The notes under the pieces: generated by a model | Seen by the model: only the letters and a program-made list of their open reading frames with translations | What the model was told of the DNA's origin: nothing | Database searches by the model: none | Position numbers and translations under genes: made by a program | Shown: piece after piece, positions 1-32,649 of the stretch | How the letters are laid out: each line of letters begins with the position of its first letter | Numbering within the stretch: position 1 is the first letter of the stretch | Assembly: GCA_002789675.1 (NCBI GenBank) | Contig: PFTR01000119.1 | Location: forward strand, 1-32,649 | Direction of reading: 5' to 3' | DNA: 32,649 bases | Source of the DNA: Alphaproteobacteria bacterium CG_4_9_14_3_um_filter_47_13 | GTDB taxonomy: Bacteria > Pseudomonadota > Alphaproteobacteria > Micavibrionales > Micavibrionaceae

Positions 1-79
1 CTTTTTGTCATATCGGTAGATCCCTTTCGTTTTAATGTCAGAATTCCACCTTAGCAACATGTCCGATTTTCTGGGACCA
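1..79 (-). mobile_element. End of an insertion sequence, probably IS3 family (partial, runs off the window)
   Basis: Read on the minus strand, the homology of the neighbouring toxin gene stops near position 80. There a TG...CA-bounded stretch at 60-79 (CCCAGAAAATCGGACA core) begins, which resembles the terminal inverted repeats of IS3-family elements. About 68 bases further in, after a GAAAGGG ribosome-binding-like stretch, an ATG at 9-11 opens a frame reading M-T-K and leaving the window; many IS3-family OrfA proteins start in a similar way. The distance from the end to the ATG also fits that family. The other inverted repeat, the transposase body and the target duplication are outside the window, so the family call is inference from a short terminal segment. 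Confidence 0.5.
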
Positions 80-265
80 CCTCTTATCTCTGTCTTCCAA
101 AGGCAGATAGACCAAATCTATATCAACAGAAAGTCGTGGCAAATCGCGTATAAAAAGATTGATCGCCGTGCCACCTTTCAGGGCAAAGCATTCTTCTTTC
201 GCAACAAACGGCAATACGCGCATCAACAGTTGAACCTGCTTGTAATAAATACTGTTCTTATCCAT
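38..265 (-). pseudogene. AbiEii/AbiGii-family nucleotidyltransferase toxin, truncated
   Basis: The 75-residue frame carries the N-terminal signature of the AbiEii/AbiGii (DUF1814) toxin family: ALKGGTAINLF near residue 30 followed by LPRLSVDIDLVY, the nucleotidyltransferase G-G-T...D-x-D core. Family members usually run to roughly 250-330 residues. Here similarity ends after about LEDRDK (residue 61, near position 80); the last 14 residues are read from the adjoining insertion-sequence-like DNA before a TGA at 38-40. The start overlaps the end of the abiEi gene by 8 bp, the usual antitoxin-toxin arrangement. The shortened product keeps the metal/nucleotide-binding motif but lacks the rest of the fold, so I infer it is inactive. 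Confidence 0.75.
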
Positions 266-1049
266 GCATCTCTTCCGGTACGGTTATCATGTATTTTTCA
301 TCCAGCTTGCCCCCCTTGGCCAGCATTCTTTTACCGGAACCAAGCAAACCGCTTTCCATTGTGTAACAATCCACATCTGTTTTTTTAAGCCATGCATGCT
401 GGTGACGCTCCGCAAACCAAAGAAACAGGCGGCGAACCTTTATACTGGTACAATGTTCCAGTAATTTATTCAGGCGGCGGGGAGAAAGGTTAACCAGCCC
501 TTGCATCAACTGATCCGCATATTCAAAGGATATAGTATCGGGCACGTCCAACAATGCTTCAAAGAAAGCCTTTTCTGGCGAAGAAAGACGTAGAGGCCAT
601 TCACTCAATCCCCATGACAATTCCGCGCTATGATCGAGATTAAGGAAGTCACTCTTGTTAAATAACTGTCCTTCATTATGGCGCACAAAGGCTACGTCCG
701 TGAGCAACTTATTTATCCACGTAGGCAAAGCATCCCGCCCGTATAAATGGATAGTCTTGTGTTTGCCAAGCTCAGAATAATGCCCAAGCCCCTGAAGCGC
801 CAGAGCGGTTACGCCGCCCGGACATAAATCACTGCAGCACATATATTGCAGGGAACAGACAATCCCTTCCCATGTCACTTTGGTATCGGGCTTTTTATAA
901 ACTCCATAGGCTAAGGAGGATAACTGACCGCTTTTGATCCAGTTATCCAGCGTGTGCCGTTTTATCCCCTTGGATAGAAGCCATGACCTTGTAACCACCA
1001 GACCATATGGCGCTAAAATCTGCGGATTATATTTTTCTGTTTCAGCCAT
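258..1049 (-). CDS. AbiEi-family antitoxin / transcriptional repressor of a type IV toxin-antitoxin system
   Basis: The 263-residue protein begins with a winged-helix-like N-terminal region (about residues 10-55, with LLSKGIKRHTLDNWIKSGQL and a YGVYKKP turn). This is the AbiEi_4-type DNA-binding domain. A longer C-terminal domain follows (about 90-245; PLRLSSPEKAFFEALLDVP is typical of the family). Characterised AbiEi proteins neutralise the AbiEii nucleotidyltransferase without binding it and repress their own promoter by binding inverted repeats. The toxin frame overlaps its last 8 bp, and two related palindromes sit upstream at 1068-1094 and 1136-1156. A plausible SD (AAGGAT) lies about 14 bases before the ATG. 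The gene looks intact although its toxin partner is broken. Confidence 0.85.
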   Translation of the reverse strand: MAETEKYNPQILAPYGLVVTRSWLLSKGIKRHTLDNWIKSGQLSSLAYGVYKKPDTKVTWEGIVCSLQYMCCSDLCPGGVTALALQGLGHYSELGKHKTIHLYGRDALPTWINKLLTDVAFVRHNEGQLFNKSDFLNLDHSAELSWGLSEWPLRLSSPEKAFFEALLDVPDTISFEYADQLMQGLVNLSPRRLNKLLEHCTSIKVRRLFLWFAERHQHAWLKKTDVDCYTMESGLLGSGKRMLAKGGKLDEKYMITVPEEMHG

Positions 1050-1067
1050 AAAGTTTTCAATTATCCT

Positions 1068-1094
1068 TAAATGCGGCGACTATCGCCGCATTTA
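1068..1094. promoter_or_regulatory. Palindrome upstream of abiEi, probable operator 1
   Basis: An 11-bp perfect inverted repeat (TAAATGCGGCG / CGCCGCATTTA) with a 5-base ACTAT spacer lies 19 bp upstream of the abiEi start. Its inner part fits CGGC-N7-GCCG, the same pattern as the second palindrome 65 bp away (centre to centre). A CATAAT -10-like hexamer on the minus strand sits just upstream of it, so a bound repressor would block the start region. It lacks a trailing T-run, so it is less likely to be a terminator. Operator role is inferred from known AbiEi autoregulation. Confidence 0.55.
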
Positions 1095-1135
1095 TTATGC
1101 ACCATATCATATTTTTAGTTTATTAAAAGATATAC

Positions 1136-1156
1136 TTACGGCAGATAACGCCGTAA
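1136..1156. promoter_or_regulatory. Second palindrome upstream of abiEi, probable operator 2
   Basis: A 7-bp perfect inverted repeat TTACGGC-N7-GCCGTAA. It shares the CGGC-N7-GCCG core with operator 1 but has different spacer and flanking bases, as expected for two binding sites of one dimeric repressor rather than a copied segment. Between the two palindromes (1095-1135) is AT-rich sequence that could hold the abiEi promoter. From 1157 to 1265 I see no gene. Confidence 0.5.
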
Positions 1157-1265
1157 AATACAGGTAATGGCAAACCACATCAATACAATGGAGAGGATAG
1201 GGGAAAAAATTTAACCAAAGAGAGAGTACCAAGTATCAGCCCCTAGAACAAAGCATTTTCAAGGT

Positions 1266-1350
1266 TGGTGCGGGCGGTCGGACTTGAACCGACACTCCCT
1301 AAGGAACGGCATTTTGAGTGCCGCGCGTCTACCAATTCCACCACGCCCGC
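1266..1350 (-). tRNA. tRNA-Leu (anticodon CAA)
   Basis: The minus strand folds into a class II tRNA. The acceptor stem is GCGGGCG/CGCCCGC, the D-arm is GTGG-AATTGGTAGA-CGC, and the anticodon stem is CGGCA/TGCCG with loop CTCAAAA, so the anticodon is CAA and reads UUG. A long variable arm (TTCCTTAGGGAG) and a T-arm GTCGG-TTCAAGT-CCGAC follow, then discriminator A and an encoded CCA (1266-1268). All stems are fully paired, so this copy should be functional. It faces away from the integrase gene next door, and its 5' half is partly repeated at 2724-2763. Confidence 0.97.
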
Positions 1351-1413
1351 AACGGCTATACCCATAGCTGATATAAAAAGAACCGACAAGATCTTTTTTC
1401 AATAAAAGCAAAG

Positions 1414-2595
1414 CTATGCTACTTTTTCCTTTTTTTTCTGTGGTCTTATCTTACGCACATTAATCGCTGCGGCATCAAGATTATTTTTAATATGAGATGC
1501 ATAATATTTTTCAATCATCTCGACACTGGTGCGACAGTTTTTTGCAATCTGGTAAATATCAGCGCCCTCCATCAGACGTAGACAAATATAGGTGTGGCGA
1601 AGACTATAGGCTGTGCGCCGATTTCCCTCCCTATCAAACTTAAGCCCTTCTTCGTCCAAAATGTTATTAAGAAGTTCGCGGTGTGTTTTCGGAAAGAGCA
1701 AATCTGTAGGGGCAGGATCATTCCTTTCCTTCAATCGTTCAAATGGCCTGATAGCACCAGTCGTACTTTTGCAATAACCGACACCGCGTTTACCACGCAC
1801 TTCAATTTCTAAAATGGTTTCTTCGGTGGCCTCATCCTCAACAATGACAACATCCCTGTATTGAAGGCGCATAGCTTCGTCAGGGCGAAGCCCTGTATTC
1901 GCCATAAACAGCACATAGTCGTGAAGCTGTTCACACTGCCACTTATATCTTTTCCGTACTGGACTGTTCGCACGGCGGCGTGTTGCCGTATATAACTGCC
2001 GATATTCCTCAGGTGAGAACCATGCCCGATGGGATATTTTACCGGACGATTTATAAGGCTCTGAAAGGTCAGGCAATCGATCCAGCCACTCATGCCGAAC
2101 AGCCGTTTTTAAAACCTGACGGAGCGCCACAATTTCTTGATGTATAGTGCTACGTGCGGGCGGTTCTCCCCGCTTTTCAATGGCTTGCTCCCGCCGATGG
2201 ATTCTATATTCCTGCACTTGTCCGGGCGTTATTTCAGAAAGTCCCATATCCCCGAAAAAGGGTATTAGATTTACCTTTATTCTTAACTTTACCCCAGCCA
2301 CATAAGCCGAGCTTCTCTGACCTTCTGTAATTATTTCAAATTCACGTTCGAATTGTTTTGCCGCTGTGCGGAAGTTTCTTTCATTTACCACTTCACCGCG
2401 CTTATGCTTTCCGTGCAACTCAAGATACCAGTCTTCGGCAAACTCCTTTGCATTAGATAAACTTTCTTCCTTGGTACTAACGCGCCTGTTTTTGCCTGCT
2501 AAATATGTTGAGCATTGCCAACATGTACTATTTTCCCGCCTATAAACGTGAAGCTTTCCGCCCATTAGAGTATGTGTTGCCATGCCTAAAACCAC
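1414..2595 (-). CDS. Tyrosine recombinase / phage-type integrase
   Basis: A 393-residue site-specific integrase. An N-terminal region of about 80 residues is followed by a core-binding (SAM-like) domain around 85-175 and a catalytic domain from about 190 to 370. Visible catalytic residues are Arg237 in NTGLRPDE, Lys269 in RGKRG, Arg333 and His334 in SLRHTY, and the tyrosine nucleophile at 364 or 365 in EKYYASH. The first His of the HxxR box is Tyr, a substitution seen in many integrases of this group, so the enzyme looks intact. A second ATG (codon 5) is an alternative start. The gene sits 63 bp from tRNA-Leu and 128 bp from a partial tRNA-Leu copy, the usual signs of a tRNA-targeting element, but no cargo genes lie between these sites. 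Confidence 0.93.
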   Translation of the reverse strand: MVLGMATHTLMGGKLHVYRRENSTCWQCSTYLAGKNRRVSTKEESLSNAKEFAEDWYLELHGKHKRGEVVNERNFRTAAKQFEREFEIITEGQRSSAYVAGVKLRIKVNLIPFFGDMGLSEITPGQVQEYRIHRREQAIEKRGEPPARSTIHQEIVALRQVLKTAVRHEWLDRLPDLSEPYKSSGKISHRAWFSPEEYRQLYTATRRRANSPVRKRYKWQCEQLHDYVLFMANTGLRPDEAMRLQYRDVVIVEDEATEETILEIEVRGKRGVGYCKSTTGAIRPFERLKERNDPAPTDLLFPKTHRELLNNILDEEGLKFDREGNRRTAYSLRHTYICLRLMEGADIYQIAKNCRTSVEMIEKYYASHIKNNLDAAAINVRKIRPQKKKEKVA

Positions 2596-2723
2596 CTCTC
2601 TTAAAATGTGTATTTTGTGTAAGAGTTGTGTAAGTATATTTAGACCACATCAATGTGTCAAATTAGGTCGTAAGTTATTGATATTTAAAGAAAGTGTGCT
2701 TTACAGAAAAATTACTTTGCACG

Positions 2724-2763
2724 ATTTTGAATCCGGCGCGTCTACCAATTCCACCACACCCGC
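2724..2763 (-). repeat. Partial tRNA-Leu copy, likely attachment-site remnant
   Basis: These 40 bases match the 5' half of the tRNA-Leu gene (1311-1350) at 36 of 40 positions with constant offset 1413. The match includes 22 identical consecutive bases (1323-1344 versus 2736-2757) and runs from the acceptor 5' strand through the anticodon loop, ending two bases after the loop. Mismatches include the acceptor (GCGGGTG versus GCGGGCG) and the 5' anticodon stem (CCGGA versus CGGCA). It therefore derives from a related but different leucine tRNA. The rest of the 271-bp gap (2596-2866) shows nothing else I can name. Confidence 0.7.
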
Positions 2764-2866
2764 ATATAAATGGAAACTACCAGAAATAAAAAAAATGGCA
2801 ACCAATATCCAGCGATAAAAGCTGACTCTTATATTACCTCTTTCCGTGCCTTGCCCTTTTCCGTCA

Positions 2867-3550
2867 TTAATAAAGAGATACCCGCCCGTTCGTAAGTTCC
2901 AGCGTCTTGTCCATCTGGTCGGCGAGATCCATATTATGAGTAGCAATCAAAGCCCCAATTCCCGTGCTGCGTACCAGATCAATCAATATATTGAACACTT
3001 CCGCCGAAGTGGGAGGGTCAAGATTGCCTGTCGGCTCGTCCGCCAGCAGGAGTTTCGGGCCGTTGGCCAGCGCACGGGCAATGGCAACGCGCTGTTTCTC
3101 ACCGCCGGAAAGCTGCCCCGGTCGATGGTTCAGCCGATGCCCGAGTCCGAGTGCCTCAAGCAGTCTTGCCGCATGATCCCGCGCTATTTTCTTTTTCTTT
3201 CCCGCGATCATCTGCGGAATAACGACATTCTCTATGGCTGAGAACTCGGGCTGTAGATAATGAAACTGGTAGATAAATCCGATAAAATCCCGCCGCATTC
3301 TGGTACGGTCGGATTCCCCCAGTTTTGCCGTATCATGCCCGTCAATTGTAATGCGCCCTGCTGTTGGCGTATCCAGAAGTCCGATCAGTTGCAGCAAAGT
3401 TGACTTCCCTGTGCCGCTCGGCCCTACAAGTGCGACCATCTCGCCTTTTTGAAGGCTCATCTCAAGATTCCTGAGAATAGTCAGGGACTCGCCCCCTTGT
3501 TTAAAAGTCTTCTCAAGCCCTTGAATATCAAGTAATATTTTATCACCCAT
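2867..3550 (-). CDS. lolD: LolD, ATPase of the lipoprotein-releasing ABC transporter
   Basis: An ABC-transporter ATPase of 227 residues from the chosen start. It has Walker A GPSGTGKST, the Q-loop region FIYQFHYL, the signature LSGGEKQRVAIARAL, Walker B LLLADEPTGNLD and the H-loop IATHN. FHYLQPEFSAIENV is characteristic of LolD within the MacB/LolD group. It powers release of outer-membrane-directed lipoproteins from the inner membrane by the LolC/E permease. The frame is open a further 12 codons upstream, but the ATG at 3548-3550, which overlaps the permease stop by 8 bp (ATGGGTGA), gives the usual LolD N-terminus and suggests translational coupling. Confidence 0.95.
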   Translation of the reverse strand: MGDKILLDIQGLEKTFKQGGESLTILRNLEMSLQKGEMVALVGPSGTGKSTLLQLIGLLDTPTAGRITIDGHDTAKLGESDRTRMRRDFIGFIYQFHYLQPEFSAIENVVIPQMIAGKKKKIARDHAARLLEALGLGHRLNHRPGQLSGGEKQRVAIARALANGPKLLLADEPTGNLDPPTSAEVFNILIDLVRSTGIGALIATHNMDLADQMDKTLELTNGRVSLY

Positions 3551-4784
3551 AACGTAACGCCTCCACCGGATCAAGCCGCGCCGCACGCCAGGCCGGATAA
3601 AGGGTTGCCAGAATAGACAGTATAAAGGCCATCAGAACAACCACAATCACCTCGCCCCAGTCGATCACGGCAGGAAGTTGCGAAAGAAAGTAAATTTCCG
3701 CGTTAAACAGATCCGTGCCTGTCAGTTTTTGCAGAGCCTGCCGTATTGTCTCGATATTTTTGGCAAAGGCAATCCCCAGAATAGCACCCCCGAATGTTCC
3801 CAGAAACCCGATACTCGCGCCTGTCAGAATAAAAATCTTCATCATACTACGCCGCGTCGCCCCCATTGTGCGCATAATCGCAATATCGCTGCCTTTATCC
3901 TTCACAAGCATAATCATGGAAGAAATAATATTAAAAGCTGCAACAACGATAATCAGCGTCAGGATCAGAAACATAACATTGCGCTCGACCTGCAACGCAT
4001 TAAAGAAACTGCTATTCATATCGCGCCAGTCATAGACACCGGCCTCATGCCCGGCGACAAGTGTAATGGCCTGCCGGACTTTCTCCAGATGCGCCGGATT
4101 ATCCGTAAAGACTTCCAGAGAATGGATCTTCTCCGGAACCTGATAAAAAGCCTGCGCCGCTTCCATGGGCATAAAAATAAAGCCGCTATTATACTCATAC
4201 ATGCCAACATCAAAAATCAGACCGATATCATAAGTACGCGATCGTGGAATTGTTCCGAACGGGCTTACTTTTCCCTTGGGCGCAATCAAGGTTACAGTAT
4301 CGCCGACCATAAGTTTGAATTTTTCTGCCATGGCACTGCCAATGGCGATTGTTGTGCCCTCAAAATTCCCCGCCTTACCGGAGGTAATCGAATCCGACAG
4401 AATCGGCTTGCGCAGAAAATCCTCCTGCGTCATGCCCCGCACGATGACACCATTGGCAACGCCACGAACGGAAAGCAGTGCCTGCCCTTCGATCATCGGC
4501 ACCACCATGCGCACACCCTGAACACTTTCGATCTTGAGCTTCATCACAGAATAATCTTCAAGAGGGCCATTCTGTGAATAGACATTAATATGCCCGTTCA
4601 GACCCAGAATACGATTTAAAAGCTCGGCTCTGAATCCATTCATAACCGACATCACAATAATCAGGGTCGCAACGCCGAGCATAATTCCCAGAAAAGAGAA
4701 TCCGGCAATCACCGATACAAATCCTTCGGCTTTCCGCGCCCGCAGATATCTTCCGGCTATCAATCTTTCAAATGGCGAAAACAA
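3543..4784 (-). CDS. lolC: LolC/LolE-type lipoprotein-releasing permease
   Basis: A 413-residue inner-membrane permease of the LolC/E family. One transmembrane segment lies near residues 25-50 (GFSFLGIMLGVATLIIVMSVMNGF), followed by a large periplasmic MacB-like domain to about 270. Three C-terminal segments form the FtsX domain (about 272-295, 320-345, 375-400). The N-terminal FERLIAGRYLRARKAEGFVSVI motif is highly conserved in this family. Alphaproteobacteria commonly encode one such permease beside lolD, probably acting as a homodimer; I cannot choose between LolC and LolE names on sequence alone. The 224-bp gap to the divergent atpB gene holds an inverted repeat near atpB. Confidence 0.93.
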   Translation of the reverse strand: MFSPFERLIAGRYLRARKAEGFVSVIAGFSFLGIMLGVATLIIVMSVMNGFRAELLNRILGLNGHINVYSQNGPLEDYSVMKLKIESVQGVRMVVPMIEGQALLSVRGVANGVIVRGMTQEDFLRKPILSDSITSGKAGNFEGTTIAIGSAMAEKFKLMVGDTVTLIAPKGKVSPFGTIPRSRTYDIGLIFDVGMYEYNSGFIFMPMEAAQAFYQVPEKIHSLEVFTDNPAHLEKVRQAITLVAGHEAGVYDWRDMNSSFFNALQVERNVMFLILTLIIVVAAFNIISSMIMLVKDKGSDIAIMRTMGATRRSMMKIFILTGASIGFLGTFGGAILGIAFAKNIETIRQALQKLTGTDLFNAEIYFLSQLPAVIDWGEVIVVVLMAFILSILATLYPAWRAARLDPVEALRYG

Positions 4785-4956
4785 TGGAATGCTCCTTTTC
4801 TGGCATCATGAGACTATCTTGTAACGTAAATTGAAAATGATCCCAATCAATTTTTCCAATAGTTTTAAAATCAAGGCAAAAACGAATAAAATCGACAAAA
4901 TTAAGCATTGCATTTGACCATAAAAGCAGTTAGTAACTTACGCGAAAATAATAATT

Positions 4957-4980
4957 ACCTGATATGAATACAGATCAGGT
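4957..4980 (+). promoter_or_regulatory. Inverted repeat in the atpB leader
   Basis: ACCTGAT at 4957-4963 and ATCAGGT at 4974-4980 form a 7-bp hairpin with a 10-base loop, ending 28 bases before the atpB start. It has no T-run, so it could be an operator or a leader structure. Further upstream, TTGACC (4914-4919) is a possible -35, but I found no convincing -10 at the right distance. Nothing else stands out in 4785-5008. Confidence 0.3.
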
Positions 4981-5008
4981 GCAAGAATTAGGAACGCAGG
5001 CTTAGGAA

Positions 5009-5755
5009 ATGGCAGATCCTCTTCACCAGTTTGTTATCGAACCGATTGTTACGCTGAAAATCGGCGGACTGGATCTATCTTTTACCAATTCGTCCCTATG
5101 GATGATAATTGGCGTTGTGACCTCTGTAGGATTTATGTCCATTGCCATGGGTCACAAGGCGCTGGTTCCCGGACGAATGCAGGTTTTGACAGAAATGTTC
5201 TATGAGATGGTTGCCGGACTTGTGCGCTCCAATATCGGTCATGATGGAAGGAAATATTTTCCCTTTGTCTTTACATTATTTATCCTTGTTCTCATGGGGA
5301 ATCTTCTTGGACTGATTCCCTATTCATTTACCTTTACAAGTCATATTATTGTCACAGCAGCCTTGTCATTTTTTGTCTTTTTTGTTGTCATGATTATGGC
5401 TCTGATCAAACATAAAATGAAATTTTTTGCCCATTTTGTACCGCCCGGGGTTCCGTGGTTTGTGTACCCGATCCTGGTTCCGATCGAGCTTGTCTCTTAT
5501 ATGGCACGCCCTATCACACATGGTCTGCGTCTGTTTGCGAATATGCTGGCCGGACATATTATGCTCAAGGTTTTTGCCGGATTTAGTGTGGGTCTGGCTA
5601 GTACAGGATTTCTTGGCTTTGCTGCGGGGATCGTGCCGATGCTGGTAAATACGGGACTGATTGCCTTTGAATTACTGATTGCGCTTTTGCAAGCTTATGT
5701 ATTTGCCATTCTGGCCTGTATCTATCTGAAAGATACAGTTGAAATGGATCATTGA
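5009..5755 (+). CDS. atpB: ATP synthase F0 subunit a
   Basis: A 248-residue integral membrane protein forming the proton half-channels of the F0 motor. The diagnostic helix HGLRLFANMLAGH (171-183) contains the essential arginine (Arg174) that faces the c-ring carboxylate. The motifs LIPYSFTFTSHI and ELLIALLQAYVFAILACIYL of the family are present, with about five to six hydrophobic segments. It is first in the cluster a-c-b'-b. No atpI gene precedes it, although one often does in this class, and the F1 genes are elsewhere, as is usual in Alphaproteobacteria. There is no strong SD immediately before the ATG. Confidence 0.98.
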   Translation: MADPLHQFVIEPIVTLKIGGLDLSFTNSSLWMIIGVVTSVGFMSIAMGHKALVPGRMQVLTEMFYEMVAGLVRSNIGHDGRKYFPFVFTLFILVLMGNLLGLIPYSFTFTSHIIVTAALSFFVFFVVMIMALIKHKMKFFAHFVPPGVPWFVYPILVPIELVSYMARPITHGLRLFANMLAGHIMLKVFAGFSVGLASTGFLGFAAGIVPMLVNTGLIAFELLIALLQAYVFAILACIYLKDTVEMDH

Positions 5756-5793
5756 TTTGTGCAAAATCACGACCGAATCGTGTTCTGCACAAA
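5756..5793 (+). promoter_or_regulatory. Nested stem-loop between atpB and atpE
   Basis: An outer stem TTTGTGCA (5756-5763)/TGCACAAA (5786-5793) encloses an inner stem CACGA (5768-5772)/TCGTG (5778-5782). It begins immediately after the atpB stop and ends 36 bases before the atpE ATG. It is followed by A-rich sequence and a GAGG ribosome-binding site, not by a T-run, so it is unlikely to terminate + strand transcription. Intercistronic structures at this place can stabilise or boost the message for subunit c, which is needed in many copies; that role is inferred here. Confidence 0.5.
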
Positions 5794-5829
5794 AAATAGA
5801 GTTAAACTTAAAAAAAGAGGAAACTAAAA

Positions 5830-6057
5830 ATGGAAGTCGAAGCAATTAGAGTACTGGCAGCCGCTCTGGCTCTAACCCCGATTATCGGTGTTGCCCTTGG
5901 CCTTGGCATTATCTTTGGTGCTTACAATCTGGCCGTTGGCCGCAACCCGAATGCCGCAGATGTTCTGGAGAAAAAATTCTGGCTGACATTTGCCTTCGTC
6001 GAGATGTTTGGTCTGGTTGCGATTGTAGCATGGGCGCTTCTTTACTTTACAGGCTGA
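5830..6057 (+). CDS. atpE: ATP synthase F0 subunit c
   Basis: A 75-residue hairpin of two membrane helices (about 8-35 and 48-74) joined by the polar loop GRNPNAAD containing the conserved R-N-P. The essential proton-carrying carboxylate is the Glu in FAFVEMFGL in helix 2. Helix 1 has the small-residue pattern GVALGLGIIFGA needed for ring packing. It forms the rotating c-ring. A clear SD (AGAGGAAA) precedes the ATG. Residues around the Glu (FVEM) do not show the extra polar Na+-binding set, so a proton-coupled enzyme is the simplest reading. Confidence 0.97.
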   Translation: MEVEAIRVLAAALALTPIIGVALGLGIIFGAYNLAVGRNPNAADVLEKKFWLTFAFVEMFGLVAIVAWALLYFTG

Positions 6058-6063
6058 TAAAAA

Positions 6064-6741
6064 TTGAAAAAGAGTCTGGATATTTTCAAGGCATTTTATG
6101 CCGGTTTGTTCTGCTGGTCTATGTTCAGCATAGGCACTGTCTTTGCGTCAGATCTTGCCGTGGACAGTACTGCTGATATGACTCATGGTGCGGGAGCTTC
6201 TGTTGATCTGAATACGCACCATGACGAAGGCGGCGGTGGTCTTCCACAACTGGATGCCTCGACATTCCCAAGTCAGGTTTTCTGGCTGGCTGTGAGCTTT
6301 GCAATTCTTTATATGATTTTCAGCAAAAAATCCCTGCCGGAAATTTCAGGTGTCATTGAAAACAGACACCAGCACATTCAGGCGGATCTGGAAAGCGCTG
6401 AAAAACTGAAAGAAGAAGCATCTGCCGCGCAACATGCCTACGAAACCAGTTTGGCAGAGGCTCGAAATAATTCGGCAAAAATCCTGCATGACATGTACGA
6501 TCATATGGCATCACGGGCTGAAAAGAAAACGAATGCCTTCAGGGACAAAACTGAAAAGAATATTCTGGATCTGGAAACCAGGCTCCATCAGGCCAAAGAG
6601 ATTGCAATGGAAGATATGAATACTATTGCAGCCGAGGTTGCCCGCGAAGCGGCCAGAAAAATTGTTGGTATTCACCCCGATCTTGAGCAGGCAAAAACAG
6701 TTGTCAGAGCCTTGAACGATTCCACTGCAAAAGCGGCTTGA
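6064..6741 (+). CDS. ATP synthase F0 subunit b'
   Basis: The body from about residue 60 (LPQLDASTFPSQVFWLAVSFAILY) is a standard b' subunit. It has one membrane helix around 70-88, then a long charged coiled coil to the C-terminus (peripheral stalk to F1). Before it lies a 60-residue N-terminal extension: a signal-peptide-like stretch (KKSLDIFKAFYAGL... to VFAS, about 1-29) and a Gly/His-rich linker. The frame opens with TTG at 6064-6066, without a good SD, 6 bases after the atpE stop. In-frame ATGs at 6121 and 6178 are alternatives but also lack SDs. Signal-like b' extensions occur in some Rhizobiales, so the extension is probably real. Confidence 0.93.
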   Translation: MKKSLDIFKAFYAGLFCWSMFSIGTVFASDLAVDSTADMTHGAGASVDLNTHHDEGGGGLPQLDASTFPSQVFWLAVSFAILYMIFSKKSLPEISGVIENRHQHIQADLESAEKLKEEASAAQHAYETSLAEARNNSAKILHDMYDHMASRAEKKTNAFRDKTEKNILDLETRLHQAKEIAMEDMNTIAAEVAREAARKIVGIHPDLEQAKTVVRALNDSTAKAA

Positions 6742-6766
6742 AAGACATATAGGAGAGAATAGAATT

Positions 6767-7255
6767 ATGGGGATATTTCAGGATGCACAGATTTGGGCCA
6801 CTCTTTCCTTTCTCTTCTTTTTATTTTTCATGTGGAAGTTCGGCAAAGACAAACTTCTCGCTGCTCTGGACAGCCGTATAGAAAATATACGCAAGGAAAT
6901 TGAAACGGCTGAATCACTTCGTATTGAGGCGCAGGAACTTTTAGCGCAATATCAGCGCAAACAGCGCGATGCCGCTAAAGAAGCCACAGAAATTGTCGAA
7001 CGTGCAAAAGTTCATGCTGCCGAAATTCAAAAACAGGCAGAACAAAATATTGCTGACATTGCCATCCGCCGCGAACAGCAGCTTCAGGAACGCCTCAAAC
7101 GTATGGAACAGAACGCCATACAGGAAATCCGGACTTATGCGGCCGCACTCGCTGTCAAGGCAACGACAGAAATCATTGCCAGACAGATGGATAGGAAAAC
7201 CAATGAAAATCTTATTGAACAGTCCATCAAACATCTCCCGAAACAACTTGGCTAG
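6767..7255 (+). CDS. atpF: ATP synthase F0 subunit b
   Basis: A 162-residue stator subunit with one N-terminal membrane segment (about 6-24, AQIWATLSFLFFLFFMWKFG). It is followed by a long amphipathic helix rich in Glu, Ala, Arg and Gln (25-160) that dimerises with b' and reaches F1. An SD (GGAGA) lies about 10 bases before the ATG. Together with b' this gives the b/b' heterodimeric stalk found in Alphaproteobacteria and photosynthetic bacteria. It is the last gene of the F0 cluster. Confidence 0.95.
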   Translation: MGIFQDAQIWATLSFLFFLFFMWKFGKDKLLAALDSRIENIRKEIETAESLRIEAQELLAQYQRKQRDAAKEATEIVERAKVHAAEIQKQAEQNIADIAIRREQQLQERLKRMEQNAIQEIRTYAAALAVKATTEIIARQMDRKTNENLIEQSIKHLPKQLG

Positions 7256-7286
7256 ACTTAAGGTCTTTTAAAGCTATAATTCAATC

Positions 7287-7919
7287 ATGATCTTCTCCCC
7301 CCCTCATCTTGAAGATGGTGCCCGCTGGGCGGGACTGCGTATTGGTCTTCTGGGGGGCTCCTTTGACCCGCCCCATGAAGGTCATATTCATGCCAGTATC
7401 ATTGCACAGCAAACATTAATGCTGGATTCTGTCTGGTGGCTGGTATCACCGCAAAACCCTTTAAAAAACAAAACAACTTACAGCTTTGAAGAAAGATTTC
7501 AGCTCAGTTGCGAAATTACACGCCCCTATAATTCAAAACTTATCGTTAGTGATATCGAGCAAAAACTTGGTACAAATCTGACGTGGCAAACAATTCGTGC
7601 TTTAAAATACCATTTCCCGAAAACATCTTTTGTCTGGATCAGCGGGATGGATAACGCTTTAACCATGCATAAATGGCATAACTGGAACTATATTCTGGAT
7701 CAGGTTGCCACCGCTCATGTGGCTCGTCCGCCAGCATGGAGTCTGATTGAAAACTGCCCGTTAAAATTAAAGGCCACACAAAAACATACCTATCTTCATA
7801 AGGCAGGTCGGGTGTCTTTGGCTCCGCGCCATACCTACTGGCTTATGCAGAAAAAAATGACTGGTGCCTCTTCCTCGGCACTCAGAAATAAAGAATCCGG
7901 AATAAAAGAAGATTTATAG
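7287..7919 (+). CDS. nadD: Nicotinate-nucleotide adenylyltransferase
   Basis: NadD joins nicotinate mononucleotide and ATP to give deamido-NAD. The N-terminal nucleotidyltransferase signature GLLGGSFDPPHEGHIH is at about residues 20-35 with the (H/T)xGH element PHEGH. WWLVSPQNPLKNK and SFEERFQL follow, as is typical of NadD, and the C-terminal GASSSALRN stands for the usual ISST/SxxR motif. At 210 residues it is of normal size. In many Alphaproteobacteria nadD directly precedes rsfS; here 217 bp separate them and hold a candidate small RNA. The SD before the ATG is weak. Confidence 0.95.
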   Translation: MIFSPPHLEDGARWAGLRIGLLGGSFDPPHEGHIHASIIAQQTLMLDSVWWLVSPQNPLKNKTTYSFEERFQLSCEITRPYNSKLIVSDIEQKLGTNLTWQTIRALKYHFPKTSFVWISGMDNALTMHKWHNWNYILDQVATAHVARPPAWSLIENCPLKLKATQKHTYLHKAGRVSLAPRHTYWLMQKKMTGASSSALRNKESGIKEDL

Positions 7920-7924
7920 TATGG

Positions 7925-7953
7925 TTGCACCCTATACTGAAAAGGTGTAAAAT
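7925..7953 (+). promoter_or_regulatory. Predicted sigma70-type promoter in the nadD-rsfS gap
   Basis: TTGCAC (7925-7930) and TAAAAT (7948-7953) are separated by 17 bases, a good match to the housekeeping consensus. Predicted transcription start is near 7960. The only signals downstream are a hairpin terminator at 8061-8096 and then rsfS, so it could serve a short RNA, rsfS by read-through, or both. Confidence 0.45.
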
Positions 7954-7959
7954 AGTTAT

Positions 7960-8096
7960 ATGAGGGATACGTTTCTTTTAATACTGAAAAAGACAGTCGA
8001 AAGGGAAGGTGCAGCGCATTGATTATATGTTGCATGTTCCATAGAAACGGGTTCATAAGTAACGCTTCGATGCTTGTTCATCGGGGCGTTTTTGTT
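7960..8096 (+). ncRNA. Candidate small RNA (about 135 nt) between nadD and rsfS
   Basis: The segment is bounded by a good promoter (7925-7953) and a strong intrinsic terminator (8061-8096) and has no credible gene of normal size. It does contain a 20-codon frame, MRDTFLLILKKTVEREGAAH, whose ATG falls at the predicted transcript start and would therefore be leaderless. I cannot assign it to a known RNA family; it does not fit SRP, 6S, tmRNA or RNase P RNA. It could equally be a leader controlling the rsfS operon by attenuation. The evidence is the signals alone. Confidence 0.3.
8061..8096 (+). terminator. Intrinsic terminator upstream of rsfS
   Basis: AACGCTTCGATG (8061-8072) pairs with CATCGGGGCGTT (8079-8090) over 12 positions including two G-U pairs, around a 6-base loop, and runs into TTTTTGTTT. 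This is a good rho-independent terminator on the + strand. It ends either nadD transcription or the candidate small RNA. Confidence 0.7.
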
Positions 8097-8136
8097 TATG
8101 GTAAGATTGTTTCAATAGAATAAAGGAGAATAAACC

Positions 8137-8523
8137 ATTTTAAAAACCTATAACAAGGGACTGCAAAGTCCGGAACAGTTAAAAGAGATTGTCGAACAAT
8201 CCCTTGATACTGATAAAGCCGAAGACATTGTCACCATTGATCTCAAAGGCCAGACAGCCATTGCCGATTATATGGTTATTGCTTCGGGTACGTCAACAAG
8301 ACAGGTTTCTGCCATGGCTGAAAAGCTCAGGGATCGCCTCAAGGCTCTCGGTGTCAGCGACATCCGGATTGAGGGCAAGGATTTGTGCAACTGGGTTATT
8401 CTGGATGCGGGAGATGTTATTGTCCATTTATTCCGTCCGGAGGTTCGCGAGTTTTATAATATTGAAAAAATGTGGCAGAGTTATTCACACGGTCAGGATA
8501 TTACAAGAAATATCCCCGTCTGA
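8137..8523 (+). CDS. rsfS: Ribosomal silencing factor RsfS
   Basis: RsfS binds ribosomal protein uL14 and blocks subunit joining when nutrients are short. The conserved body is present: LDTDKAEDIVTIDLKGQTAIADYMVIASG, then TSTRQVSAMAEKL, GKDLCNWVILDAGDVIVHLF and REFYNIEKMW. The only in-frame ATG near the front (8272) would delete the conserved first 45 residues. Upstream to the in-frame stop at 8131-8133 there is no ATG, GTG or TTG; the frame contains ATT at 8137, placed 8 bases after a perfect GGAG (8125-8128). I take ATT as the start, giving 128 residues, close to the family norm. CTG at 8161 is a less well placed alternative. Confidence 0.9.
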   Translation: MLKTYNKGLQSPEQLKEIVEQSLDTDKAEDIVTIDLKGQTAIADYMVIASGTSTRQVSAMAEKLRDRLKALGVSDIRIEGKDLCNWVILDAGDVIVHLFRPEVREFYNIEKMWQSYSHGQDITRNIPV

Positions 8524-8544
8524 TAGAAAAGCTGTTCTGTTGCC

Positions 8545-8985
8545 ATGATACATATTGATATTATAGCCGTAGGTAAACTACGCGATAAGGCATTACTGTC
8601 TTTATGGCAAAATTACACAAAGCAGCTACAATGGCCGCTGGCGCTTTATGAAATTGACGCTAGAAAACCTGACGGCATTGAAGAAAAAATCCTTGAAAAA
8701 ATCAACCCTCGATCCCATCTATTCATTTTGGATGAAAGAGGGAAAAGTCTGCCGAGTCCGGACTTTGCAAAAAAGCTGGAAGATATCACTACAAATGGTA
8801 TTTCCACGATCCAGTTTATTATCGGTGGTGCGGACGGACTCAGTGATAAAATCCGCCAGAAAGCAGATTTTTTACTTTCTTTCGGCGTGCAAACATGGCC
8901 TCATATGCTTGTCCGTATTATGCTGGCAGAGCAGATTTATCGTGCCAGACAAATTCTTGCAGGACATCCTTACCATCGCGAATAA
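8545..8985 (+). CDS. rlmH: 23S rRNA (pseudouridine-1915-N3) methyltransferase
   Basis: A SPOUT-family methyltransferase of 146 residues that methylates pseudouridine 1915 in helix 69 of 23S rRNA. The SAM-binding knot shows FIIGGADGLS (about 91-100), then SFGVQTWPHMLVRIMLAEQIYRA, and the C-terminus ends with the invariant HPYHRE (141-146). At 146 residues it is slightly shorter than the common 155. It follows rsfS by 21 bp, the common pairing in Gram-negative bacteria; both act on the large ribosomal subunit. Confidence 0.97.
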   Translation: MIHIDIIAVGKLRDKALLSLWQNYTKQLQWPLALYEIDARKPDGIEEKILEKINPRSHLFILDERGKSLPSPDFAKKLEDITTNGISTIQFIIGGADGLSDKIRQKADFLLSFGVQTWPHMLVRIMLAEQIYRARQILAGHPYHRE

Positions 8986-8999
8986 ATACAGGCGAAAAG

Positions 9000-10157
9000 A
9001 TGCTCCGAATTTTATTAATAGTCTTTCTTTTCATGATGCTGCCTTTTTCCGTAGGAGCAGAGCAACCTCCTGTGCCACCTCGCAAAACCGATCTGGGGAC
9101 AATTCAAAAAAATCTGGAACAGGAAAAACAGACCCGGCAAGCTCTCCAGACACGCCTCAAAGACGTTAAAAAAGAACTCGATAGCACCCGCTCCGAACTT
9201 GTTAAAATTGCAGAAAATATCCAGAGCAATGAAAACGAACTCGCATTACTGGAAAAACGTATAGCGCGCCGCCAGATCGAAGAGAAAGCGCTGACGGAAA
9301 AACTTGAACAGAATTACGGCACAATTGCTGACCTCATTCTTGCACTGGAACGGATCCGCCGCATTCCCCCTGAATCCCTGATTGTCAGGCCGGGCGCTCC
9401 TTTACAAACAGCACAGTCTGCCATGCTTTTGCAAAGCACTCTTCCCGCCGTCAATAAACGTGCCAAAGACCTTTCCGCAGACCTGGAACATCTTGGTGCG
9501 CTTAAAAAAGGACTGGAAGCAGACCGCACCGCAGCGCTTACCGTGAAAAGCCAGCAGAAAGGGCAATATGCTTCCATGCAGTCGCTTGTAAAAAAGCGTG
9601 AAAATCTCTACAGCACAATCCAGAAAGACTATGAACAGAATAAACAGCGTGTTGCAAAACTGACACAAGAATCAAAAACACTCATGGAACTGATAAACAG
9701 ACTGGAAAAAGAGCAGCAAACGCGCCAAATGGCCAAAACCGCACCTGTTTATGCAAGTCTTCCTGAAAAGGGCGTATCCCGCCTCCCTGTTTCCGGTTCT
9801 TTGATCGAGCCCTATGGTCATCGTAATGCTATTGGCGCGACCAGTCAGGGCGTGACACTGGAAGCAGCGCCTGGTGCGCTTGTTGTCGCACCTATGGGAG
9901 GGGTCGTCCGTTTTTCCGGTGTTTTTAAAAATTACGGCAACATGGTGATTATCGAACATAAAAACGGTTATCATAGTCTGATTGCCGGCCTACAGCGGAT
10001 TGACGCACAACCCGATCATCAGATAAAATCAGGGGAACCTATCGGACAATTACCCTTAACCTCTTCCCGTGGCGGTCAACCAGCGCTATATTATGAATTG
10101 CGTCTTAACGGACAACCTGTGAACCCTGCTTCTGCTTTTTCTGAATTAAAGACATAA
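9000..10157 (+). CDS. envC: EnvC-like murein hydrolase activator (degenerate M23/LytM domain)
   Basis: A 385-residue exported protein. A signal peptide covers about 1-20 (LLIVFLFMMLPFSVGA), a long coiled coil about 30-260, and a C-terminal LytM/M23 domain about 280-385. The LytM domain lacks the zinc ligands of active peptidases: where HxxxD is expected it reads GVTLEAAPGA, and the closing HxH is LYYELRLNG. That is the hallmark of EnvC-type activators, which switch on periplasmic amidases at the division site rather than cutting the wall. The frame is open further upstream inside rlmH, but the ATG at 9000 gives the signal peptide and follows the rlmH stop closely. It sits in the usual order before ctpA and yibQ. 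Confidence 0.93.
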   Translation: MLRILLIVFLFMMLPFSVGAEQPPVPPRKTDLGTIQKNLEQEKQTRQALQTRLKDVKKELDSTRSELVKIAENIQSNENELALLEKRIARRQIEEKALTEKLEQNYGTIADLILALERIRRIPPESLIVRPGAPLQTAQSAMLLQSTLPAVNKRAKDLSADLEHLGALKKGLEADRTAALTVKSQQKGQYASMQSLVKKRENLYSTIQKDYEQNKQRVAKLTQESKTLMELINRLEKEQQTRQMAKTAPVYASLPEKGVSRLPVSGSLIEPYGHRNAIGATSQGVTLEAAPGALVVAPMGGVVRFSGVFKNYGNMVIIEHKNGYHSLIAGLQRIDAQPDHQIKSGEPIGQLPLTSSRGGQPALYYELRLNGQPVNPASAFSELKT

Positions 10158-10174
10158 TATAAGGACTCGATATA

Positions 10175-11557
10175 ATGCACATACACAAAATTTTTCTGAC
10201 CACGGTTTCGATGTTTCTTTTAACTGGCTGGATCATCGCTCCGGCTTTGGCACAGGAAGATGAGCGAACGGCAGGAACAAAACCGGAAGCCCGGATTCAG
10301 GATTCCAGCGAGACATACCGTCAGCTTAATCTGTTCGGTGATGTATTCGAACGTGTGCGCAGCCAGTATGTCGATGAAATGACGGATGAGAAGCTTGTAG
10401 AAACGGCCATTAACGGAATGCTCGTCAGTCTTGATCCCCACTCCGGTTATCTTGATGAGGATGATTTCGAGGAAATGCAGGTACAGACACGGGGGGAGTT
10501 TGGGGGTCTGGGTATTGAAGTCACCATGGAAAACGGGATTGTAAAAGTTGTCTCGCCCATTGATGATACACCCGCCTATCGTGCCGGCGTTGAAGCCGGA
10601 GATTATATTACCCATCTTGATGACACCCCTATTGTCGGGCTGACTCTTAGCGAGGCCGTTGATAAAATGCGCGGACGCGTTGGCGCTGATATCAAATTGA
10701 CAATCCGGCGTGAAAATGTGGCAGAGCCCATAGAACTCACTGTGACACGGGATATCATTAAAATTAAGTCGGTACGCTCGGAGATTTTAGAAGATAAAAT
10801 CGGCTATCTCAGGATTACAACATTCAGCCAGAATACAGATGAAGGTTTAAAAAAAGCTGTCGCGGACATCAAGGCAAAGGCCGGAGACAATCTTTATGGG
10901 TATATCCTTGACCTCCGGAATAATCCCGGCGGACTGCTGGATCAGGCCATTGCCATTTCTGATGATTTTCTGGAAAATGGAGAGATTGTATCCACAAGGG
11001 GACGACATGATTATGATACAAAGCGTGACAATGCCACCGCAGGCGATATCGCGGATGGCCTGCCTATCGTGGTTCTTATCAATGGCGGTTCGGCTTCAGC
11101 CTCGGAGATCGTTGCTGGTGCCCTTCAGGATCACAGACGCGCCATTGTTCTCGGAACCCAGTCTTTCGGGAAAGGCTCGGTACAGACTGTTATTCCCCTG
11201 CCCGGGCATGGCGCGATGCGTCTGACGACGGCGCGGTATTTCACACCCTCAGGCCGCTCTATCCAGGCCAAAGGGATTGAGCCCGATATTATTGTCGAAC
11301 AAGCCAAAATCGAGCAGCTTTTGTCACAACGCATGAAAGAATCAGATTTGCCTGGCGCTTTAGAAAACCCGAATGCAAAAGAGACCATAGCTCCTGTTGT
11401 CGATAATAAAAAAGAGAAGAAGGATGACAAGAATGCCGAAGCGGATGAAAAGGATAAAAAGGATCTTTCTCAGGATTACCAGCTTTTGAGAGCTATTGAT
11501 CTCATACGGGGCGTCTCTCTTTATGAAAAAAGAAGTGGTGAAACACAGAAAAACTAG
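10175..11557 (+). CDS. ctpA: C-terminal processing peptidase, S41 family (CtpA)
   Basis: A periplasmic tail-specific serine protease of 460 residues. The signal peptide ends near ALAQ (about 26), and an N-terminal helical region contains DPHSGYLDEDDF. A PDZ domain spans about 105-190 (FGGLGIEVTMENGIVKVV...). In the catalytic domain Ser308 in NGGSASASE and Lys333 in FGKGSVQT form the Ser-Lys dyad 25 residues apart, as in Tsp. The C-terminus is a Lys/Asp/Glu-rich tail. It trims or degrades envelope proteins and is placed with cell-wall genes; CtpA proteins often control wall hydrolases. An SD-like AAGGA precedes the ATG. Confidence 0.97.
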   Translation: MHIHKIFLTTVSMFLLTGWIIAPALAQEDERTAGTKPEARIQDSSETYRQLNLFGDVFERVRSQYVDEMTDEKLVETAINGMLVSLDPHSGYLDEDDFEEMQVQTRGEFGGLGIEVTMENGIVKVVSPIDDTPAYRAGVEAGDYITHLDDTPIVGLTLSEAVDKMRGRVGADIKLTIRRENVAEPIELTVTRDIIKIKSVRSEILEDKIGYLRITTFSQNTDEGLKKAVADIKAKAGDNLYGYILDLRNNPGGLLDQAIAISDDFLENGEIVSTRGRHDYDTKRDNATAGDIADGLPIVVLINGGSASASEIVAGALQDHRRAIVLGTQSFGKGSVQTVIPLPGHGAMRLTTARYFTPSGRSIQAKGIEPDIIVEQAKIEQLLSQRMKESDLPGALENPNAKETIAPVVDNKKEKKDDKNAEADEKDKKDLSQDYQLLRAIDLIRGVSLYEKRSGETQKN

Positions 11558-11610
11558 AACGATCAGCATCCACGTTCGCGCCACCTGAATTTGGATGCTG
11601 GAAGCTCTAG
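11554..11610 (+). promoter_or_regulatory. Stem-loop between ctpA and the yibQ-like gene
   Basis: CAGCATCCA (11564-11572) pairs perfectly with TGGATGCTG (11592-11600), and outer CTAGA (11554-11558) pairs with TCTAG (11606-11610) across 5-base side bulges. It starts on the ctpA stop codon and ends just before the SD (GGAG, 11612-11615) of the next gene. No T-run follows, so RNA processing, message stability or attenuation by ribosome access are more likely than termination. Confidence 0.45.
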
Positions 11611-11622
11611 CGGAGAATTTTA

Positions 11623-12705
11623 ATGGCCGCAACACCAACAGCCTTTTCTTTCATGGCCTTTGTACAGGGGATGGTTTTTGTTATTATAACCTTCCTTTTT
11701 CTTGCCTTGTTTCTACTCTATAATTCAGAGAAGACAACAAAAAAACTGGAAGAACGTCTTGCATCGCAAACTGTCATTATTGAACAGGAAACAGGCGATC
11801 ACCTGACACAGGAACATTTGCCCTCTGCTTCTGATATTGTTGAATCACGGAATGAGGAAGTCCTCCCTGCCCTACCCTCAGAACATGCCAATATGGAATC
11901 CGGCCTTGCCGAGACTCCTATAGAAGGGCTATCTGTAACAACGAAGCAGGGAGACAAGCCGGTTATCAGAAAAAAAGACGGCCTGTCCGCTTTCAAAGCT
12001 TATAGAAGGCCTTTTGACGTTTATGCTTCTGATAAATCTCTGATATCAATTGTTATTACTGATTTGGGACTGTCGGATGTCGCCACTGAATCTGCCATCA
12101 GAACCATGCCGCCGGAAATTTCTCTTGCGATTTCACCCTATGCCGGAACGATTGATTTCTGGATACAGGAATCCCGCGCCCGTGGCCATGAAATATGGCT
12201 GACACTCCCCCTTGAAAACAAGAACTATCCTGCGGAAGATCCCGGACCGCATACCATGATTATTGATGCTCCGGAGCGCGAAAATCTTGCGAAGCTCGAC
12301 TGGCTTTTATCACGAGGGCAGGGCTATGTCGGGTTCATTACAGGATATGAACCTGCTTTTATGCAATCCCTCAATGATATGCGTCCTGTTATTGGCAGTA
12401 TTTACACAAGCGGACTGGGTTTTGTTGATGGTTCGGCAAAGCCCGGAATTATCCCGCAAACTATGGCCGTTAGCATGAAAGCGCCCTATTCTACCGTCAA
12501 TATATGGCTCGATAGACCGGATCCATCGCAGGAGTCCCTTCAGAATAAATTGGAAAAACTGGAAAAAATATCCCGCGAGAATGGCTTTGCCGTTGGCATT
12601 ATCCGGCCTCTGCCTGTAAGCTATCATCAGATACTGGAATGGATCGAGACGCTGCCTGATAAAAACATAGCGCTGGCGCCATTATCCGCAACAACAGGCT
12701 ATTAA
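11623..12705 (+). CDS. YibQ-like divergent polysaccharide deacetylase, probable inactive paralogue
   Basis: A 360-residue protein with an N-terminal membrane anchor (about 13-33), a disordered linker to 135 and a divergent polysaccharide deacetylase (DUF610/YibQ) domain at about 138-358. The fold landmarks are clear (SIVITDLGLS, SLAISPYAG, ARGHEIWLTLPLE, GPHTM, GYVGF). Compared with the second copy in this window, metal-site positions are lost: DD is TD (146-147), HMPME is TLPLE (194-198), NNHMGS is ITGYEP (239-244) and IGHP is IIRP (326-329). I infer it is not a working hydrolase. Its position after envC and ctpA is conserved and suggests a structural or regulatory envelope role. Confidence 0.88.
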   Translation: MAATPTAFSFMAFVQGMVFVIITFLFLALFLLYNSEKTTKKLEERLASQTVIIEQETGDHLTQEHLPSASDIVESRNEEVLPALPSEHANMESGLAETPIEGLSVTTKQGDKPVIRKKDGLSAFKAYRRPFDVYASDKSLISIVITDLGLSDVATESAIRTMPPEISLAISPYAGTIDFWIQESRARGHEIWLTLPLENKNYPAEDPGPHTMIIDAPERENLAKLDWLLSRGQGYVGFITGYEPAFMQSLNDMRPVIGSIYTSGLGFVDGSAKPGIIPQTMAVSMKAPYSTVNIWLDRPDPSQESLQNKLEKLEKISRENGFAVGIIRPLPVSYHQILEWIETLPDKNIALAPLSATTGY

Positions 12706-12722
12706 CACCGAGAAATAAGACG

Positions 12723-13193
12723 ATGAGCAAAGATTATTCTAACCTTCCTTACCGTGCCTGCGTTGGCATTGTTCTGTTTAACGAAGACCGCAGGGTTTTT
12801 CTAGGAGAACGCCTTGAAAGCAAGGGCGCATGGCAGTTACCGCAAGGGGGGATTGATGAAGGAGAAACGCTGGAACAGGCCTTCTTCCGTGAAATGAAAG
12901 AAGAGACCGGAACCGATCAAGCCACAATTTTAAAAGTCCATGATGAAATAATGCGCTATACGTTACCTCATCATCTCCTTGGCAGACTCTGGAACGGGAA
13001 ATATGCAGGACAGGATCAGACCTGGGTTGCCGCACGCTATACCGGCACTGATGATGACTTCAATATCTATTACCATCATTTCCCGGAGTTCCAGTCATGG
13101 CAATGGACTCCCCTCAATGACATTGTCGATCTGGTTGTCCCGTTCAAACGCGAAACCTATAGCAAAATAATCGAAGCTTTCAAAGATTTATAG
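12723..13193 (+). CDS. rppH: RNA pyrophosphohydrolase RppH
   Basis: A Nudix hydrolase of 156 residues that removes pyrophosphate from the 5' end of mRNAs and so starts their decay. The Nudix box is complete: Gly42, Glu48 and then REMKEETGT (56-64). The N-terminal YRACVGIVLFN, GAWQLPQGGIDEGE and C-terminal FPEFQSWQWTPLNDIVDLVVPFKR are typical RppH/IalA features. It follows the yibQ-like gene by 17 bp and is the last gene of the run, with a hairpin terminator behind it. Confidence 0.96.
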   Translation: MSKDYSNLPYRACVGIVLFNEDRRVFLGERLESKGAWQLPQGGIDEGETLEQAFFREMKEETGTDQATILKVHDEIMRYTLPHHLLGRLWNGKYAGQDQTWVAARYTGTDDDFNIYYHHFPEFQSWQWTPLNDIVDLVVPFKRETYSKIIEAFKDL

Positions 13194-13223
13194 CCCGCAT
13201 GACACCGGAATTTTAAGAAAAAC

Positions 13224-13258
13224 GGGCGATATCGCATCATTATTTCTGCGCCCTTTTT
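13224..13258. terminator. Terminator between rppH and the convergent metallopeptidase-like gene
   Basis: GGGCG (13224-13228) and CGCCC (13249-13253) form the base of a hairpin with a 20-base loop, followed by TTTTT on the + strand and preceded by AAAAA, which becomes the T-run for the minus strand. It can serve both convergent genes. The long loop makes it a moderate-quality prediction. Confidence 0.55.
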
Positions 13259-14402
13259 ACGGTTTCCTGTGTCCTATTGAGGTGATTGCTGAAATGACAC
13301 GCCTGGATTCATAGCTGATTTTATCAACAGGACGGGCAATCGCAGAAACTGCCTTAGTAAATTTCTCTGACAAGCTCCATATTACATCGCCGCCAGTGTT
13401 GCCAATAATGCTGGCAAGCCTGGTATTATCGTTTGCCTGTTGCTCAACGGGTTGCTCATAATAAGCTGTTAGTTTTGCATACATGGCAACCTTGTTTGTC
13501 GCTAATGTTGAACTGAGATACCCGCCATCAAAATTGGCTCTAAAAAGTCGTGCCTGATAATACTCAGCGCTTCCTTTGGTCAACTGATCTTTCTTCAGCC
13601 TATCAACCAGCCTCAATTGACGCCTGTGTTGGAACTCATGAGTCATCAGGAAGAGAGGGAGCACCCAGCGTGTGCTGTTCAAAAATAACGAACCACATAC
13701 CATGGTATCTACCGGAAGACTAGTATGAAAGGCGGCTGCTACATTTTTGACTTCAACAGAAGCCACATGCAAATGCGCGATGTCATCATCTGGATACGCA
13801 AGTGTTAATAGAGATTTAGACGTTTCTATTTTTTTTCCAGCCGCATTCGTTTTCCATACAGCCGATAAACTGTCCTTGTTTTTATCAAGAATCGTGCCAA
13901 GTCTTGCTGCGCCCATAATATCATCTGCGTTGAAAAGAATATCTGGAAACTCTGACAAAATTATTTTATAAAGACCATCAAGTTTTTGCCAATGCTCCCT
14001 GTCCCTGGATTCATCAACAAACTGGGCATATTGCACCAACATAAAGCTAACAGCTTCTTTTTGTTCCGGAGCATCAAGAGATTTCAGTTGCGCAATAGCA
14101 TCTACGGAATCTGAAGTGCCATCCGATGCCCCTCTTTCCATTTCTTCTACAAGAAGAAGCCACCGATCTTCCGGAATCACATTAAATATTGACAGATAGT
14201 CGTGGATGATTTCATTGGCAGAGGGATCTTTCAAAAACTCTTTTAAAGCCTTGAGATAGCCAACACTCAAGTATTTTTTTCTTTCCTCAACAGCCATATC
14301 CAGACTGTCAAGAAGGCTATCAAGCCGCATCTGTTTTTCATCCGAAAACCTCGTGGGGTCAAATATCTTCAATGATAGGGTTTTAGATATGGTTTTGGTC
14401 AC
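13257..14402 (-). CDS. Unrecognised protein with a zinc-metallopeptidase-like HEFQH motif
   Basis: 381 residues, no signal peptide and no membrane segment, so probably cytoplasmic. I do not recognise the family. The central LPLFLMTHEFQHRRQ (249-262) has the HExxH zinc-binding pattern (255-259) on a hydrophobic helix. About 60 residues later, YYEQPVEQQAND (314-325) supplies a glutamate (Glu320) of the kind that acts as third ligand in other HExxH proteins, with the Tyr-Pro-Glu-Ala spacing seen in several peptidase families. The N-terminal half is helical and acidic. The gene stands alone on the minus strand between rppH and yebC; 14403-14494 is AT-rich and holds only its presumed promoter. Peptidase activity is inferred from the motif. 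Confidence 0.7.
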   Translation of the reverse strand: MTKTISKTLSLKIFDPTRFSDEKQMRLDSLLDSLDMAVEERKKYLSVGYLKALKEFLKDPSANEIIHDYLSIFNVIPEDRWLLLVEEMERGASDGTSDSVDAIAQLKSLDAPEQKEAVSFMLVQYAQFVDESRDREHWQKLDGLYKIILSEFPDILFNADDIMGAARLGTILDKNKDSLSAVWKTNAAGKKIETSKSLLTLAYPDDDIAHLHVASVEVKNVAAAFHTSLPVDTMVCGSLFLNSTRWVLPLFLMTHEFQHRRQLRLVDRLKKDQLTKGSAEYYQARLFRANFDGGYLSSTLATNKVAMYAKLTAYYEQPVEQQANDNTRLASIIGNTGGDVIWSLSEKFTKAVSAIARPVDKISYESRRVISAITSIGHRKP

Positions 14403-14494
14403 ACCCTTATTCCTTTATATTATCGTTTTTTAATAAAGCTTAATCCTTATACTCGCTTTAATTATTTACGTCAATATAATTTTCATAAAAATCA

Positions 14495-15250
14495 CTAACC
14501 CGAAGCCAGCAGCTTTTCCATTACCTCGTCAGTCACTTCAAAATTCGTTGTGACCGTCTGGACATCGTCATTATCCTCGAGAATATCGACAAGCTTCATC
14601 AGACTTGTCGCCTGATCGGCATCCAGCTCCGCCATGACATTGGGGCGCCAGATCAAACCGCTCTGCTCCGGCTCGTCATATTTTTTGGCCAAAGCTTCCC
14701 GCACCGCTGAAAATTCTTCGGGATTGGTTGTAATAACATGACCTGTTTCATCCGTGACACAATCAGAAGCACCTGCTTCAACAGCCGATTCAAACATAAT
14801 TTCACCGCTTGCCTTGTCTTTGGGATAGATAATTTCTCCTACCCGGTCAAACATAAAATTGACACAGCCGGTCTCCCCGAGATTTCCACCATATTTGGTG
14901 AAATTCGAACGCACCTCTCCCGCCGTACGGTTTTTATTATCCGTCAGCGCATCAATAATCATGGCAACGCCCCCCGGTCCATATCCTTCATAGCGCATTT
15001 CTACATAATCATCGCCCTCCGTGCTGCCGACTCCTTTCTGGATCGCCCGTTCAATACCGTCTTTGGGCATTGACTGGCTTTTCGCCGTAACAATAGCCAG
15101 CCGCAACCGAGGATTCATGTCAGGATCACCGCCCCCGATTTTTGCCGCCACCGTGATTTCACGTCCGAGTTTTGAAAAAACTTTTGCCCGTTTTGCATCC
15201 TGTGCGCCCTTGCGATGCATGATATTTTTAAACTGTGAATGACCTGCCAT
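14495..15250 (-). CDS. yebC: YebC/PmpR-family protein (translation factor / DNA-binding regulator)
   Basis: A 251-residue member of the YebC/TACO1 family with the near-invariant N-terminus [32 protein letters not shown], then [30 protein letters not shown], and [11 protein letters not shown]. Family members have been described both as transcriptional regulators and, for YebC and TACO1, as ribosome-associated factors that help translate proline-rich stretches. The length is typical (about 245-250). It is divergent from the response-regulator gene, with a 154-bp shared upstream region. Confidence 0.97.
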
Positions 15251-15326
15251 AACCGTATTTCCCCTGCTTGATGGAACGAAATTCTATCCTGTTGAATATA
15301 AAGTATTTTTTACAAAAGATTTAGGA

Positions 15327-15353
15327 TTTACTCAAGTGCAAAGATTCTATAAT
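15327..15353 (+). promoter_or_regulatory. Possible promoter of the response-regulator gene
   Basis: A perfect TATAAT (15348-15353) lies 51 bases upstream of the response-regulator ATG. The best upstream hexamer is TTTACT (15327-15332), only 15 bases away, so the -35 is weak or the spacing is short. The surrounding 15251-15404 gap is AT-rich and shows no other signal. Confidence 0.3.
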
Positions 15354-15404
15354 TAAAGTAAGATAGATTTTAAACATAAAATAATAATGGATTAGTACAG
15401 AATA

Positions 15405-16052
15405 ATGGCTTACCAGCTTCACAGAATAAGCGTTCTGGTCGTGGAAGATAATCAGCCCATGCTGGATATTACAAAATCCCTTCTGATTACATTCGGTGTC
15501 GGACATGTTATTGGCGCGCAAAATGGTGAAGTCGGCTATAAACGTTTTTGCGAATATAATAATGATATTGTTATTGCCGACTGGATGATGAGGCCTATGG
15601 ATGGCATCTCTTTTACACGTCTGGTCAGAAACGATTCCAAAAGCCCCAATCCTTATGTTCCTATTATTCTGATGACAGGATTTAGTGAAAGACGCCGTGT
15701 ACTGCAAGCCAGGGATACGGGCGTCACGGAGTTTCTTGTAAAACCTTTTAACGCACGGGAACTTTATAAGCGTCTGGTGCAGGTCATCGAGCGTCCCCGC
15801 CAGTTTGTACGTTCAACAGATTTTTTTGGCCCCGACCGTCGGCGGAGCAGAAATGCTTCGTACAAAAAATATGAGGGTCCCCGTCGCCGTGACAATGACT
15901 TTCATAACCCTGAAACTCTTAAAGACATTCAGGAGCAACAGAGAAAAGCGCACGAAATTCTACAACGAATCCGTGACGAAGAAGGCCTGGATAAAAGCGA
16001 CAGATTTGATATCAATTCCGATTCCTCCGGAAGTGAAAAGGAAAAAGAATGA
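15405..16052 (+). CDS. CheY-like response regulator with a charged C-terminal tail
   Basis: 215 residues. A complete receiver domain spans about 8-125: acidic pocket Glu14/Asp15 (LVVEDNQ), phosphoacceptor Asp59 (VIADWMM), Thr91 (ILMTGF) and Lys113 (FLVKPF). There is no DNA-binding or enzymatic output domain. Instead a tail contains FFGPDRRRSR and EGPRRRDND, arginine-rich repeats that recur in alphaproteobacterial single-domain regulators, and ends in a Glu/Lys-rich helix. No histidine kinase is nearby, so the input is unknown. Its stop overlaps the next start (ATGA, 16049-16052), so the two products are probably made together and may interact. Confidence 0.9.
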   Translation: MAYQLHRISVLVVEDNQPMLDITKSLLITFGVGHVIGAQNGEVGYKRFCEYNNDIVIADWMMRPMDGISFTRLVRNDSKSPNPYVPIILMTGFSERRRVLQARDTGVTEFLVKPFNARELYKRLVQVIERPRQFVRSTDFFGPDRRRSRNASYKKYEGPRRRDNDFHNPETLKDIQEQQRKAHEILQRIRDEEGLDKSDRFDINSDSSGSEKEKE

Positions 16053-16633
16053 CCAAGGATCAATTCGAAGATAAAAATCCTCCCAGGCATTTCAGCCAGC
16101 CAATCAAACGTAAGGCAGAGTTTATAAAGCCGCCTAATATGTTAAAAGCAAAAGTCGGCTCCGGCGGTTTAAGTGACGAGATCATCGAAAAAGCGCAAAG
16201 CCTGTTACAGAATAATGCCATTGATTTCCAACCTCTGGCGGATATGTATCTCGGCCTCATGATGGAGGGCATAAACTCTGCAAATTCAGAAGATCATAAT
16301 CATGACGGAGAAGTCATTATTGCCGATATGCTATACCCAGCCATGCAACTCAAGGCCAACGGGGGTATGTTTAATTTTCCGCTCGTCACCAGTATTTCAG
16401 ACCGACTGGTTCAGTTTCTGGAGGTTATTGAGGAAGCCGATGCCAATGCTGTTGAAATTGTACTGGCATTTCACACCACAATCAGAGCCGTTATAAATGG
16501 TAAAATAACCGGAAATGGCGGTAGTCATGGCACAGAGATTCTCTCGGCGCTGAATAAAGCCTGCGTTCGCTATTTTGAAAAACATCCCGAAAACCACAAT
16601 AAGACTGTGCAGGACTACAAAACAAAATTCTAG
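16049..16633 (+). CDS. Unknown protein translationally coupled to the response regulator
   Basis: 194 residues, cytoplasmic, no known domain that I can name. The N-terminal third is basic and proline-containing, with FIKPPNMLKAKVGSGGLSDEIIEKAQ (about 24-49), which looks like a conserved anchor motif. The remainder is predicted helical (FQPLADMYLGLMMEGI, FPLVTSISDRLVQFLEVIEEAD, AVEIVLAFHTTIRAVI), resembling a small helical-bundle signalling module. It overlaps the response regulator by 4 bp, so I infer a partner or output protein for it. Its stop TAG shares the palindrome CTAG (16630-16633) with the stop of the convergent phosphoesterase gene. Confidence 0.75.
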   Translation: MTKDQFEDKNPPRHFSQPIKRKAEFIKPPNMLKAKVGSGGLSDEIIEKAQSLLQNNAIDFQPLADMYLGLMMEGINSANSEDHNHDGEVIIADMLYPAMQLKANGGMFNFPLVTSISDRLVQFLEVIEEADANAVEIVLAFHTTIRAVINGKITGNGGSHGTEILSALNKACVRYFEKHPENHNKTVQDYKTKF

Positions 16634-17445
16634 AAATCCGGCATGGTGTTTTTTAAAAAAGGACCGGCAATAACGGGGGCTATATTTTTTGCCAGCCCCG
16701 TTATGTCATCCGTTTCAATAAATGTGCCGCAGAGGGTTCCGTCTCCATCAGCGGGAGTCATTCTTTCAGTTGGCATTTTACGGGTAAATTTTAAAATCGG
16801 AATTTCCTTATGGACGCCAATGACACTGTCATAATCTCCGCACATACCGGCATCTGTCTGATATGCTGTCCCTTTTGTCAGAACTCTGGCATCCGCCGTT
16901 GGAATATGCGTATGCGTTCCGACAATGCCGCTTGCCTTTCCATCCAGCATTTGTGCAAAAGCCATTGTTTCGCTTGTCGTTTCTGCATGAAAATCTATAA
17001 AAATCGCATCCACGTTTTTTCGTAAAACAACCTGCTTCATGAGGTCATTGACAGCCGCAAACGGATCATCCAGTGGCTCCATAAAAACCCGCCCCATGTA
17101 ATTGACAATAAGAATTTTTCGCCCGTCATCAAGATGATGAAGATAGGTTCCCTTCCCCGGTGTTCCTTTGGGAAAATTATCAGGACGCAGTAGCCGTGGA
17201 TCACGATCAATATAAAGAATGATTTCCTTCTGTCCCCAGATATGATTGCCTGTTGTGATACAATCTACACCCAGATCATACAGATCCTTACAGATTTTAC
17301 CGGTAATCCCATGACCATGCGCTGCATTCTCGCCATTCACAATAACGACATCCGTCCGCAGATTTCTTTTAATATCCGGCAGATATTTCTCGACCGCCTC
17401 ACGCCCCGAACGTCCCATAATATCGCCTAAAAATAAAATACGCAT
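16630..17445 (-). CDS. YmdB-family metallophosphoesterase (TIGR00282)
   Basis: A 271-residue calcineurin-like phosphoesterase of the YmdB type, which hydrolyses cyclic nucleotides in characterised members. Metal-binding motifs are visible in order: FLGDIMG (5-11), VIVNGENAAHGHG (34-46), TTGNHIW (65-71), IFIDFHAETTSE and GTHTHIPTADA. The C-terminus has ERMTPADGDGTLCGTFIETD, typical of the family. It sits 11 bp downstream of the 5-formyl-THF cyclo-ligase gene, a common alphaproteobacterial pairing. Confidence 0.93.
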   Translation of the reverse strand: MRILFLGDIMGRSGREAVEKYLPDIKRNLRTDVVIVNGENAAHGHGITGKICKDLYDLGVDCITTGNHIWGQKEIILYIDRDPRLLRPDNFPKGTPGKGTYLHHLDDGRKILIVNYMGRVFMEPLDDPFAAVNDLMKQVVLRKNVDAIFIDFHAETTSETMAFAQMLDGKASGIVGTHTHIPTADARVLTKGTAYQTDAGMCGDYDSVIGVHKEIPILKFTRKMPTERMTPADGDGTLCGTFIETDDITGLAKNIAPVIAGPFLKNTMPDF

Positions 17446-17456
17446 AATATTACTTT

Positions 17457-18038
17457 CTAATCACAAAAACGGTGGATCTGTTGGGGTGTTATCACCCAGT
17501 CGAGCCGTTCATCATGCGGCTCCACAGGAAGATTAAATATTACGGCCTGCTGGGCATAACAAACGCCCACTGCCACGACCTCTTTCTTATGACGTAAAGC
17601 CCGTAATGTAGCATCATAATAACCGCCGCCATAGCCTAGTCTATATCCTTTACGATCAAAGGCCAGCAAAGGTACAATAACAATATCCGGCTCAACCCAT
17701 TCAGATTTCTCATTGAGAACAGGTTGCAGAATATTAAAAAGACCGGCTTCAAGAGGATCGTTTTCTTTCCAGACAACAAACCGTAAAATCCTGCTTTCTT
17801 TCTCTATGACTGGCAAAGCACAGCAAAAGCCCTCTTTGAGCAGCCTTTCTAGAATATAGCCCGGATCAAACTCTTTTCCACGTGGCCAGTACAACGCGAT
17901 AATTTGTTCTTTTTGTGGCTTTATAGAGTCAAAAAATAGCTCACAAACAACATCCGTATCCTCATTATTAAAAATATGGATACGATCACGATGCCGAATG
18001 GCTTCCTGACGAAGAGTTTCTTTGGAAAGATCATTCAT
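17457..18038 (-). CDS. 5-formyltetrahydrofolate cyclo-ligase
   Basis: A 193-residue enzyme (YgfA/FthC/MTHFS) that converts 5-formyl-THF and ATP to 5,10-methenyl-THF, returning the stored folate to one-carbon metabolism. The ATP-binding motif PLLAFDRKGYRLGYGGGYYDATL (about 123-145) and GVCYAQQ are complete, and the N-terminus has the usual LRQEAIRHRDRI. In many bacteria 6S RNA lies just upstream of this gene, but the 142-bp AT-rich gap here (18039-18180) shows no 6S-like fold. Confidence 0.95.
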   Translation of the reverse strand: MNDLSKETLRQEAIRHRDRIHIFNNEDTDVVCELFFDSIKPQKEQIIALYWPRGKEFDPGYILERLLKEGFCCALPVIEKESRILRFVVWKENDPLEAGLFNILQPVLNEKSEWVEPDIVIVPLLAFDRKGYRLGYGGGYYDATLRALRHKKEVVAVGVCYAQQAVIFNLPVEPHDERLDWVITPQQIHRFCD

Positions 18039-18180
18039 AATATATTTCTAACACAAGAAAACGCAGCCTCTGTACAAATTTTCTATGAGATTTCGGCTAT
18101 TACCATTAATCTTAATAATTATATTAACATTTTGAGGCTTATAATAGGATTCCATTATTACATATTAGGAATTATGACTG

Positions 18181-18900
18181 ATGAGAATATTAATATGCAT
18201 TACTATTTTTCTTTTCCAGATTTCTTATGTGCATGCGCAAACCAAGATTATATCGGAAGACAGTACGATTCAGAAGCTCATGCGGCAAAAAAATGTCGAT
18301 AAAAGCCTCAAATACCCCGACATCTGGTTCCGGCAGGGTGAAAAATATTATTATGGACAAGAAGAGACGCTTGACTATGAACGAGCCTATCAATACTGGC
18401 AGGAAGCCGCTGAAAAAAACAATTATGCACCGGCGCAATATGGGCTTGGACTGACAAGATTATATGGACGGGGAGTCTCTAAAAATTATAAAGAGGCTCT
18501 TATATGGTTTTCCAAAGCCGCCGCGCAGAATTACGAACCGGCCTTTTACAGGTTGGGAGCGCTCTATTATGAGGGTCTAGGCATGGAGAAACGTGATCCG
18601 AAACAGGCCCGGAACTGGTTTCATCGCGCCGCACTTAAGGGGGATCTGGATGCGACATACGCTCTTGGCCTGATTTATTATAATGGTGACGGCATGGAAA
18701 AAGACTATGTCAACGCCTTTCGTTTATGGCTGCGCTGCGCTGAAAATAATAATGCTGATGCGCAATTCAATATCGGAACGCTTTACGAGAATAAAAAAGG
18801 GGTAGAGCTGGATATCGAGAAAGCAAAAGAATGGTATGTAAAAGCTGCAGAACAAGGTCACGAAGGAGCAATTGAGGCGCTTGAGGCTCTGGGCTATTAA
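18181..18900 (+). CDS. Secreted SEL1-repeat (TPR-like) protein
   Basis: 239 residues. A signal peptide covers about 1-20 (ILICITIFLFQISYVHA). Five SEL1-type repeats of 36-38 residues start near YYYGQEETLDYERAYQYW (residues 58-75), then NYAPAQYGLGLTRLYGRG, NYEPAFYRLGALYYEGLG, DLDATYALGLIYYNGDG and NADAQFNIGTLYENKKG. SEL1 repeats form superhelices for protein binding, often in envelope or secretion functions; the ligand here is unknown. A TATAAT at 18140-18145 could be its -10, without a clear -35. Its TAA overlaps the TAA of the convergent MBL gene in the palindrome TTAA (18897-18900). Confidence 0.92.
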   Translation: MRILICITIFLFQISYVHAQTKIISEDSTIQKLMRQKNVDKSLKYPDIWFRQGEKYYYGQEETLDYERAYQYWQEAAEKNNYAPAQYGLGLTRLYGRGVSKNYKEALIWFSKAAAQNYEPAFYRLGALYYEGLGMEKRDPKQARNWFHRAALKGDLDATYALGLIYYNGDGMEKDYVNAFRLWLRCAENNNADAQFNIGTLYENKKGVELDIEKAKEWYVKAAEQGHEGAIEALEALGY

Positions 18901-19682
18901 AGCTCTACATTTAAAGTAAGTCCATCATAAGATGGTTCAAATCCTTGAGGAAGCTCATTTTTTAGCGTTTGATAATCCATAAATTTTGACAGTCCTGCGA
19001 CGTAAACTTTCTTGGCTTTAATTTTTTCATTCAGGGCATAAAGCCTGCTAAGCGGCGCATGACTGACATGATCTTCTTTATGATACCCCGCCCCGTCGGC
19101 GATCCAGACATCAATACCGCGCAGAGTCTCTATGGCCTTGTCATCCAGATCCAGCATATCCGCAGAGTATCCAATATTTCCAAAGCGGTAGCCCACACAG
19201 TCACAATTGCCATGATTTTGAAAAAAAGGCGTAAACGGGATGTCTCCCAGTGTTTTTATACGACCATAATCTGTTTCATCCAGAACATGGGCAATGAGAA
19301 CCTTGTGATACTCATCCCTGTCTTCAAACATATAGTCAAAGCGTTGTTGCAGAGCGTCTATCGTGGCTTGATTGCTGAAAATATCAATCATGCGCCCCGT
19401 TCTGATCCGGACAACCCGTAACTCATCAATGCCCATGATATGGTCACTATGCGCATGAGTGTATAAAACAGCATCAAAGCGATCAAGGTTTAGACGGGTC
19501 AACTGGCTACGAAAATCAGGGCCTGTATCAATAATCAGAGTTGTTTCTTCGGTTCTGATGACGGCACAGGGGCGATCACGTCTGTTTTTTGGTTCATGCG
19601 GGTCACAAACACCCCAGTCATTGCCAATGGCGGGAACACCGGAAGAGACACTGCATCCCAATAAAATAAACTCGGCTTTCAT
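18897..19682 (-). CDS. PhnP-like MBL-fold metal-dependent hydrolase
   Basis: A 261-residue metallo-beta-lactamase-fold protein. The metal-binding motif THAHSDH (75-81) is complete, with His157 (FFQNHG), Asp175 (YSADM) and His208 (VSHAPLS) further on. N-terminal GCSVSSGVPAIGNDWGVCDP is typical of the PhnP-like group found beside tatD in Alphaproteobacteria. Near the C-terminus relatives usually read T-N-x-H-x-D-x-D-Y; here it is AGLSKFMDY (229-237), so the last metal-ligand His appears replaced by Ser232. That comparison is from memory. The start overlaps the tatD stop (ATGA), so the two are translationally coupled. Confidence 0.9.
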   Translation of the reverse strand: MKAEFILLGCSVSSGVPAIGNDWGVCDPHEPKNRRDRPCAVIRTEETTLIIDTGPDFRSQLTRLNLDRFDAVLYTHAHSDHIMGIDELRVVRIRTGRMIDIFSNQATIDALQQRFDYMFEDRDEYHKVLIAHVLDETDYGRIKTLGDIPFTPFFQNHGNCDCVGYRFGNIGYSADMLDLDDKAIETLRGIDVWIADGAGYHKEDHVSHAPLSRLYALNEKIKAKKVYVAGLSKFMDYQTLKNELPQGFEPSYDGLTLNVEL

Positions 19683-20476
19683 CTCAATTCCGCCTTGTCA
19701 AAAAGCCGAAAAAAATTGTTTTTTGTGTGGCTTGCAAGATTTTCTTCAGATATTTGATGAAGACTTGCCAAAAATTTTCCGGTATGATTCATCAAGGCTG
19801 GCTCATTGGTTTTGCCACGATGTGGCTCAGGTGCAAGAAACGGTGCATCTGTTTCAATCAGGGTGCGCTCCAGTGGCACATCTCTGGCAAAATCCTGTAA
19901 ATCAGCAGCATTTTTAAAGGTAACAATGCCAGAGAAAGAAATATAAAATCCCATATCAAGCGCGGCTTCCCCCAGATTCCGGCTGGAACTGAAGCAATGC
20001 ATCACACCTTTAAGGGCTGTTCCTGTTCCCTCCACCCGGAGAATGTCGATCATGTCATCATCGGCGTCACGGGCGTGAACAATTAGCGGAAGTCCTGTCT
20101 CAAGACAGGCATGTATATGCTTGATAAAGCTTTCTTTTTGGTCTTCTATTGAAGAGCTTTTATAGTAATAGTCAAGACCGCTTTCTCCAATGCCAACGAT
20201 TCGCGGATCAGACTGCGCCAGGTCTATAAGCTTTTCCAGCGTTATAGCTTTTTCCTCTGCAAGCCCTGCATCATGCGGGTGTGTACCCACACTGCCCCAG
20301 ACATTCCCGAACTGCTTAATGACCGCCAGAATATCAGGAAACTCTTGAGTAATATCACAACAAACCGTCAACATCCCGTCAATCCCTGCTGCGGCTGCAT
20401 TCTCCACAACCTGTGCCACCCCCCCGAGATTGAGCATGCGTTTATGGATCAGATGACAGTGAGAATCGATATACAT
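19679..20476 (-). CDS. TatD-family deoxyribonuclease
   Basis: A 265-residue TIM-barrel metal-dependent hydrolase with family motifs SHCHL (5-9), GTHPHDA, GIGESGLDYYY, PLIVHARDADDD, GVMHCFSSS and IETDAPFLAPEPHRGKTNEPA. TatD enzymes cut DNA from the 3' end and act in DNA repair or quality control. It lies between metG and the MBL hydrolase gene, 3 bp after the metG stop, in a minus-strand run from the carboxypeptidase gene onward. Confidence 0.95.
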   Translation of the reverse strand: MYIDSHCHLIHKRMLNLGGVAQVVENAAAAGIDGMLTVCCDITQEFPDILAVIKQFGNVWGSVGTHPHDAGLAEEKAITLEKLIDLAQSDPRIVGIGESGLDYYYKSSSIEDQKESFIKHIHACLETGLPLIVHARDADDDMIDILRVEGTGTALKGVMHCFSSSRNLGEAALDMGFYISFSGIVTFKNAADLQDFARDVPLERTLIETDAPFLAPEPHRGKTNEPALMNHTGKFLASLHQISEENLASHTKNNFFRLFDKAELR

Positions 20477-20479
20477 TGA

Positions 20480-22075
20480 TTATGCCGTTGCCTTTTTAAC
20501 AGGCTCTTCCTCCACAATACGCGGAAAAATGCCTTCAGGTTTATGAATGGGTGTACCGGATTTAAGCTTATGGGCATCACTAATAAAACTAAAATCCCGC
20601 TCTGCTTCCGGAATATCAAGCTGATCCAGCATTTTTGCCGCGCTCTCCGGTGTCACGGGGAGCATCATAAGTGCAAGACAGCGAATGGTTTCCGCCAATA
20701 CATACAACACCGTACCCATTCGCGCCGGACCTTCTTTTTTTAACGTCCACGGTGCCTGATGGTCGATATAGATATTGGCTTCATCGGCAAGCTTCATAAT
20801 ATCCTCTAAGGCGCGGTGGATCATAAACCTGTCATAATACTCCCGTAGTCCCGCCAGAACCGTGACATGCGCCTGCTCCAGCAATATTTTGTCCGCATCC
20901 TGTAACAACCCTGGCTCCGGAATCTTCTCGTCGCAGTTTTTATGGATCATGGACAGCGTGCGCTGCGCCAGATTGCCAAGGGAATTCGCCAGATCACCAT
21001 TCATACGGGCAACCGCATGGTCACGGCTGAAATTCCCGTCCTGCCCATGCGATACTTCGCGCATCAGAATATAACGTGTCTGGTCAAGGCCAAAATCGCG
21101 TACCAGATCATAGGGCGAAATCACATTGCCAACGGATTTGGACATTTTCTGACCCTCGACATTGATAAAGCCATGGGCGAAAATCTGCCCGGGCAGAGGA
21201 ATATCCGCTGCCATCAGGAAAGCAGGCCAGAATACAGTATGAAACCGTGTAATATCCTTTCCGATGACATGAACATCACAAGGCCAGAATTTTTTGAATG
21301 CCGCGCTCTCCAGATCAGGATAGCCAACACCGGTCATATAATTCGTCAGAGCGTCAAGCCAGACATACATGATATGGTCTTTATCCTCCGGCACAGGAAC
21401 GCCCCAGTCAAAACTGGTTCGCGAAACAGATAAATCCTTGAGACCGCCCTCCTGCGATACAAAAGAGATGACTTCATTCCGCCGCGATTCCGGTTCAATG
21501 AACTCCGGATGCGCCTTAAAATATGAAAGAAGTTTATCAGTATAAGCCGATAGCCTGAAGAAATAGCTCGGTTCTTCTTTCCATGTAACTTCCGCGCCAG
21601 AAGGGGCGAATTTTTTGCCACCATCCCCGTCCGTCAACTCGTCCTCTCCAAAAAACGCTTCATCACGAACAGAATACCAGCCCTCATATTTACCCAGATA
21701 AATATCGCCCTTTTCCCTGATTTTGTTCCAGAGCTCCTGCGCCGCTTTATAATGGCGCGCCTCGGTTGTGCGGATAAAACCGTCATTGGAAATATTCAGA
21801 TCTTTCGTCATCTGAATAAATTCGGCAGACGTCTTATCGCAAAAGTCCCCTGGTTTCATGCCATTTTTTTCAGCTGTAGTTGCAACTTTCTCGCCATGTT
21901 CATCCGTGCCGGTTAGAAAGAAAACCTCGTGACCATCCAGCCGCTTGAAACGCGCCACAACATCCGTAAGGATCGCCTCATAAGCATGTCCCAGATGCGG
22001 CGAACCATTCACATAGGAAATGGCTGTGGTGATATAAAACGGTTTTTTTTGATCCATTACTTTTTTTTGATCCAT
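20480..22075 (-). CDS. metG: Methionyl-tRNA synthetase
   Basis: A 531-residue class I synthetase charging tRNA-Met. The HIGH signature is SPHLGHAYEA (about 20-29), followed by FLTGTDEHGEKV and the KMSKS loop GQKMSKSVGN. The cysteine zinc knuckles of the long form are absent, as in the shorter alphaproteobacterial type, and there is no C-terminal dimerisation domain. The start region is a tandem duplication: the protein begins MDQKKVMDQKKPFYI. The first ATG (22073-22075) has a GAGG at proper distance and overlaps the holB TAA by one base, so I use it. Confidence 0.97.
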   Translation of the reverse strand: MDQKKVMDQKKPFYITTAISYVNGSPHLGHAYEAILTDVVARFKRLDGHEVFFLTGTDEHGEKVATTAEKNGMKPGDFCDKTSAEFIQMTKDLNISNDGFIRTTEARHYKAAQELWNKIREKGDIYLGKYEGWYSVRDEAFFGEDELTDGDGGKKFAPSGAEVTWKEEPSYFFRLSAYTDKLLSYFKAHPEFIEPESRRNEVISFVSQEGGLKDLSVSRTSFDWGVPVPEDKDHIMYVWLDALTNYMTGVGYPDLESAAFKKFWPCDVHVIGKDITRFHTVFWPAFLMAADIPLPGQIFAHGFINVEGQKMSKSVGNVISPYDLVRDFGLDQTRYILMREVSHGQDGNFSRDHAVARMNGDLANSLGNLAQRTLSMIHKNCDEKIPEPGLLQDADKILLEQAHVTVLAGLREYYDRFMIHRALEDIMKLADEANIYIDHQAPWTLKKEGPARMGTVLYVLAETIRCLALMMLPVTPESAAKMLDQLDIPEAERDFSFISDAHKLKSGTPIHKPEGIFPRIVEEEPVKKATA

Positions 22076-22078
22076 TAC
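22043..22078 (-). repeat. 18-bp tandem duplication covering the metG start codon
   Basis: Two perfect 18-bp copies (22043-22060 and 22061-22078), each holding the ATG, GATC and an A8 run on the coding strand. The result is two in-frame start codons and a repeated M-D-Q-K-K peptide. Only the outer copy has an SD at the right distance. The two A8 tracts are potential slippage sites. Confidence 0.9.
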
Positions 22079-23241
22079 AAGGCCTCTTTGAAAAATGAAA
22101 ATGCACCCAGAACAGCATGACGCTTATCCAGACTGGCGGCGCTTACTGTATCAAAATGTTCCTGAAGCTGACCAGCAATTTCTATCCAGTCCCGCAAACT
22201 GTAATGCGCCAGCATTTTCTGTGTTGCTTCATTATCAAGCGGACTGTGCAGAATTTCTCCCCGCGCTTTGGCACGCAGAAGCGCATTTACGATCCAGAGC
22301 AGAACATCCTGAAAGGCCTGCAGACTCTCTTCCTGCCCTTGCCGTCCCATAGCTTCGGCCAGCATATGGATTTGCGACCATTGCCAGTTCGGCCAGCTAT
22401 AAAACAGTGCCATGATTTTGGATACGGCCTCAAGTCCGCCTTCTTCTGCAATTTTAATCCCCTGCCCGATACTGCCGCTGGAAATATGAAAGAGAACATC
22501 GCGGTCACTCTGCGAAAGCGCCCCATGATCTCTGGCAATCAGAGTACCGAAATTTTCACGATTCAGTGGCTGGAACGTCAGTGTACGACACCGTGAACGG
22601 ATTGTTGGAATCATTGCGCCAAGCCTGTGGCAAACGAGTATGAGCAAGGCATTTGAAGGCGGTTCTTCCAGTATCTTCAGAATAGCGTTCTGGGAGCTGC
22701 GGTTCATTGTGTCTGCATCATCCACAATCACAACGCGCCAGCCTCCTTGCGAAGCTGTTTTACGCAAAAAAGGCGTGATACGACGTATTTCATCAACTTC
22801 AACAGTCCCCTTATAACGGTTTTTTTTGTCGTCAAACAAGCGCTCAATCGTCAGCAGATCAGGGTGTCCTCCCGAGGCCACTTGCCGAAAAACGCTCTCA
22901 TCAGGGGCAACAAAAATATTTTGCGCCGCTTCTTCCTTCGGCAAATCAGTCCCGAACAGACCACCCTCCGCACTTTGTCCAGAGTCTTTGCCCTGTTTAA
23001 ATAAATAACGCGCCAGCCGAAAGGCCAGCGTCGATTTTCCAATACCCTGCAAGCCTGAAAAAATCAGCGCATGCGGTAGCGTATTATCTTTTATCCGGGC
23101 TTTCAAAGCAGCTTCAATCTCTTCATGCCCCAAACAATCCACCATCTGGCGAGGAGCAAGCAAGTTATGAACGCTTTCAACAGGCGCTAACGGCTCGTCT
23201 TCAAGCAAATCATTTTCCAGTTCTTCGAACTCGTCAAACAT
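22075..23241 (-). CDS. holB: DNA polymerase III subunit delta'
   Basis: A 388-residue clamp-loader subunit of the AAA+ type. N-terminal helices (LAPRQMVDCLGHEEIEAAL) precede Walker A SGLQGIGKST (about 63-72). The central VVIVDDADTMNRSSQNAILKILEEPP is the Walker B and arginine-finger region, and TIRSRCRTLTF is the SRC motif. A C-terminal collar domain follows. The delta' subunit opens the way for loading the beta clamp. Its start overlaps the tmk stop by 8 bp, the classic tmk-holB pair. Confidence 0.95.
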   Translation of the reverse strand: MFDEFEELENDLLEDEPLAPVESVHNLLAPRQMVDCLGHEEIEAALKARIKDNTLPHALIFSGLQGIGKSTLAFRLARYLFKQGKDSGQSAEGGLFGTDLPKEEAAQNIFVAPDESVFRQVASGGHPDLLTIERLFDDKKNRYKGTVEVDEIRRITPFLRKTASQGGWRVVIVDDADTMNRSSQNAILKILEEPPSNALLILVCHRLGAMIPTIRSRCRTLTFQPLNRENFGTLIARDHGALSQSDRDVLFHISSGSIGQGIKIAEEGGLEAVSKIMALFYSWPNWQWSQIHMLAEAMGRQGQEESLQAFQDVLLWIVNALLRAKARGEILHSPLDNEATQKMLAHYSLRDWIEIAGQLQEHFDTVSAASLDKRHAVLGAFSFFKEAL

Positions 23242-23884
23242 TTTGTAATCTTCTCAAAGCAATCATTTGCATCTCGTTTGCAATCTCGTTAATTGTACGA
23301 TCTGCATCAATCATAACACAGCGCTCGGGAAAACGTTCGGCAATCGCAAAAAACCCCTGCCGCAGCTTTTCATGGAAAGCCATTCCGATTTTCTCAAAAC
23401 GGTCTTCCTTGATGTCCGTTTCGTTCTGGCGTCTTCCGGCTCTGGCCAGCCCCTTATCAACAGCAATATCCAGAATAAAGGTCATATCCGGTTCAAAGCC
23501 ACCCAGCGCCAGATGCACAAAGCTTTCAATAATATCCGGCTCAACCCCATGGCCATAGCTCTGGTAAACCCGGGTTGAATCGGTAAAACGATCTGAAATC
23601 ACAATTTTTCCGGCGGTCAGTGCCGGCATAATAAGCTGTGTCACATGCATCTGCCGCGCCGCAAAAAAAAGGAGGATCTCCGCCATCGGAGTCCAGTCTC
23701 CGCCATTTCTATGGACAAGAAGCTCCCGTATCTTCTCGGCCTCCGGTGTTCCGCCGGGTTCGCGGGTTGTGACAACATCATGACCCTGTTTTCTCAGGCT
23801 TTCGGCCAGCATACCAATCTGTGTTGTCTTTCCAGTGCCTTCACCGCCTTCAATAGAAATGAACATGCCCTTATTGCGGCTCAT
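23234..23884 (-). CDS. tmk: Thymidylate kinase
   Basis: dTMP kinase making dTDP for DNA synthesis; 216 residues from the chosen start. The P-loop is EGGEGTGKTTQ, then TTREPGGTPEAEKIR, the DR motif SDRFTDSTRVYQ and a LID with ARAGRRQNETD. The frame continues 6 codons further upstream to an ATG at 23902, but a strong SD (GGAGG) sits 8 bases before the ATG at 23882-23884, which gives the usual short N-terminus MSRNKGMFISIEGG. It overlaps the carboxypeptidase gene by 14 bp. Confidence 0.96.
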   Translation of the reverse strand: MSRNKGMFISIEGGEGTGKTTQIGMLAESLRKQGHDVVTTREPGGTPEAEKIRELLVHRNGGDWTPMAEILLFFAARQMHVTQLIMPALTAGKIVISDRFTDSTRVYQSYGHGVEPDIIESFVHLALGGFEPDMTFILDIAVDKGLARAGRRQNETDIKEDRFEKIGMAFHEKLRQGFFAIAERFPERCVMIDADRTINEIANEMQMIALRRLQNV

Positions 23885-25034
23885 TCCCGTCACCTCCGCC
23901 ACTTAGCAACAATCCGGCTTTGGCAAAAAGCCCCGGAAAAAATCCGGCTTTTTTGATATCTTCTGCTGCAACAAGAGGAACTTCAAATTGCTGAAGGCGC
24001 GGCACATCAATTTTCAATACCCCTATTTTCTGTCCTTTGTTGATCGGCGCAAGTAAAGGCGCGGCATAAACCATTTCAACCTTAAGATCATTCCGGACAG
24101 AGACAGGAAGTGTCACTTTAATATCATTTTCAACGGTCAATGGAACCTGCTTTGATTTCCCCATCACAACAGAAGCCCGATCAATAGTCTCGCCTGCCTT
24201 GAATAGAACTATATTTTCAAAGCTTCTCAATCCCCAATCCAGCAAACGTGCCCCTTCTTCTGCCCGCTCGGTATCACTGGCAAGGCCATTAAGAACAAAA
24301 ACAACGCGCCGTCCGTTTCGTGTTCCAGCTCCCATAAGACCATACCCCCCCACTTCCGTATGTCCTGTTTTCAAGCCATCGGCACCGATATTGCGATAGA
24401 TCAGCGGATTCCTATTGGGCTGTTTGATATTGTTATAAATAAATTCCTGCTCGGCAAAATAATGATAGTAATCAGGAAAATCCTTGATCGTTGCCGCCGC
24501 CAGTATAGCCAGATCATGCGCCGTGGAATAATGATCAGGATCCGGCCAACCACTGGCATTCATAAAGTGGCTGTTTTTCATACCAAGATTTTTTGCAATG
24601 CCGTTCAGCGTATCGGCAAAGGCCTCCTCTGTCCCTGCCAGACCCTCGGCCAGAACAATCGTGGCATCATTGCCGGACTGGACAACCACCCCCCGTACCA
24701 GATCCTCGACACTGACATCCGTGCCAACTTTAACAAACATTTTGGAGCCGCCCTTGCGCCACGCTTTCTCGCTCACGGGGAGCATCGTATCCAGAGAAAC
24801 CGTTCCTTTCTGCAAAGCCGCAAACGTGGCATACAGGGTGATAACCTTGCTCATAGAGGAGGTCGGCATTTTCGTATCCGCGTCTTTTTCAAGCAGGATC
24901 ATCCCGGTATCATAGTCCATGACGATCGCCTGCTTTGCTGACGTCTGACTGAAAGTCCCGGCCTGCGCCAGACCACTTCCCAATCCCGCAAAAACTGTCA
25001 CAACAACAAACCAGACCGTAAAAAATTTCTGCAT
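23871..25034 (-). CDS. D-alanyl-D-alanine carboxypeptidase (penicillin-binding protein, S11 family)
   Basis: A 387-residue low-molecular-mass PBP that trims the terminal D-Ala from peptidoglycan pentapeptides. The signal peptide ends near LAQAG (about 26). Active-site motifs are SxxK at Ser60-Lys63 (TSSMSK), SxN at Ser120-Asn122 (QSGND) and KTG at 222-224 (LKTGHTEVGGYG). A C-terminal beta-rich domain (PBP5_C-like, about 285-370) follows and the chain ends without a clear membrane anchor. It heads the overlapping minus-strand group with tmk and holB, as in other Alphaproteobacteria. Confidence 0.95.
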   Translation of the reverse strand: MQKFFTVWFVVVTVFAGLGSGLAQAGTFSQTSAKQAIVMDYDTGMILLEKDADTKMPTSSMSKVITLYATFAALQKGTVSLDTMLPVSEKAWRKGGSKMFVKVGTDVSVEDLVRGVVVQSGNDATIVLAEGLAGTEEAFADTLNGIAKNLGMKNSHFMNASGWPDPDHYSTAHDLAILAAATIKDFPDYYHYFAEQEFIYNNIKQPNRNPLIYRNIGADGLKTGHTEVGGYGLMGAGTRNGRRVVFVLNGLASDTERAEEGARLLDWGLRSFENIVLFKAGETIDRASVVMGKSKQVPLTVENDIKVTLPVSVRNDLKVEMVYAAPLLAPINKGQKIGVLKIDVPRLQQFEVPLVAAEDIKKAGFFPGLFAKAGLLLSGGGDGNEPQ

Positions 25035-25179
25035 TATATCCCCATCAACAAAACATCATAAAATCAGCTACAGTCTAAAACGCCCGTTCGCATATGCAAA
25101 GGAGAAATTCATATTTTTATCAATCTCCAGAAAATGGCTTTCAAAGCTTTTCACAGCCCCGAACGACAAAGGAGGTTTA

Positions 25180-25208
25180 TTGACATATCTAAAAAGACCT
25201 GTTACAAA
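25180..25208 (+). promoter_or_regulatory. Predicted promoter of the orphan gene at 25235
   Basis: A perfect TTGACA (25180-25185), a 17-base spacer and TACAAA (25203-25208) precede an SD (GGAG, 25221-25224) and ATG at 25235. Upstream of the -35 is an unusually strong AAAGGAGG (25168-25174) with no gene in the expected place except a 23-codon TTG frame. The rest of 25035-25179 is AT-rich with no recognisable element. Confidence 0.5.
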
Positions 25209-25234
25209 ACCCGAAATTCAGGAGAAAGAAAAAA

Positions 25235-25810
25235 ATGAAAAATATTTTTAATATAGTCAGAGATATGCCAAACGCGTTGAAAGGTATAAAAAGAATCTAT
25301 AATGCCACAAAAAGCGGACTTGATGATAAAATGATAGTCCATGCCTTTACAGAAATGGACAAGAATATCAACCACTTTCTGGTGACTGTCAAAAAAGAGG
25401 ATAGCAGTGCCCAGCGCGTTTTTATTGCTTATGCGCAAGCCCTTTTCATGCTTGATGATAGAATAAATTCTCATAAAACATGGAATAGTTTCTTTGATAT
25501 CTTGAAGGATTCCATAAAATATACACAGACTACATTAGAAGAAACGCATAATCCTGCGGAAGACAAGACATCATTAGAGCGCATAGACTCTGAAATCAGC
25601 CTCTTTAAAAACTGGTACGAAAAGCTTGACCCAAGACTCTTTCCTCTTCTGGATTTTCCGGAAAGAGTAAAAAATACCCGGAGTGATTTAATTATCTGTT
25701 CCAATAAAAGAGGACTTCCTACAGATATTGCCGGACACGTGCTCGAGACCCTGACAAGAGAGATTGATAATAAGGTACAGGCAGCAACGCTGCTGCCCCC
25801 TTCTCCCTGA
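25235..25810 (+). CDS. Unrecognised 191-residue cytoplasmic protein
   Basis: I do not recognise this protein. It is Lys/Asp/Ile-rich, predicted mostly helical, with no signal peptide or membrane segment. Notable stretches are FTEMDKNINHFLVTVKKEDSS (38-58), FIAYAQALFMLDDRIN (63-78) and LLDFPERVKNTRSDLIICSN (137-156). It is flanked by minus-strand core genes on both sides, has its own promoter and SD, and ends 1 bp from the pyrG stop. Its AT-rich composition compared with neighbours and lack of known relatives fit a lineage-specific or acquired gene, but that is inference. Confidence 0.65.
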   Translation: MKNIFNIVRDMPNALKGIKRIYNATKSGLDDKMIVHAFTEMDKNINHFLVTVKKEDSSAQRVFIAYAQALFMLDDRINSHKTWNSFFDILKDSIKYTQTTLEETHNPAEDKTSLERIDSEISLFKNWYEKLDPRLFPLLDFPERVKNTRSDLIICSNKRGLPTDIAGHVLETLTREIDNKVQAATLLPPSP

Positions 25811-25811
25811 C

Positions 25812-27446
<1,635 letters not shown>

Positions 27447-27452
27447 TTAGGT

Positions 27453-27815
27453 CTATTCCACAGGTACGGAGGGTAAAGTTTCCGGCATCTCTGTTTCAAT
27501 CAGGACATCCCCGTTATTTTCATCAATTGTTTGTTCGGCTGCCGCCGGCAGCTGATTAATCTCATCAAGAATACTTTTCGAGTTTCCGTGCGCTCCTGCC
27601 ATAATTCCGAGAATCAGACTTGTACCAAAAAAGCAGAACGCCAGAATTCCTGTAATTTTTGTCATGGCGCTTGCCGTACCGCCCGGTGTTGCCAGACCGC
27701 CCAGACCGCCGCCACCTCCGATTCCCAGGCCTCCGCCTTCCGAGCGTTGTACCAGTACCAGAGCGATAATACTCACTGCCAGCATTAAATGTATGACTAA
27801 GACAACATGTTCCAT
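27453..27815 (-). CDS. secG: Preprotein translocase subunit SecG
   Basis: A 120-residue accessory subunit of the SecYEG channel. There are two membrane segments (about 3-22 and 52-72) joined by a Gly-rich cytoplasmic loop (GGGLGIGGGGGLGGLATPGGTASAMTK), which is typical of SecG, and an acidic C-terminal tail. It lies between tpiA and pyrG, the usual place in Alphaproteobacteria. Confidence 0.94.
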   Translation of the reverse strand: MEHVVLVIHLMLAVSIIALVLVQRSEGGGLGIGGGGGLGGLATPGGTASAMTKITGILAFCFFGTSLILGIMAGAHGNSKSILDEINQLPAAAEQTIDENNGDVLIETEMPETLPSVPVE

Positions 27816-27851
27816 TTTTTAGACTTTCATTCTCTTGTTTCCATTTTTTAC

Positions 27852-27870
27852 CACGAATAAGCACGAATAA
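27852..27870. repeat. Short direct repeat in the tpiA-secG gap
   Basis: CACGAATAA occurs twice (27852-27860 and 27862-27870), spaced by one base, in the 76-bp gap upstream of secG. It may be incidental AT-rich sequence or a protein site; period 10 puts both copies on one DNA face. Confidence 0.3.
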
Positions 27871-27891
27871 ATACAAATGTAAACTATAAGA

Positions 27892-28662
27892 TCACAAGGC
27901 GCGTGCAATACCCAGAAATTGCGCCGCATCCAGACTTGCGCCGCCAATAAGCGCACCATTGACATTTTCTGTTGAAAAAAGCGCCGTTGCATTTCCGGGT
28001 TTGACAGAGCCACCATATAAAATACGGATGTCCTTATAATGTGCCAGCTTTTCACGAATAAAACCATGCATGGCTTTCACATCATCCGGTGTGGCACTTT
28101 TTCCCGTTCCGATAGCCCAGACAGGTTCATAGGCAATCACCGTATTTTCTGCCGTCACACCATCCGGCAGGGACTCGGAGAGCTGCTTTGCCACAATATC
28201 AAAAGCCCTGCCTTCTTCCCGCTCTCTTTCCTGCTCCCCGACACAGATAATCGGAATTAAACCATGAAGATGCGCTCTGGCGGCCTTTTCACTGATGAAA
28301 CCACTTGTTTCCTGCTGATAGATCCGTCGTTCCGAATGCCCGGCCAGAACATAACGGCATCCCGTATCTTTAAGCATTTCCGCAGAAATCTGTCCTGTAT
28401 AGGCACCATTTTCCGTTGCCGCGCAATCCTGACCGCCAATATCAACGGGGCTATACATATGATCAATCTGGCGTTTAACCACATAGATATGAATAGCTGG
28501 AGGGCAAACCAGAAAATCGCAGTGATCCATTAAATCCGGATTCTTGGCCAGTCCGTCGCCAATATCTTTCATCAAAGAGACCGCGCCAGCCTCACTGCCA
28601 TTCATTTTCCAGTTTCCGGCAATCAGTTTTTTCATGCTTTTCATGCTTTTCATGCTTTCCAT
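27892..28662 (-). CDS. tpiA: Triosephosphate isomerase
   Basis: A glycolytic TIM-barrel enzyme interconverting dihydroxyacetone phosphate and glyceraldehyde-3-phosphate. Catalytic landmarks are GNWKMNG (Lys near the N-terminus), LAGHSERR (His), YEPVWAIGTG (Glu) and phosphate-binding ILYGGSVKP. The frame begins with four in-frame ATGs created by a 9-bp tandem repeat (M-E-S-M-K-S-M-K-S-M-K-K). AAGGA at 28664-28668 is too close to the first ATG but about 9 bases from the second (28651-28653), so translation probably starts there and the true protein is about 253 residues. Confidence 0.97.
   Translation of the reverse strand: MESMKSMKSMKKLIAGNWKMNGSEAGAVSLMKDIGDGLAKNPDLMDHCDFLVCPPAIHIYVVKRQIDHMYSPVDIGGQDCAATENGAYTGQISAEMLKDTGCRYVLAGHSERRIYQQETSGFISEKAARAHLHGLIPIICVGEQEREREEGRAFDIVAKQLSESLPDGVTAENTVIAYEPVWAIGTGKSATPDDVKAMHGFIREKLAHYKDIRILYGGSVKPGNATALFSTENVNGALIGGASLDAAQFLGIARAL
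28629..28662 (-). repeat. 9-bp tandem repeat over the tpiA start codon
   Basis: Three perfect copies of TTTTCATGC on the + strand (28629-28637, 28638-28646, 28647-28655) plus a partial fourth copy yield four in-frame ATG codons at 9-base intervals. The unit is a multiple of three, so copy-number change would add or remove Met-Lys-Ser without a frameshift. Confidence 0.85.
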
Positions 28663-28781
28663 TCCTTATTTGTTTCTTTCACCCTAATCATTATAGAAGA
28701 GAAATTCAATCGGCTGTTGCCCGCAGCAGAATGCCGCATTATATTGCGATTCAGATTATTGGCGATCAAAGGATTTATAAT

Positions 28782-30692
28782 ATGCTCAATGCCCTGCGTG
28801 AAGGTTCCAAATCGGGATTTTCAAAATTTATATTATTCGGTTTTATGGCACTGGCCGTAGGCGGCCTTGTCTTCATGGATATTGGCGGCTTTTTCAGAGG
28901 TGACGCGGCAGGCAATAACGCCGTAGCCAAAATCAATGGACAGGAGCTTTCTCTTACCACTTTTGATAATACATTACGCCGCGCTTTAAGCTCACAAGGG
29001 CTTGATGTCCAGACGGCCTATAATCTCGGACTTGTGAATCAGGTACTGAACAATGAAATATCCAATAATATTACACAAGCCGCTGCCGCCGATCTGGGGC
29101 TTCAGGTCGGGGATGAGACCGTTCTCAAACAGATAAACCGCCTGATCGAACCGCTGGTAACGGATGAAATGGATAAAAGATCGGCACTTGCTGCTGTTCT
29201 GCGAAATCAGGGTATGACCGAGCGTGATTTTGTCCGTATGATAAAAGCGGAAATGACCAATATGCTCCTGCGCAATGTTTTCCAGACAGGCACAGCCCTT
29301 CCTTCTATAAAAGCGGCACAGGATCTTTATCAGTATGAAAATGAAAGACGCGCTGTCAAAACTGTTTTTTTACCCTATAGCCTCATAAAAGATGTGGCGG
29401 TTCCTGCAGACGAAATTTTACTGCCTTTTTATCAGGCCGGACAGGAGCGCTACGCCATTCCTGAAATGCGCGGTTTTACAATTGGTATTCTTTCACATGA
29501 AAAACTGGAGAAAACCCTTGATGTCTCGGATGAGGAATTACGCTCCATTTACGAACGTGATCTGGCAAGCTACAGCAAGCCGGAGCAAAGAGTCCTTGAA
29601 CAGGTTGTTGTCGATAATCAGGGAGACGCTGATGCCATTCTAGCATCTACTGAAAAAGGAAAATCCCTCAAGGAGGCTGTAAAAGATGTGACTGATAGTG
29701 AAGATTTCTGGCTTGGCGAAGAGTCCTTTGAGAAAGCCGGATTACCGGAAGCCATTGGAGAGGCCGCTTTTTCCGCAGAACCAGACCAGATGATCGGCCC
29801 CATTGAAACATCGCTTGGCTGGCATATTCTAAAGCTCAAAAAAATTATTGCGCCTGCGACAGAACCTTTTGCATCCGTTAAAAGCACCCTGAAGAAAGAC
29901 ATTGTCAATTTGCGTGTGGCAGATGAAATGTTTGCAGCAGCCGGACAGATTGACGATCTCTTTGCCGGCGGCGCTTCACTGGAAGATGTTGCCACAGAGA
30001 TGGCGCTTGAGACAAGGCAGTTCAGTCCCTTGAAACGCGATGGTTCCACCACGGACAACAAAGATGGTATCAAGGATTTCGAACAGGACTGGGCTTATAT
30101 GCTGGAAACAGTCTTTACCCTGAGGCCAGATGAAGTCTCCCCTGTTTTCCAGCTTGCCGATGGGCGTTATGCCGTTCTTCGTGTTGATAGCGTTCAGGAA
30201 AAAACCTATCGTCCCTTCGAGGATGTGAAGCCGGATCTGGCAAAAATCTGGATACAGGATCAAAAAAAGGTTGCCGTTAAACTGCTTGCCGAAGAGGCAC
30301 TGTCCGCCCTGAAAGACGGCAGTAAAACATTCGCGCAGATTGCCGCCGCAAACGGAAGACAGATTGACTCCGATAACCTTGTCCGTGCGGAAGACCCACC
30401 AAAAGATCTGGGCAAAACAATGAAATTCATTCTATTCGAGCTTCCCGAAAATCAGTTTGCCCTCGGGCCGGTCGAAGGCGGCTATCGTTTGGGACAGGTG
30501 ATTAAAATCACACTGCCGGACACAGACAATGTTCCTGCAGAGACCCTGAAACCATTTCTTGATACCGTAAAGCGCAATGAACAAAGCGAACTGATCGAGT
30601 TATACTACAAAAAACTTCAGGATGATTACAACGTCAAAATCAATGCCCGCCTCCTGCACACAACTTATGGGCCAGGCAGTGAGGGTTCATAA
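28782..30692 (+). CDS. PpiD-like membrane-anchored periplasmic chaperone (SurA N-domain, PpiC domain)
   Basis: 636 residues from the chosen start. A single membrane anchor near residues 14-34 (FSKFILFGFMALAVGGLVF) is followed by a SurA-like N-terminal chaperone domain (VAKINGQELSLTTFDNTLRRAL). A parvulin-like PpiC domain lies around 246-358 (DEELRSIYERDLASYSKPEQRVLEQVVV ... IGPIETSLGWHILKLKKI), then a long C-terminal chaperone part. It helps fold proteins leaving SecYEG, which suits its place beside secG. The frame extends 17 codons upstream, but AAAGGA sits 8 bases before the ATG at 28782. Its last 28 bp overlap the convergent deacetylase gene. Confidence 0.92.
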   Translation: MLNALREGSKSGFSKFILFGFMALAVGGLVFMDIGGFFRGDAAGNNAVAKINGQELSLTTFDNTLRRALSSQGLDVQTAYNLGLVNQVLNNEISNNITQAAAADLGLQVGDETVLKQINRLIEPLVTDEMDKRSALAAVLRNQGMTERDFVRMIKAEMTNMLLRNVFQTGTALPSIKAAQDLYQYENERRAVKTVFLPYSLIKDVAVPADEILLPFYQAGQERYAIPEMRGFTIGILSHEKLEKTLDVSDEELRSIYERDLASYSKPEQRVLEQVVVDNQGDADAILASTEKGKSLKEAVKDVTDSEDFWLGEESFEKAGLPEAIGEAAFSAEPDQMIGPIETSLGWHILKLKKIIAPATEPFASVKSTLKKDIVNLRVADEMFAAAGQIDDLFAGGASLEDVATEMALETRQFSPLKRDGSTTDNKDGIKDFEQDWAYMLETVFTLRPDEVSPVFQLADGRYAVLRVDSVQEKTYRPFEDVKPDLAKIWIQDQKKVAVKLLAEEALSALKDGSKTFAQIAAANGRQIDSDNLVRAEDPPKDLGKTMKFILFELPENQFALGPVEGGYRLGQVIKITLPDTDNVPAETLKPFLDTVKRNEQSELIELYYKKLQDDYNVKINARLLHTTYGPGSEGS

Positions 30693-31684
30693 GCTACTGC
30701 GTTCTTATGTTCTGGTGCAATAACAGCCGCACTAACCGGTACAAGCTGGATATTTTTTTCCTGCAGGGTCGGCAGCCATTCCTGCAAAGCCTGAATTGTG
30801 TACGGCTTCGGATGACCAATCGCAATCGCCTGTCCGTATTCAAGCGCAATTCTTTCCGTCTGCTTCAATCTTTCACGCACATTTTCCAGTGACGGATCAT
30901 CATCCAGAAACACATCGCGCACGGCATAAGGCACATGATACTGCGCTGCCGTTTCTGCCGCCACCGAAGAGGCAATCGTACGTGAATCAAGGAACAGCAG
31001 ACCACGCTTATGAAGAACCGCCATTAAACGCTGCATCGCTTCTTTATCCTGCGTTAGACGACTTCCCATATGATTATTCATTCCAACATAACCGCTAATA
31101 GCGCCTAATCCCTTTTCAAGCATACCGTCAAATTCCGCAGGAGATTGAATCATATCAAGAAATATATCCCCCGTATCAAGATCACCATTCATTGGCTCCA
31201 TCGGCATATGAACCATAATCTCGTGTCCTTTCTGCTTTCCTGCACTGACCAGACTCTCGAGCCGTTCTGCATAAGGCAAAAAAGCCAGTGTCAGTGGCGC
31301 GGGTAACTCTAGAATCTCCTGCGAATGCTCACGGCTTACCCCCAGGTCATCAATCACAATCACAATTTTGGGTTTTTCAGGATCAAGGATTACAGGCACA
31401 GCAAACTTTTTCCATGGCGACAAATCTGCAGGACCGAATGTTTCCGTTTTTGAAACATGGTTTTGAAGTGTCACAATTTCAGGTTCGAGTAGCGCAAGAA
31501 CAATATCTCTTTTATCTTTTGTCTGTGAAATCTCTGCTTCTTCCGCTTGCCAGGAAATTTCCCTGCGCGTTTCCTCGATATAGGGACATGCATCCCCAAG
31601 AACAAAGCGATCAAGAACGACAACAAGAATAACACCGATAATCAGGAATTTCAGGTGACTGTTTCCATAGCTTCTTTTTTTCAT
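30665..31684 (-). CDS. Divergent polysaccharide deacetylase (YibQ-like) with intact active site
   Basis: A 339-residue membrane-anchored periplasmic protein from the chosen start. One anchor segment is in the first 30 residues and the deacetylase domain covers about the C-terminal 230. Numbering from the longer frame (start 31708), metal-site residues are Asp120-Asp121 (VIDDLG), His167 (HMPMEP), His213 (NNHMGS) and His299 (IGHPKP), all present. The frame is open to an ATG at 31708, but AGGA lies 8 bases before the ATG at 31682-31684, so that start is chosen. It is a paralogue of the gene at 11623-12705. The substrate is unknown; family members act at the envelope. Confidence 0.9.
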   Translation of the reverse strand: MKKRSYGNSHLKFLIIGVILVVVLDRFVLGDACPYIEETRREISWQAEEAEISQTKDKRDIVLALLEPEIVTLQNHVSKTETFGPADLSPWKKFAVPVILDPEKPKIVIVIDDLGVSREHSQEILELPAPLTLAFLPYAERLESLVSAGKQKGHEIMVHMPMEPMNGDLDTGDIFLDMIQSPAEFDGMLEKGLGAISGYVGMNNHMGSRLTQDKEAMQRLMAVLHKRGLLFLDSRTIASSVAAETAAQYHVPYAVRDVFLDDDPSLENVRERLKQTERIALEYGQAIAIGHPKPYTIQALQEWLPTLQEKNIQLVPVSAAVIAPEHKNAVAYEPSLPGP

Positions 31685-31710
31685 ACCCAGTATCCTAGAA
31701 GAAATCATAG

Positions 31711-31733
31711 AAGGCGTAAATCGCCTTTTTTTT
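31711..31733 (+). terminator. Intrinsic terminator upstream of lexA
   Basis: AAGGCG (31711-31716) and CGCCTT (31722-31727) form a hairpin with a TAAAT loop, followed by a run of T. It points in the + direction just upstream of the lexA promoter. The gene behind it is on the other strand, so it probably insulates lexA from read-through originating at the ppiD-like gene. Confidence 0.65.
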
Positions 31734-31751
31734 AAAAATTTTAATCGGTTC

Positions 31752-31780
31752 TTGACACAAAAGAAGAACTAAAATAGAAC
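31752..31780 (+). promoter_or_regulatory. lexA promoter with LexA (SOS) box
   Basis: TTGACA (31752-31757), 17 bases, TAGAAC (31775-31780). Within it GAAC (31766-31769)-N7-GAAC (31777-31780) is a perfect alphaproteobacterial SOS box (GTTC-N7-GTTC on the other strand) covering the -10. LexA would therefore repress its own gene until DNA damage. The leader is about 95 bases long. Confidence 0.8.
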
Positions 31781-31880
31781 GAATAGAGTATATATCCGAC
31801 ATAAACACGTCAATATTTACAGAAAAAGAATATTCCAAGAACGAACAATGAGTCAATGAAAGATCACATCGGGGGGAATA

Positions 31881-32570
31881 ATGCTGACAAAGAAACAACG
31901 CGAGCTTCTTGTGCTCATTCACGAGCGCATGGCTGATGGTGACGTGGCACCTTCTTTTGAGGAAATGAAGAACGAGCTGGGGCTGAAATCCAAATCGGGA
32001 ATTCACCGTCTGATCAGCGGCCTTGTCGAACGGGGCTATCTCGAACGATTACCACACCGTGCGCGTGCGCTCCACGTTCGCCGGCTTCCCGAAGGCTACC
32101 ACCCTGCCGCCAATGACCAGACAGAAGCGGCGCACAAAACGCGCACCTATTCCAGTGTCTTTGATTCGGCAGAATCCATACCCGTTTTCGAACCGATTCC
32201 CCTTTGTGGCCGCATTGCCGCCGGAACACCGATCGAGGCCATCCGCGATGAAGGCCAGACCGTGGATATTCCGCCGCATTTACTGGCAAGCGGAGAACAT
32301 TATGCGCTGGAAGTCGATGGCGATTCCATGATTAAAGCCGGTATCAACAATAATGATATTATCATTATCAAGAAAACAGATAGCGCTGAAAATGGTGCCA
32401 TTGTTGTGGCACTCGTAGATGATGCCGAAGTGACTTTAAAACGCTTTCGCAAATCGGGAAATAAAATCATTCTGGAACCCGAAAATGATTACTATGAACC
32501 CCAGATCTACGACCCCGACCGCGTTAAAATTCAGGGCATTCTGATTAGTCTGTTCAGAACCTATCATTAA
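31881..32570 (+). CDS. lexA: LexA repressor
   Basis: A 229-residue SOS repressor. The N-terminal winged helix (1-65) starts MLTKKQRELLVLIHERM with recognition region GLKSKSGIHRLISGLVERGYL. A linker leads to the C-terminal S24 self-cleavage domain: the Ala114-Gly115 cleavage site in GRIAAGTP, catalytic Ser149 in DGDSM and Lys187 in VTLKRF. These are all the residues needed for RecA-stimulated autocleavage. The recognition helix sequence is of the alphaproteobacterial type and agrees with the GAAC-N7-GAAC operator found upstream. Confidence 0.97.
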   Translation: MLTKKQRELLVLIHERMADGDVAPSFEEMKNELGLKSKSGIHRLISGLVERGYLERLPHRARALHVRRLPEGYHPAANDQTEAAHKTRTYSSVFDSAESIPVFEPIPLCGRIAAGTPIEAIRDEGQTVDIPPHLLASGEHYALEVDGDSMIKAGINNNDIIIIKKTDSAENGAIVVALVDDAEVTLKRFRKSGNKIILEPENDYYEPQIYDPDRVKIQGILISLFRTYH

Positions 32571-32574
32571 CAAT

Positions 32575-32601
32575 TTGACTTAATAAATAATGTTATATAA
32601 T
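32575..32601 (+). promoter_or_regulatory. Possible promoter at the right edge of the window
   Basis: TTGACT (32575-32580) is followed after 15 bases by TATAAT (32596-32601), a good -10 with a slightly short spacer. It starts 5 bases after the lexA stop and points into whatever lies beyond the window. In 32602-32649 I see no complete gene. Confidence 0.4.
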
Positions 32602-32649
32602 CTATAGAACCCTCTGCAAAAGTTTGAAGTAACGGTGGTGGAGCGCCAT

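What the first reader, a model, noticed from the sequence alone, without database searches (positions are those of the whole stretch)
8121..8272. rsfS appears to start with ATT
The conserved RsfS N-terminus is encoded upstream of the only ATG, and no ATG, GTG or TTG is available before the in-frame stop at 8131. ATT at 8137 lies 8 bases after GGAG. AUU starts are very rare and in E. coli mark genes under translational feedback (infC, pcnB). A ribosome-silencing factor would be a fitting target for IF3-sensitive start selection.
Basis: partly seen in the sequence, partly recalled or inferred. Interest (0 to 1): 0.55.

Follow-up and report, generated by a model that had tools for sequence, protein, structure and literature searches.

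The report
rsfS gene that avoids AUG start
The gene for the ribosome-silencing protein RsfS begins with ATT instead of ATG here, and in many Alphaproteobacteria it appears to begin with some codon other than ATG, much as the initiation-factor-3 gene does in these relatives, which suggests that its translation is deliberately held in check.

Summary
The rsfS frame has no ATG, GTG or TTG between the stop at 8131-8133 and an ATG at 8272, deep inside the RsfS domain; ATT at 8137 sits 8 nt after GGAG. In 34 loci of the same family (own included) the Shine-Dalgarno-placed start is ATT 28, TTG 5, ATC 1, ATG 0. Over 249 distinct alphaproteobacterial loci one fixed, somewhat noisy rule calls ATT 62, CTG 42, ATC 30, ATA 28, TTG 10, GTG 5, ATG 1 and leaves 71 uncalled. 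The neighbour rlmH is mostly ATG. infC, the known IF3-autoregulated gene, reads ATT/ATC/ATA in 23 of 30 relatives. E. coli rsfS is TTG. A second find: in this family rsfS has its own promoter-like site, a predicted leaderless short ORF, a second overlapping ORF and a terminator-like hairpin before the ATT. I infer that RsfS synthesis is tied to start-codon discrimination by IF3 and to subunit joining, probably as feedback. The start is well supported; the feedback is untested.

The parts
8137..8523 (+). rsfS coding sequence, 128 aa, read from ATT 8137 to the stop at 8521-8523
   Evidence: TIGR00090 118.4 bits, PF02410 114.8 bits; frame
8137..8139 (+). ATT start codon
   Evidence: best start-like codon by Shine-Dalgarno duplex; ATT called in 28 of 34 same-family loci, own included
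8125..8128 (+). GGAG Shine-Dalgarno of rsfS, spacer 8 nt; duplex energy -8.7 kcal/mol
8131..8133 (+). in-frame TAA that closes the frame upstream
8272..8274 (+). first in-frame ATG, residue 46, inside the RsfS domain; not a likely start
7925..7953 (+). promoter-like TTGCAC-17-TAAAAT (8 of 12 consensus bases) just after the nadD stop
   Evidence: such a site 4-7 nt before an ATG in 41 of 51 loci, 0.9 expected in shuffles; the generic promoter scan (threshold 9 of 12) did not list it
7960..8022 (+). uORF1, 20 aa; its ATG lies 6 nt after the -10, so it is predicted to be leaderless
   Evidence: 6-nt spacing in 36 of 38 loci
8019..8123 (+). uORF2, 34 aa, TTG start overlapping the uORF1 stop (TTGA), Shine-Dalgarno-like site (-8.8 kcal/mol), runs through the hairpin, stops at the rsfS Shine-Dalgarno
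   Evidence: past -45 in 34 of 38 loci
8061..8090 (+). terminator-like hairpin, 12 pairs, followed by a T-rich tail
   Evidence: 33 of 52 loci, 4.1 expected in shuffles

Best explanation
RsfS translation starts at AUU 8137 after a good Shine-Dalgarno. Across many Alphaproteobacteria the codon may be AUU, AUC, AUA, CUG, UUG or GUG but is selected not to be AUG, so that RsfS initiation is a weak, discriminated event as for infC. SHOWN from sequence: the codon, its conservation in the family, the scarcity of AUG at the Shine-Dalgarno-placed start, the infC parallel, and in this family a promoter-like site with a predicted leaderless uORF1, an overlapping uORF2 and a terminator-like hairpin. INFERRED: IF3 rejects 30S complexes on such codons unless a 50S joins quickly; RsfS binds uL14 and blocks 50S joining; hence more RsfS (or more IF3) should lower RsfS synthesis, a homeostatic loop on subunit association. 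INFERRED for this family: uORF1 is leaderless and also depends on ribosome state; uORF2 translation through the hairpin lets RNA polymerase read into rsfS, adding transcriptional control. My estimates: AUU start 0.95; selection against AUG 0.9; IF3/subunit-joining control 0.55; negative feedback by RsfS itself 0.4; translation-dependent antitermination 0.45 (lowered from 0.5 on rechecking the uORF2 controls).
For: Start calls under one rule: 249 distinct loci give ATT 62, CTG 42, ATC 30, ATA 28, TTG 10, GTG 5, ATG 1; out of frame the same sites give start-like codons in 13 of 237 and 6 of 237. No in-frame ATG/GTG/TTG at all in 28 of 228 rsfS loci against rlmH 1 of 161, nadD 1 of 93, atpF 0 of 32, ctpA 0 of 29. 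rlmH: best canonical start ATG in 132 of 165. The third base changes among T, C and A at least 8 times (nodes with support 0.9 or more) or 21 times (0.7 or more), while ATG was called once. infC in relatives: ATT/ATC/ATA in 23 of 30 loci as read; own infC ATA by Shine-Dalgarno placement. Class sample: 56 of 93 families have at least one ATT/ATC/ATA/CTG call. Rhizobiaceae: an AAAGGA or AAAGGG motif, then CTG ACA ACA, in 5 of 5 records. E. coli rsfS TTG (PMC10917681 passage). Leader. IF3 repression of a non-canonical start and infC feedback: PMC5472188 passages. RsfS as anti-association factor on uL14: PMC7125091 abstract start and passages, PMC3400551 passages.
Against: No peptide, ribosome-profiling or reporter data. 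71 of 249 loci were not called (59 with a Shine-Dalgarno-like site but no start-like codon after it, 12 without one). By inspection at least eight loci (L118, L123, L127, L150, L169, L176, L190, L198), perhaps about 16, look like ordinary ATG starts; the rule called two of these (L123, L198) ATT. The rule also errs otherwise: L158 is called ATT where the duplex energies favour ATA. On neighbours it gives ATT/ATC/ATA in 8 of 38 rlmH calls and 6 of 20 nadD calls, and ATG in only 8 of 20 nadD and 1 of 8 envC calls, so single calls, CTG above all, are not proof. Five of 34 same-family loci use TTG, an accepted start. In three ATT loci (L001, L003, L151) a TTG follows directly and could be the start. 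Own infC has an in-frame ATG five codons after the ATA. Non-alpha Proteobacteria mostly show ATG or TTG. RsfS feedback on its own start has not been measured.
Confidence: 0.6

Rival explanations
1. The weak codon only sets a low, fixed RsfS level; no IF3- or RsfS-dependent regulation.
For: UUG in E. coli and UUG/GUG in some relatives are weak but accepted starts; polyamines did not change E. coli rsfS translation although weak starts were expected to respond (PMC10917681 abstract and passages).
Against: A low level could equally be had by a weaker Shine-Dalgarno with ATG; instead strong Shine-Dalgarno sites are kept with ATT/ATC/ATA, as at infC.
Confidence: 0.27
2. Ribosomes reach the ATT by coupling: they finish uORF2 at 8123 and re-initiate at 8137, so codon identity matters little.
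For: uORF2 stops 13 nt before the ATT in the window; predicted uORF2 ends lie between -70 and +59 of the start in 38 of 38 loci.
Against: The leader was shown only in this family, while the non-AUG start is found widely in the class; the rsfS Shine-Dalgarno is strong in its own right.
Confidence: 0.2
3. The real start is canonical elsewhere (internal ATG 8272, a frameshift from an upstream ORF, or an assembly error hiding an ATG).
For: Annotation of relatives does place starts on upstream or internal ATG or GTG.
Against: In-frame stop that begins 6 nt before the ATT, domain coverage, recurrence in many assemblies; uORF2 lies in another frame and has its own stop.
Confidence: 0.03
4. The hairpin 8061-8090 is simply the terminator of nadD or of a small RNA, unrelated to rsfS.
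For: It lies between nadD and rsfS. The generic scan of 7850-8250 found no promoter at all, so the proposed promoter upstream of the hairpin rests on comparison alone.
Against: The conserved promoter-like site lies between nadD and the hairpin and only about 46 nt remain between hairpin and ATT; predicted uORF2s stay open across it in 34 of 38 loci.
Confidence: 0.33

Closest known systems
infC (IF3) AUU/AUC/AUA start with autoregulation
   Same: near-cognate AUN start after a strong Shine-Dalgarno, conserved, in a gene for a factor that acts on ribosomal subunits; same codon set in relatives of this genome
   Different: the product is RsfS, which acts on the 50S; CTG, TTG and GTG also occur; regulation not measured
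sigR GTC start repressed by IF3 (Streptomyces, PMC5472188, passages read)
   Same: conserved non-canonical start in a gene other than infC
   Different: a sigma factor, one genus; a GTC codon
pcnB AUU start
   Same: rare AUU start
   Different: poly(A) polymerase; no comparison made here
E. coli rsfS/ybeB with UUG start
   Same: same gene, weak start
   Different: UUG is annotated in the record; ATT is not in the usual start set
leader-peptide transcription attenuators
   Same: promoter-like site, short ORF, terminator-like hairpin before the gene
   Different: predicted leaderless first ORF without a shared run of one amino acid by eye; a second overlapping ORF crosses the hairpin

Membership tests
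RsfS / iojap (TIGR00090, PF02410) | profile match over the curated cut-off | tested here: met
   118.4 bits against 56.9; 114.8 against 21.6
RsfS / iojap (TIGR00090, PF02410) | gene neighbourhood nadD-rsfS-rlmH | tested here: met
   nadD 7287-7919, rlmH 8545-8985
genes with IF3-controlled non-canonical starts (infC type) | AUU/AUC/AUA start after a strong Shine-Dalgarno, no canonical start available | tested here: met
genes with IF3-controlled non-canonical starts (infC type) | the non-canonical codon is conserved and AUG avoided | tested here: met
   0 ATG of 34 same-family loci; 1 ATG of 178 calls; but TTG in 5 of 34, 71 of 249 uncalled, and some lineages look like ATG
genes with IF3-controlled non-canonical starts (infC type) | expression rises in IF3 fidelity mutants, falls with excess IF3, and the effect is lost with AUG | not testable with these tools
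   needs reporters
leader-peptide attenuator | promoter, short ORF and terminator-like hairpin upstream of the gene | tested here: met
   by sequence comparison only; the generic promoter scan found none
leader-peptide attenuator | run of regulatory codons for one amino acid in the leader ORF | tested here: not met
   uORF1 peptides listed show no shared run, judged by eye
leader-peptide attenuator | alternative antiterminator structure or translation-dependent read-through | not tested
   only the single-strand fold of 8050-8180 was computed

The most novel reading that the evidence does not exclude
In Alphaproteobacteria rsfS and infC form a two-gene set whose start codons are kept non-AUG so that synthesis of the two anti-association factors (IF3 on 30S, RsfS on 50S) is itself read out from subunit joining. 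In the family of this window a leaderless first ORF and a translation-dependent terminator add a second readout of 70S supply.
Probability: 0.33. Interest if true: 0.85.

Novelty: new variant of a known kind. Interest (0 to 1): 0.72.

Why it matters
Few bacterial genes with non-canonical starts have been characterised, and the two well-studied ones met here, infC and sigR (PMC5472188 passages), are regulated through them. A widespread case in a conserved ribosome factor would show how cells set RsfS levels, would correct rsfS starts in genome records (two Rhizobium, one Sinorhizobium meliloti and one Qingshengfaniella record carry ATG or GTG starts upstream or downstream of the likely CTG), and can be tested in model bacteria such as Sinorhizobium meliloti, Azospirillum brasilense and E. 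coli K-12.

Tried and rejected
Internal ATG 8272 as start: rejected, it cuts the domain. TTG 8189 of the ORF list: other frame. The first idea that Rhodobacteraceae have a separate uORF (ATGTCCTG...) was dropped: that ATG is only about 3 nt from the Shine-Dalgarno, and the in-frame CTG at 8 nt is the better start. Rfam on the leader: nothing at gathering score; weak PyrR, Spot 42 and thermometer matches at E 0.13-0.69 judged chance. The first class rule counted GTG/TTG by chance upstream as canonical and left CTG out, so I report mainly. The three envC "forced" cases of 15 were an artefact of a wrong query start: with the right one an ATG is there. atpB, atpF2, and the genes at 11623 and 12723 gave 0 or 1 usable locus and were not used. 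The "conservative" change count (0) came from a faulty collapse and was redone. Aligning the leader of six loci showed similarity mainly within the genus; two of the six (L085, L086) come from minus-strand matches and were taken on the wrong strand.

Literature: ten searches, listings capped (for instance 20 of 48 papers and 12 of 93). In the parts listed I saw no paper on a non-canonical rsfS start other than the E. coli UUG, nor on an rsfS leader. Most subscription papers and preprints are not in the library. Passages of PMC4117421 and PMC10117765 did not mention RsfS; the Caulobacter start list is in a data set I could not open.

Full report
What is there. The window is contig C163 of a 2.35-Mb genome whose closest named relatives are Alphaproteobacteria MAGs, several labelled Micavibrio. 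The locus reads nadD (7287-7919), rsfS, rlmH (8545-8985). In the rsfS frame a TAA at 8131-8133 is followed by ACC and ATT 8137; no ATG, GTG or TTG comes until ATG 8272, residue 46 of the ATT-started product. The profile TIGR00090 matches residues 17-113, so a start at 8272 would lose about the first third of the domain. GGAG at 8125-8128 leaves an 8-nt spacer.

What was compared. I collected rsfS loci from named contigs (80), from 58 genomes (own included) of which 55 had a match and 54 were used, and from a class-wide draw in which 220 of 240 genomes had a match. From that draw I used 125 distinct loci, highest profile scores first, so low-scoring lineages are under-represented. In all there were 260 loci, 249 after removing 11 that share the same start region; near-identical ones such as L009, L010 and L093, and runs of Azospirillum, remain, so counts are not independent events.

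Close relatives. In the same family 34 loci (own included) give ATT 28, TTG 5, ATC 1; in other families of the order 20 loci give ATA 4, ATT 3, GTG 2, TTG 1 and 10 uncalled. In 49 close loci with an ATN call the third base is T in 46, A in 2 and C in 1, against a mixed use of Ile codons inside the same genes (ATC 228, ATT 199, ATA 78). The first two bases follow from the selection, so only this third-base bias is evidence; an ordinary internal Ile codon would not show it.

Across the class. A fixed rule takes the best match to AAGGAGGT in each locus and reads the in-frame codon 8-13 nt from its central A. It calls ATT 62, CTG 42, ATC 30, ATA 28, TTG 10, GTG 5 and ATG 1; 59 loci have a site but no start-like codon and 12 have no site. 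Out of frame the same sites give start-like codons in 13 of 237 and 6 of 237. The Azospirillum loci fall under ATC (for example L016, L020, L031). All 17 loci with Rhodobacteraceae names (family recalled) and 2 of 8 with Xanthobacter names fall under CTG; the other six Xanthobacter loci are uncalled. In the class sample 39 of 93 families have an ATT/ATC/ATA call and 56 of 93 an ATT/ATC/ATA/CTG call. Five of five Rhizobiaceae records share CTG ACA ACA after an AAAGGA or AAAGGG motif, while the codons before it differ between genera; three are annotated at an ATG upstream or downstream of the CTG and two show no annotation there.

Controls. With no in-frame ATG/GTG/TTG at all: rsfS 28 of 228 (21 more set aside as open at the locus end), rlmH 1 of 161 (15 set aside), nadD 1 of 93 (16 set aside), atpF 0 of 32, ctpA 0 of 29. 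In rlmH the best canonical start is ATG 132, GTG 24, TTG 7, none 2 of 165; atpF ATG 33 of 38, ctpA ATG 26 of 29. The caller is noisier on the neighbours: ATG in 16 of 38 rlmH calls, 17 of 21 ctpA, 23 of 28 atpF, but 8 of 20 nadD and 1 of 8 envC; ATT/ATC/ATA in 8 of 38 rlmH and 6 of 20 nadD calls. As a positive control, infC in 30 of the 42 matched relatives gave ATT 9, ATC 8, ATA 6, ATG 1, GTG 1, TTG 1 and four loci not readable by my pattern, counted from the listing. The window's own infC reads ATA after CAGGAG, with an in-frame ATG five codons later. On an RsfS protein tree the third base changed among T, C and A at least 8 times at support 0.9 and 21 times at 0.7; ATG was called once. The tree is from a short protein and the numbers are rough.

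Results against. At least eight and perhaps about 16 loci look like plain ATG starts (read, not counted by a script); the rule called two of these ATT. In L001, L003 and L151 a TTG follows the ATT directly. Among 37 non-alpha loci of the phylum sample that I looked at, eight have TTG at the best site (L276, L277, L284, L323, L325, L327, L330, L332), one GTG (L326), and most others an ATG near the expected place; a few are unclear (L264, L269, L322, L331, and L334, where ATT has the stronger site), by inspection. E. coli rsfS is TTG in the record, as a published analysis states (PMC10917681, passages); that paper found no polyamine effect on rsfS translation and its highest expression in exponential phase.

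The leader. Upstream of the ATT in this family lies a promoter-like TT[GT]NNN-16/18-TA[TA]AAT followed by an ATG in 41 of 51 loci (0.9 expected from shuffles). The pattern was written after looking at 20 of these loci, and the generic scan, with a stricter threshold, found no promoter in 7850-8250. Three of the 41 (L141, L151, L153) have ORFs that do not fit and were set aside; in 36 of the other 38 the ATG is exactly 6 nt after the -10, which puts the expected transcription start on its A, so uORF1 (11-20 codons) should be leaderless. Its stop is TGA preceded by A, G or T, which makes an overlapping start codon, in 22 of 38; since only two further TGA stops are preceded by C, this overlap alone is little above chance. 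A start for uORF2 was found near the stop in 38 of 38 loci, but the 30-nt search and the choice of the best site make that easy; the stronger sign is that uORF2 stays open past -45, across the hairpin, in 34 of 38, with a median of 39.5 codons against 11 in the +2 frame (the +1 frame is closed by construction). A rough reckoning by hand gives about a quarter open by chance. A terminator-like hairpin lies in the last 130 nt before the start in 33 of 52 loci (4.1 expected; none inside the genes). In the window: promoter-like site 7925-7953, uORF1 7960-8022, uORF2 8019-8123, hairpin 8061-8090. That this is a regulated leader is an inference from sequence.

How it most likely works. IF3 destabilises 30S complexes on non-canonical starts, and infC uses this to regulate itself; replacing such a start or weakening IF3 deregulates SigR in Streptomyces (PMC5472188, passages). 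RsfS binds uL14 on the 50S and acts as an anti-association factor that may block joining to the 30S initiation complex (PMC7125091, abstract start and passages; PMC3400551, passages). A start codon that survives only if the 50S joins before IF3 rejects it would therefore sense free 50S, and RsfS would lower its own synthesis. Leaderless starts are read largely by 70S ribosomes (recalled), so uORF1 would sense the same state and pass it to transcription through uORF2 and the hairpin. None of these steps has been measured for rsfS.

Verdict. The ATT start is real with high probability, belongs to a widespread scarcity of AUG at rsfS in Alphaproteobacteria that I saw in no listed paper (listings capped), and looks like infC on present evidence. 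Whether it is IF3-controlled is the open, directly testable question.

Noticed in passing
window 8134-8136 and rsfS loci; infC loci L286-L314: The base before the non-AUG start is C in 92 of 120 ATT/ATC/ATA rsfS starts and in 18 of 23 such infC starts read, against 50 of 163 rlmH canonical starts (atpF 17 of 37, ctpA 5 of 28). Unexplained.
   Followed up: partly
L336, L337, L338, L340: Annotated rsfS starts disagree between related records (upstream ATG, internal ATG, internal GTG) around the likely CTG start.
   Followed up: yes
L196 (rlmH) and L122 (nadD): One rlmH and one nadD locus also lack an in-frame ATG/GTG/TTG before the conserved region.
   Followed up: partly
L142, L154: Two loci of another family of the order seem to have rsfS with an N-terminal extension: their best Shine-Dalgarno precedes ATC at about residue -30 to -35.
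   Followed up: no
window 1266-1350, minus strand: tRNA-Leu (CAA) gene.
   Followed up: no
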